From: an uncultured Fretibacterium sp.
GTDB taxonomy: Bacteria; Synergistota; Synergistia; Synergistales; Aminobacteriaceae
Assembly: GCA_947168585.1 (NCBI GenBank)
Contig: CAMVMK010000012.1
Span: forward strand, 1-51,867
DNA: 51,867 nt
Reading direction: 5' to 3'
Shown here: piece after piece, positions 1 through 51,867 of the stretch
Position numbering within the stretch: the stretch's first letter is position 1
Layout: each line of letters begins with the position of its first letter
Translations under genes and position numbers: made by a program
Notes under the pieces: model-generated
The model's input: only the letters and a program-made list of their open reading frames with translations
What the model was told of the DNA's origin: nothing
Databases searched by the model: none

Positions 1-62
1 AAGACCACAGCGCAATCGCCCAGTATTACGAATATTTAACGGGAATTAAAATCGGCAGATAA
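1..62 (+). CDS. 3' end of an unidentified CDS (truncated by window edge)
   Basis: An open frame enters from the left edge and stops with TAA at 60-62, two bases before the start of the next gene. The last residues read DHSAIAQYYEYLTGIKIGR. This faintly resembles the C-terminus of NAD(P)-binding beta-hydroxyacid dehydrogenases, but 19 residues are too few to assign a family. The 1-base gap to the aldolase gene indicates they share an operon and are translationally coupled. Confidence 0.5.
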   Translation, partial: DHSAIAQYYEYLTGIKIGR

Positions 63-63
63 A

Positions 64-963
64 ATGAACACAGATTTTATAAAGGGCGTTGTAGTTCCGA
101 TTTTAACGCCGATTGACAAGGACGAATTAATTGATGAAGCAAAATTCCGCAAGCAGATTGATTTCGTTATTAACGGCGGTATGCAGGGAATTTTAGTTTT
201 CGGATCAAACGGAGAATTTTATCAAGTCGAAGAGCCTGAAATGGAACGCGGTTTGAAGATTGCGGTTTCACAGGCCGCCGGACGTATTCCGGTTTATTTC
301 GGCATCGGCGCGATTAACACGAAAAAATGTATCCGTCTTGCAAAAATGGCGGTCGCTAACGGAGCAGCCGCAGTTTCGATTTTACAGCCGATGTTTTTGA
401 AGCCGACTCAAACAGAATTATTTGAGCATTTCAAAGCTATAGCCGAGTCAATTCCTGATACTCCCGTATTAATTTACAACAATCCCGGGCGCGTAGGTTA
501 CGGGCTTAACGCGGCATTAATAGCAAAACTTGCTCATGAAGTTAAAAATATTGTCGGAATGAAAGACACTTCCGGCGACATTACTTTAACTGAAGAGTGC
601 GTGAGATTGAACCGTGATATAGATTTCAAAGTTTTCGGCGGCAAAGATACGTTGCTTTATGCTTCGCTTTGTGTCGGTGCTGTCGGTGGAGTATGTACGG
701 CCGGGAATTTTATGCCTAATTTAATCGGCGATGTTTATCAAAAATTTGTAGCAGGAGATTTGAAGGGCTCACTTGAGGCTCAATTCAAATTAAATCCTGT
801 CCGTCTTTCAATGGACGGAGCGTCTTTCCCTGTTGCAGCTAAAGATATGGCGAATTTGAGAGGCCAAGATGTCGGAGATCCTTATCTTCCGAATTTGCCG
901 ACACCTGAAGGGTCGGTGCTTGAGAATATTAAAACAGTAATGCGTGAAGCAGGACTTTTGTAA
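64..963 (+). CDS. DapA/NAL-family class I aldolase (dihydrodipicolinate synthase-like)
   Basis: A 299-residue TIM-barrel aldolase of the pyruvate-dependent DapA/N-acetylneuraminate lyase family, of normal length. The Schiff-base lysine is K167 in GMKDTSGD. The catalytic tyrosine is Y138 in IYNNPGR, with R143 at the position equivalent to the carboxylate-binding arginine of DapA. The substrate loop reads GSNGE (47-51) instead of the GTTGE usual in true DapA; GSNGE is seen in hydroxy-oxo-acid aldolases and related members. I therefore do not call it dapA: the substrate could be aspartate semialdehyde, a sugar acid or another 2-oxo acid. The preceding frame ends one base upstream, so this is a second or later operon gene. 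It converges with the glycan cassette, and a heptad-repeat hairpin lies between the two 3' ends. Confidence 0.85.
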   Translation: MNTDFIKGVVVPILTPIDKDELIDEAKFRKQIDFVINGGMQGILVFGSNGEFYQVEEPEMERGLKIAVSQAAGRIPVYFGIGAINTKKCIRLAKMAVANGAAAVSILQPMFLKPTQTELFEHFKAIAESIPDTPVLIYNNPGRVGYGLNAALIAKLAHEVKNIVGMKDTSGDITLTEECVRLNRDIDFKVFGGKDTLLYASLCVGAVGGVCTAGNFMPNLIGDVYQKFVAGDLKGSLEAQFKLNPVRLSMDGASFPVAAKDMANLRGQDVGDPYLPNLPTPEGSVLENIKTVMREAGLL

Positions 964-967
964 AGCA

Positions 968-1038
968 GTTAGGAGTGAGGGGTTAGGAGTGAGGAGTGAA
1001 AAGACTTTTTACTTTTTATCTTCTAACTTCTCACTAAC
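968..1038. repeat. heptad-repeat hairpin element, copy 1
   Basis: The plus strand carries tandem 7-bp units (TTAGGAG, TGAGGGG, TTAGGAG, TGAGGAG) from 968 to about 998. A roughly inverted arm, cttctaacttctcactaac, follows at 1020-1038. It lies between convergent genes. The inverted arm is part of the coding sequence for the last residues of the GT-C protein (VSEKLEDKK). Confidence 0.8.
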
Positions 1039-3012
1039 TTTTTCCCATGCTGAATAATGAGTTACAGCACCGTTGTTATTGTCATCAACGAGTTTGAAAA
1101 CGCACTTGTAAACATTTCCGTTGCAGGTGTAAGTTTTTTCTGTGTCCAATTCGACATTTTCAACGAGAATAATGTCCGGCGAAAAATTCGGATTCATGGG
1201 CTCAATTTCGCGTCCATTGCCTTGAAGTCTTACGCACTCGATCTTTTTGCCTTCGGGAACATATTTAGCTAAGAGTTGATATTGAGCTTTAATTCCGTCA
1301 AAACCTATATTTTCATAATTCCCAGCGTCAAGCAGCTTTATAAAATTATTGTATATCGTGAAATATTTTGTTCTACGTCCTGCGTTCCAATATCGTTCAT
1401 ATCGTGGATAATTCATGTTTTTTACTGGCGAAACGGTATGAAATATAAGACTTTCGGTGCAGGCGAGGCTCCCTTGAAAAATTAAATCGAGGACTAAGAA
1501 ACAGCAGGCTTTATATTTCCAAGAATCTGTACTAAATCTTTTAGTAATTTCTCTGAAATAATAAACAATAGGAATTATAACAACGACAAGAGCCGGAAGT
1601 ATTAATCTGCTGCCCCATGGCTGCCATCGTAATATTATGAGTATTGAATATACCTGTAAACACAACGTAAACATTAAGCCTTCTGTTTTATTACGGCGTT
1701 TTATTAGATATATCAATGAAATAATCGTTACTATTAAAAACAGCGGCGTAACTAAATGAGCTACTCCTGCGTCCATGTTAATTTTATATTCAATTTTTTC
1801 AAAAGGTATATTAGAAAGACTTACTTCAGGAGCATTAATATCAATTTTTAATAATCTTTCAAAAAATTTTATACCTGCTCCGAAAATTTCAGTGTTTCTT
1901 TCAAAACCTAAAGAAATTAAATTTTTAACGACGTTTACAAAAATATATTTCGGTGATGTTGTTCCAATAGCTATATTGCCGACATTGATTTTTGCCATAA
2001 AATCGCCGTCAAAGGCTTGGTAATTTCTATAAAATGTCGGGAATACGAGCACCGCTATAAAAATTAATGATATTACACCCAACGGAATAATTTTGAAATT
2101 TCCCGAAAAAATTTTCATTATTGCTATGCCGATAATAATCACAGCGGCCGGTGCGCAGGCGTTTGTCTTAGTAATATAAAGGAAACCGGAAACAAGGCCA
2201 AGCAGTGTAAATTGAAAAATTGTAAGTTTAGAATCATATAAAACTTCAATCATTAAGTAAGTTAAGACCATTAAATAAAATGCGCTTACAACGTCTACTT
2301 GTGTTGTTATAGATTCAGCAGCAAAAATGTGCATACTCAAAGTTAAAATACAGCCGAATAATGCCCATTTAATACCGCAGCCTAATTTCCTAACAATCCC
2401 GTATAACAAAAATAAACAGCCGTATGCTGAAAAATTTTGCAGCATATTTGCAAATAAATCTCCGCCGCTAATTAAAAAAATATTGAGATTTATATATTCA
2501 GCAAAGACAGGCGAGAACAACTGACTTAAGATTGAAGTGTCATAATAATCAATGCTTTGATGCTGTATCCAATAAACAATTCTTGAAAGATGATATGACA
2601 TAGAATCGCCATTATATGGGGCTGTAATCAAGGCCAAGACTGTGCGGGCAAGCATGAAAAACGCAATGAAAATTATTAAAGCCTTTACTGAAGTTCCGTT
2701 ATCGCGGTATAAACTCACAGCACTTTGTTTCAGCGAAATAATTTTTTCCCGCAATACATTTTTTCGTGAAAAAATGTACCCCCCCCCAAGAATTAAATAA
2801 ATTACCCAAGCTATTATTAAATTCGTTGCTGTAATAGCTTTGAAAATATTTAATCCTTCAGTTAATGCAAATAAAAATGCCGACCATAAAATACTCGCTA
2901 CGCAGATAGTCTTGTAAATATCCGCGCAATTAACCCATACCGCGAAAAACGCAGCACCCCATGTACAGCAAAAAAGCAAATACATTAACGTTTGGTAAAA
3001 AATTGATGCCAT
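1009..3012 (-). CDS. GT-C family membrane glycosyltransferase (GtrC/ArnT-like)
   Basis: A 667-residue polytopic protein with about a dozen hydrophobic segments, followed by a soluble C-terminal region from about residue 530. In the first extracytoplasmic loop the sequence NGDSMSYHLSRI (about 135-146) has the acidic-residue and His/Arg layout typical of GT39-like or RgtA-D-type transferases, which use polyprenyl-phosphate sugars on the periplasmic face. It is the last gene of the leftward cassette, 3 bp after gtrA. Together with GtrA and the GT2 enzyme it completes a gtrABC-type module; the acceptor glycan is unknown. Codons near residues 76-78 lie on a nine-base G tract (2779-2787) that is currently in frame. 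The C-terminal nine residues are encoded by a heptad-repeat arm. Confidence 0.75.
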   Translation of the reverse strand: MASIFYQTLMYLLFCCTWGAAFFAVWVNCADIYKTICVASILWSAFLFALTEGLNIFKAITATNLIIAWVIYLILGGGYIFSRKNVLREKIISLKQSAVSLYRDNGTSVKALIIFIAFFMLARTVLALITAPYNGDSMSYHLSRIVYWIQHQSIDYYDTSILSQLFSPVFAEYINLNIFLISGGDLFANMLQNFSAYGCLFLLYGIVRKLGCGIKWALFGCILTLSMHIFAAESITTQVDVVSAFYLMVLTYLMIEVLYDSKLTIFQFTLLGLVSGFLYITKTNACAPAAVIIIGIAIMKIFSGNFKIIPLGVISLIFIAVLVFPTFYRNYQAFDGDFMAKINVGNIAIGTTSPKYIFVNVVKNLISLGFERNTEIFGAGIKFFERLLKIDINAPEVSLSNIPFEKIEYKINMDAGVAHLVTPLFLIVTIISLIYLIKRRNKTEGLMFTLCLQVYSILIILRWQPWGSRLILPALVVVIIPIVYYFREITKRFSTDSWKYKACCFLVLDLIFQGSLACTESLIFHTVSPVKNMNYPRYERYWNAGRRTKYFTIYNNFIKLLDAGNYENIGFDGIKAQYQLLAKYVPEGKKIECVRLQGNGREIEPMNPNFSPDIILVENVELDTEKTYTCNGNVYKCVFKLVDDNNNGAVTHYSAWEKVSEKLEDKK
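2779..2787 (-). repeat. poly-G tract (9 G, coding strand) in the GT-C gene, in frame
   Basis: Nine consecutive C on the plus strand, followed in the coding sense by TA. It encodes Gly-Gly-Gly in LILGGGYIF. Loss or gain of one base would truncate the protein after about 80 residues. Confidence 0.9.
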
Positions 3013-3015
3013 AAA

Positions 3016-3471
3016 TTAAACCTGCCTTTTCTTGAAAATAATCATCTTGCTGATGACGTAATTTAAGATAATAACTATAATTTCGGACGATAATTTAACG
3101 CTCAAAGTGTTAAATTTCAGCCACGTTATAAAAATCCCTATAATCACCTCCTCAACGAGCAGCGTAAAAATTCTTCCCGAAAAAAATGAAATTATCTGGC
3201 GTAATAATTCGCTGAAACTTTCAGATTTATACTCAAATACCCAGATTTTATTCGTGAAATATTGAAAAATTACGCAGATAACCCAGCATATAGCGTTATT
3301 TATCAGAGCATCAATACTAAAAATTTTATCGATTGCAATAAACAGCAATATGTTCATGAAAAACGCAACGCCGCCGAAAAATAAATAGAGCAGCCCTTCT
3401 TTATGCCGCTTGTAAAACGGCTCGAAAATATTTAGGCCGGGCAGCCTAATAAGCCTGTCGAAAATGCTCAT
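3016..3471 (-). CDS. gtrA: GtrA-family membrane protein (putative polyprenyl-phosphate-sugar flippase)
   Basis: A 151-residue protein with four predicted transmembrane helices and the GtrA signature layout: an opening [12 protein letters not shown] segment, then [15 protein letters not shown] and a final membrane segment ending in [10 protein letters not shown]. Family members are thought to move polyprenyl-phosphate-linked sugars across the inner membrane for surface-polysaccharide decoration. The gene overlaps the upstream decarboxylase gene by 4 bp (ATGA) and is 3 bp from the GT-C gene, which shows translational coupling in a six-gene operon. Confidence 0.85.
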
Positions 3472-4409
3472 ACTAAAATTTTCTTAAAATACTCGATTGT
3501 ATATTTAAGACCATCTTCAAGAGGTATTGTTGGCTTCCAAGAAAGTTCCTTTTGAGCAAGTGAAATATCAGGCTTTCTTTGAGTCGGGTCGTCTTGCGGC
3601 AGCGGACAGAATACCAATTTAGAGCGCGAATTTGTAAGTTTTACTACAAGTTCTGCAAGTTCTTTAATTGTAAATTCGCCGGGATTGCCGATATTAACAG
3701 GACCCGTGAAACCGTCGCGGCTGTTCATGACTTTAATCATTCCGTCAATTAAATCATCCACGTAACAGAAACTGCGTGTCTGCGAGCCGTCGCCGTAAAT
3801 CGTAATATCTTCATTTTTAAGGGCTTGAACGATGAAGTTGCTGACTACGCGCCCGTCTCCTATATCCATTCGGGGGCCGTAAGTGTTGAAAATCCTCATG
3901 ACTTTAATATCAACGCCGTGCTTACGGTGATAGTCGAAAAATAAGGTTTCGGCTATTCTTTTGCCTTCGTCATAGCATGAACGCGGGCCGATTGTGTTCA
4001 CAGAGCCTCTATAAGTTTCAGGCTGCGGATTACATTCCGGGTCGCCGTAGACTTCGGAAGTTGATGACTGTAAAATTCTTGCGCCTGTTCTCTTGGCAAG
4101 TCCGAGAGTATTAAACGCGCCGTAAACAGAAGTTTTTGTTGTGTAAATCGGGTCTCTTTGATATTGAATCGGTGAAGCAGGGCAGGCTAAATTGTAAATT
4201 TGATCGCACTCGACATAAATAGGATTAATTACATCGTGCCTTATGAACTCAAAATAAGGTTCATTAAGTAAATGCCGGATATTATCTTTGCTGCCGGTGA
4301 ATAAATTATCGACGCAGATAACATCGTTGCCTTCCTTGATGAGCCTATCACACAAATGCGAACCTAAAAAGCCCGCTCCGCCTGTAATTAAAACTCGTTT
4401 CCTTCTCAT
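3468..4409 (-). CDS. uxs: UDP-glucuronate decarboxylase (UDP-xylose synthase), extended SDR
   Basis: A 313-residue NAD-dependent extended SDR. The dinucleotide-binding motif is GGAGFLG (10-16). The family-typical NLACPASP (73-80), STSEVYGDP (116-124) and SCYDEGKR (144-151, catalytic Y146/K150) are present, as are [10 protein letters not shown] and [15 protein letters not shown]. These are diagnostic of UXS rather than of a 4-epimerase. The expected reaction is UDP-glucuronate to UDP-xylose plus CO2, giving a pentose donor for the surrounding glycosyltransferases. The start overlaps the end of the flavoprotein gene by 4 bp and the stop overlaps gtrA by 4 bp. Confidence 0.9.
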
Positions 4410-5819
4410 AATTTTTCTCCTTTACTCATACTTTTTCCGCCTTCTTGATAATCGTAGTCTGTGTTGACGTTCCAGAGATTATTTTTTCTTTCTCCGGTGA
4501 TTATATTTTCAGCAGCAAGAAGTCCCATTAAAATGCTATGGTCTTGATTATTATACTTGAAAGAACCGTTACGGCCAATAAACGCCGCATTGCTGATACT
4601 GTCTGCAGCTTCTTGTAGAATGTTTAATTTTTCCTGATAGCCTGTTGAATAAACAGGGTAAGAGCGGTGCAGTCGCAGAACATAACCGTCAGCGATGTCG
4701 TTTTTATTTACGAGTGCGGTTTTAGCAGCTTCGTCTTTTGCTGTTTCGATTAATTTTTCATCGGAACATTTCCAAATATCGTCATCATCATATGACCAGT
4801 ACTCGAGAGCAAGAATTGTAAAATCTTCTCCGTTTGTGATGTAAGGCGACCAATTTCGGAAGTTTGTCATTCTGCCGAACTGCACGGATTTATCGTGAAT
4901 ATAGAGCCAGTTATCTTTGAAGAGATTTTTTTTATTGACTTTCAAATAAACTAAAGTCGTATTTCGATAGGTAAGTTCGTCCGCTATTTTGTAAACTTCG
5001 GGAGAAAAATTAGGAATACTTTTAATCATATCCGTAAACGGAGCAGTTGAGACTACAAAATCATAAAAAATTTTTTCGCTGTTTACAATAATTCCCTTAC
5101 AAATTTTATTTTCAACAATTAAGCCTTCAACAGTGTTTTCAAATTTTATTACCCCCCCCCTTTGAAGCGATTTTTTTCACAATGTTATCGTAAGGCACGC
5201 CTGCTCCCATTTTAGGATAAGCAAACTGTTCTACGAGTGTTTTGTGTTTAACGCTCTTTTGCGGGAATATTGCTGACTTTATGACCTCGAAAAGGTCTAA
5301 GCCTTTAATTCTTTGACGGGCAAAATCCGCGTCTAAATTTTTACATGAAATTCCCCATAAACGTTCAGAATAAGTTTTGAAGAAAACGCTGTAAAGTTTA
5401 TAGCCGAATTTATGTGATACCCATTCTTCAAAAGTTTTTTCGCTGCCTTTTTTAGCAAAACATGCTTTTATATAACTCAAAACGCATGACATAGCCTCGA
5501 TAAAACCTAAATTTTTAAGAGCGTTCATAGCTTTGACGGGATATAAAAAAAATTTTTTGTTGTAATAAATTCTCGTCAATCTATCGACCATTACATAATC
5601 TTCTCCGACTTGTTCACGCCAGAAAGAATTTATTTTTTCGTCCATCGAGAAAAACCTATGAGGTCCTACATCAACACGTTGTCCCCAAAGATCAAAACTC
5701 TTAGTCATGCCGCCTGCAGCAGCACTGCTCTCGTATACATCAACATTAAAGCCGGATTCAATAAGTTTCAAAGCGCAGGTCAATCCGGCCGGACCTGCTC
5801 CGATTATTGCCGCTTTCAT
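4406..5819 (-). CDS. UDP-galactopyranose-mutase-like FAD enzyme, interrupted by a poly-G frameshift
   Basis: Two adjacent frames form one amino-oxidase-fold flavoprotein of about 470 residues. The N-terminal part starts at [12 protein letters not shown] (5819), with FAD-binding GAGPAG at 7-12 and later [25 protein letters not shown] and RQRIKGL. It runs into a nine-G tract (5152-5160) and stops shortly after. With eight G the frame continues as [19 protein letters not shown] and joins the C-terminal part without loss. The family includes UDP-galactopyranose mutase-like and protoporphyrinogen-oxidase-like enzymes; the product may be UDP-galactofuranose, which would fit the adjacent galE, but that is inference. 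An ATG at 5849 in the same frame is disfavoured, because the ATG at 5819 has an AGGAGA site and overlaps the galE stop (ATGA). Confidence 0.8.
5152..5160 (-). repeat. poly-G tract (9 G, coding strand) breaking the flavoprotein gene
   Basis: Nine C on the plus strand. The flanking reading frames join only with 8 (or 11, or 5) bases here. This is either a slipped contingency tract in the OFF state or a sequencing or assembly length error. Confidence 0.9.
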
Positions 5820-6796
5820 AATTTTTTCTCCTGTAAATGCCAATTCCAAGCTGTAGAAATTATTGTGTCTAAATCCGAATATTTAGGCTGCCAGCCTAAA
5901 ATTTTATTAGCTAATTCATAACTTCCTGCAAGTTTGGGAGGATCTCCTGCACGTCTATTGCCTTCACGGACATTTATATTCCGTCCTGTAATTTCGCGGG
6001 CTTTGCTGATTAATTCACGAATAGAAACGCCTTCTTTTGTACCAAGATTTAAGAAGACAGATTTTCCGCCGTTTTTGAGATATTCATAAGCCCTAAAATG
6101 AGCATCAGCTAAATCAGTAACGTGAACATAATCTCTTATGCAAGTTCCGTCCGGAGTGTCGTAATCTGTTCCGAAAATTTCAATAAATTCACGCCTGCCG
6201 AGAGCCGCGTCTAAAATAATCGGTATAATATGAGTTTCTGGTTCGTGCCATTCGCCTATTTGCCCATCAGGCGAAGCACCTGCAGCGTTAAAATATCTGA
6301 ATATACAGTAAGATAAACCGTAAGCAACAGCGTAATCTTTTGCTATCCGTTCGATCATTAATTTTGAAGCTCCGTAGGGATTAATGGGATTTTGAGGGCT
6401 GTCTTCTTTTATCGGAATTTTTTCAGGAATGCCGTAAGTCGCGCAAGTTGACGAAAATATAAAATTTTTAACTCCGTGACGTAACATAGCATCGAGTAAA
6501 TTTATAGTATTTGCTACGTTGTTGCGGTAATATTTAGCCGGTTCAAAAACGGATTCTCCGACATAAGCGAACGCCGCGAAATGAATGACAGCATCTATTT
6601 TATATTTCGTGAAAATTTCATCGAGTAAACTTGAATCAGAAATATCTCCCTCGATAAAAATTCCTCCGGTGATTAATTCTTTATGTCCTCGTGAAAGATT
6701 ATCTATGATTACGGTATCATGACCGTTTTGCAGGAAAAATTTATTAGCATGGCTTCCTATATATCCTGCGCCGCCTGTTATTAAAATTATTTTGAT
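5816..6796 (-). CDS. galE: UDP-glucose 4-epimerase with an apparent ATC start codon
   Basis: The full GalE sequence (326 residues) is recovered only if translation begins at ATC (6794-6796), giving KIILITGGAGYIGSHA. The glycine-rich NAD motif is at 8-14, SST at 115-117, and catalytic Y141/K145 lie in NPYGASK. RYFNAAGASPDG and YDTPDGTCIRDYVHV follow. It interconverts UDP-glucose and UDP-galactose for the cassette. An AGAAAGGA ribosome site lies 4 bases before the ATC. An in-frame TGA precedes it by 36 bases with no ATG, GTG or TTG in between. The first in-frame ATG (6487) would delete the whole NAD-binding fold. So the gene either uses a rare start, carries a start-codon mutation, or contains a base-call error. 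Confidence 0.88.
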   Translation of the reverse strand: MKIILITGGAGYIGSHANKFFLQNGHDTVIIDNLSRGHKELITGGIFIEGDISDSSLLDEIFTKYKIDAVIHFAAFAYVGESVFEPAKYYRNNVANTINLLDAMLRHGVKNFIFSSTCATYGIPEKIPIKEDSPQNPINPYGASKLMIERIAKDYAVAYGLSYCIFRYFNAAGASPDGQIGEWHEPETHIIPIILDAALGRREFIEIFGTDYDTPDGTCIRDYVHVTDLADAHFRAYEYLKNGGKSVFLNLGTKEGVSIRELISKAREITGRNINVREGNRRAGDPPKLAGSYELANKILGWQPKYSDLDTIISTAWNWHLQEKKL

Positions 6797-7637
6797 TGCT
6801 TCCTTTCTGATTAAAATTATAAACTTTTTTCATTATAAAATTCTTTTTAGGCCGATGCAATTCAATCATAAATGAATTATTTATAAAAAATAACAGTCTA
6901 ACGCAAGGATATAACAGGATTTTTCTTTGATTATTATAAAGAAGTACCCCCCCAACGGAATTTTTGTATTTTAATATACAAAAAATAGCGCGGAGTCCGT
7001 CGTTAAAACCTATCTTTTTTCCGTGCTCTTTTAAGCGGGGACTGTATTTTATAGGAATTTCTTTAATTCGGATACCAATGTTAGCTAACTTTGCTGTGAT
7101 TTCAGGCTCAAAACCGAAACGGTTTTCTTCAATTTCAATAGATTTAATTACATCGCGCTTGAAAGTTTTGTAGCAGGTTTCCATATCCGTAAGTTTGTAA
7201 TGAGTGAAAAAATTTGATAAAAAAGTTAAAAATTTGTTTGCGAGACGGTTGGAAAAATATCCTTTAGCTTTGCCGTTCAGGAAACGCGAACCGTAAACTA
7301 CATCAGCTTCGCCAGACAAAATCGGAGCTACTAAATTAGGATATTCCGCAGGATCGTATTCTAAATCAGCATCTTGAATGACGACTATATCTCCGGTAGC
7401 GTGAGCAAAACCTGTGCGGAGGGCGGCTCCTTTGCCTTGATTTTTTTTGTGATAAATAATTTTACTCACTAAAGGACGGATTCTTTTCTCTAAAATTTCT
7501 CTCGTTCCGTCTGTGCTGCAGTCATCAACTACGATAATTTCTTTATTATCAATCGGCGATAAATTGACTTTATTTACAACTTCGTCAATATTATTGAGTT
7601 CGTTGTAGCAGGGAATAATAACTGAAAGCGTGAACAA
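6744..7637 (-). CDS. polyprenyl-phosphate glycosyltransferase, GT2 (DPM1/GtrB-like)
   Basis: The first roughly 228 residues are a complete GT2 catalytic domain of the dolichol-phosphate-mannose-synthase type: VIIPCYNE (6-13), VVDDCSTDGT (36-45), QDADLEYDP (88-96), GSRFLNG and a conserved EITAKLANIGIRIKEIPIKYSPR segment. It should charge undecaprenyl phosphate with a sugar on the cytoplasmic face. Residues after KYKNS follow a seven-G tract (6947-6953) and form a 68-residue tail unlike the family, which runs 53 bp into galE in another frame. With eight G the protein would end after four more residues (stop at 6934-6936); with six it would gain a different tail of about 20 residues. It is the first gene of the cassette. 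Confidence 0.85.
   Translation of the reverse strand: MFTLSVIIPCYNELNNIDEVVNKVNLSPIDNKEIIVVDDCSTDGTREILEKRIRPLVSKIIYHKKNQGKGAALRTGFAHATGDIVVIQDADLEYDPAEYPNLVAPILSGEADVVYGSRFLNGKAKGYFSNRLANKFLTFLSNFFTHYKLTDMETCYKTFKRDVIKSIEIEENRFGFEPEITAKLANIGIRIKEIPIKYSPRLKEHGKKIGFNDGLRAIFCILKYKNSVGGVLLYNNQRKILLYPCVRLLFFINNSFMIELHRPKKNFIMKKVYNFNQKGSNQNNFNNRRRRIYRKPC
6947..6953 (-). repeat. poly-G tract (7 G, coding strand) near the 3' end of the GT2 gene
   Basis: Seven C on the plus strand, again followed in the coding sense by TA. Tract length selects among three C-terminal ends and decides whether ribosomes run into galE. Confidence 0.85.
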
Positions 7638-7758
7638 TATTAAACTCCTTTCTAAATTAAAATTTTTTCAATTATACACGAAATTTAATTTATTAATTTT
7701 CTGAATTTTTAGCGTTAAAATAAAATCAAATTAATTTTTAAGGAAGTGTTTTTATTTT

Positions 7759-8913
7759 ATGGAACTTGCAAAAAAATTCAGCGTTCAAAAACCTTCAGGA
7801 ATGATAAGAGTTTTTCAGGCTATCGAGAAAATGCCGGACGTATTAAATCTCAGTATCGGTGAGCCTGATTTTGTTACAGAGCCGGACATTGTTGACGCTG
7901 GAGCAAAAGGAGCTAAAGAGGGTTTCACTCATTACCCGCCTCTTCAGGGATTTTTAGAGACACGCGAGGCCGCCTGCGCTTATTGGGAACGTCATCACGG
8001 CTTCAAAGCCTCGCCCGATGAAGTCTGCATTTCGGTCGGAGGTCTTCATATTCCTTGGCTTGCTTTCGGGGCGTTATTAAATCCCGGCGATGAAATCATG
8101 CTTATTGAACCTTATTTCACGCCTTACGAGGCTCAAATTCGCGGCAACGGCGGAGTTCCTGTAGCAATAAAAACGCGCGAAGAAAATAATTTCGCTCCGG
8201 CTATTGAAGATTTAAGGGCGGCTTGGTCTCCTAAAACGCGCGGAATAATTTTGAATTTTCCAGGCAACCCGTCAGGACGTATAGCAACTCTTAAACAGCT
8301 TGAAGAGATCGCGTCATTCGTTGAAGAAAAAGATATGTTCGTTTTGAGCGATGAAATTTACGAGTCAATGATTTTCAACGGTAAAAAACATATCTGTTTC
8401 GCTAATATTCCGGGTATGAAAGAAAGAACTTTGCTTGCTTCCGGAGTTTCAAAAAGCCACTGCATGACGGGCTGGAGAATAGGCTATGTTTTTGCGCCCA
8501 AAAACGTTATTAATACTATGTGTGTCTTGTCATCAGTTCAAACTTATGGAGTTAATACTCTCTCGCAAAAGGCCGCTGCTTATGCTATGAACACTCAGGA
8601 CGAAAAAGTAAAAGAGCGCGCAAAAATTTTTGGCGAAAGAATGAAAGCCGTTGAGGCAAGATTAAACGCTATGAAAGGCGTTAAATGTCATTCAGCTGAA
8701 GGAGCTTTTTATTTATTCCCTGATATTACGGGGACTGGCTTAACGAGCGAGGAATTTACTTGGAAACTTCTTGACGAGGCTCACGTAGGAGTTTTGCCCG
8801 GAAGTGCTTTCGGTCAGAGCGGCGAAGGATATATCAGAATAGCCTGCACTCTCTCAATGGAAAATTTAATGAAGTCTATGGATAAAATGGAAGAATTTTG
8901 TAAAAGCAGGTGA
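7759..8913 (+). CDS. class I/II PLP-dependent aminotransferase (aspartate-aminotransferase-like)
   Basis: A 384-residue fold-type I aminotransferase of standard length. The PLP lysine is K232 in VSKSHCMTGWRIGY. NFPGNPSG and LSDEIYE supply the pyridoxal-contacting Asn and Asp, and GYIRIAC near the C-terminus supplies the substrate-carboxylate Arg. It transfers amino groups between an amino acid and a 2-oxo acid; the exact donor cannot be read from sequence. It is transcribed divergently from the glycan cassette, with AAGGAAG 12 bases before ATG. The last codon and the TGA stop lie in a heptad-repeat unit (aggTGAggggtta). Confidence 0.88.
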   Translation: MELAKKFSVQKPSGMIRVFQAIEKMPDVLNLSIGEPDFVTEPDIVDAGAKGAKEGFTHYPPLQGFLETREAACAYWERHHGFKASPDEVCISVGGLHIPWLAFGALLNPGDEIMLIEPYFTPYEAQIRGNGGVPVAIKTREENNFAPAIEDLRAAWSPKTRGIILNFPGNPSGRIATLKQLEEIASFVEEKDMFVLSDEIYESMIFNGKKHICFANIPGMKERTLLASGVSKSHCMTGWRIGYVFAPKNVINTMCVLSSVQTYGVNTLSQKAAAYAMNTQDEKVKERAKIFGERMKAVEARLNAMKGVKCHSAEGAFYLFPDITGTGLTSEEFTWKLLDEAHVGVLPGSAFGQSGEGYIRIACTLSMENLMKSMDKMEEFCKSR

Positions 8914-9108
8914 GGGGTTAGAATTTTCCCGCGCTTAGTTGTCTAAGTAAAAAGAAATTTTTAGCACGCGCAAAGGCTTTTTATGGTGAGGGGTTAGGAG
9001 TGAGGGATTTTTTTTAACCTCTAAATTTTTTCATTATTAAATGCTTTTAGTGAAAAAAATTAGGAAGCAGGATTAATTTTTTACTTCCTAATTTCTAATT
9101 CCTTGCCT
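8908..9108. repeat. heptad-repeat elements, copy 2 (composite), in a convergent intergenic region
   Basis: Repeat units begin at the aminotransferase stop (aggtgaggggttag), recur at 8985-9006 (ggtgaggggttaggagtgag) and reappear as pyrimidine-rich inverted arms at about 9083-9105, just before the hicB stop. Between them are a short hairpin, CTTAG-TTGT-CTAAG, at about 8935-8948, and AT-rich sequence. I see no gene here. Confidence 0.7.
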
Positions 9109-9110
9109 TT

Positions 9111-9389
9111 TTAAGCACAGAGAGTTTTTAATTCTTCCCAATATTTTTGAGGATCATCGGATTTAGGTTCAGGAATATCAACTCCGGCTTCAAGCCAAAT
9201 TTCAAGAAAATCTCTTTTACAGTCTTCGAGAGCCTGCCGGGCTTCAGGATAAGTGTAACCATGACCGCGTACAGCTGCCCAACCTAAAAGCGGAATTGAT
9301 AGCATAATTCCTCCGCCGTCTTCTTCAGATAATTCTTCCAGTCTGATTTCGTACGGGAGCGACATGTAATAATCTAAATCCTTTTTCAT
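9111..9389 (-). CDS. hicB: HicB-family antitoxin, copy A
   Basis: A 92-residue protein with the HicB partial RNase-H-like fold: YYMSLPYEIRLEELSEEDGGGIMLSIPLLGW, then YPEARQALEDCKRDFLEIWLEAGVDIPEP. It probably neutralises the upstream toxin and represses the operon. Its ATG overlaps the toxin stop (ATGA), with AAAGGAGA upstream. I see no separate DNA-binding domain after the fold. The sequence is identical to the copy at 9832-10110. Confidence 0.8.
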   Translation of the reverse strand: MKKDLDYYMSLPYEIRLEELSEEDGGGIMLSIPLLGWAAVRGHGYTYPEARQALEDCKRDFLEIWLEAGVDIPEPKSDDPQKYWEELKTLCA

Positions 9390-9736
9390 GATTTTTTCTC
9401 CTTTCCTTCCAAAAATTTAAGAAAATCAATAGCTTTGAGAATATTTTTCAAATAGCGTTGAATAACTATTCCAGATTTACGATTTTCGCTGTGAGTAATA
9501 GCAACGGCAAAATCTCCCTTAGGTCCAAGACCTACGCTTTTTAACAAATCTTTTGAACGCGGATTTTGAGCAAGTTTTGAAAATTTTTCATGATTGCACA
9601 CCCATTCTTTTTTACGCTCATATGTGAAACCGTAATAATCAAGAACAAGCGTAACATTCTGCCACGTATCTTCTTGAAGCCTTTGCGGGCCGCGCCAGCT
9701 TTCTATAATTTTTTGTATTCGTTCGTCTTTACCCAA
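9386..9736 (-). CDS. hicA: HicA-like toxin, copy A
   Basis: A 116-residue protein, longer than a minimal HicA (about 60 residues), encoded directly upstream of HicB in the usual toxin-first order. The segment YYGFTYERKKEWVCNHEKF resembles the HicA strand carrying the catalytic His, and DFAVAITHSENRKSGIVIQRYLKNILKAIDFL resembles its C-terminal strand-helix. The expected activity is ribosome-independent mRNA cleavage. Start is TTG (MGKDERIQ) with a GGGGAAA site upstream. The assignment rests on context plus weak motif similarity. Confidence 0.65.
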   Translation of the reverse strand: MGKDERIQKIIESWRGPQRLQEDTWQNVTLVLDYYGFTYERKKEWVCNHEKFSKLAQNPRSKDLLKSVGLGPKGDFAVAITHSENRKSGIVIQRYLKNILKAIDFLKFLEGKEKKS

Positions 9737-9779
9737 AAATAATTTTCCCCTTTTTTATTTGAAAAAATACTATAAAAGA

Positions 9780-9828
9780 CAGTTAGGAGTTAGGCGTGTT
9801 TCTACTTCCTACTTCCTAACTCCTTGCC
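9780..9828. repeat. heptad-repeat hairpin element, copy 3 (between the hicAB copies)
   Basis: Tandem TTAGGAG/TTAGGCG units are followed by an inverted arm. AGGAGTTAGG and CCTAACTCCT form a perfect 10-bp inverted repeat. Confidence 0.85.
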
Positions 9829-9831
9829 TTT

Positions 9832-10110
9832 TTAAGCGCAGAGAGTTTTTAATTCTTCCCAATATTTTTGAGGATCATCGGATTTAGGTTCAGGAATATC
9901 AACTCCGGCTTCAAGCCAAATTTCAAGAAAATCTCTTTTACAGTCTTCGAGAGCCTGCCGGGCTTCAGGATAAGTGTAACCATGACCGCGTACAGCTGCC
10001 CAACCTAAAAGCGGAATTGATAGCATAATTCCTCCGCCGTCTTCTTCAGATAATTCTTCCAGTCTGATTTCGTACGGGAGCGACATGTAATAATCTAAAT
10101 CCTTTTTCAT
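9832..10110 (-). CDS. hicB: HicB-family antitoxin, copy B
   Basis: Protein sequence identical to copy A (92 residues). The gene differs by one synonymous base near its stop. Its start overlaps the stop of the toxin gene by 4 bp. With two intact copies the pair has not decayed, so the duplication is recent or gene conversion keeps the copies identical. Confidence 0.8.
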   Translation of the reverse strand: MKKDLDYYMSLPYEIRLEELSEEDGGGIMLSIPLLGWAAVRGHGYTYPEARQALEDCKRDFLEIWLEAGVDIPEPKSDDPQKYWEELKTLCA

Positions 10111-10457
10111 GATTTTTTCTCCTTTCCTTCCAAAAATTTAAGAAAATCAATAGCTTTGAGAATATTTTTCAAATAGCGTTGAATAACTATTCCAGATTTA
10201 CGATTTTCGCTGTGAGTAATAGCAACGGCAAAATCTCCCTTAGGTCCAAGACCTACGCTTTTTAACAAATCTTTTGAACGCGGATTTTGAGCAAGTTTTG
10301 AAAATTTTTCATGATTGCACACCCATTCTTTTTTACGCTCATATGTGAAACCGTAATAATCAAGAACAAGCGTAACATTCTGCCACGTATCTTCTTGAAG
10401 CCTTTGCGGGCCGCGCCAGCTTTCTATAATTTTTTGTATTCGTTCGTCTTTACCCAA
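10107..10457 (-). CDS. hicA: HicA-like toxin, copy B
   Basis: A 116-residue protein identical to copy A, with the same TTG start and leader. This copy is nearest to the rpoC 3' end and is separated from it by a heptad-repeat hairpin. Because both copies keep their leader, each probably has its own promoter within the duplicated unit. Confidence 0.65.
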   Translation of the reverse strand: MGKDERIQKIIESWRGPQRLQEDTWQNVTLVLDYYGFTYERKKEWVCNHEKFSKLAQNPRSKDLLKSVGLGPKGDFAVAITHSENRKSGIVIQRYLKNILKAIDFLKFLEGKEKKS

Positions 10458-10502
10458 AAATAATTTTCCCCTTTTTTATTTGAAAAAATACAATAAAAAA
10501 AC

Positions 10503-10556
10503 GGTTAGGAATTAGGAGCGAGGAGTGAGGAGTATGTTTTTCTTCCTAATTCCTAA
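10503..10556. repeat. heptad-repeat hairpin element, copy 4 (at the rpoC stop)
   Basis: Units TTAGGAA, TTAGGAG, CGAGGAG and TGAGGAG are followed by a pyrimidine arm, CTTCCTAATTCCTAA. The arms pair over about 14 bp. The rpoC stop codon (TAG, 10553-10555) lies inside the arm. Confidence 0.85.
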
Positions 10557-13500
10557 TTATCAAAAATATCTTTGCTTTCAATTGCAGGCGCTGGCTCTTT
10601 AGGTCTTCTGTCGCGTGTCTGGCGCGGGAATTTCATCATCTTAGATTTATCGTCTTTTCTGCCGACTTTTCTAAATGCTTCAGCACCTGTTCCCGCCGGT
10701 ATTAAATGCCCGATTATAACGTTTTCTTTCAAACCGCTTAACGGGTCGAGTTCGCCTTTTACAGCAGCTCCGGCCAAGACCTGAGCAGTCTGCTGGAACG
10801 ATGCCGCGCTTAAGAAGCTGTCTGTAGCAAGTGCCGCTTTCGTAATTCCGTGAATGAACGGCTTACATTCAGGAAGTTCGCGCATTTTTTGAACGTAAGT
10901 GTAATCGCGGATTAAGAAGCAGCGTTCAATTTTGCAGTTAGCGGCTCTGACATAAATATCAATCGGATTTTCCGCCGCAAGTTCTTCAATGATTTTGCCT
11001 TTAAGTTCAAGACCGCCGTGATATTTCGGTTCTGGTTCTTCGGGCGGAAGGACTTTTTCTTTCTTGAATTTCGGCTTATCTTCAGTGTTTTCTGAAACAG
11101 TCGCGGCAACTGCTATAGTTGCTAATCCTTCAGACGATTCTGATTCGTTTTCAGCTTGAACTTCTTTAACTTCAGTCGCGGCTTCCGGCTCCGATTTTTC
11201 CTGCGTTTCTGAAGCAGGAGAGTCAACTTTTTCAGTTTTTTCTGCTTCGGCTTTCGCGGTTTCTTGACCTGTCTGCCCGTCAGGCAGAGGCTCTTCAGCT
11301 TTAACTTCTTCAACTTTTTCAGTTTTAGCTTCCTCTTTAACTTCCGGCTCTTGGCTTTCAGTTTCAGCATTAATATCAGCTTCGACTTCGATAACTTCCG
11401 GTGCTGGAGGTTCAGGAAGAACTGCTTTGACTAAAACTTTATTTCTGAGTTTCGGTGCTAAAGCCTTAGCAATTATTTTATCGCGCGTCAAGATAATCGT
11501 TGAGTCGCCGTCTTCGATTTCTATCTGCTCGATTTCGCCGGTTGCGATAGAGTCGATGACGCTCTCGTCAATATATCTGCCTGTTGCTTCGCCGTCCTCG
11601 TAAATTTCACGGTCGAGAAAATCTTTATCCATGAGGAATTTTTTAACGGTTTCAGCAACGTTGATATGTTCGACAGCGTTCCAGACTTTTACCTCTCTTA
11701 AACCGCTGCTCGCAATATCCTGAGCGTATTTTTCGTCAATTAATTCGTCATGCGGACAAACTTTGCGGCTTCCCATCATTAAATTTTCCGCGCACCATTT
11801 GATGTTTGTGATGTTCTTAAGCAAATTTCTATCTCTGACGCGGATAATCGAAGGTTCAACTCTTGGATCTGTGATTCTCTTCATTTCGCTGGGGCCGAGC
11901 ATAGTTGCTTTGCTGATATTTCCTTTAAGCACTCTGACGGGGCGGACGAGAGTCAAACCGACAAGGCGTCTTCTGAAAGCAGTCTTGCCGATGATAACAT
12001 CAACTTCCTGCTTATCGTTCGGATTCTGCTGATTTTCGGCTTCAACCGTGAGCATTTTGACACCGACACCGGGCGTTAAAATCTTTCTTATTGTCTCTTC
12101 CGTGAGAGGCTGTCCGACAGTTTCAACAATCTCGGGTTCAGGGTTATCAACAGCGAGTAAAGTTTTGCCGCCGAATCTCTTCAAAGCGTTTTCAACTCTC
12201 CATTCGTTGCTCTGGAGAATTTCTTTTTCCTGCTTTTCGAGGTCGTCTTCCCAGATCATGTCGCCTGCTACGAAATTAGTATCGCCCTCTTCAATTACTC
12301 GGACTTTGTTAAGAGGCGCGACTTTACGCAAAATAACTTCAATGTGCTTGTTATTAATGCTGACACCCTGAGAGTTATAAACGTTTTGAATTTCGTCAAC
12401 CAACATTCTCTGAACGGCATCAATTCCGCTGACCTCTAATAACTGCTGAGGGTCAACACTTCCCTCTGTTAAAGCTGTGAGTTTCGTAACTTCGAGACCG
12501 ACTTCAATTCCTTCTTTAATTTCCTGTCCTGAAGGAATTGCGTGAGTTAAGGTATTGCCTTCATCATCTTCAACGATAACTTTTCGTTTGCCTTCGGTCG
12601 TGATGTCTTTAATATGGCCGTCAAGACCTGCTAAGATACAGACTTTTCTCGGTCTTCTAACTTCAAATAACTGTTCAATTCTCGGAAGACCCTGCGTAAT
12701 ATCTTCAGCTGAACGAACGCCGCCTGTGTGGAACGTTCTCATAGTAAGCTGAGTGCCGGGTTCGCCGATTGACTGAGCAGCAACTACGCCGACAGCCTCT
12801 CCGATAGGAACGAGTTTTCTTGAAGATAAGTCATGCCCGTAGCATTTTTGGCAGACACCTTTTTTAAGAGCGCACGCTAAGGGGCTTCTAACCCAAACTT
12901 CTTCAAAACCTGCTTCTTCAATTTTCTTAGCGATTGACTCAGTGATAATTTCTCCGCCTTTGATAAAAATTTCTCCGCCTTTTTCAATATCATGAAGTGC
13001 AGTACGTCCGGCTATTCTTGCTGCTATGCCGATCATAACTTTACCTTCACTCTTTAACGGACGGATACAAATTCCTTTATCTGTTCCGCAGTCGTGCTGA
13101 GTGATAATTAAATCTTGAGCAACGTCAACAAGTCTGCGCGTCAAATATCCTGATTTTGCTGTTCTTAAAGCTGTATCGGCAAGACCTTTTCTGGCTCCGT
13201 GTGTCGAAATGAAATACTCAAGCATATTCATTCCCTCACGGAAGTTCGCCGTTATCGGGTAGTCGATAGTCTTTCCTGTCGGGTCAGCCATAAGACCTCT
13301 AATTCCGGCCATCTGTCCCATTTGTCCTAAAGAACCTCGAGCACCTGAATCGACCATCATACGGACAGGGTTATCCGGGCTCATGTGCTCTTTTATTTTT
13401 TCGGCGATTTCGTTTGTAGCTGCTCCCCAAAGTTTGCCTTTTTGGTCTAAATATTCGTCATGAGTTAATAAACCCATTTCGTAATTTTCTTTTGCTATGT

Positions 13501-16012
13501 CGTCTTCTGCTTGAGTAGCTTTAGTTATCGTGGCTTTTTCGTCAGGAATTCTTACGGCCTGAACTCCGAAACTTATTCCGCTTCTTGCTGCCCAGTGATA
13601 GCCTAAAGATTTAATATCGTCAAGCATTGCGACAACGCCGGGTCTGTCGACTTTGTCATAAGCATCGTCTAATAAAGCACCGATTTTCTTTTTGCCTAAC
13701 TGTTCATTAACAAAACGCAATTTCGGCGCGATTTTTTCATTAAAGACGACTCTTCCGGGACTTGTCTCAAAAAAAACTGCACGGGGCTCGCCCTCAACGT
13801 CTTTATAACTGTTGACGATTACGGCTTCATTATCTTTCGTGTATTTTCTGCGGCCTTTAGGATAGCCCCAAAGTTCGGGATTTTCTTTCAGCCAAATACG
13901 CGAATTAACATGAACAATTCCGTGCGAAACTGCAGACAAAACGTCTTCCATATCCGTGAAACACATTCCGTCGCCTTTGAGACCTTCGCGCATATCCGTC
14001 AAATAATAAACGCCTAAAACTATATCTTGAGTCGGCGTAACTACAGGACGGCCTGAAGCAGGTGAAAGCAAATTATTAGCCGAGAGCATTAACAAACGCG
14101 CTTCAGCTTGGGCTTCAATGCTCAAAGGAACGTGAACAGCCATTTGGTCGCCGTCAAAGTCAGCGTTGAAAGCCGTGCAGACCATAGGGTGAAGTCTGAT
14201 TGCTTTACCTTCCATTAAAACGGGCTCGAATGCCTGAATACCTAATCTGTGAAGAGTAGGAGCTCTATTTAACATAACGGGGTGATCCTTGATGATGTTT
14301 TCAAGAATTTCCCAAACTTCGTTGCCGCCTTTTTCGATTTTTCTTTTAGCGTGCTTTACATTCAAAGCCATTCCGCCCTCAACAAGTCTGCGGATTACGA
14401 AAGGCTTGAATAATTCCAAAGCCATCTGTTTAGGAAGTCCGCACTGATAAATTTTCAGCTGAGGCCCGATAACGATAACCGAACGGCCTGAATAGTCGAC
14501 ACGTTTGCCAAGCAAATTCTGACGGAAACGGCCTTTTTTGCCGCGCAATAAATCTGTGAGACTTTTCAAAGGTCTATTGCCTGCACCCAAAACTGCTTTA
14601 CCTACTCTGCCGTTATCAATTAAAGCGTCAACACATTCCTGTAACATTCGTTTTTCATTTCTAACGATAATTTCAGGAGCGTTTAGAGCCTGTAATTTTT
14701 TAAGCCTGTTGTTGCGGTTTATAACTCTTCTATATAAATCATTAAGATCGCTCGTTGCAAAACGTCCGCCGTCAAGCTGTACCAACGGTCTTAAATCCGG
14801 CGGAATTACAGGGAGAACGTTCAAAATCATCGATTGAGGCTGAGAATTATTCTTGCGGAAATCTTCAACAACCTGAAGACGCTTGATTAATTTTCGTTTC
14901 TTTTGGCCTGTAGTGTCGGCGATCTGCTCTCTTAATGAATCGGCTAAAGTATCTAAATCTAATTTATTAATTAAAGCCTGAACACCGTCAGCACCGATTC
15001 CGGCCTGGAATTTCTCGTCATATTTTTTGCAGGTTCTGGCTTGATGTTCAAAAATTACATCGCCTTGAGAAAACATTGAATAGCCCGGATCAATTACTAA
15101 ATGACTCGGGTCGTCAATAACTTTTTCATGACGCATAACTCTGAATTTTCCGGGATATTGATGTTCAAGAGTTGTCAGTTCGCTTCTTGATAAAATCTGC
15201 CCTTTAACGTAAGGCAGTTTAACCGCGCCTGTAACGATAAAAGCATCATTATTTCCGACTTTAGCGCGGCGTGCGTCATCGTCGGCTTTTGAAGCAGGAA
15301 CAATATCACCGGCTTTAAGGCCTAATTCTTCATCGTCTTTGCTGAGAGTGAAAGCAGGTTCAACTTTCAAACTTTCATCGCCGTAGTCAGTTTTATATTT
15401 AGCAACTTGAGTAGCTGAAATAACTTCTCCGACATTTACAGGAACGTTTTCAATTCCGTCAAGCTGGAATGCTTCTTCCCATTCAAAGCCTACAGGCTGG
15501 TAATGAGCATGAATACGGAGCTCGCTCTCAAAAACTACCGCGCCTTTCTGAATAATATCAGGGCGTGAAGTTTCTATAATTTTGTAGCCTTTTTCAGTTT
15601 TTCTTGACGGAGCGAAATAAACGACTTTCTCTAAATCTTTGGCCGTTGTTCCGAGCAGTAAACTTAAACGGCTTGGAATACCGCGCAAGTACCAAATATG
15701 AACGACAGGGACAGCTAAATCAATATGTCCCATACGTTCACGGCGGACGCGGTTATCAGTAACTTCAACGCCGCAATGCTCGCAGATTACGCCTTTGAAT
15801 TTAGGGCCGGAGCGTTTATATTTTCCGCAGCGGCATTCATAGCTTCGAGTCGGTCCGAAAATTTTTTCGCAAAAAAGTCCGTCGACTTCGGGGCGTAAAG
15901 TTCTGTAGTTTATAGTTTCAGGCTTTAAGACTTCGCCTTTTGAAATTTCATGTATTCTTTCAGGAGTTGCTAATTTAATTCTAACTCCTGTGATTTCTTT
16001 TCGTTTGGCCAA
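10553..16012 (-). CDS. rpoC: DNA-directed RNA polymerase subunit beta'
   Basis: An 1819-residue beta' subunit, longer than the E. coli protein (1407). The N-terminal zinc site is [21 protein letters not shown], the catalytic Mg motif [12 protein letters not shown] is near residue 617, and the second zinc site is [11 protein letters not shown]. Two extra blocks stand out. One is an insertion of about 180 residues in the N-terminal clamp (roughly 150-330), comparable in place to the insertions of Thermus-type beta'. The other is a Glu/Lys/Ala-rich low-complexity block (roughly 1520-1640) containing LPDGQTGQ, encoded by a palindrome. Start is TTG at 16012, with a GGAGAGGGGG site inside the last rpoB codons, 3 bp after the rpoB stop. 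Confidence 0.97.
11272..11288 (-). repeat. 17-bp palindrome inside rpoC
   Basis: In the coding sense TCTGCCTGACGGGCAGA: a 6-bp stem with a 5-base loop. It encodes part of LPDGQTGQ within the acidic insert. Near-identical copies lie in coaBC and, with 7 extra bases, in nusA. Confidence 0.7.
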
Positions 16013-16015
16013 GGT

Positions 16016-19000
16016 TTAATTTTCCCCCTCTCCGAAAACATCGGAAATTTTCGGTGCTGATTCTTCTGCCATTTCCTTAGTCATTTTCTCTAAATCTTCG
16101 GCTGACGGTTCTTTATTGAAAATATCTGCGGAAACATCGGCTGTTTCAGACGATACTTCAGATTCAGTCTTGTCTGCCTCAGATTGTACGGCTTCCTTGT
16201 CGGCCTGCTGTTTACGCGGTTTTCTCGGCTTTCTTAAAGGCTGGAAGACCTCCGGCGATTTTGCTGCGGCGGCATTGAATACGGGCTTATCGTCATCTTC
16301 AATCGGAATATCTCCGTGCGAGCCGTCGTCAAATGTTACATCAACATCGAGGCCGAGCCCTTGAAGTTCTTTTACTAAAACTCTGAAACTTTCAGGAACG
16401 CCGGGCTTGACTAAACTCTGACCCTTGACGATACGCTCATAAGTTTTGTCGCGTCCTCTAATGTCATCGGATTTAACCGTTAAAATTTCCTGTAAAACGT
16501 TAGCCGCTCCGTAACCTTCGAGAGCCCAGACTTCCATTTCTCCAAATCTCTGACCGCCGAACTGAGCTTTGCCTCCTAAAGGCTGCTGAGTGATTAAGCT
16601 GTACGGGCCTGTAGAACGTGCGTGAATTTTATCGTCAACTAAGTGATTTAATTTCAGCATATACATACAGCCGATAGTAACTTTTTTATCCATAGGGCGG
16701 CCTGTACGTCCGTCGCGTACTGTAATCATTCCGTCTTCAGTTAAGTCTGGATATTTTTCAGCGGCGATTTTTTTCATTTCCGAGAAGATTTCATTTTCGT
16801 TAGCTCCCTCAAAAACAGGAGTTGAAACGTGCCAGCCGTTATTTAACGCAACAAAGCCCATGATAGTTTCAAGAACTTGGCCTAAATTCATTCGGCTCGG
16901 AACTCCCAAAGGATTCAAAACTACATCAACGGGAGTACCGTCAGGAAGATAAGGCATATCCTCAACGGGCAAAATTCGGCTTACAACGCCCTTGTTGCCG
17001 TGTCTGCCTGCCATTTTGTCGCCGACTGTGATTTTTCTTCTTTGAGCAACGTAAACTTTAATTGAACGTATTACGCCGGAACTTAAAGCCTCAGGACTTT
17101 CTTTTCTGTCCATCTGCTTTACGGCTACGACTTTTCCCCAAGAACCGTTAGGAAGTTTCAAAGAATTATCGCGGACTTCACGGGCTTTTTCACCGAAAAT
17201 AGCGCGCAATAATTTTTCTTCGGGTGTCTGATCCGATTCGCCTTTCGGTGTAACTTTACCGACTAAAATATCACCGGCTGTAACTTCTGCACCGATTCTA
17301 ATAATTCCGTCATCGCCTAAATTTCTTAACATATCTTCGCCGACGTTCGGAATATCGCGGGTAATTTCTTCCGCTCCTAATTTAGTTTCGCGGGCTTCGA
17401 TTTCGTATTCTTCAATATGAATAGACGAAAATTTATCATCTTTAACAAGATTTTCACTCAATAAAATAGCGTCTTCAAAGTTATAGCCCTCCCAAGGGAC
17501 GAAAGCGACTAAAACATTGTGGCCGAGAGCTAATTCGCCGTTCTCGATAGCCTGACCGTCAGCAATAATTTCACCTTTTGCGACTTCCTGGCCTTTACGG
17601 ACGAGGGGTCTCTGGTGAATTAAAGTCGACTGGTTAGAACGTCTGAATTTAATCATATCGTAAACTTTTTCGCGGCCCCGCTTATTTTCAATTTTAATTT
17701 TATCTGCGTCAACATAAGTTACAATTCCGCCGTCTTTAGCTGCTATACACGAACCGGAGTCGTTAGCTATTCTGTGTTCAATTCCAGTGCCGACTAACGG
17801 GGCTTCCGGCACTAATAACGGAACGGCCTGACGCTGCATGTTTGAACCCATTAAGGCTCTGTTAGCGTCATCATGCTCAAGGAACGGAATTAAAGCCGTT
17901 GACGGTGAAACTATCTGACGCGGAGAAACGTCCATATAATCTACTTCTTCTTTAGGAATCGTAACAATTCCGTCGCCGTGTCTTGTAGGGCATGAGTCGC
18001 CTGCTATCGTTATTCCGTCATCTTCAAGCGGAGTGTTAGCCATAGCGACATAACTTTTATCTTCGTCATCGGCTGATAATAAAACTATTTCATCAGTTAA
18101 TTTTCCGTCCTTAACTTTTCGGCGCGGTGTTACAAGAAATCCGTGTGAATTTAACGTAGCGTAAGTAGTCAATGACGAAACAAGACCGATATTAGGGCCT
18201 TCAGGAGTTTCAATCGGACAGACTCTTCCGTAGTGAGTGTAGTGAACATCGCGGGCTTCAAATCCTGCGCGCTCGCGGCTCAAACCTCCGGGGCCAAGTG
18301 CTGAAAGTCTGCGTCTGTGAGTAACTTCGGCTAACGGATTAGTCTGATCCATGAACTGCGAGAGCTGTCCTGAACCGAAAAATTCTCTTAAACACGCGGC
18401 TATCGGCCTTACGTTGACTAATTCGCGGCCTGTAACTTCGTCAAGATTGGGAATAGTCGTCATTCTTTCGCGGACTATTCTTTCCATTCTTAAGAGACCT
18501 ATTCTGACTTGATTCTGTAATAATTCGCCGATTGAACGGACTCGTCTGTTTCCTAAGTGGTCAATATCGTCGCTGATTTTATCTTCTTTGCACATAGCGA
18601 ACATTTCTTTCATAATCGCTATAACGTCATCGAGCGTCAATAGTTTTTCTTCTTCAGAAACGTCCATATTAAGACGGCGGTTTAATTTATAACGTCCTAC
18701 ACGTCCTAAAGTATAACGTCTCGGGTCTTGAAGCAGACTCTTAAAATAATCCCGGGCGTTTTCAATTCGTGCTAATTCGTTAGGTCTCAAACGCTTAAAA
18801 ATTTCTTGTATAGCTTCATCCGGGCTTTTCGTACGGTCTTTATCGAGAGTACGGGCAAGTCCTGAGTCCATTTCGTAGACGTTAATCGCTGCTTCGGAGT
18901 CGGGATTATTTTTATAAAGATTAGCTAAAATATCTTCAGTAATTAAATCTCCTTTGCCTACGATTAAATCTCCGTCTTCGTTATAAACATCTTCGGCGGA

Positions 19001-19705
19001 CATATAGCCTTTTAATTCGTTATCGAAATATTTTGAAACTGTCTCAACGCCGAGCAGCTCTAAAATTTCTTCATTATTGCGTGCGCCGAGTGCTTTTAAT
19101 AATAAAGTTACTGGTAAACGTTTACGATTATCTATATTAGCTGTAATTACTTCTTTCTCTGATTCCGGCATAGCAAAATCGAGCCACGCGCCTCTATCCG
19201 GAATTAATTTCGCTGAACATACGTCCCCTGTACGTGTGAAATAAATTCCGGCACTGCGTGCAAGCTGGTTGATTACAACTCTTTCTGTGCCGTTAATAAT
19301 AAAAGTTCCTCTGTCGGTCATCACAGGGAAATCGCCTAAGAAAATCTCTTTGGCTTCCTTGCGGACTTGAGTTTTTGTGTTCGTGAGCCTTATAGTGGCT
19401 TTGATAGGCCGGGCCCACGTCATATCTTTTTGCCGTGCTTCCTCTTCCGTTATTTTTGGCTTATCTATTGCATAACTTACAAACTCGAGAGCAAAATTTC
19501 CGTCATAACTTTCTATCGGGAAAACTTCCTCTAATAATTCCTGAAGTCCTTGCGAAACTCTTTCTTCAGGCGGTACATTGTCCTGATAAAACCAATGATA
19601 AGAATCTCTCTGTACCTCGATCATATCGGGCATGTTGCTTACGTCACGAGCGCGTCCGAAAGTGTAACGTTTTCGGGTTTTGCTTATTGGAACGAACTCA
19701 GGCAA
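16016..19705 (-). CDS. rpoB: DNA-directed RNA polymerase subunit beta
   Basis: A 1229-residue beta subunit. The rifampicin-pocket region reads [40 protein letters not shown], with the Asp, His and Ser positions of the sensitive consensus retained. Further core motifs are [34 protein letters not shown], and [15 protein letters not shown]. The C-terminus after [13 protein letters not shown] is an acidic low-complexity extension of about 70 residues. Start is TTG at 19705, with GGGGAGG 7-8 bases upstream. rplJ/rplL are not upstream and rpsL is not downstream of rpoC, unlike the common bacterial arrangement. Confidence 0.97.
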
Positions 19706-19750
19706 TGTTATACCTCCCCTGATAGTCTGGTAATTTTAGTGCAGTGAAGT

Positions 19751-19779
19751 ATTATAATAAAAAAATACGGCCATGTCAA
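19751..19779 (-). promoter_or_regulatory. consensus sigma-70 promoter for rpoBC
   Basis: On the minus strand a perfect -35 TTGACA (19774-19779) and a perfect -10 TATAAT (19751-19756) are separated by exactly 17 bp (19757-19773). The expected start is near 19744, giving a leader of about 40 bases before the TTG start of rpoB. The spacer contains the descending arm and T-tract of the upstream terminator. Confidence 0.9.
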
Positions 19780-19793
19780 ACAACACAACCGTA
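19759..19793 (-). terminator. intrinsic terminator of the lipoprotein gene, overlapping the rpoB promoter
   Basis: In minus-strand RNA the arms 19785-19793 and 19766-19774 pair over 9 bp (TACGGTTGT with ATGGCCGTA, three G-U pairs), followed by seven U (19759-19765). It ends transcripts of the gene stopping at 19814 and physically overlaps the -35 element and spacer of the rpoB promoter. Confidence 0.75.
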
Positions 19794-19813
19794 CTTCATA
19801 AAAAATAAAAAAT

Positions 19814-21274
19814 TTAATTTGCTCTAAATCTTATAACAAACTCGCCGTATCCTTCGTTTTCACTCAAAGAGTAGACAGAGAGAATTAACTCTTTATCAGA
19901 AATAAATGAAGCGTTATAAATATCTCCGTCATTTTCAAAATGCCAAGAATTTCCGGATTTTGTCATAGTAACTGTTCCGCTTTCATCTACGGGCGCAACT
20001 TGTTTATCAGCAGGAAGAATTGTTTTCAAAAATTCAGTGGCAATAGATAATGAAGCACTCACATTCATTTTAGCTGTGATTGTACCGTCATCATTAGCAG
20101 TTACGCCGGAAAATTTTAGAGAAGCAGTTTTAAGCGAGAATGAAACGTATTCAAGTAATTTCAGAAACTCAAGTTCTGTCGGGTCAGTCGTTGTTACTAA
20201 CTTAGTAATATCATAAAAATATATCCAGCCGCCGCCGTCCCCTTCAGACGCTGTCCAATTTTTGTTCAGAGCCGTTTCAATGTCCAAATTAACTTTTTTT
20301 AACGGCAAAAATTCGGTGGCCTGTACGGTGTTATCTTCGCTTTCATTTTTGATTACAAAAATTTCATCGCTGTTTTCAATAAAAATAAGAGTTTCGTTGC
20401 CGTTCGCGTCTTTTAATTTGTAAACATTATCATCTAACTGTGATAAAGTTGCTTCAGAAGAAGGTTTTATACTCTGAAACAATGATAATACAGCATCAAC
20501 ATCGGCTCCGTTTTTAACCTGCGAAATATGTGAAGATGAGATATTATTCGTTTTAGTAAAAGCGATTGAAGCCACTTCAGGAACGACAGCCGCAGTAACT
20601 TTAGAAGAACTGTCAGCTAAACAGCCGCCGCTTTGAGTGCCGTCTAAAGTCCAAGTTCCGTCTAAAATCGCTGCAGGATCTATCGGATTAGCCTGACTTT
20701 TTTCTATAGACGTGCTGAACTCGCAGTTATAATCAAGATAGCTGATTTTTCCTGAAATATTAATTTTTTCTTCCGAAGGCATATTTATTGTTAAAGTTCC
20801 TCCGTCAGGAGTCGCGGCTGTCCATGAGTTTGTTCCGCTGCTTGTTGTTGTAAGTGTTACACCGTTAAAGACTATCGGTAAATAGTTGCTGTCATCGCTG
20901 ACAATAAAAACAGCAGTTAATTTTAATGTTCCGTTTGTGCCTGAAATATTACTGTTTTCAAAGAAAGCCACAGCCCTTGTTACAGGAGCAGTGATAGTTT
21001 TTGCAGCTTTTTTAGCCTGCTGCTCCTGATATTGCTTTAATACCTCATCAGGAATTTCGCCGAAAGCTCTAAATTGTTCAAGTTCATCGCTGTCAGTATT
21101 TATGCCTGCGAGTGTAGCTGTGCCGCTGCCTTTAGTTGTCCATGCTCCGCTTAAAGCCGCGTCAACTTCTGTACCGCCCGTTACAGGAAGATCGCTGTGT
21201 CCGCCTCCGCATCCTCCTGCAAGAACTATCAGAGAAATTAAAAAAAGAAGAGCTATAAAAATTTTTTTGTTCAT
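19814..21274 (-). CDS. predicted lipoprotein with three repeated modules, unknown function
   Basis: A 486-residue protein. The signal peptide MNKKIFIALLFLISLIVLAGGC ends in a lipobox (LAGGC, Cys about 22), so the mature form is lipid-anchored. The body contains three modules that each open with an alanine/leucine turn and a W-T motif (AALSGAWTTKG; AAILDGTWTLDG; ALNKNWTASEG) followed by beta-rich, Ser/Thr-rich sequence. I do not recognise a characterised family. It lies 25 bp downstream of the beta-helix protein gene, so the two may be co-transcribed, and it is closed by an intrinsic terminator. Start ATG has a GGGAGGG site. Confidence 0.7.
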   Translation of the reverse strand: MNKKIFIALLFLISLIVLAGGCGGGHSDLPVTGGTEVDAALSGAWTTKGSGTATLAGINTDSDELEQFRAFGEIPDEVLKQYQEQQAKKAAKTITAPVTRAVAFFENSNISGTNGTLKLTAVFIVSDDSNYLPIVFNGVTLTTTSSGTNSWTAATPDGGTLTINMPSEEKINISGKISYLDYNCEFSTSIEKSQANPIDPAAILDGTWTLDGTQSGGCLADSSSKVTAAVVPEVASIAFTKTNNISSSHISQVKNGADVDAVLSLFQSIKPSSEATLSQLDDNVYKLKDANGNETLIFIENSDEIFVIKNESEDNTVQATEFLPLKKVNLDIETALNKNWTASEGDGGGWIYFYDITKLVTTTDPTELEFLKLLEYVSFSLKTASLKFSGVTANDDGTITAKMNVSASLSIATEFLKTILPADKQVAPVDESGTVTMTKSGNSWHFENDGDIYNASFISDKELILSVYSLSENEGYGEFVIRFRAN

Positions 21275-21299
21275 GTTATTTTCCCTCCCTGCTTAAAAT

Positions 21300-22100
21300 T
21301 TATGAATTTGTATAACTTGAACTTGCGTCCACTAAAATATCAGCACTTTCAGGAGCCGTATTGCCCGTGATAGATGAATTTGTTGCTGTGCAGCTTGCAC
21401 TGATTATAAGAACAATGCCGCCGCCTTTCGCTTCTGCTGTATTTTTTGTAACTGTAGAGTTATTCAATATGATATTGGTAGCTAAAACTCCTATGCCGCC
21501 GCCCGTAGTTTTGGCTGTGTTGCCGCTGATTGTGCTGTCATTTATCGTAATTGTGCCGAATAAGGCAGATATTCCGCCGCCCGCAAATGATGACTCATTA
21601 TTTGAAATATTACACTTTGTTATTGTAAGTTTATAAGCACTCGAATGTATACCGCCCCCGCCTAATTCGGCTTTGTTGCCTGTAATATCGCAGCTTATTA
21701 TATTGACTTCGCCTCCGTCAAGTTTTACACCGCCGCCGTTAGACGAGTCGCCGCCTGTAATCGTTAGATTTTCGAGCGTAATATTTCCCTCACATCTAAT
21801 AACTCTGTCGTTTGCCGCAGTTCCGTCTAAAATTGTAGTGCCTTGACCTTTAATCGTAAGATTTTTTTTGATATTAATTTGTTTTTTCAGCTTAAAAGTT
21901 CCGGATAATAAAATCGTTCCGCCCTCTTGAATACGGTTTACAGCGTTGCATATGGCAGTACCGTCAGAACTTGTTATTAAAATGCTTGAAAAACCGCTCG
22001 GAACGTGATAGCCCTCGCCTAAATCAATATCATCAGCAAATGCACAGCCTGCAAATATAAAAGTTATCAGCATAGCCGTAATTAAAAATTTTTGTTTCAT
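21300..22100 (-). CDS. secreted right-handed beta-helix protein (Pmp-like GGGI repeats)
   Basis: About 266 residues from the ATG at 22100, which has AAGGAAA upstream (an in-frame start at 22124 is possible). An N-terminal signal sequence, FLITAMLITFIFAGCAFADD, contains either a lipobox Cys or an AFA signal-peptidase I site. The rest is built from parallel beta-helix coils with N-x-(S/T) turns and repeated GGG(I/V) motifs (NGGGVKL, LGGGGIHSS, FAGGGISAL, TGGGIGVL, KGGGIVLI), like chlamydial polymorphic membrane proteins and other surface beta-helices. Likely a surface-exposed or periplasmic structural or adhesive protein; substrate unknown. Confidence 0.7.
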   Translation of the reverse strand: MKQKFLITAMLITFIFAGCAFADDIDLGEGYHVPSGFSSILITSSDGTAICNAVNRIQEGGTILLSGTFKLKKQINIKKNLTIKGQGTTILDGTAANDRVIRCEGNITLENLTITGGDSSNGGGVKLDGGEVNIISCDITGNKAELGGGGIHSSAYKLTITKCNISNNESSFAGGGISALFGTITINDSTISGNTAKTTGGGIGVLATNIILNNSTVTKNTAEAKGGGIVLIISASCTATNSSITGNTAPESADILVDASSSYTNS

Positions 22101-22159
22101 GAATTTTTTCCTTTTTCCTTTCACTAAATTTCTTGCGGATTATATCAAAAATAAAAAAA

Positions 22160-22216
22160 AGGAACGAGAAAGTTTTTTACTTCCCATTCCTAATTATTAA
22201 CTTCTAATTTTTAATT
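22160..22216. repeat. degenerate heptad-repeat element, copy 5
   Basis: Pyrimidine-rich arms (acttcccattcctaattatt, aacttctaatttttaa) follow a purine stretch, ggaacgagaaag. This resembles the better copies but with drifted units. It lies just after the 3' end of the symporter gene. Confidence 0.45.
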
Positions 22217-22220
22217 TATT

Positions 22221-23870
22221 TTATAAAGAAAATGCTGCTACTGCCAAAATAATTGACAGGAAACCGAGCAATGTCTGTCTTCTGTAAGCAACAATGAGAC
22301 CTAAAACTGCCGCTAATGTTGCGAATATTGTAGTGTGGGCAAAGAAAGCTATTGTGCCGAATGCTACGCCGATAGCTCCGATTGTAATATATTGAGCCTT
22401 TGAAACTAAAACTCTTTCTCCGGCTGTTAAAGCCTTATCATCAGGAGTTCCGTATTTCTCTTCGTAGTCGTCGACAACGCGCTTCAAAACTCCCGAGAGA
22501 ATTATTAAACCTACTAAGTTCGGCAAGGCCATTAAACCGTTGAGAGTGTCGGAAATGTCCCAGATATTATTTAAGAACTGGTTGCCCTGACTGCCTAAGA
22601 ACTGCGAACCTGCAGCACCGATAATAATCATAAAAATCCATAAAATTTTCATGATAGGCTTTGTCCATACTCCGAATAAATAAGTTATAGCCGTTTCAGC
22701 GTACCAGTACCAGCCTAAAATCGTAGTAAAAGCAAAAAGCAAAAGCCCTACTGAAAGAATATATTTTCCGGGAACTCCGAGAGCATTTTCAAAGGCTTTA
22801 AGAGTAAGCTGTGCTCCTGTTAAATCCGGCGCGCTCGTTAATGTCCCTGTAGCCATAACTACAAGAGCCGTCATTGTGCAGATTACGATTGTGTCCATGA
22901 AAACTTCAAAAATTCCATAGAAACCTTGCTGAACGGGGTGCTCAACGCTTGCTGTAGCGTGAACCATAGGGGCACTGCCCATACCGGCTTCGTTAGAGAA
23001 AACGCCTCTCGCTATACCGCGCTGAACCGCCTCTTTAACTCCCCAGCCTGCTAACGCTCCGGGCAAAGTCTCTAAAGGATTGTTGAAAGCAAGATGAACA
23101 GCGTTTGAAATTGCACCGGGAATTGCTGAAGAATTAATCATAAGAACGTAAATCGAACCGAAAATATAGAAAATTGACATGAACGGCACGATATAAGTCG
23201 TAACTGTTGAAAGACTCTTTAAGCCTCCGATGATTACGAGAGCAACTAAAACTGCTATAGCGATACCGCTGTAAAGATGATCAACTCCCCAGCCCATAGA
23301 CATTGCTTCAGCCGCTGAGTTAGCCTGAGTGGCAGCACCAATTCCGAATGAAGCTAAGAAAGCAAAAAGAGCAAATAAAATTGCAAGAATTTTTCCGATG
23401 AATTTTCCAAGCCCCTGCCCTAAAACTTCACTCGTTCCGTTCTCAAGAATATACATAGTGCCTCCGCGCCAATCGCCGTGAGCATCTTTCTGTCTATAGT
23501 GAACGGCCAAAGTAACTTCAGCGAATTTCGTGCACATTCCGAAGACCGCCGAGATTAACATCCAGACCATTGCGCCGGGTCCGCCTAAGTGAAGAGCCGT
23601 AGCTACTCCTGCTACGTTTCCTGTTCCGACTGTTGCAGCCATTGCCGTAGCCATTGCTGCGAATGAAGAAATTGATTTATCTGCGTCGGTTTTTTTTCTG
23701 AAACTGAAAACTTCTGATAAAGACGCAAAGAAATATCTGAACTGAGGAAGGCCGAGCAGTAAAGTTAAATAAACTCCCGTACCTACAAGCAAGATTAAAA
23801 CAGGCGCGCCCCAGACAAAACTGTTGACGATGCCGTTATAGTGCATAATCGTATCCATTATGCTCTGCAT
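22221..23870 (-). CDS. alanine or glycine:cation symporter (AGCS family)
   Basis: A 549-residue polytopic membrane protein. The signature segments MATAMAATVGTGNVAGVATALHLGGPGAMVWMLISAVFGM and RGVFSNEAGMGSAPMVHATASVEHPVQQGFYGIFEVF are typical of sodium/alanine symporters. It imports small neutral amino acids using a sodium or proton gradient. It is about 100 residues longer than the common family length; the extra C-terminal part contains two or three additional hydrophobic segments. It stands as a single gene between the binding-protein gene and the beta-helix gene. Confidence 0.92.
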   Translation of the reverse strand: MQSIMDTIMHYNGIVNSFVWGAPVLILLVGTGVYLTLLLGLPQFRYFFASLSEVFSFRKKTDADKSISSFAAMATAMAATVGTGNVAGVATALHLGGPGAMVWMLISAVFGMCTKFAEVTLAVHYRQKDAHGDWRGGTMYILENGTSEVLGQGLGKFIGKILAILFALFAFLASFGIGAATQANSAAEAMSMGWGVDHLYSGIAIAVLVALVIIGGLKSLSTVTTYIVPFMSIFYIFGSIYVLMINSSAIPGAISNAVHLAFNNPLETLPGALAGWGVKEAVQRGIARGVFSNEAGMGSAPMVHATASVEHPVQQGFYGIFEVFMDTIVICTMTALVVMATGTLTSAPDLTGAQLTLKAFENALGVPGKYILSVGLLLFAFTTILGWYWYAETAITYLFGVWTKPIMKILWIFMIIIGAAGSQFLGSQGNQFLNNIWDISDTLNGLMALPNLVGLIILSGVLKRVVDDYEEKYGTPDDKALTAGERVLVSKAQYITIGAIGVAFGTIAFFAHTTIFATLAAVLGLIVAYRRQTLLGFLSIILAVAAFSL

Positions 23871-23934
23871 AAAAATTTACACGCTCCTTAAAAAATGCAA
23901 AAATTTTCACACATTATACACGATAATATTTTTA

Positions 23935-23953
23935 AGTAGGAAGTAAAAAAATT
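23935..23953. repeat. partial heptad-repeat element, copy 6
   Basis: The short sequence agtaggaagtaaaaaaat at the 3' end of the binding-protein gene is the same as the core of the copy after tsaC. Confidence 0.45.
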
Positions 23954-23954
23954 T

Positions 23955-25160
23955 TTAATATCCGGGTGTATAGACGAGGCCGCGAACGTTCACGGTGTCC
24001 TTATATTGAAATTCATGATCACGGACTTCGACAATAAAAATATTTCTTGAGTCGGGTCTGTGAAGAGCAGGGTTAATATCTAATTTTTGATTTCCAAAAG
24101 GAATTTCTTGAACTCGGGCTAAATTATTCAGAAGAATATCGCGCGGCATTTCATCGACCGGCTGAGGCATCATAGCGACGGCATTCTCAAACCATTTACA
24201 GAGAGCTATAGCACGTCCTGCGGCTACAATGTCATCTATCTGCATGGCGCGGCTCATCCATAAATTACGCTTAGTCTGGATAAATCCGCCTTGAGAATTT
24301 AACGCGATATTTTGATCCGCGAAAATCATTCCGCGACACGATAAATAAATTTTTTCAGGCTCGGCGCAGTTCCATAACTGCCAAGTAGATCTGACTCTCA
24401 TAAAATTACGCCAAATTTCACGCGCTCCCATGCTGCCCATGAAAGAAATTACAACTCCGGCTTTCTCGCCCTCATAGCTTTCAATTTCTTCGGACATCAT
24501 ATAATAACTATCTCTGACTGAAGCGTCAACCCAGTACGGCATAGGCATAAAACCTTCATGGTCTAACATGTTGTAGCAAATTTTTGCTTCGCGTTCCTGG
24601 TTAATCGTGAAACGCGCGGCGGCTAAAGCAATTCTTTTTTCTTTGTCAAAAATTTCCGCAGCGTAACGGACAAAGGCCGGGCATCTGTAATCACGGTATA
24701 AATCAAGAGCAAAAATATTTCTGATAGGGCTTCCGTTGCGGTCGATTAAAACATTTTCACCGCCGGAAATTAATAACGGGATATTCATTCCTGAAAGACG
24801 CGAGACTAAAATTCTATCGGCTTCGGGTGAATCAGCAAAACTCATAACGGCGACAGTGCGCGAGTCAAAATCAAATCTTAAATCACGGGCGGGCAAGTCG
24901 CTGCTCGCGGGGTTATCCATGAAAATAAATTTTATATCATGACCTCCGACTCCGGAACTGCTCTCGGCAATTTCTTTTTCACACCATTCGAGAGCGGTTT
25001 TTATAGATTTTCCGGGCTCAGTTTCCCAGCCGCCTGACGGAGATACAACGAAAACGTTCCACACCCAGCTGTGATTTTTTTGAAGTAACTGAGCGCAGAA
25101 CGCCTGATTAAAATTTAATAAGCATAAAAAAATTACGGTGAACGCAAAAATTTTACGCAT
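23955..25160 (-). CDS. secreted type I periplasmic-binding-fold protein, function unknown
   Basis: A 401-residue protein with a signal peptide (cleavage near NQAFCA). Features suggesting a class I solute-binding fold are an early SIKTALEWCEKEIAE helix, a strand-turn ending FMDNPASSD, RTVAVMSFADSPEADRILVSRLSGMNIPLLISGGE, and later GEKAGVVISFMG. No permease or ATPase genes are adjacent, so it is not an obvious transport operon member. It sits 25 bp after ompH on the same strand and may belong to the rpoZ-to-ompH transcription unit. The family assignment is by fold-like pattern only. Confidence 0.6.
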   Translation of the reverse strand: MRKIFAFTVIFLCLLNFNQAFCAQLLQKNHSWVWNVFVVSPSGGWETEPGKSIKTALEWCEKEIAESSSGVGGHDIKFIFMDNPASSDLPARDLRFDFDSRTVAVMSFADSPEADRILVSRLSGMNIPLLISGGENVLIDRNGSPIRNIFALDLYRDYRCPAFVRYAAEIFDKEKRIALAAARFTINQEREAKICYNMLDHEGFMPMPYWVDASVRDSYYMMSEEIESYEGEKAGVVISFMGSMGAREIWRNFMRVRSTWQLWNCAEPEKIYLSCRGMIFADQNIALNSQGGFIQTKRNLWMSRAMQIDDIVAAGRAIALCKWFENAVAMMPQPVDEMPRDILLNNLARVQEIPFGNQKLDINPALHRPDSRNIFIVEVRDHEFQYKDTVNVRGLVYTPGY

Positions 25161-25185
25161 GAGTTTCAGCTTAAATTAAAAATTT

Positions 25186-25662
25186 TTATTTCTTTCTTGA
25201 AAGCTGCTGAATTACGTCTTGAGTAATATCAGTGCCGCCGATTAAAACGACGAACTTATCAAGAACGAGCGTTAATTTTTTCTTCACGGCAACTTCGCGG
25301 ACAGCCTGTTCGCAGTCGTGATAAATCGGAGCCATTAATTTCTGTTCTTCCTGAGCAAGTTCCATGCGCTTGGCCTGAACAGCCTGAGCTTTTTTAGCTG
25401 TGTCTGTTTCTTTATCCGCAGCGGCCTTAGCTTCATTTTCTTTCTGTCTTGCAATTTCGGCTAATTTCTGACGTGCTGCGTTCAGTCCGGGGTGATTATC
25501 AAGAATTTGACCTCTATCAACTACGCCGACTGATTCAACGCTTGCTGTTGAGGCAGCGGCGGCTGTGTTATTTTTCTTTGAAGAAGCTGCGCAGGCAACT
25601 GCGGCGAGACTCATTACGATTGAGATTGCTACTACGAGTAACATAATTTTCTTTAATGACAT
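25186..25662 (-). CDS. OmpH/Skp-like periplasmic chaperone
   Basis: A 158-residue protein with a signal peptide ending near ACAAS. After a short linker, VGVVDRGQILDNHPGLNAARQKL gives the Skp-type strand and helix entry. A charged coiled coil follows (about 70-125, rich in Lys/Glu/Ala) and the end is KKKLTLVLDKFVVLIGGTDITQDVIQQL, the usual OmpH ending. It probably holds outer-membrane proteins in the periplasm, which supports a diderm envelope. AGGAGG precedes the ATG by 12 bases. It is not next to bamA or lpxD in this window. Confidence 0.85.
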   Translation of the reverse strand: MSLKKIMLLVVAISIVMSLAAVACAASSKKNNTAAAASTASVESVGVVDRGQILDNHPGLNAARQKLAEIARQKENEAKAAADKETDTAKKAQAVQAKRMELAQEEQKLMAPIYHDCEQAVREVAVKKKLTLVLDKFVVLIGGTDITQDVIQQLSRKK

Positions 25663-25732
25663 TATAAAAAAATTCCTCCTTAAGTTTCGTCGCGGATTTT
25701 AACATTTAATTCAAGAAAAAAAATCGCAAATA

Positions 25733-26206
25733 TTACGCAGATTTAACGATTATTTTTCTTTTTTCGAGAATTTTCATTAACGGAACTCCGACTAAATAGC
25801 ACGCTCCGGCCTCGCCGAGTCCGACATAAATTACTGTCGCAATCAAAGGAACTTCAATTAAAACGTGAAGCATTAAGCCGATTATCACAGCGTTAAAAAT
25901 TACAGGCCAAAAAGCCGCGATAAAAATATTTTTTGATTTCATCGTCAACAGTGCCGCAAGCAAAGTCGCAAGCGATCCGAAAACCATATCCGGCAAACCG
26001 TAGCCGCCTAAAAAGTTTGAAAGTACGCAGCCTATCGTCAAGCCCGGTACAGCTTCAGGAAAATAAAACGGTAAAAGAGTTAATGCTTCAGAAACTCTAA
26101 ACTGAACAGGCCCGTAAGATATAGGCGCAAGAGCAACAGTCAAAGCTGTGTACAGGGCAGCAATTAAAGCACTGCGGGCAATTTTTTTGATGTAAGTATG
26201 TATGAT
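25733..26206 (-). CDS. queT: QueT-family queuosine-precursor transporter, apparent ATC start
   Basis: A small polytopic membrane protein of about 158 residues matching QueT: ALIAALYTALTVALAPISYGPVQFRVSEALTLLPFYFPEAVPGLTIGC, then a GYGLPDMVFGSLATLLAA stretch. It is the S-component-like uptake protein for queuine or preQ1. A GTG at 26245 opens the frame but has no ribosome site. A strong AAGGAG lies downstream of that GTG, 6 bases before an in-frame ATC at 26206, and no ATG, GTG or TTG follows before the first membrane segment. I chose the ATC; translation from GTG would add 13 residues. The queuine-inserting tgt gene lies in the same window. Confidence 0.8.
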   Translation of the reverse strand: MIHTYIKKIARSALIAALYTALTVALAPISYGPVQFRVSEALTLLPFYFPEAVPGLTIGCVLSNFLGGYGLPDMVFGSLATLLAALLTMKSKNIFIAAFWPVIFNAVIIGLMLHVLIEVPLIATVIYVGLGEAGACYLVGVPLMKILEKRKIIVKSA

Positions 26207-26249
26207 AGTTCTCTCCTTAAAAAAATTCGAGAGAAATAATATCACTAAA

Positions 26250-28064
26250 TTAATTTTTCACGGTGATTTTTAATTGTTTGGACGAAAATTTTACCGCGTT
26301 CAAAATTTCTTCAAGAGGCTCAAGAGATTCTAAATTAAGACGCAGAGGCTCAGTCTCATCGCCGGAGTCCATAACGAAAATTCCCATGCCGAAAAACGCA
26401 TCAAGGATTTTTTCGCGGAGTTTTGAGGCTTTAGGTTCAATTTCAAGTTCAATTTCATGACCGTAAGGAGGCAGATTAAATTCTTGACGTTCAGCGAGTT
26501 CATAATCTAAAAATTTTGTCCAGCCCTGCGTCAAAAATTTAGCGGTGTTCATTCCCTGCCTGCGTGATTGAATTAAAACTTTTCTCTCAGAATTTTTTTC
26601 GCGTCCGCGCCAATAAGAATCCCATAATAAACTAAAAAGTTCGAGTTTATTATCATGTCCCGGAAAGCTGAGTTCTAAATCTAAATCGAGCCACGCTATT
26701 AATGACGGCTGAATTTTATCGCAAAGTTCGAGGCCGCTTCGGGTGGTTAAAAATAAAGAATTTTTTTTAACTGGCGGCTTTTTTTTCTTTTTAGTTTTTT
26801 TGTTGTCTTTATCATCTTCGCTGTCTTCTTCAGGTTTATCGACATATAAAATAATTTTTTCGTAATATTTCCCCGCGATTTTTTCGAGAGTTTCAAGTCC
26901 CGGCCTCCGTCCCGTTAAAACTTCAAAGCCGCATTTTTCGCATTTCTCCGGCAAGTCCTGGACTTGACTGCAAATTTTACAGCTGAGAATTTTTCCGTCA
27001 TTTTCGCTTCTCATTGGACTTCCGCACTTAGGACACTTAATAATTTCTCCGCAGCGGGCACAAAAAACTTCCGAAGAGTCTCCCAGCCTGTCTAAAATCC
27101 AAATGACGCTGTTTTTATTCATTAACTCTTTGTAAGTATTCTTAATCAATGAAAAAGTCAACGGAATATTTCCCTCGATGCCTTTTTCTTCTTCTCTGCG
27201 TGTCTTATAGTGAAAAATATCCGTGAAAATTATATTTTTCCGTTCGGGCAAAATTTTTTCTTCGGGTCTAAAATCTTTGAAAGTTTTTAACGAGGGCTGA
27301 CGGCCTCCAGTGATAAATTTCGCTCCTAAAAACTTCGCACGGTGTTCTGCTAAATCACGCGCTGAAACATTTAAGACCGGCGGAATTATAAAATTTCGGC
27401 TCGCTTCGTCTTCAACGATAATTTTTTGAGGCATTAAAGGCGCAAAAATCGCTCCGGCACTCCCGATAACAAAATCAAATTTTCCAAAGTAAGCGTCAAG
27501 CCAAGAGAGCCAATATTTTTCTGTACCGGCTGCCCCCCATAATAAAGTGCGTTTTTTTAATTCGTCCGGCAAAGAGTCAAAAAATTTTTTCGCATTTTCT
27601 TTTCTTGAAAATAAAATTAAAGTCCGTCCGCCCTGCTTTAATTCGTTTATATAAAAATCAAATCTTTCAGAGTCAATCGGATTGAAAAAATTTTCTCTGC
27701 AATAATTTTTTGAATCACAATAAAAATTCCGCTCCTGAATTTTTCTCGCGTCCGGCAAAATTAAATAACGCGGCAAAATTACTCTTAGAGCCGGTGCTGC
27801 TCCGCAAAAACTAATTCTTCCGGCATATAAAGCCATGTCCCATAAATCCGGCGGAATTATAGGACGGTCATCAAATATTTTTTCAATCTTTTTGATTTTT
27901 ACTTCGGGGTCTAAATTATCTTTAGAAAATCCTAAAATAAATCCTGTCCGGCTGTGAGTTGAAACTTCAACTTTAACTCTTGCGCCTGTCGGAATATCGC
28001 AAGAACTTTCATAAGTCAAATTATTTAAGCTAAGTTCCGGGACAGCTACATCATAAAGAAACAT
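26250..28064 (-). CDS. priA: PriA-like primosomal protein N' lacking helicase motifs
   Basis: About 604 residues (604 against roughly 730 for a full PriA). The N-terminal DNA-binding part and all eight zinc-site cysteines are kept (CARCGE, CPKCGS, CKIC, CEKCG). The ATPase is degenerate: the Walker A position reads NPIDSERFDFY (about 128-138) with no GKT, the DEEH box reads VEDEAS (217-222), and the QxxGRxGR motif is not found. A Lys/Asp-rich insert follows. The protein may load DnaB-type helicase as a structural factor without unwinding. Start is the ATG at 28064; an in-frame TTG at 28079 is the alternative. It overlaps the end of coaBC. Confidence 0.8.
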   Translation of the reverse strand: MFLYDVAVPELSLNNLTYESSCDIPTGARVKVEVSTHSRTGFILGFSKDNLDPEVKIKKIEKIFDDRPIIPPDLWDMALYAGRISFCGAAPALRVILPRYLILPDARKIQERNFYCDSKNYCRENFFNPIDSERFDFYINELKQGGRTLILFSRKENAKKFFDSLPDELKKRTLLWGAAGTEKYWLSWLDAYFGKFDFVIGSAGAIFAPLMPQKIIVEDEASRNFIIPPVLNVSARDLAEHRAKFLGAKFITGGRQPSLKTFKDFRPEEKILPERKNIIFTDIFHYKTRREEEKGIEGNIPLTFSLIKNTYKELMNKNSVIWILDRLGDSSEVFCARCGEIIKCPKCGSPMRSENDGKILSCKICSQVQDLPEKCEKCGFEVLTGRRPGLETLEKIAGKYYEKIILYVDKPEEDSEDDKDNKKTKKKKKPPVKKNSLFLTTRSGLELCDKIQPSLIAWLDLDLELSFPGHDNKLELFSLLWDSYWRGREKNSERKVLIQSRRQGMNTAKFLTQGWTKFLDYELAERQEFNLPPYGHEIELEIEPKASKLREKILDAFFGMGIFVMDSGDETEPLRLNLESLEPLEEILNAVKFSSKQLKITVKN

Positions 28065-29262
28065 CGTTCCAAATTTCAAAAGCTATATCTTCTTTTAAGC
28101 CAGAATAAATTTTTTCGTTTTTACTTTCGTCTCTCGGAATTAACCGCAATGTGTTAGTATCGACTGCAAAACCTGAGCCTTCAGCCGCTACATCGTTAGC
28201 TAATATAAAATCTAAATTTTTGCGTGCTAATTTTTCTCTCGCATTTTCTGAAATATTTTGAGTTTCAGCAGCAAAGCCGATTAAAATTTGATTTTCGCGC
28301 TTTAATTTTCCGACTTCGGCGGCAATATCGGGATTTTGTTCGAGTTCGACTGTAAAATTATTTTTATTTTCCTGCCCGTCAGCAGATGCGGCACGTTTAA
28401 TTTTTTGAGCAGAAAAATTTTTTACCCTGTAATCTCCGACAGCAGCAGCTTTTACGATATAGTCAGCCCATGATAAATTTTTTTTCACTGCTTCAAGCAT
28501 TTCGAGAGCGGATTTAACTTTTATGACTTCAAAGCCGTACGAATTAAATTCGACAGGCCCTGAAATTATTTTCACGTCCGCTCCGCGATACCAAGCAGCA
28601 CGAGCCATAGCCGCGCCCATTTTTCCTGAACTCGGATTAGAAATAAATCTCACTGGATCAATATATTCATGAGTAGGCCCTGCGGTAATTAAAATATTTT
28701 TATTTTTAAGATTTTTTTCGGGCGATAAAGTTCTAAAAATTTCAAGCAAAATTTCATTAGGTTCATTCATTCGTCCTTTTCCTGAAACTCCGCACGCTAA
28801 ATCGCCTTCAGACGGTGCTATGACTTTAACGCCGCGATTTAATAAAATTTTTATATTTTCTTGTGTCGCAGAATTTTCAAACATTTTTTCATTCATTGCC
28901 GGAAAAATTAAAATCGGACAATGAGCCGCGATTACAGCTGAAGTTAATAAATTATCCGCAATTCCGTGAGCAATTTTAGCGAGAGTGTTCGCTGTGCACG
29001 GAGCAATTACTAACACATCAGCCCAATCATTTAATTTAATGTGCGGGATATGAAAATCAAAATTTTCGTCAGAATGAATTTCACGCCCCGATAAAGTTTC
29101 GAGTGTCATAGGCGCGACAAAATTTTTAGCTGACTCCGTCAAAATTATTTCGGTTTCACAGCCTGCTTTTTTAATTAACCTTACGAGAGCGGGAATTTTA
29201 TAGGCCGCTATTCCTCCTGTTATTCCCAAAAGGATTTTACGGCCTGACTTCCAGTTATTCAT
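28051..29262 (-). CDS. coaBC: bifunctional phosphopantothenoylcysteine decarboxylase/synthase
   Basis: About 403 residues from ATG 29262. The flavin-dependent CoaC half opens with KILLGITGGIAAYK and carries MTLETLSG, VIAPCTANTLAK, PAMNEKMFEN and the substrate-clamp CGVSGKGRM. The CoaB half opens with NILITAGPTHEYIDPVRFISNPSSGKMG and contains KAAAVGDYR and ILIGFAAET. It makes 4'-phosphopantetheine for coenzyme A. A longer in-frame extension to 29427 is only the shadow of rpoZ (Lys-rich) and is rejected. The gene starts inside the rpoZ stop region. A short insertion, AASADGQENKNN, after KIKR corresponds to a palindromic element. Confidence 0.93.
   Translation of the reverse strand: MNNWKSGRKILLGITGGIAAYKIPALVRLIKKAGCETEIILTESAKNFVAPMTLETLSGREIHSDENFDFHIPHIKLNDWADVLVIAPCTANTLAKIAHGIADNLLTSAVIAAHCPILIFPAMNEKMFENSATQENIKILLNRGVKVIAPSEGDLACGVSGKGRMNEPNEILLEIFRTLSPEKNLKNKNILITAGPTHEYIDPVRFISNPSSGKMGAAMARAAWYRGADVKIISGPVEFNSYGFEVIKVKSALEMLEAVKKNLSWADYIVKAAAVGDYRVKNFSAQKIKRAASADGQENKNNFTVELEQNPDIAAEVGKLKRENQILIGFAAETQNISENAREKLARKNLDFILANDVAAEGSGFAVDTNTLRLIPRDESKNEKIYSGLKEDIAFEIWNDVSL
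28371..28385 (-). repeat. palindromic element inside coaBC
   Basis: In the coding sense TCTGCTGACGGGCAG, one base shorter than the rpoC palindrome TCTGCCTGACGGGCAGA. It encodes SADGQ in a position where CoaBC proteins normally go directly from the KIK segment to the L-E-L strand. Confidence 0.6.
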
Positions 29263-29626
29263 TTTCTTCTGTTTCTTTTTTTTCTGCTTTTTCAGCTTTT
29301 TCTTTTTTCGGAGCGTCTTCAAAAACTTGTTCCGGAGCCGGAGCGGCTTTAGGTGCAAAGCGCTGAGGTCTTCCCGGCCTTTCCGGTCTTTCTGGCCTTT
29401 CAGGATTTTCAGCGGGTTTGTAATCAACGCTTATCGGGCTTTTATCTTCTTCAATTTCGAGCAGAACATTAGAAATAAAACGCTCATCAGCCGGAGAGTC
29501 TTTGTCTTTTGCCGGTAAAGCTTCTTCGCTTTCACGTCTCGCTTCGGCGGCGACTTTAGCTGTGATTTCATATTTGTTGTCAGTCCCGCATTTTTTTGCG
29601 AGCCATTCGAGATCATAAAATTTCAT
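29255..29626 (-). CDS. rpoZ: RNA polymerase omega subunit with a low-complexity tail
   Basis: A 123-residue protein. The first 70 residues carry the omega pattern MKFYDLEWLAKKCGTDNKYEITAKVAAEARRESEE followed by SNVLLEIEEDKSPISVD. The remaining half is Pro/Glu/Arg then Lys/Glu-rich low complexity (ERPERPERPGRPQRF), absent from typical omega. It is the first gene of a leftward unit rpoZ-coaBC-priA-queT-ompH. gmk, the common neighbour of rpoZ, is not here. The ATG has GGAGAAAAA upstream. Confidence 0.8.
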   Translation of the reverse strand: MKFYDLEWLAKKCGTDNKYEITAKVAAEARRESEEALPAKDKDSPADERFISNVLLEIEEDKSPISVDYKPAENPERPERPERPGRPQRFAPKAAPAPEQVFEDAPKKEKAEKAEKKETEENE

Positions 29627-29875
29627 GGAAAATTTTTCTCCTTTATTAATTATTTTTAATTTTTAAGCGCGTATATTTTAACAGGCTGACGAAATAATGA
29701 AAAAACGCTAAAAAAAATTTCTTTCAAAAATTTTGGGGATTCATCTCTGTGAAACTTTATTATAACTAAACGAAAACGCAATTTTTGTAGTAATAAAAGT
29801 AATAATAAAAAATTATTTTTTCTACTTTATGAAATATTTTCAGGAAAGTGTAATTATTATATCAAAAAAAATTTA

Positions 29876-29903
29876 TTGAAGAAAAAAAATTTTGCGTTAT
29901 AAT
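29876..29903 (+). promoter_or_regulatory. sigma-70-type promoter for the rimP-nusA-infB operon
   Basis: TTGAAG (29876-29881), a 16-bp spacer and TATAAT (29898-29903). The predicted start near 29910 gives a short leader containing the hairpin at 29928-29957. Confidence 0.7.
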
Positions 29904-29927
29904 TCAGTTAATTTCATGAATTTAATG

Positions 29928-29957
29928 AAAGGAGCGGGAAAATCCCTCTCCTTTTTT
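29928..29957 (+). terminator. terminator/attenuator hairpin in the rimP-nusA operon leader
   Basis: Arms AAAGGAG-c-GGGA (29928-29939) and TCCC-t-CTCCTTT (29943-29954) pair over 11 bp with one mismatch and a 3-base loop, then T continues to 29957. It lies between the promoter and the first start codon, so it can only act on the operon's own transcripts. That fits an attenuator; NusA, encoded downstream, is known to promote hairpin-dependent termination. Confidence 0.75.
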
Positions 29958-29983
29958 ATATGCAGGGTAAGAGATTAAAAAAA

Positions 29984-30502
29984 ATGAGTGATGATTTTTT
30001 AGAACAAATTGAATCGATAGTAACGCACGCAGGCTATGAGTGTGTTCACGTAGGAATTAAAAAAGATTTCGGCAGGACGAAAATTCAAATTTTGATTGAC
30101 ATTATCGGCGGAATTAATGTCGATGACTGCGAAACAGTTTCGCGCCGTGTCAATAAATTTCTTGACGAAAATCCCGATGTCCCGGGACTTGATAAAGGGC
30201 GTTATTATCTTGAAGTCAGTTCGCCTGGCATTGAAAGACCTTTATATAAACTCGATGATTATATCCGCTTTCAAGGCCGCGAAGCACGGGTGAGAATTGA
30301 CGGATTAATTGACGGGCGTAAAACTTTCACGGGCATTATAAATTCCGTCAGCGATGGAAATATTGAATTAATCTGCGACACCGGCGGGAAAAAAATTCCG
30401 TTCGATTTAATTAAAGGAGGAAATCTGGTTTACAGGTTTGAAAACAAAAAAAATGAAAATGAAAACTCTAAACATAAGCGGAGGGGGAACAAAAGAAAAT
30501 GA
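29984..30502 (+). CDS. rimP: ribosome maturation factor RimP
   Basis: About 172 residues from ATG 29984 (MSDDFLEQIESIVTHAGYECVHVGI). The in-frame ATG at 29960 overlaps the hairpin tail and would add eight basic residues. Conserved blocks are RTKIQILIDIIGGINVDDCETVSRRVN and YYLEVSSPGIERPLY followed by the C-terminal SH3-like domain. It acts in 30S subunit maturation. It is the first gene of the rimP-nusA-ylxR-infB-rbfA operon. Neither candidate start has a strong ribosome site; the only clear GGAG is inside the leader hairpin, so hairpin folding could also affect translation. Confidence 0.88.
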   Translation: MSDDFLEQIESIVTHAGYECVHVGIKKDFGRTKIQILIDIIGGINVDDCETVSRRVNKFLDENPDVPGLDKGRYYLEVSSPGIERPLYKLDDYIRFQGREARVRIDGLIDGRKTFTGIINSVSDGNIELICDTGGKKIPFDLIKGGNLVYRFENKKNENENSKHKRRGNKRK

Positions 30503-31593
30503 TACGTTTAGGCCGTGAGTTTGTCGCAGCTCTCTACGAGTTAGCAGAACAGCGCGGGCTCGGAATTGAAGTCATAATAGCTACGATGGAGTCGGCTATG
30601 TTGTCGGCTTATAACAAATATCTGCCCGATGACCGTCAGGCAGAAATAAAAATAGACCTCGACACCGGCGACATGAGAATTTTTGAAATCCGCAAAGTCG
30701 TTGAGGAAACCGGCGATAATCCCGGCAAAGAAATTTCTTTGAAAGACGCTCTCAGATACGACAAGTCAGCCAAAGTCGGCCAAGAAATAAGAATTGAACA
30801 AAATCCGCCCAACTTCGGACGTATTGCGGCTCAGACTGTCCGGCAGGTCATAACGCAAAAATTACGCGACGCTGAACGTAATATTATTATTAATTCATTT
30901 GCTGATAAGGTCGGCGACATGGTTAGCGGCACTGTTTATAAAGTTGACGGCGATGATATTACTATCAGCATTAACGAAAAAACTGACGCCGATTTACCTA
31001 AACGCGAAAGAATACCCGGCGAACGTTATAATCTCGGCACGGTAATGAGATTTTATGTTCTTGAGATTAAAACTAAACCTCACGGACCTCGAATTATCTT
31101 ATCGAGAACTCACCCGGGACTTTTGAAAAAGTTGCTTGAACTTGAAATCCCGGAAATTCAAGAAGGTACAATCGAAATTAAAAATATCGCAAGAGATCCC
31201 GGTTCACGGGCTAAAGTTGCTGTGTCAAGTCTTGACCCTAATGTCGACCCTGTAGGCTCTTTAATCGGGGCGGGCGGAATGAGAATTAAATCTATAATCC
31301 AATCTCTCAGAGGCGAAAAAATTGACGCGGTTATCTATAACAGCGATCCTTTAATTTTTATTAAAAATGCTATGGTTCCTGCTCAAATTGCTAAAGTCGA
31401 GCCCGTTCTTGACCACGAAAAAGAAGCTACGGTTTACGTTTATCCTGACCAGTTATCGCTTGCAATAGGCAGCAAGGGACAAAACGTAAAACTCGCGGCA
31501 AAACTCACCGGCTGGAAATTAAACGTTACTGGTGTCGAGCCTGACAGAATGCCGACATTAAAGGATATTTTCCATGAAGTTTTTGAAAGTTAA
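30499..31593 (+). CDS. nusA: transcription termination/antitermination factor NusA
   Basis: 364 residues: an N-terminal RNA-polymerase-binding domain (about 1-125), an S1 domain (about 135-200, GDMVSGTVYKVDGDDITISI) and two KH domains (about 205-345, DPVGSLIGAGGMRIKSII and LSLAIGSKGQNVKLAAKLTGW). It lacks the C-terminal acidic repeats of E. coli NusA, as in many other phyla. It overlaps rimP by 4 bp. The segment YLPDDRQAEI in the N-terminal domain is encoded by an imperfect copy of the rpoC/coaBC palindrome. Confidence 0.95.
   Translation: MIRLGREFVAALYELAEQRGLGIEVIIATMESAMLSAYNKYLPDDRQAEIKIDLDTGDMRIFEIRKVVEETGDNPGKEISLKDALRYDKSAKVGQEIRIEQNPPNFGRIAAQTVRQVITQKLRDAERNIIINSFADKVGDMVSGTVYKVDGDDITISINEKTDADLPKRERIPGERYNLGTVMRFYVLEIKTKPHGPRIILSRTHPGLLKKLLELEIPEIQEGTIEIKNIARDPGSRAKVAVSSLDPNVDPVGSLIGAGGMRIKSIIQSLRGEKIDAVIYNSDPLIFIKNAMVPAQIAKVEPVLDHEKEATVYVYPDQLSLAIGSKGQNVKLAAKLTGWKLNVTGVEPDRMPTLKDIFHEVFES
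30622..30646 (+). repeat. possible palindromic element inside nusA
   Basis: TCTGCCCG and TCAGGCAGA, the two halves of the rpoC palindrome on the opposite strand, are separated by seven extra bases. It still forms a 6-bp stem. The match could be a decayed insertion or chance. Confidence 0.35.
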
Positions 31594-32182
31594 ACATATT
31601 CCTGAACGTTCCTGCTCAGTCTGCAAAGTTAAGAGCGCTAAGAATGATTTAATCCGCCTCGTGAAGAGTCCTGACGGAAAAATTTTTATCGACTCCGCCG
31701 GGAAACTTCCGGGACGCGGGGCTTATATCTGCCCGGATTTAGACTGTTTAGAAAAAGCTAAAAAATCCGGCGTTTTGGCTCATGCTTTGAAAGCCGAAAT
31801 TAATGAAAATTTTTGGCTCGAACTCGAAGAATTTATTAAAAACTTCGGCGGAAATAAAAATCTCAAAATTAAATCCGTTTTAGGTCTCGCACGGAAAGCC
31901 GGAGCGCTATTAATAGGTTCGGAAAAAATCGAGTCTGAAAGCCGTAAAAAAATTTTAGTAATTCTTGCGGAAGATTCTTCGGAAGGCGTTAAAAAATTTG
32001 CTGAAAAACACGAAAGTCTTTCGCTTAACATGACGATTAAAGAATTATCAGACGTTACAGGCTTAAAAGATACCGTTCAAATTTTAGGCCTGCCTCTTAA
32101 TTCAGGGTTTGCAAAAAAAATCTTGGAAATTTACAAACATCAGCACGAAGAAATAGAAAGGAGCAACGCTTTTGAGCGATAA
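31574..32182 (+). CDS. YlxR (RnpM)-L7Ae fusion protein
   Basis: 202 residues joining two proteins that are separate genes (ylxR, ylxQ) in Firmicutes. The YlxR/DUF448 domain (about 1-90) has ERSCSVCK (C14, C17), LPGRGAYICPD (C53) and C58. The L7Ae/YlxQ-like domain (about 98-190) starts KIKSVLGLARKAGALLIGSEKIE. Both halves are RNA-binding: YlxR has been linked to RNase P, and L7Ae proteins bind kink-turns. The gene overlaps nusA by 20 bp, with AAAGGA 8 bases before its ATG, and overlaps infB by 11 bp, so the three are tightly coupled. Confidence 0.88.
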   Translation: MKFLKVKHIPERSCSVCKVKSAKNDLIRLVKSPDGKIFIDSAGKLPGRGAYICPDLDCLEKAKKSGVLAHALKAEINENFWLELEEFIKNFGGNKNLKIKSVLGLARKAGALLIGSEKIESESRKKILVILAEDSSEGVKKFAEKHESLSLNMTIKELSDVTGLKDTVQILGLPLNSGFAKKILEIYKHQHEEIERSNAFER

Positions 32183-34139
32183 AATAAGGATCTACGATTT
32201 AGCCAGAAAATTAAACAAGAGTAATAAAGAGTTATTAGCCGTCTTGCAGGAGTTGGACGTACCTGTGAAATCACATTCAAGTTCAATCGATGAAGAAACG
32301 GCTCAAATTGTCGAAAACATAATTCAGGAAGCCAGCGAAGCAAAATCTCAAGAGAAAAAACAGCACGGCAGCGAAACTTCTAAAAATAAATCTGAAAAAT
32401 TCTCAAAATCTCAAGACTATAAACACGAGTCTAACAATAAAGATTACGAAAAAGACGAACAGGAACTCCCCGAAAAACTTCAAAAATTCCAAAAATCTCA
32501 AAAACAGCAGCAGCCTCAGCAGCAAAAACAAAATCAAACTCCCTCAAAACCTGTTCAAACTCCCGAGCCCGTCAAAGCCGAGCAGCCTAAACCTCAGCCG
32601 CCCGCACCCAAGCCTAAAGACGAAGCTAAATTAGTCGAGCGTCCTCCGATTATTACAGTAATGGGACACGTTGATCACGGCAAAACTACCCTGCTTGACC
32701 ATATCCGCCACGCTTCTGTTGCTGAACATGAAGCCGGAGGAATTACTCAGCATATCGGAGCTTATGTCGTTATGCAGGACGGGAAGCCTATAGTATTTTT
32801 AGACACTCCCGGCCACGAGGCTTTTACGGCTATGAGAGCGCGCGGTGCAGGAGTTACGGATATTGTAATTCTTGTTATCGGTGCTGATGACGGTGTTATG
32901 CCTCAGACCCGCGAAGCCATTGATCATATTAAAGCCGCCGGAGTTCCGTTAGTCGTAGCGATTAATAAAATCGACAAACAGGGAGCTAAGCCCGATAGAG
33001 TTCGCCAGCAGCTTGCAGATTTAGGAATTTTCGTTGAGGGCTGGGGCGGTGATGTCGGTGCTGTAGAAATTTCAGCAAAGCAGGGCATAGGAGTTTCAGA
33101 TTTGCTCGAAAGAGTTTTGCTTGAAGCTGAAATGCAGGAGTTAAAAGCCAATCCGAAAGCTGCTCCCGAAGGTGTAGTAATCGAGGCGAGACTTGATAAA
33201 GGCAAAGGCCCGGTAGCTACTGTCATCGTTAAAGACGGAACACTCAAGGCCGGCGATATAGTCCTGTTTGATTCAACATGGGGAAAAACACGCGCTTTAT
33301 TTGACTGGGCAGGTAAAGGCCTCAAAGAAGCAGGGCCAAGCACACCCGTTGAAATTTTAGGGCTCGGCGATGTTCCTAATCCGGGCGAATCTTTCAGAGT
33401 AGTAAATAACGAACGTGAAGCACGCGCCGCTCTTGATGAGGCTAAACTCAAAGAACGCGAAGCCGCCGCCGAAATAAAACGAGCTTCATTTGAAGATTTA
33501 TATTCAAATTTACAAGAAGGTCAGCTTCCTCACATGAATTTAGTCGTTAAGTGCGATGTTCAGGGCTCTCTTGAGGCTCTTTGCGCGGTGCTTGAAAAAC
33601 TTGCAACTAACGAGGTCGGAGTTTCAATAGTTCATCGCGGTGTCGGAAGAATTACAGAAGGCGACGTTATGCTTGCTTCAGCGTCTAATGCCGTAATCGT
33701 CGGCTTTAACGTAAGACCTGACGGAAATGCTAAAAAAGTTGCTGAGTTAAACGGTGTCGAAATCAGAATTTATAACGTAATTTATGACATTATCGACGAT
33801 GTTAAGGCAGCTATGGCAGGACTTTTGAAGCCGAATTTACGCGAGGAAACTTTAGGCGAGGTCGAAATCCGTCAAATTTTCAAAATCCCGAAGATCGGAA
33901 AAATTGCAGGCTCTCACGTTACTAAAGGCATCGTAAAACGCACAGCAAAAGTTAGAATTATCCGCGACGGAATTGTAATTTGGGACGGAAAAATCGCCTC
34001 GTTGCGCCACGAAAAGGACGAAGCCCGCGAATTAAAAGAAGGAATGGACTGCGGAATTTCTTTTGAAGGCTATCAGGATTTTAACGTTGGCGATATTCTC
34101 GAAGTCTATGAAGTAATAGAGGAGAAACGTTCACTGTAA
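32172..34139 (+). CDS. infB: translation initiation factor IF-2
   Basis: 655 residues. The N-terminal IF2 helix-bundle ([35 protein letters not shown]) is followed by a Gln/Lys/Pro-rich linker (about 55-150). The GTPase comes next: G1 GHVDHGKTT at 165, G3 DTPGHEAF, G4 NKID. Domains II-IV and the fMet-tRNA-binding C-terminal domain complete it. Start is TTG with GAAAGGAG upstream; the stop shares one base with the start of the next gene (TAATG). Confidence 0.96.
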
Positions 34140-34468
34140 TGCTGATTGATTTTAATTCTAAAGAAGAAAAAATTTTTGAAGGCATGAACGGCGGTAAAGG
34201 AAAAATCGCCTCAAAAATGTTCATGAACTCATCAGGAAAAGTAATAATCAGCAGATTAGAAAAGGGTGCGTCTATAGGCTCTCATACTCAGGCGACAAGC
34301 AACGATATAAATTTTGTCGTCAGCGGCGTGGGGAAAGCTTTTTGCAACGGAGTTGAAGAAATATTAAAGCCCGGTGTCTGCCATTACTGCCCTAAGGGTT
34401 CAAGCCACGAAATTATTAACACCGGCCAGGAAGATTTATTAATTTATACGGTGGTGCAGGAATTATGA
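34139..34468 (+). CDS. small cupin-domain protein
   Basis: 109 residues with one cupin barrel. Cupin motif 1 is GASIGSHTQATSNDINFVVSGVGKAF and motif 2 is LKPGVCHYCPKGSSHEIINTGQEDLLIYTVV. Possible metal ligands are H47/H49-region and H92-region histidines. The activity cannot be read from the sequence; single-domain cupins bind small metabolites or metals. It is wedged between infB (1-bp overlap) and rbfA (4-bp overlap), so its expression is tied to the translation operon. Confidence 0.75.
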   Translation: MLIDFNSKEEKIFEGMNGGKGKIASKMFMNSSGKVIISRLEKGASIGSHTQATSNDINFVVSGVGKAFCNGVEEILKPGVCHYCPKGSSHEIINTGQEDLLIYTVVQEL

Positions 34469-34848
34469 GCAGCAATTTAAGAATGTCGCGCATCAACAAA
34501 CAGCTTCAGCGTGAAATAGCTTTGATAATCGAGACTCAAATTCAGAAAGAAAGCGTCAAAGCCACGATTATAACCGGCGTTGAATGTACGAAAGATTTAG
34601 AACGCGCAAAAGTTTTTTTCACGGCTCTTGAGGCTCGTAAATGTCCGGGAATTTTGAAAGACCTGAACGAAATTAAAGGCGCTATTAGAGGGATGTTAGG
34701 ACAGTCGATAAAATTGCGCCGTGTTCCTGCTCTCGAGTTTATTATTGACAAGAGCAGCGATTACGGAGCGAAAATTGATAAAATTCTTGACGGAATAAAA
34801 TACAGCTATCCTGACGAAAACGAAAATGAAAACGATGATGACGAATAA
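34465..34848 (+). CDS. rbfA: 30S ribosome-binding factor RbfA
   Basis: 127 residues with the KH-like RbfA fold: RMSRINKQLQREIALIIET at the start, VECTKDLERAKVFFTAL in the middle and GQSIKLRRVPALEFIIDKSSDYGAKIDKIL near the end. It assists late 16S rRNA processing and cold adaptation. The last residues are a short Asp/Glu/Asn tail. It overlaps the cupin gene by 4 bp and the nrnA-like gene by 23 bp. Confidence 0.93.
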   Translation: MSSNLRMSRINKQLQREIALIIETQIQKESVKATIITGVECTKDLERAKVFFTALEARKCPGILKDLNEIKGAIRGMLGQSIKLRRVPALEFIIDKSSDYGAKIDKILDGIKYSYPDENENENDDDE

Positions 34849-35857
34849 AAATTTTAATCCCGATGATTTAATCAGCGCGTCAACTGTCTTAAAAAATTTT
34901 GGAACGTGGAAAATTTTCACTCACAAAAAAGCCGACGGCGACGCGCTTGGTTCGTCTACTGCTTTATATACAGCCGGAAAAAATTTAGGCAAAAATGTAA
35001 CTTGGATTAATCCTGACGAAAAATTGCCTGAGACTTATAAATATTTATCCGGCTATGACGCTCACGAATTTTGCGAAAATTTTACTTTTGAAAATTTAGA
35101 TGACGTTTTATATATTTTCCTTGACTGTTCTAACCATGAACGCGGCACTTTAGGTTTAGAGCCTGAGAAAAATCTCAATGTCCTTAACGTAGATCATCAC
35201 GAAGATAATTCTTTATTCGGTCATGTTAATTGCGTAGACGGGCGGGCTTCTTCAACATGCGAGATGTTATACAGGCTTTTCAGAGCCGGAAAATTTGAAA
35301 TAACTCATGAAATTGCTGTGAGCCTTTACACGGGAATTTTGACGGACACGGGAGGATTTTCATTTTCAAATACTTCACCGTTAACTCATGAAATAGCCGC
35401 GAATTTAATGGAGCTCGGTATAGATCCGTCCGAAATCAGCGACTTAATAAACCAGAATAAAACTCCTGCAGATTTTCTTTTATGGTCGCGGGCAATGTCG
35501 AGAGTAAAAATTTTCGGGCCTGAAAACATTTTCGCAATTACAGTCTTGAAAAAATCCGACTTCCAAGAAACAGGCGCGGACATGACCGGCACTGAAGGAC
35601 TTTCGAGCATGTTCATGACGATTAGGGGCGTAAAATTAATTTCGACTATAACCGAATATCCAAACGGCGAAATTAGATTAAGTATACGTTCACGCGGAGG
35701 AAGTCCTTTCGGGGCAGGAGAGTTTGCAAGACCTTTAGGCGGCGGCGGCCATGAAATGGCAGCGGGAGCAAAATTAGATTGTCCGATTGATGACGCTATG
35801 GAAGTTTTAGAAAATTTAATTATGAAAAAATATCATGAATGCTCTAATCCTGATTAA
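34826..35857 (+). CDS. nrnA: DHH/DHHA1 phosphoesterase (nanoRNase/pAp phosphatase NrnA-like)
   Basis: 343 residues. DHH motifs: THKKADGDALGSS (motif I), DCSNHER, NVDHHEDNSLFG (DHH box) and a GILTDTGGFSF metal motif. The DHHA1 domain ends in RPLGGGGHEMAAGAKL. The family degrades 2-5-mer RNAs and dephosphorylates pAp. It lies between rbfA and truB, a common position for this gene. Two possible starts are MKTMMTNKN (34826) and the Met codons a few residues on. Confidence 0.9.
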   Translation: MKTMMTNKNFNPDDLISASTVLKNFGTWKIFTHKKADGDALGSSTALYTAGKNLGKNVTWINPDEKLPETYKYLSGYDAHEFCENFTFENLDDVLYIFLDCSNHERGTLGLEPEKNLNVLNVDHHEDNSLFGHVNCVDGRASSTCEMLYRLFRAGKFEITHEIAVSLYTGILTDTGGFSFSNTSPLTHEIAANLMELGIDPSEISDLINQNKTPADFLLWSRAMSRVKIFGPENIFAITVLKKSDFQETGADMTGTEGLSSMFMTIRGVKLISTITEYPNGEIRLSIRSRGGSPFGAGEFARPLGGGGHEMAAGAKLDCPIDDAMEVLENLIMKKYHECSNPD

Positions 35858-36713
35858 TAAACCCGTAGATTTCCGCAGTTCTCAATGTGTAGGGATTGCG
35901 CGAAGAAAATTAGCAAAATTAAAAGTCGGACATTCGGGGACTTTGGACTCGACTGCTTCAGGGCTTTTAGTTTTGCTTTTAGGCCACGCCACGAGATTTA
36001 GCGAATTTGTAATGTCTTTGCCGAAAGTTTATAAAACTCAAATTCAATTCGGCATAGAAACAAATACTTATGATTATTCCGGCGATGTAATTTCTGAAAA
36101 AAGTTTTGAGGATTTTGACGAAAAATTTTTTTATGATTCTTTATTTTCGTTTTCAGGCTTAAGACTACAGACTCCTCCGGCTGTATCGGCAATCAAAATT
36201 GACGGCCAAGCAGCTTATAAATTAGCGCGTTCGGGTCAGGAAGTCGAAATGAAAGCGCGTCCGGTATTTTTTAGAAATATAAAAATTTTGACTCCGTTCG
36301 ATAAAAATTCCGGAACTGTCGAACTTGAAGTTTCTTGCGGACGAGGAACTTATATTAGAAGCCTTGCTCACGATTTAGGGAAAATTATGGGCTGTGGCGC
36401 TCATGTAAAAAAATTAGAGCGTTCTGCTGTCGGAAATTTTAAGGTCGAAGACGCTAACAACCCTGACGACAAAATTTATAAAATTTTAAGTTTGTCGGAA
36501 CTCGCTGAAAATTTCACGCGCATAAAAGTCGGCTCACGTGATGAAAAAAGTTTTATGAACGGCATGAGCATTTTATTAAACCACGCTGAAGAATTTTATC
36601 GCGGTGTCAACGTAAAAAATTTTATCTGTGTTGAGGGCGAAAAATTTTTAGGTTTCGGCTCGTATGCCGGATACGACTATATTAAGCCTGAAGTTATTGT
36701 CCCTAAAGTTTAA
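35835..36713 (+). CDS. truB: tRNA pseudouridine-55 synthase TruB
   Basis: 292 residues. Opening INKPVDFRSSQCV, then the catalytic motif GHSGTLDSTASGLL, with the nucleophilic Asp intact but Ser where most TruB have Pro (GTLDP). TPPAVSAIKIDGQAAYKLAR and CGRGTYIRSLAHDLG follow. It converts U55 of the T-loop to pseudouridine. It overlaps the preceding gene by 23 bp. Confidence 0.94.
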   Translation: MNALILINKPVDFRSSQCVGIARRKLAKLKVGHSGTLDSTASGLLVLLLGHATRFSEFVMSLPKVYKTQIQFGIETNTYDYSGDVISEKSFEDFDEKFFYDSLFSFSGLRLQTPPAVSAIKIDGQAAYKLARSGQEVEMKARPVFFRNIKILTPFDKNSGTVELEVSCGRGTYIRSLAHDLGKIMGCGAHVKKLERSAVGNFKVEDANNPDDKIYKILSLSELAENFTRIKVGSRDEKSFMNGMSILLNHAEEFYRGVNVKNFICVEGEKFLGFGSYAGYDYIKPEVIVPKV

Positions 36714-36719
36714 TAAAAA

Positions 36720-37676
36720 ATGTTAGTTACTATCGGCTCGTTTGACGGCTTCCACAAAGGCCACGAAAAATTATTTGAAATATGCCGCGAAAATTCAATA
36801 AAAAATAATTGGGGCGTTATAACTTTTTCGCCTCACCCTGCTGAATTTTTAGGAAAATTAAAAAATTCTATGTTCACGCTTAAAGAGCGCGGATTTTTAG
36901 CGGAAATTTTAGAAATTCCTAATTTTTTAGTTTTTGAATTTAACGAGGATTTTAAGAATTTAAGCCCGGAAGATTTTATAGAAATTTTAATAAAAAAATT
37001 CGGCGTTGACGGTGTTGTCTTCGGGAGCGATTTTCATTTCGGCCGTGAAAGACTCGGGAGTGCTGACTATCTCGAAAAAATTTACAAGAATAAAATTAAA
37101 ATTTTCAGAATAAATTTATTCGACAAAAAAATTTATTCAAGTTCAGAGGCCCGCGAAAAAATTTTATCCGGCGGAGTTGAAGACGTGAAAAAAATTTTAG
37201 GTTATCCTTTTTTCATGATCAGCGATGTTATTCACGGCAACGCTCGAGGGCGCACTATGAATTTTCCGACGGCTAATATAAATCTCAAAAATAGAATTAT
37301 TCCGGCTTCAGGAGTTTACAGCACGGCTGTTTTAATTGATAATAATTTTCATTGCGGGGCTTTGTCTATCGGCAATAATCCGACATTTCATGACGTAAAT
37401 GAAACACGCGCCGAAGTTTTTATAACGGATTTTCACGGCGATATTTACGGCTCGGAGATTTTAATTTTCTTTCTTAAAAAAATCCGCGAAATAAAAACTT
37501 TTGAAAATAAAGAGGCTTTAATATATCAAATTAACAGCGATATAGAAACTTGCGGAGAAATTTTCAAAAATTCGCTGAAAGAACTTGAAACAAAAAAATT
37601 TTTAGAACGTGCAGAAAAAATTTATAACGAAAAAAATTTTAATCCTGAAATCATAAATATAAAATCATGCTTATAG
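36720..37676 (+). CDS. ribF: bifunctional riboflavin kinase/FAD synthetase RibF
   Basis: 318 residues. The nucleotidyl-transferase half opens TIGSFDGFHKGHEKL (HxGH-type motif GFHKGH) and contains SPEDFIEILIKKFGVDGVVFGSDFHFGRE and YSSSEAREKILSGGVEDVKKILG. The kinase half contains HGNARGRTMNFPTANI and a central GVYSTAVLI. It makes FMN and FAD, which CoaBC and the cassette flavoprotein use. The start is 6 bp after truB with no strong ribosome site, suggesting coupled translation. The C-terminus overlaps tatD by 10 bp. Confidence 0.93.
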   Translation: MLVTIGSFDGFHKGHEKLFEICRENSIKNNWGVITFSPHPAEFLGKLKNSMFTLKERGFLAEILEIPNFLVFEFNEDFKNLSPEDFIEILIKKFGVDGVVFGSDFHFGRERLGSADYLEKIYKNKIKIFRINLFDKKIYSSSEAREKILSGGVEDVKKILGYPFFMISDVIHGNARGRTMNFPTANINLKNRIIPASGVYSTAVLIDNNFHCGALSIGNNPTFHDVNETRAEVFITDFHGDIYGSEILIFFLKKIREIKTFENKEALIYQINSDIETCGEIFKNSLKELETKKFLERAEKIYNEKNFNPEIINIKSCL

Positions 37677-38458
37677 ATTCACATTGTCATATTAATTCAG
37701 AAGAGTTAAGAGGAAACGCCGCCGAAATTATTTCACACGCTGAAGAGGCCGGAGTAAAAAAAATGATTATAGTCGGCTGTGATTTAGATGACAGCATAGA
37801 AGCTGTCGCAATGGCTAATGAATTTTCTAACACCCCTAACCCCTCACCCCTAACCCCTAACTTTTTCGCTTCAATCGGTATTCACCCTCACGAAGCAAAA
37901 AGATATAACGCTATTCCAGAAGAATTTTATAAATTAATTCAAGATAAAAAAGTTGTTGCAGTCGGTGAAATCGGTTTAGATTATCATTATGATTTATCGC
38001 CGCGTGATGTTCAGGCTGAAATGTTCGAGCTTCAATTAAAATTTGCTGAAGAAGTCAACAAGCCCGTTATTTTGCATATCCGCGAAGCTATTGACGATGC
38101 CATGAAAATTTTAAGAAATCATAAAGATCTTAAATTATTATTTCACTGTTACGCGGGCGGCCTGAAATTTTTAGATGAAGTTTTAGAATTTAATTCTTTA
38201 TGCGCTTTCGGCGGTGCTTTAACATGGAAAGGAAAAGCCTCAGACGAATTGCGCGAAGTTTTCAAAAAAATTCCGGCTGATAGAATTTTGCTTGAGACTG
38301 ACTGCCCTTACATGGCTCCTGCTCCGATGAGAGGCAAGACTAACGAACCGGCTTTTATAAAATTTGTTTATGAAAGAGCAACACAGGAAAAAAATTTAAG
38401 TCTCGAAGAATTAGAAAAAATTATAGAAATAAATTTTGAAAGATTTTTTAATATTTAA
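37667..38458 (+). CDS. tatD: TatD-family metal-dependent nuclease with in-frame repeat insertion
   Basis: 263 residues. Metal ligands: DSHCHIN (His6/His8), GEIGLDYHYD (Glu), PVILHIREA (His), LFHCYAGG (His) and LETDCPYMAP (Asp). Family members act as 3'-5' exonucleases on single-stranded DNA or RNA. Residues 54-65 (SNTPNPSPLTPN) have no counterpart in the usual TatD pattern, where a short loop leads into the ASIGIHPHE strand. They are encoded by a heptad-repeat array at 37827-37861. The insertion sits at a surface-loop position, so activity could be retained. Confidence 0.92.
   Translation: MLIDSHCHINSEELRGNAAEIISHAEEAGVKKMIIVGCDLDDSIEAVAMANEFSNTPNPSPLTPNFFASIGIHPHEAKRYNAIPEEFYKLIQDKKVVAVGEIGLDYHYDLSPRDVQAEMFELQLKFAEEVNKPVILHIREAIDDAMKILRNHKDLKLLFHCYAGGLKFLDEVLEFNSLCAFGGALTWKGKASDELREVFKKIPADRILLETDCPYMAPAPMRGKTNEPAFIKFVYERATQEKNLSLEELEKIIEINFERFFNI
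37827..37861 (-). repeat. heptad-repeat array inside tatD, copy 7
   Basis: On the minus strand five tandem 7-bp units: TTAGGGG, TTAGGGG, TGAGGGG, TTAGGGG and a final partial TG. This is the same unit family as the intergenic copies but G-rich and without a clear inverted arm. It is read in frame as part of tatD. Confidence 0.9.
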
Positions 38459-38471
38459 TTAGTAAATAATC

Positions 38472-41400
38472 ATGATTACAGAAAAAAGTTTTGAAAAATT
38501 ACTTTTAACTCTCGGCTTCGATAAAAACGGCTATATTTACGAAAAAAATTTTCCGAATTTTAATGTAAAATTAAGCGCGGATTTTGCCTCAAAAGAATTA
38601 TATTATCCCGAAGCTGTACGGGGATGCGAACGAAATAATAATTTTAATGCTCCTGAAAATTTCGTTGTTTTTGAATGTGTAAACAGACTGCTTGAAAAAG
38701 GCTACAAACCTGAACATATCGAACTCGAAAGACAGTGGCATTTAGGTCATGACGCTAAAGGCGGCCGCGCTGATATTTGCGTTCAGGATGAAAACGGCGA
38801 AACACTTTTTATTATCGAATGTAAAACTTTCGGCAAAGAATTTAACAAAGCATTAAGCGACACTAAAAACGACGGTGCTCAGTTATTTTCATATTGGCAG
38901 CAGGAAGGCTCGTGTAAATGGCTCGTGTTATATTCGTCAGATTTTCAAGACGGAGAATTAAAACACGAAATTAAAACTATAAACTGCTCTGATGACGCGA
39001 ATTTACTTTTGACTGCCGAGAACGATGCAACTATAAAACTTTACAAAAATTCCCACACTGTACCGGAAAAAGTTGAAGCATGGCAGGCAACTTATGAAAG
39101 CAAAATCTATGACGATTTAATTTTTTCGGATTATTCACAGCCTTACAAGATCGGAGTCAAGCCTTTATTAAAACAAGATTTAATAAAAATTGACGAAGAT
39201 AATACTAATAGAATTATAAATCAGTTTGAAGAAATTTTGCGTCATAATAACGTCAGCGACAAAGAAAACGCTTTTAACAGATTAATCGCGCTTTTTATAT
39301 GCAAATTAGTTGACGAAACCGGCAAAGAAGACCTTAACGAAGTCGAGTTTCAATATAAACAGGGCGCGGACTCTTACGAAAGTTTACAAGACCGTTTACA
39401 GCGTCTTCACCGCGACGGCATGAAAGATTTTATGAACGAAAAAATTTTTTATCTCGACAACGAATATGCCGACCGTTTATTTAAGCAGTATAAAGGCGAA
39501 AACAGAAAAAATGCCATTGCTGACTTAAAAGAAAATATCAAAAAATTAAAATTTTATTCAAATAATGATTTTGCTTTCAAAGATGTTCATAACGAAGAAT
39601 TATTCAGGCAGAACGGCAAAGTTTTAGTTGAAATGGTGCAGTTATTTGAGAAATACAAAATCGTTTATAATTCGCGTCATCAATTATTGGGAGATTTATT
39701 TGAAAAACTCCTAAATAAAGGTTTCAAGCAGAACGAAGGTCAATTTTTTACGCCCATTCCTATAACGAGATTTATTTGGGACTGCCTGCCGGTTGAGAAA
39801 ATTATTAAGTCCGGCGAAGAATTATATTATCCTAAAATAATTGATTATTCATGCGGAGCGGGACATTTCTTGACGGAAGCTATTGAAGCGGTTAATTATT
39901 TTGCAAAGTCCGAAAATAACTCATGGACTCGGGACTCTATTTACGGAATTGAAAAAGATTACAGGCTCGCCCGTGTCGCTAAAATTTCTCTTTTTATGAA
40001 CGGCGCAGGCGACGGCAATATTATTTTTGGCGACGGCCTCGAAAATAATTCCGGCAAAGGCATTGAGAACGGAGTTTTTGATATTTTAGTTGCTAATCCT
40101 CCGTATTCGGTCAAAGATTTCATTCAGCATTTAGATAAAAAAGTCCGCGATAATTTCATTATAAGCAAAAAAATCGGAAGCAGCGGCAGCGAAATTGAAA
40201 CTCTTTTTGTTGAAAGGATAGCGCAATTATTAAAATCAGGAGGAATAGCCGCAGTGATTTTGCCGAGTTCGATACTTTCAAATGATTCAGCAAGCTACAC
40301 GGCCGCGCGGGAAGAAATTTTACAAAAATTTTATATCCGTTCGATTGTTGCATTAGGGGCAAAAACTTTCAGTGAAACAGGCACGAATACCGTAATTCTA
40401 TTTTTAGAAAAATTCATAGAGCCTCCGAAAAAATCTGATTTATTTGCTGATTCTGTTGATGCAATTTTCAGCGGTAAAGACTTAACTCTTTGGGAAGACC
40501 AGAAAATTTTTGAGGCTTATACGGCTCATATCGGCGTTAATCCTGAAATTTATAAATCTTTTGTAAATAGAATTTTATCGCTCGAAGAATTAAACGCTGC
40601 CGAATATTTCAAAATGTATACATCAGAGTTCGCTGCTGCACCTGAAGCTAAGAAAATAAAATCGCCGGAAATTTATTTACAAAAATTTTATTCATATGTC
40701 CGTGAAATTGAGCAGGAAAAATTATTGTATTTTGCCCTGACTTATAAACAAAAAACTTTGATTATTACTGCTCCAGCTGATAATAAAGAGCAAAAAGATT
40801 TTTTAGGTTATGACTGGTCGAATAGAAAAGGCAAAGAAGGTATGCTGGTTATAAAGCCCGGCGGAAAACTCTATAACGATGAAGACCGCGCCGCTGATGA
40901 CACTTTAGCCGCTGCTGTCCGAAAAACTTTTGAGGGCATTACGCCGGTTTTAACGGAGGAGCAAAAAATTTACGCTTCGTTTATAAATACCCGCGATATG
41001 TTAGATTTTTCGAGAGTGAGTTTTAATAAAGCGATTAGTTTAACTGCTACTTCCAAAATAGAATTTGAAACTAAATACGAATTAAAATCTATTGCTGAAA
41101 TTTTTTCAGTGATTGAAAGCGGCTCAAGACCCGAAGGCGGAGTTGATAATATTAAAGAGGGAATTTTATCTTTAGGCGGCGAACATATAGATAATAATTC
41201 GGGTTATATACGCTTAGATACTCCGAAATATGTTCCGCTTGAATTTTATAATTCAAAAGATAAAGGTAAAGTAAAAAAAGGCGATATTCTTATTTGCAAA
41301 GACGGAGCAAGAACAGGAAAAATAGCTTTTGTAAGAGACGAATTTGCAAAACGCCCGGCAATGTTAAATGAGCATGTTTTTCTCTTAAGGTCAGGCAATG

Positions 41401-42188
41401 CTGCTACACAGTACTATGTTTTTCAAATATTGTATTCTTCAATAGGTCAGGCTATATTAAAATCTTATATAACAGGTTCAGCACAGGGAGGATTAAACAG
41501 CACAAATTTGAAACAAATAAAAATTCCCGTGCCGCCGCTCGATATTCAAGAAAAGATTGTTGCCGAATGTCAAGCCGTTGATGACGAATACGCCGCAACT
41601 CGCATGAGCATTGAAGATTACCGTAAGGAAATCGAAGAAACTTTCAATGAACTTGACCAAGAACAAAATAAAATAAAATTCAGGCTTGATGATACAGAAA
41701 AATTTAACGTTTCAATAGGCAAAAGAGTTCTAAATAAAGATCTTATAGAAAACGGAAATATTCCCGTATACAGTGCTAATGTTTTTGAGCCGTTTGGATA
41801 TGTTGATGAATTATTAATTACAGATTTTTCTGTTCCGTCAGTTTTATGGGGAATAGACGGTGATTGGATGGTTAATTTCATGCCTAAAGACCGTGAATTT
41901 TATCCTACTGACCATTGCGGTGTTCTTCGTTGCCAAACTGAAAAAATTAATCCTCGTTATCTTGCTCATATTTTAGCTATAGAAGGCAAACGCTTAGGGT
42001 TTTCGCGTTCTCATCGCGCTTCGATTGATAGAGTTCAGGGAATTACATTTTTTGCTGCCGATATTGAAACACAAAATAAAGCCGTTGCAAAAATTGAAGA
42101 ATTTGAAAGCAAAATCGCCGAAGCCGAGAAAAAATTAGAAGCGTTAAAGGGTAAGACGGGCGAAATTTTAGAGCGTTATTTGAGGTAA
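38472..42188 (+). CDS. single-chain restriction-modification-specificity protein (Type IIG/Type I-like)
   Basis: 1238 residues with three modules. First, an HsdR_N-type nuclease of the PD-(D/E)xK kind: D101 in GGRADICV and E116-x-K118 in IIECK. Second, an N6-adenine methyltransferase: motif I DYSCGAGHF at 458 and motif IV NPPY at 542, preceded by an HsdM-like helical domain (GQFFTPIPITRFIWD). Third, an HsdS-like region from about 865 with two target-recognition domains, each followed by a coiled-coil conserved helix (DIQEKIVAECQAVDDEY; ETQNKAVAKIEEFESKIAEAEKKLEAL). No ATP-translocase is present. It should cut and methylate a bipartite site. It follows tatD by 13 bp and is followed by a HicA/HicB island. 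Confidence 0.88.
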   Translation: MITEKSFEKLLLTLGFDKNGYIYEKNFPNFNVKLSADFASKELYYPEAVRGCERNNNFNAPENFVVFECVNRLLEKGYKPEHIELERQWHLGHDAKGGRADICVQDENGETLFIIECKTFGKEFNKALSDTKNDGAQLFSYWQQEGSCKWLVLYSSDFQDGELKHEIKTINCSDDANLLLTAENDATIKLYKNSHTVPEKVEAWQATYESKIYDDLIFSDYSQPYKIGVKPLLKQDLIKIDEDNTNRIINQFEEILRHNNVSDKENAFNRLIALFICKLVDETGKEDLNEVEFQYKQGADSYESLQDRLQRLHRDGMKDFMNEKIFYLDNEYADRLFKQYKGENRKNAIADLKENIKKLKFYSNNDFAFKDVHNEELFRQNGKVLVEMVQLFEKYKIVYNSRHQLLGDLFEKLLNKGFKQNEGQFFTPIPITRFIWDCLPVEKIIKSGEELYYPKIIDYSCGAGHFLTEAIEAVNYFAKSENNSWTRDSIYGIEKDYRLARVAKISLFMNGAGDGNIIFGDGLENNSGKGIENGVFDILVANPPYSVKDFIQHLDKKVRDNFIISKKIGSSGSEIETLFVERIAQLLKSGGIAAVILPSSILSNDSASYTAAREEILQKFYIRSIVALGAKTFSETGTNTVILFLEKFIEPPKKSDLFADSVDAIFSGKDLTLWEDQKIFEAYTAHIGVNPEIYKSFVNRILSLEELNAAEYFKMYTSEFAAAPEAKKIKSPEIYLQKFYSYVREIEQEKLLYFALTYKQKTLIITAPADNKEQKDFLGYDWSNRKGKEGMLVIKPGGKLYNDEDRAADDTLAAAVRKTFEGITPVLTEEQKIYASFINTRDMLDFSRVSFNKAISLTATSKIEFETKYELKSIAEIFSVIESGSRPEGGVDNIKEGILSLGGEHIDNNSGYIRLDTPKYVPLEFYNSKDKGKVKKGDILICKDGARTGKIAFVRDEFAKRPAMLNEHVFLLRSGNAATQYYVFQILYSSIGQAILKSYITGSAQGGLNSTNLKQIKIPVPPLDIQEKIVAECQAVDDEYAATRMSIEDYRKEIEETFNELDQEQNKIKFRLDDTEKFNVSIGKRVLNKDLIENGNIPVYSANVFEPFGYVDELLITDFSVPSVLWGIDGDWMVNFMPKDREFYPTDHCGVLRCQTEKINPRYLAHILAIEGKRLGFSRSHRASIDRVQGITFFAADIETQNKAVAKIEEFESKIAEAEKKLEALKGKTGEILERYLR

Positions 42189-42424
42189 AATTTCATGGAC
42201 AAATATACAAAAATAATTTCTTGGTCTGAAGATGATAAAAAATTTTTAGTTGAAATTCCTGAACTTTCAGGCTGTATGGCTGACGGAGATACACCAGAAG
42301 AGGCATTAAAAAATTCTAAAAATGTTATAGCGGAATGGATAGAAACGGCTCAAATGCTTGGCCACGAAATTCCATATTACGATGAAAAATTAATGTACGC
42401 TTGAAATTTTAGAGCGTTATTTGA
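42162..42424 (+). repeat. 22-bp direct repeats flanking a hicB gene
   Basis: Positions 42162-42183 and 42403-42424 are identical over 22 bp (beginning GAAATTTTAGAGCGTTATTT). The first copy encodes the last residues (EILERYL) of the restriction-modification protein. The second lies just after the hicB stop and overlaps the 3' end of the convergent hicA gene. Confidence 0.9.
42195..42404 (+). CDS. HicB-like antitoxin, orphan
   Basis: 69 residues with the HicB core SWSEDDKKFLVEIPELSGCMADGDTPEEALKNSKNVIAEWIETAQMLG. It has no upstream HicA on its own strand; the only nearby HicA is on the opposite strand, convergent with it. It lies between two 22-bp direct repeats, which suggests it arrived by insertion or by a duplication of the flanking gene's end. 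It has no DNA-binding C-terminal domain, so it may be an orphan antitoxin or pair with the convergent toxin. Confidence 0.8.
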   Translation: MDKYTKIISWSEDDKKFLVEIPELSGCMADGDTPEEALKNSKNVIAEWIETAQMLGHEIPYYDEKLMYA

Positions 42425-42614
42425 AGTGATGATTAATTCCGCTTTGCTTCATGATGCCGTTTGCAGTATGGCGTGATTTAATTTCACCGTCAACTGTAAA
42501 ATTTATATTCGTAATAGGGCTGTACCAAATATCGTGGTCGCCTTTGCCGTGCCGGACAAAATAACAGCCGTGTTTTTTCAAAATTTCGCGGACTATTTTC
42601 TCGTATTCAGCCAT
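42417..42614 (-). CDS. HicA-like toxin
   Basis: 65 residues with the compact dsRBD-like HicA fold: EKIVREILKKHGCYFVRHGKGDHDIWYSP, with His in the GDHDIW strand as the likely catalytic residue, then a basic C-terminus TANGIMKQSGINHHFK. It begins immediately after the stop of the DUF1902 gene. Its last codons overlap the second 22-bp direct repeat. It probably cleaves mRNA. Confidence 0.8.
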   Translation of the reverse strand: MAEYEKIVREILKKHGCYFVRHGKGDHDIWYSPITNINFTVDGEIKSRHTANGIMKQSGINHHFK

Positions 42615-42830
42615 TTAAGCGACCTTATCTTCTCGTTTAGCAAGAAAAGAAAGAGTAAGATTTTCAGGCTCAATTCCATTTAATTCCATAAGTTCAGGTG
42701 CTGCAAATTTTACTCGTTCAATAAGAGCGTCAAGAGAGCCGGATTCGAGTATCAGTCCCGGAACGTCATGGCTTGTTGCGATCCATACTGCCGCATCGTT
42801 GTCCCAAAGAAAATTTATTTTGCAATTCAT
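42615..42830 (-). CDS. DUF1902 protein (HicB-like antitoxin partner)
   Basis: About 71 residues from ATG 42830 (MNCKINFLWDNDAAVWIATSHDVPGLILESGSLDALIERV), which has AAGGAG upstream; a longer frame to 42878 lacks a ribosome site. DUF1902 proteins resemble the HicB fold and are often encoded directly upstream of a HicA, as here with zero spacing. This gives an antitoxin-first gene order, opposite to the duplicated pair at 9-10 kb. Confidence 0.75.
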   Translation of the reverse strand: MNCKINFLWDNDAAVWIATSHDVPGLILESGSLDALIERVKFAAPELMELNGIEPENLTLSFLAKREDKVA

Positions 42831-42864
42831 GCTGTAAAACTCCTTAATTAAAATTTGTAATGTT

Positions 42865-42872
42865 ATTATAAT
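42865..42872. promoter_or_regulatory. overlapping divergent -10 elements for DUF1902-hicA and tgt
   Basis: The palindrome ATTATAAT gives a TATAAT hexamer on each strand, between the divergent DUF1902 and tgt genes. No good -35 is visible for either direction. Confidence 0.35.
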
Positions 42873-42914
42873 ACGCAATGAATAAATATATAATTTTAGG
42901 AGATAATTAAATAA

Positions 42915-44986
<2,072 letters not shown>

Positions 44987-44997
<11 letters not shown>

Positions 44998-45017
44998 GAA
45001 GTAAAAAAATCCTAATT
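44987..45017. repeat. heptad-repeat hairpin element, copy 8 (at the tsaC stop)
   Basis: AATTAGGA (44992-44999) and TCCTAATT (45010-45017) form a perfect 8-bp inverted repeat with a 10-base loop. The tsaC stop codon lies in the left arm. No T-tract follows, so it is not a standard intrinsic terminator on the plus strand. Confidence 0.8.
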
Positions 45018-45034
45018 AATTTATATTAAGTATG

Positions 45035-45040
45035 TATAAT
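45035..45040 (+). promoter_or_regulatory. possible -10 element upstream of the zinc-ribbon/SH3 gene
   Basis: TATAAT at 45035-45040, preceded by TG, about 45 bases before the ATG at 45084. No clear -35. Confidence 0.35.
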
Positions 45041-45083
45041 AATGAAAAATTTTAATTTATTTTAAGGAGTGAAAGCAGAAATA

Positions 45084-46949
45084 ATGAGCTGGGTAATTTT
45101 GGCACTTACTTTGGGTGCTTCAATAACTTCAATTATACACGGCGTATTTATGTTGTTCGGATCATTATCAGTGAACACTGGAGCTTTATTCGATATTTCC
45201 GCAAAAATTCTTGCCTGTCTGCCTGTAGTGTCGGCGGTATTTGCTTTAATCGGAGGCATTATAGCTTTCAATCGAAGCAAATGGGGAGCGTTATTTTTAT
45301 TCGCTGCTGGGGGGCTTTGCGTACCGTCAAAAGATACGTGGCTGTACGGCGGAATATATTTTTTCGCTATGCTTCTGTGCTTTTTCTTGAAACCTGAAAG
45401 ACACGATGAATATGATGATTTATTATACGAAGACGAAGAAGAAAACGAAGCTGAAAATTTCGAGTCAGGGCGTCAAACTCCTGATTATTATTTCGGAAAT
45501 GAGAGCGAAAATTTTGCTGAAGAAAAAGAATCAGTAGATTATCTTCAAGGCGGACTGCCCGACCTTCCTCAGCCTGAATTAAAAGCCGTTGATCCTTTGC
45601 TTGATGTTGATTTAACCGCGCCGATGATTAATAATGAACCGCCGAAATTAAGACGCAGAATGTCAAAGACCTGCCCGACCTGCGGAGCAACAGTAGCGCG
45701 TGAAGCGAGATTTTGTTCAGCGTGCGGATCGCCTCTTTTAGTTCCGGCTGAAAACTTAATTGAAGAAACTCACGATAACGAGCCTCAATTAAATGTCAAT
45801 GTAATTAAGGAAACAACTCCAGGCAAACTTGCTTCGGATTTTGCGGACAGACTTGAAAAATCTATGTCCGAGTCTGAAAATAATTTTGCTGATGATAATA
45901 ATATAAATTCTAATGCGAATGATGGTGATGATATGGCCAATAAAGTTTTTGTTAAACCGCGCCGGGAATATCAGGATTTAGAAAGCACCGGCGGAAGATC
46001 TAAAGTCGGCAACAACATTGACGCTGCTGCATCTTCTTATCAGGAATTTTCAAGATACACGAAACGCAATAAAAAACGCAAGCGTTCTGCAGGCCGTAAA
46101 CTTTTGAGTATGCTCTTGCTCGTAGGAGCAGTCGGAGGAGCTTTATATTTCCTGCTCGGACTCCGTAAACTTCCGCCCGGAGATCTGCCGCCTATGCAAC
46201 GCAACGCCGTAGTTGACGCTACAAGAAACGCAAATAATAATCTCCCGGCTTCTTTAACAACAACGTCAAATCAAAATTCACAGCCTGAAATAGCCGTTCA
46301 AGATAATCAGGAAATAGCTGTGCCCGGTCAAAGCGTAACAGAAAATATTCTGCCGAATTTCACGCCCGAACGCGAGCCTAAAGCCGGTATAGTTGTAGGG
46401 AGCAATGTCAACGTACGCTCAGACCACACGACAAGCTCAAGCAGAGTTGCGCGTTTGAACGTAAACAGCAAACTCGAAATTATAGGAACTTTCAACGTAA
46501 CTTCCGGACAACATCAGGGAATTTGGTACAACATCATAACCGGCGGCAAAGAAGGCTGGATTTACGGCCGTTACGTTCAGCCTACAGGTTCGGGACTTCC
46601 TGCGGGATATTCTAACGCTCTGTTAAAAACTTTCGGGAGCAATAAATCGCAATTACTCGAGTCTCTCGGCAATCCTAACAGAAATTCAAGCACGACTTTA
46701 GAATGGACAGGTTTAACTGCAACTTTGAAAGGCGAAGACATAACTAAGATTAGAGTTACAAGCGCAAACCGCGAACTTCAAAACGGTCTCAAAGTCGGAA
46801 TGAGCCAGACTGCTCTGCTTCAAATTATGGGCTATCCTTCAGGGGTAAGCAATAAAATTTTGCAGTATAACGAGGGCAATAAAACAGGCGTAAGCGTTCA
46901 GCTTGATAAAAATAACGCTATAAGTTCAATCACTATAAATCAAATTTAG
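45084..46949 (+). CDS. membrane protein with zinc ribbon and SH3b domain, unknown function
   Basis: About 621 residues from ATG 45084, with AAGGAG 14 bases upstream (a GTG at 45069 abuts that site and is unlikely). It has an N-terminal block of three or four hydrophobic segments (about 1-103), an acidic linker and a zinc ribbon CPTC...CSAC (C197, C200, C211, C214). A long Asn/Asp-rich linker, a single transmembrane helix (LLSMLLLVGAVGGALYFLLGL) and an SH3b domain (SNVNVRSDHTTSSSRVARL...GWIYGRYVQP) follow, then a C-terminal domain of about 100 residues with two related GxSxxxLLxxxGxP motifs. It probably links a cytoplasmic zinc-binding region to a cell-wall-binding region. Confidence 0.7.
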   Translation: MSWVILALTLGASITSIIHGVFMLFGSLSVNTGALFDISAKILACLPVVSAVFALIGGIIAFNRSKWGALFLFAAGGLCVPSKDTWLYGGIYFFAMLLCFFLKPERHDEYDDLLYEDEEENEAENFESGRQTPDYYFGNESENFAEEKESVDYLQGGLPDLPQPELKAVDPLLDVDLTAPMINNEPPKLRRRMSKTCPTCGATVAREARFCSACGSPLLVPAENLIEETHDNEPQLNVNVIKETTPGKLASDFADRLEKSMSESENNFADDNNINSNANDGDDMANKVFVKPRREYQDLESTGGRSKVGNNIDAAASSYQEFSRYTKRNKKRKRSAGRKLLSMLLLVGAVGGALYFLLGLRKLPPGDLPPMQRNAVVDATRNANNNLPASLTTTSNQNSQPEIAVQDNQEIAVPGQSVTENILPNFTPEREPKAGIVVGSNVNVRSDHTTSSSRVARLNVNSKLEIIGTFNVTSGQHQGIWYNIITGGKEGWIYGRYVQPTGSGLPAGYSNALLKTFGSNKSQLLESLGNPNRNSSTTLEWTGLTATLKGEDITKIRVTSANRELQNGLKVGMSQTALLQIMGYPSGVSNKILQYNEGNKTGVSVQLDKNNAISSITINQI

Positions 46950-46960
46950 TAAAAAAAGAG

Positions 46961-47013
46961 GAATGAGAATTAAAACTCCTCACTCCTCACTCCTCACTCC
47001 TAACTCCTAATTA
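46961..47013. repeat. heptad-repeat element, copy 9
   Basis: In the minus sense the units TTAGGAG, TTAGGAG, then TGAGGAG three times; on the plus strand it reads as repeated ctcctca. A short purine arm (aggaatgag) precedes. It separates two convergent genes and abuts the stop of the regulator gene. Confidence 0.85.
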
Positions 47014-47880
47014 ATATCTAAGTCCGTAAGACGGATAATAAACGCGCTTATCGTTCAAATTTTCTTTTTGAGTTTCCAGAGCGTTTTTTCCTTCAGTTCC
47101 CATTTTATTAGCAAGCACCGAAGTTAAAACATGAACAGCAAACATTGAGCCTATTAAGCTGCTGCCGAAAAGCGGCGACTGATCACTGACATAAAAATTT
47201 AATTTCGAGTAACTGCACACGGGAGCCGCCGCACTGTCTGTTATCGTTGCGACAGAAGTTCCGCCTGACGAAATTTTTTTCACGGCTTCGGTAAGTTCTA
47301 TAACATAACTCGGGAGTTCAAAAACTATAAGCATATCGTTATGTTTAATCCCTCTCGCCTGTTCAGTTAAAGATAACGAGCCGCGACGCATTAAAACGCT
47401 TTTCAATCCAAGTTCAGCGAACCTCGTGTAAAGCCATTCAGCCGGAAGCGCAGAAATTCCCCAGCCCATACAATAAACAGCATCGGATTTTTTTACAGTC
47501 TCGCAGAATTTATCGAGCAGACTTAAATCTAAATTAAAATTTTTATAAGTTTCGTTTATATTTGCCTGTTCGAGCCTGCAAAGTTCCGAAATTATATCCG
47601 AGCCGTTTTCGAGGCTTGTTTTAGCTGCTGACGGAATGACATGGGTCATTAAATTTTTTTTCAGAGTGTTTTTAAGGTCAGCATAGCCGTCAAAACCCAA
47701 CATTCTTGAAACTCTGACAAGCTGAGCGCGCGACACTGATAATGCTTCGGCAGTCTCGCTGATTGAATGAAAAGCAATCTCCGAAGAGTTCGATAAAATA
47801 TATTCGGCTACTCTTCGGGTTTTTACAGGAAAATTATTTAACCGTCCCCGTATTCTGTCCTCAAGACGCTGAATGTCCAT
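47011..47880 (-). CDS. RpiR/MurR-family transcriptional regulator (HTH + SIS)
   Basis: About 289 residues from MDIQRLEDRIRGRL (47880); a longer frame to 47964 overlaps the SSB-like gene and is disfavoured. The N-terminal RpiR HTH contains RRVAEYILSNSSEIAFHSISETAEALSVSRAQLVRVSRMLGFDGYADLKNTL. The C-terminal SIS domain (about 120-260) binds a phosphosugar in this family, with AVYCMGWGISALPAEW and ATITDSAAAPVCSYS. It starts 11 bases after the SSB-like gene and lacks a clear ribosome site, so it is probably translated by coupling. Its target genes cannot be inferred. Confidence 0.85.
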   Translation of the reverse strand: MDIQRLEDRIRGRLNNFPVKTRRVAEYILSNSSEIAFHSISETAEALSVSRAQLVRVSRMLGFDGYADLKNTLKKNLMTHVIPSAAKTSLENGSDIISELCRLEQANINETYKNFNLDLSLLDKFCETVKKSDAVYCMGWGISALPAEWLYTRFAELGLKSVLMRRGSLSLTEQARGIKHNDMLIVFELPSYVIELTEAVKKISSGGTSVATITDSAAAPVCSYSKLNFYVSDQSPLFGSSLIGSMFAVHVLTSVLANKMGTEGKNALETQKENLNDKRVYYPSYGLRY

Positions 47881-47890
47881 TTTTATTTTT

Positions 47891-48472
47891 TTATTTAATG
47901 GCTGTAGCTCTGACGTAATTGACTCCGCTGCCCTTTGATGAGCGCAAAGTCCCTTCGACTTCAACAGGATCGCCGTCGTTTTTCTTAGTTAAAATGTCGT
48001 TAAGATTTTCATTTCCTTTGTCATCGTCATAGACACGAACGACAATAAAATCGCGTTTTGAATGTCCTTGAGCGTCTGAATTTTCCTGACGGACTGCGAA
48101 GCGGGTATATTTGCCTGAGCCTGTTTCGCCCTCAGCCTGAGCTTTGACTTGATGAACATCTCCGGCGAGTTTGACGGAATTTTCAAGTTCTAATTTCTCT
48201 AAAACTTCGAGTTCAGAGACGGCTAAATATAATTCTCCGCTCCCTGTTGACGTTCTCAAAGAGCCTTTTACTTTAATCGGCGAGTTTTCTTCAAGGCCGC
48301 TTAATTTTTCCTTAACGTCGTCAGCAAAAGCGCGGGCATTAAGAAAATCTTTTCTTGTCGAACCGTTGAAAAAATTTTCGTGGCGTATCGAGAAAGCAAA
48401 ATGCTTATCGTCTTTCTTACGGCTCAAATGATGCAAAAGGCCTGAAATCGTTACAGAATTTTCGTAGTTCAT
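47891..48472 (-). CDS. tandem OB-fold protein, SSB-like
   Basis: 193 residues made of two similar halves. Half 1 (about 5-95) contains NSVTISGLLHHLSRK, FAFSIRHENFFNGSTRKDFLNARAF and IKVKGSLRTSTGSGELYLAVSELEVL. Half 2 (about 97-193) contains NSVKLAGDVHQVKAQ, RFAVRQENSDAQGHSKRDFIVVRVY and VEVEGTLRSSKGSGVNYVRATAI. Both read as SSB-type OB folds, one covering strands 1-3 and the G-(S/T)-L-R strand. There is no acidic C-terminal tip like DIPF. It may be an accessory or specialised single-strand-binding protein. Confidence 0.7.
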   Translation of the reverse strand: MNYENSVTISGLLHHLSRKKDDKHFAFSIRHENFFNGSTRKDFLNARAFADDVKEKLSGLEENSPIKVKGSLRTSTGSGELYLAVSELEVLEKLELENSVKLAGDVHQVKAQAEGETGSGKYTRFAVRQENSDAQGHSKRDFIVVRVYDDDKGNENLNDILTKKNDGDPVEVEGTLRSSKGSGVNYVRATAIK

Positions 48473-48538
48473 TGGCTATCACCTTTCCTTTGAAAATAAA
48501 TTTTGAAAATAAAAATTTGCTTGCTAATATTTTACAAC

Positions 48539-48568
48539 AAAAAAATCCCGCAGTTTTAAGCTACGGGA
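48539..48568 (-). terminator. intrinsic terminator of groESL
   Basis: In minus-strand RNA UCCCGUAG and CUGCGGGA form an 8-bp stem (one G-U) with a 7-base loop (arms 48561-48568 and 48546-48553), followed by seven U (48539-48545). It is about 60 bp after the groEL stop. Confidence 0.9.
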
Positions 48569-48587
48569 AAATTTAATTTACAGAGTT

Positions 48588-48625
48588 AAAAAGTGAAAAC
48601 TTCCTAACTCCTACTTCCTACTTGA

Positions 48626-48628
<3 letters not shown>
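48588..48628. repeat. heptad-repeat element, copy 10 (after groEL)
   Basis: Pyrimidine units cttcctaactcctacttcct begin right after the groEL stop on the coding strand's 3' side, preceded by a short purine arm, agttaaaaagtg. Confidence 0.65.
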
Positions 48629-50269
<1,641 letters not shown>

Positions 50270-50293
50270 CTATCTCCTTTTATATCTCTCTAA

Positions 50294-50584
50294 TTATTTC
50301 TCAATGATTGCGAGAACATCGCGCTCGCTGAAAATTACAAGCTCTTCACCGTCAATTTTTACTTCTGTTCCGGCGTATTTGCTGAAAATAATTCTGTCGC
50401 CGACTTTAACTTCAACGGGCTGTTTTGTTCCGTTGTCAAGGATTTTGCCTGTTCCTACTGCTAAGACTTCGCCTTCGGTGGGTTTCTCTTTTGCTGTATC
50501 GGGAAGAACAATCCCGCCTTTTGTTTTCATTTCTTCTGATAAAACTTTTACAACTATTCTATCGCCAAGCGGCTTAAGTTTCAT
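50294..50584 (-). CDS. groES: co-chaperonin GroES (Hsp10)
   Basis: 96 residues: [47 protein letters not shown] with the mobile loop around residues 17-32, and [35 protein letters not shown]. It is the lid of the GroEL chamber. AGGAGG lies 10 bases before ATG. The leader carries a CIRCE element, so HrcA repression relieved by heat is expected. Confidence 0.98.
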
Positions 50585-50611
50585 AATTAACTGACCTCCT
50601 AAAATTTTTTA

Positions 50612-50638
50612 ATGGCACTCGCTAATAAAGAGTGCTAA
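50612..50638 (-). promoter_or_regulatory. CIRCE operator (HrcA site)
   Basis: On the minus strand TTAGCACTC-N9-GAGTGCCAT, against the CIRCE consensus TTAGCACTC-N9-GAGTGCTAA; only the last bases of the right arm deviate. It lies between the groES promoter and start codon. Confidence 0.93.
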
Positions 50639-50653
50639 TTAACAACGCGGCAA

Positions 50654-50682
50654 ATAATAATCCCGACTATTAAAAAAGTCAA
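50654..50682 (-). promoter_or_regulatory. sigma-70-type promoter for groESL
   Basis: TTGACT (50677-50682), a 17-bp spacer and TATTAT (50654-50659). The start is expected near 50647, just upstream of CIRCE. Confidence 0.8.
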
Positions 50683-50694
50683 GAGTTAAAAAAC

Positions 50695-50732
50695 AGTTAG
50701 GAGTGAGGAGTGAGGAGTGAGAAAGTTTTTCC
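50695..50732. repeat. heptad-repeat element, copy 11 (at the receptor stop)
   Basis: The plus strand reads TTAGGAG followed by TGAGGAG units and TGAGAAAG, then a short inverted arm, tcctacttg. The receptor gene's TAG stop is within the pyrimidine arm (aagTAGgaaa in the coding sense). Confidence 0.8.
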
Positions 50733-51867
50733 TACTTGCTGCCTGCTTTTAAGGCTTTTCGTGATGATTTAGGCTTATTATCGTCATTATCGCCGACGTT
50801 GAACATTGCAAGAGAATTTCTTAAATCCTCCGCTAATTGGGTCTGTTCGTCTGAAATTTTAGCGGCTCTTTCTGCTACTACTGCTGTAGCGTCCATTGAA
50901 GTTTTTATGCCCTCAAGGTGTTCAAGAATTTCACTCGTAGCTTTTGTAACGTTATCAATTCCCTGAGCTATTTCACGGCTCGAAGCGGCCTGTTCCTGAG
51001 CAACGGCGGCAATATTTTGAATACGGTCGTTAGCTTTGTCGATTTGTCCCATAGCTTCATTAAGAGAATCTTTTGCTCCGTTTGCTTTTTCTACAGTCTG
51101 AACTAAAAGTTCGGCAGTCTCATCGCTTGCTGCTTTAGTGTTTCTTGCTCCGTCCTGCAAGTCTCCCATAAGACCCCTTACACTGTCAGCAGCGCGTCCG
51201 GATTCTTCGGCGAGTTTACGGACACTTTCAGCAACAACTGCAAAACCTCGACCGGCTTCTCCGGCTCTTGCGGCTTCGATAGCGGCGTTAAGTGCTAATA
51301 AATTCGTCTGGTCGGCGATTGAAGTAATTACTCCTATAAATTCGCTGATTTTGTCGACACTTTCAACAAGACCCTGCAGTTTCTCTCCGCTTTCATTCGT
51401 TTTAGTCTGCAACACGGCCATATTTGCTATAGCGTCTTGAACAGTTTGAGTTGCTGTATTGGCGACGTGAGTAACGTTTGAAATAAATTCAGCGCAGTCT
51501 GTTGCGGCCTGTGCACTGGTCATTGAAGCCGCTGACATTTCTTGTGTTCCGGCGTTGCTTTCCTGAAGAGAGGATGAATTTGTTTCCATAAGTTTCACAA
51601 CATTATTTACAGCTTTGCGGACATCGTTTGCACCGTCTAAATTTGTCTTAGCGTCCTCGTGCATTGTAGAGGCTTTTTCAGTTGAAGAATTTGCGTTGTC
51701 TCTAATATCCGTTATTGCAGTTCTTAATGACGAGAACATATCTGACAAAGAATCTCCTAAATCGCCGAGTTCGTCATGACCCTCGTAATGGAAATCGTCG
51801 CGGATAATTGAAACATCGCCGTTGCTTGCATTAGTAACGAGTTCAACGACGCGGCCTAAAGGTTTTG
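50732..51867 (-). CDS. methyl-accepting chemotaxis protein, C-terminal part (5' end outside window)
   Basis: The open frame continues past the first listed Met to the window edge. The edge sequence [44 protein letters not shown] is a HAMP domain. The signalling tip follows: [44 protein letters not shown], flanked by coiled-coil adaptation helices. It ends [11 protein letters not shown] without a CheR/CheB-tethering pentapeptide. The sensor domain and membrane segments lie beyond 51867. It would couple to CheW/CheA; no other chemotaxis gene is in the window. Confidence 0.93.

Follow-up and report, generated by a model that had tools for sequence, protein, structure and literature searches.

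Putative phase variation at poly-G tracts with common DNA flanks in an uncultured Fretibacterium genome and its glycan cassette

The locus analysed here raises the question of whether long runs of G in the genes of a glycan operon act as one local switch, or belong to a set of such sites that extends over the genome. In GtrA/GtrB/GtrC modules, which serve in glycan modification, one operon encodes GtrA, a polytopic protein and a glycosyltransferase of family 2 (GT2) for polyprenyl-phosphate sugars. What is known of genomes with poly-G contingency loci comes mainly from a few pathogens. The window, i.e., the whole stretch of 51,867 nt that was analysed, has only three G/C runs of at least 7 (C9 at 2779-2787, C9 at 5152-5160 and C7 at 6947-6953), all of them G on the coding strand of one leftward operon. 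Runs of six come next (C6 at 27533, G6 at 45309), and our recount thus agrees with the initial annotation, which had listed runs of 7, 9 and 9 with none but runs of six to follow. A first-order Markov model of the window predicts approximately 0.03 runs of at least 9 and 0.74 runs of at least 7; the two G9 tracts are therefore not attributable to chance, and the single G7 is unremarkable when taken alone. Within the window, a G run of at least 5 is directly followed by TA on its 3' side only at these three tracts.

The cassette and the state of its tracts

The order of the genes and their tight spacing, as described in the initial annotation (GT2-galE-flavoprotein-uxs-gtrA-last gene, leftward), were borne out on the list of open reading frames (ORFs). 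The features, in the direction of transcription, are:

6954..7637, minus strand: GT2 of the polyprenyl-phosphate sugar synthase type, catalytic part (PF00535 on the ORF; PDB dolichol monophosphate mannose synthase, 4.5e-22)
6947..6953, minus strand: G7 then TA, at the 3' end of the GT2 gene (run count; G5-G7 just before the uxs start in three sister species)
5816..6829, minus strand: galE open frame (TIGR01179, 307 bits vs. cut-off 262, scored from the listed ORF of 223 aa)
5163..5849, minus strand: flavoprotein, 5' half (NF005548 positions 5-223, under the whole-protein cut-off; PDB UDP-galactopyranose mutase, 5e-12)
5152..5160, minus strand: G9 then TA, point of reading-frame change (run count and ORF frames)
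4406..5149, minus strand: flavoprotein, 3' half, in another frame (NF005548 positions 246-476, under the whole-protein cut-off; GLF E 6e-5, under the Pfam cut-off)
3468..4409, minus strand: uxs, UDP-glucuronate decarboxylase (UDP-xylose synthase; PDB UDP-glucuronic acid decarboxylase 1, 1.6e-120)
3016..3471, minus strand: gtrA (PF04138, 2e-19, 70 bits vs. cut-off 26)
1009..3012, minus strand: last gene, polytopic membrane protein of 667 aa (65% identical to the G008 copy; putative function from context)
2779..2787, minus strand: G9 then TA inside the last gene, read through as assembled (run count and ORF frame)

Assignment of the GT2 as a GtrB-type transferase is based on PF00535 and on PDB dolichol and undecaprenyl phosphate sugar transferases, and holds at the family level. 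In the galE frame, read from 6829 to 5816, an ATG, GTG or TTG first appears only after 114 codons; a stretch AAGGAA lies upstream of ATC, ATA and ATT codons in this frame. The flavoprotein is near both PRK07208 and the UDP-galactopyranose mutases and closer to the former family, each half staying under the whole-protein cut-offs; when the halves were scanned apart, the 3' half reached 23.3 bits against the GLF cut-off of 26.3. Searches of Pfam, NCBIfam and PDB sequences gave no match for the last protein, and its single-sequence fold was uninformative (mean pLDDT 39.6). The label GT-C, earlier given to the last gene, is consequently left without family support. A scan of genome contigs gave one partial relative. 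The operon does resemble GtrABC modules: its GtrA and its GT2 of the polyprenyl-phosphate sugar kind bear out the first two components of that label, and a polytopic protein accompanies them; it differs from such modules in having its own uxs, galE and flavoprotein genes and a last protein outside the known families searched. Elsewhere in the window, two ORFs near each other (9111-9389 and 9832-10110) have identical translations of 92 aa.

In three sister species (G008, G014 and G021) the unit is GT2-uxs-gtrA-last gene, so that galE and the flavoprotein gene are additions in the window cassette relative to them; in G014 and G021 the last gene extends past the contig end. The position of the GT2 tract, just before the uxs start codon, is occupied by G7 in G008 and G014 and by G5 in G021. 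This run looks like a gene-junction or ribosome-binding feature. It had been proposed to switch the tail of the GT2, which we do not retain: it is only a G7, it lies at that junction and 3' of a complete catalytic domain (the PDB match spans residues 4-226 of 228), although the listed ORF (6744-7637) extends beyond it.

The two G9 tracts are different in kind. The flavoprotein had been described as a single gene, and its halves do match one family colinearly along the 488 positions of NF005548; they are not one open frame, as their frames meet at the G9. Among 13 relatives (L128-L140, 31-42% identity) the halves are in one frame in 11, the exceptions being L140, with halves in different frames, and L129, which has no 3' half. 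In the family members of G005, G022, G049 and G062 the tract is a G10 at about residue 30, whereas the window tract is near residue 230. At the site of the last-gene tract, G021 has G7, G008 has GGCGGT in a full-length gene without a tract, and G014 has no tract. A small frame-shifting deletion is present near the start of the G021 copy (L106:7163-7270), upstream of its tract. As assembled, the flavoprotein gene would be off and the last gene on.

Poly-G tracts across the genome and between species

Every G-tract of at least 8 was taken with its surroundings from the assembly (2,349,254 bases in 110 contigs). There are 60 such tracts in the 2.35 Mb, and approximately 6 would be expected genome-wide when the Markov rate of the window is scaled up. 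Run lengths are bimodal, and among the tracts G9 is the commonest (30 of 60), followed by G8 (16), G11 (7), G10 (6) and G13 (1). The cassette holds only two of the 60 tracts, and the view of the initial annotation, confined to the cassette, was thus too local. The idea of three tracts acting as one local combinatorial switch was rejected, because the GT2 run appears to be a junction feature and the tract set is genome-wide. The proposal of slipped-strand contingency has strong support at the flavoprotein and last-gene tracts, from the frame changes, length differences and many glycan-related genes found genome-wide, and is not supported at the GT2 tract.

Reading frames were compared across each run with at least 60 open codons required on each side, tract L096 being counted on both strands. 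Of the 25 tracts that place G on the coding strand, 12 were in frame and 13 out, one of the latter (L065) being a two-gene junction and most of the others candidate rather than proven single genes; with C on the coding strand, 1 was in frame and 4 were out. Control runs in the same stretches were nearly always in frame: 37 in and 1 out for A/T of at least 8, 132 and 6 for A/T of 7, 29 and 3 for G/C of 5-7, and 226 and 5 for G/C of 4. The difference between G-coding tracts (13/25 out) and A/T runs of at least 8 (1/38) is significant (Fisher, 5e-6). Halves matching one family colinearly were found for the flavoprotein, L087, L093 and L098:17664.

A Pfam family at E ≤0.001 was obtained for 25 of 40 tract-gene pieces, and none for the other 15. 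Many of the genes are glycan-related: the families comprise glycosyltransferases of families 1, 2 and 11, CDP-glycerol transferases, FkbM and other methyltransferases, an epimerase-DegT fusion, DUF4422 and MurJ/MatE. Several families are of another kind, with M13 peptidase, SDF, SBP_bac_3 and HD also found. Pieces upstream of tracts add GtrII and two more GT2. About nine intergenic tracts have a TTGAC on one side and a -10-like box on the other, the spacers measuring 15-21, after two more TTGAC matches inside genes had been discounted. At L065:1843-1852, a G10 lies where a diguanylate cyclase-like (GGDEF) gene meets one for an M13 peptidase, with G8 there in G021. Upstream of a flagellin gene (PF00669), at a distance of 52 nt, a very short open frame contains a G9 (L075:2551-2559), and G8 is found at a like place in G008.

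Comparison with related genomes had been suggested as a check on phase variation. We used 292 non-redundant tracts of nine species, the loci of G024 and G049 being left out (tracts taken of total: G000 59/60, G048 53/53, G042 47/66, G022 29/37, G017 27/44, G005 27/41, G014 24/26, G008 18/18, G021 8/8). Homology on both sides was found for 23 tract pairs, 19 of them at the same site, which gave 17 clusters (5 intraspecific and 12 interspecific). Tract lengths, as assembled and from one genome per species (species, not strains), differ in all 12 interspecific clusters. The frame state also differs in 5 of the 12, with frames in the cut stretches approximate and one of the five (G005/G022, L362/L373) resting on approximately 30% identity. 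The intraspecific clusters are G8/G9, G10/G9, G9/G9, G12/G12 and G9/G10. In G042, runs of G19 and G23 (L227 and L232) are close to or at contig ends; long tracts may therefore break assemblies and be undercounted.

Loss of mutS was rejected as an explanation. MutS1 is intact in the window genome, so no general mutator contributes; of 46 genomes searched, 39 gave a MutS1 score above the cut-off.

Sequences flanking the tracts

TA stands directly 3' of the tract at 58 of the 60 tracts of at least 8 in the window genome. After shorter runs it is found at 114 of 2787 G3 (4%), 14 of 446 G4, 3 of 48 G5, 2 of 9 G6 and 2 of 3 G7. It is common, and not universal, in the window's group (G000, G008, G021, G014), with 57/59 in G000, 20/26 in G008 and G021 together and 15/24 in G014. 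Another 36 genomes of the genus have 787 tracts of at least 8, with TA at 304 and the mirror pattern at 92; in 24 genomes of other families in the order, TA occurs at 30 of 815 tracts. Across 185 genomes of the phylum, G9-TA was counted 349 times in the 43 genomes of the genus vs. 97 for the mirror pattern, and outside the genus a genome mostly has 0-3 and at the highest 10. One genome of the same order (G036) has 165 G-tracts of at least 8 in 1.8 Mb, with TA after only 1.

In five sister species (G005, G017, G022, G042 and G048; 183 tracts) a motif approximating TACGTAAWTTnTAC lies shortly upstream of the tracts. It was first spotted by eye in a listing of flanks, followed by 6-mer counts and then by a motif search (G048, G042). 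TNNGTAA occurs within 45 nt upstream of 71/183 tracts vs. 1/176 controls 300 nt away, and TACGTA upstream of 51/183 vs. 0/176; downstream of the tracts, TNNGTAA was found at 14/183, the controls giving 6. The gap between motif and tract is tight, mostly 3-6 nt, with 7-9 in G048 and peaks at 0-1 and 5-6 in G005. When the motif was trained on four species and applied to the fifth, 112/183 upstream vs. 24/179 downstream flanks beat 95% of shuffles; the transfer was weakest in G005 (12/27) and G042 (22/47), and a free search in G005 gave a different consensus. The motif threshold was passed at 139/183 tracts of the five species, the motif thus missing at 44, vs. 17/109 in the window's group. The strict motif pattern and its scrambled control both gave 0 in viral contigs.

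TA-flanked tracts occur in all three codon phases, and the start of the motif, followed at 62 coding tracts, is spread over the three phases as 25, 24 and 13. A codon or amino-acid cause of either flank was rejected, as all three phases were found. The flanks are thus frame-independent and lineage-specific, stand beside tracts in unrelated genes, and are unexplained.

Interpretation and relation to known systems

We consider it very probable that the two G9 of the cassette and the approximately 60 poly-G sites of the genome are a slippage contingency set with common DNA flanks; putative phase variation at poly-G tracts is well supported by the sequence comparisons. Tracts that are fixed, with frame changes due to assembly errors or pseudogenes, seem to us quite improbable. 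Such a reading would agree with an assembly split into 110 contigs from which alone the lengths are taken, and with the deletion in the G021 last gene, which means that decay of cassette genes occurs; however, frame changes cluster at G-tracts and not at equally long A/T runs, the pieces flanking the tracts are long, tract-bearing genes are without many other breaks, and lengths at one site vary among genomes.

For the flanks, the spread of tract and motif together on a short element, by insertion or recombination, would account for the recurrence of a single motif in unrelated genes at a nearly fixed distance from the tract and for tracts shared by tandem gene copies (L085, L086, L088, L099). 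We regard it as unlikely: relative to tract-less relatives, the G10 of the flavoprotein family brings in a stretch of at most approximately 4 nt in the four species that have it, and unrelated tract sites are alike, by eye, for no more than approximately 25 nt. It is similarly improbable that the flanks are ordinary expression signals (-10 boxes, ribosome-binding sites) beside the tracts. The promoter-like intergenic tracts and the location of some tracts at gene junctions speak for this, as does TTGACA within 40 nt upstream of 10/59 tracts vs. 0.59 expected, an enrichment that is modest because 3/58 control windows 300 nt away also contain TTGACA; yet TA and the motif mark tracts deep within genes and in all three codon phases. 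Our preferred reading of the flanks is a cis element by which tracts are seeded or made unstable.

Under the slippage contingency reading, the cassette probably builds a polyprenyl-linked sugar. Judging from the protein families, Uxs would supply UDP-xylose, and a second sugar would perhaps come from GalE and the flavoprotein; the GT2 would load the sugar onto the polyprenyl carrier, GtrA would flip the product, and the last, polytopic protein would pass the sugar to a surface polymer. The G9 tracts in two of these genes would gain and lose bases by slippage, and in living cells this might yield different surface glycoforms. Over the whole set, slippage would switch frames in glycan-related and other genes and act at the promoter-like sites and at some junctions or leaders. 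The flanks (Gn-TA here, the TACGTAAWTT-like element upstream in the sister species) most likely mark places of easy tract formation or slippage. A further proposal, which we hold only tentatively and think rather unlikely, is genus-wide motif-directed localized hypermutation, in which a flank element (the partly dyad-symmetric TACGTAAWTTnTAC-like one in some species, the 3' TA in others), read by a cellular factor or acting via DNA structure, creates and maintains poly-G at chosen sites in unrelated genes with mismatch repair intact. A role of the flanks in slippage is made doubtful by C. jejuni, where tract slippage is unaffected by flanking sequence (PMC4965091).

The poly-G phasome of Campylobacter comprises 5-81 genes per strain, with homologues that have or lack tracts (PMC6321876). 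The present set is similar in that poly-G is dominant, G9 is the commonest length, tracts lie mostly in genes whose coding strand has the G, and many genes encode surface-modifying enzymes; unlike in Campylobacter, mutS is intact here and a tract flank is common to unrelated genes (PMC6321876), similar tract surroundings being reported, in the part of that account used here, only for cj1421c/cj1422c (PMC6321876). As in the Neisseria porA promoter, where poly-G lies between the -35 and -10 elements, some intergenic tracts have this placement, but here the candidate promoters, predicted from sequence alone, are a minor class (PMC3639595). Length differences of the same tract between related species, in genes and promoters, are known from Bordetella pertussis (PMC1891110); the common flank found here differs from that case, as the corresponding part of that source mentions none (PMC1891110). 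Among the matches listed from open-licence PMC titles and abstract starts, none described phase variation by poly-G in Synergistetes/Synergistota, and none a common tract flank. The two G9 tracts of the window add a further case to the known kind of poly-G contingency locus, and the flanks are the part that is new to us. A comparable poly-G set is present here in a genus with an intact mutS gene, and should the flanks prove to seed tracts or to increase slippage, the origin of contingency loci at chosen genes would become testable with a short DNA element.
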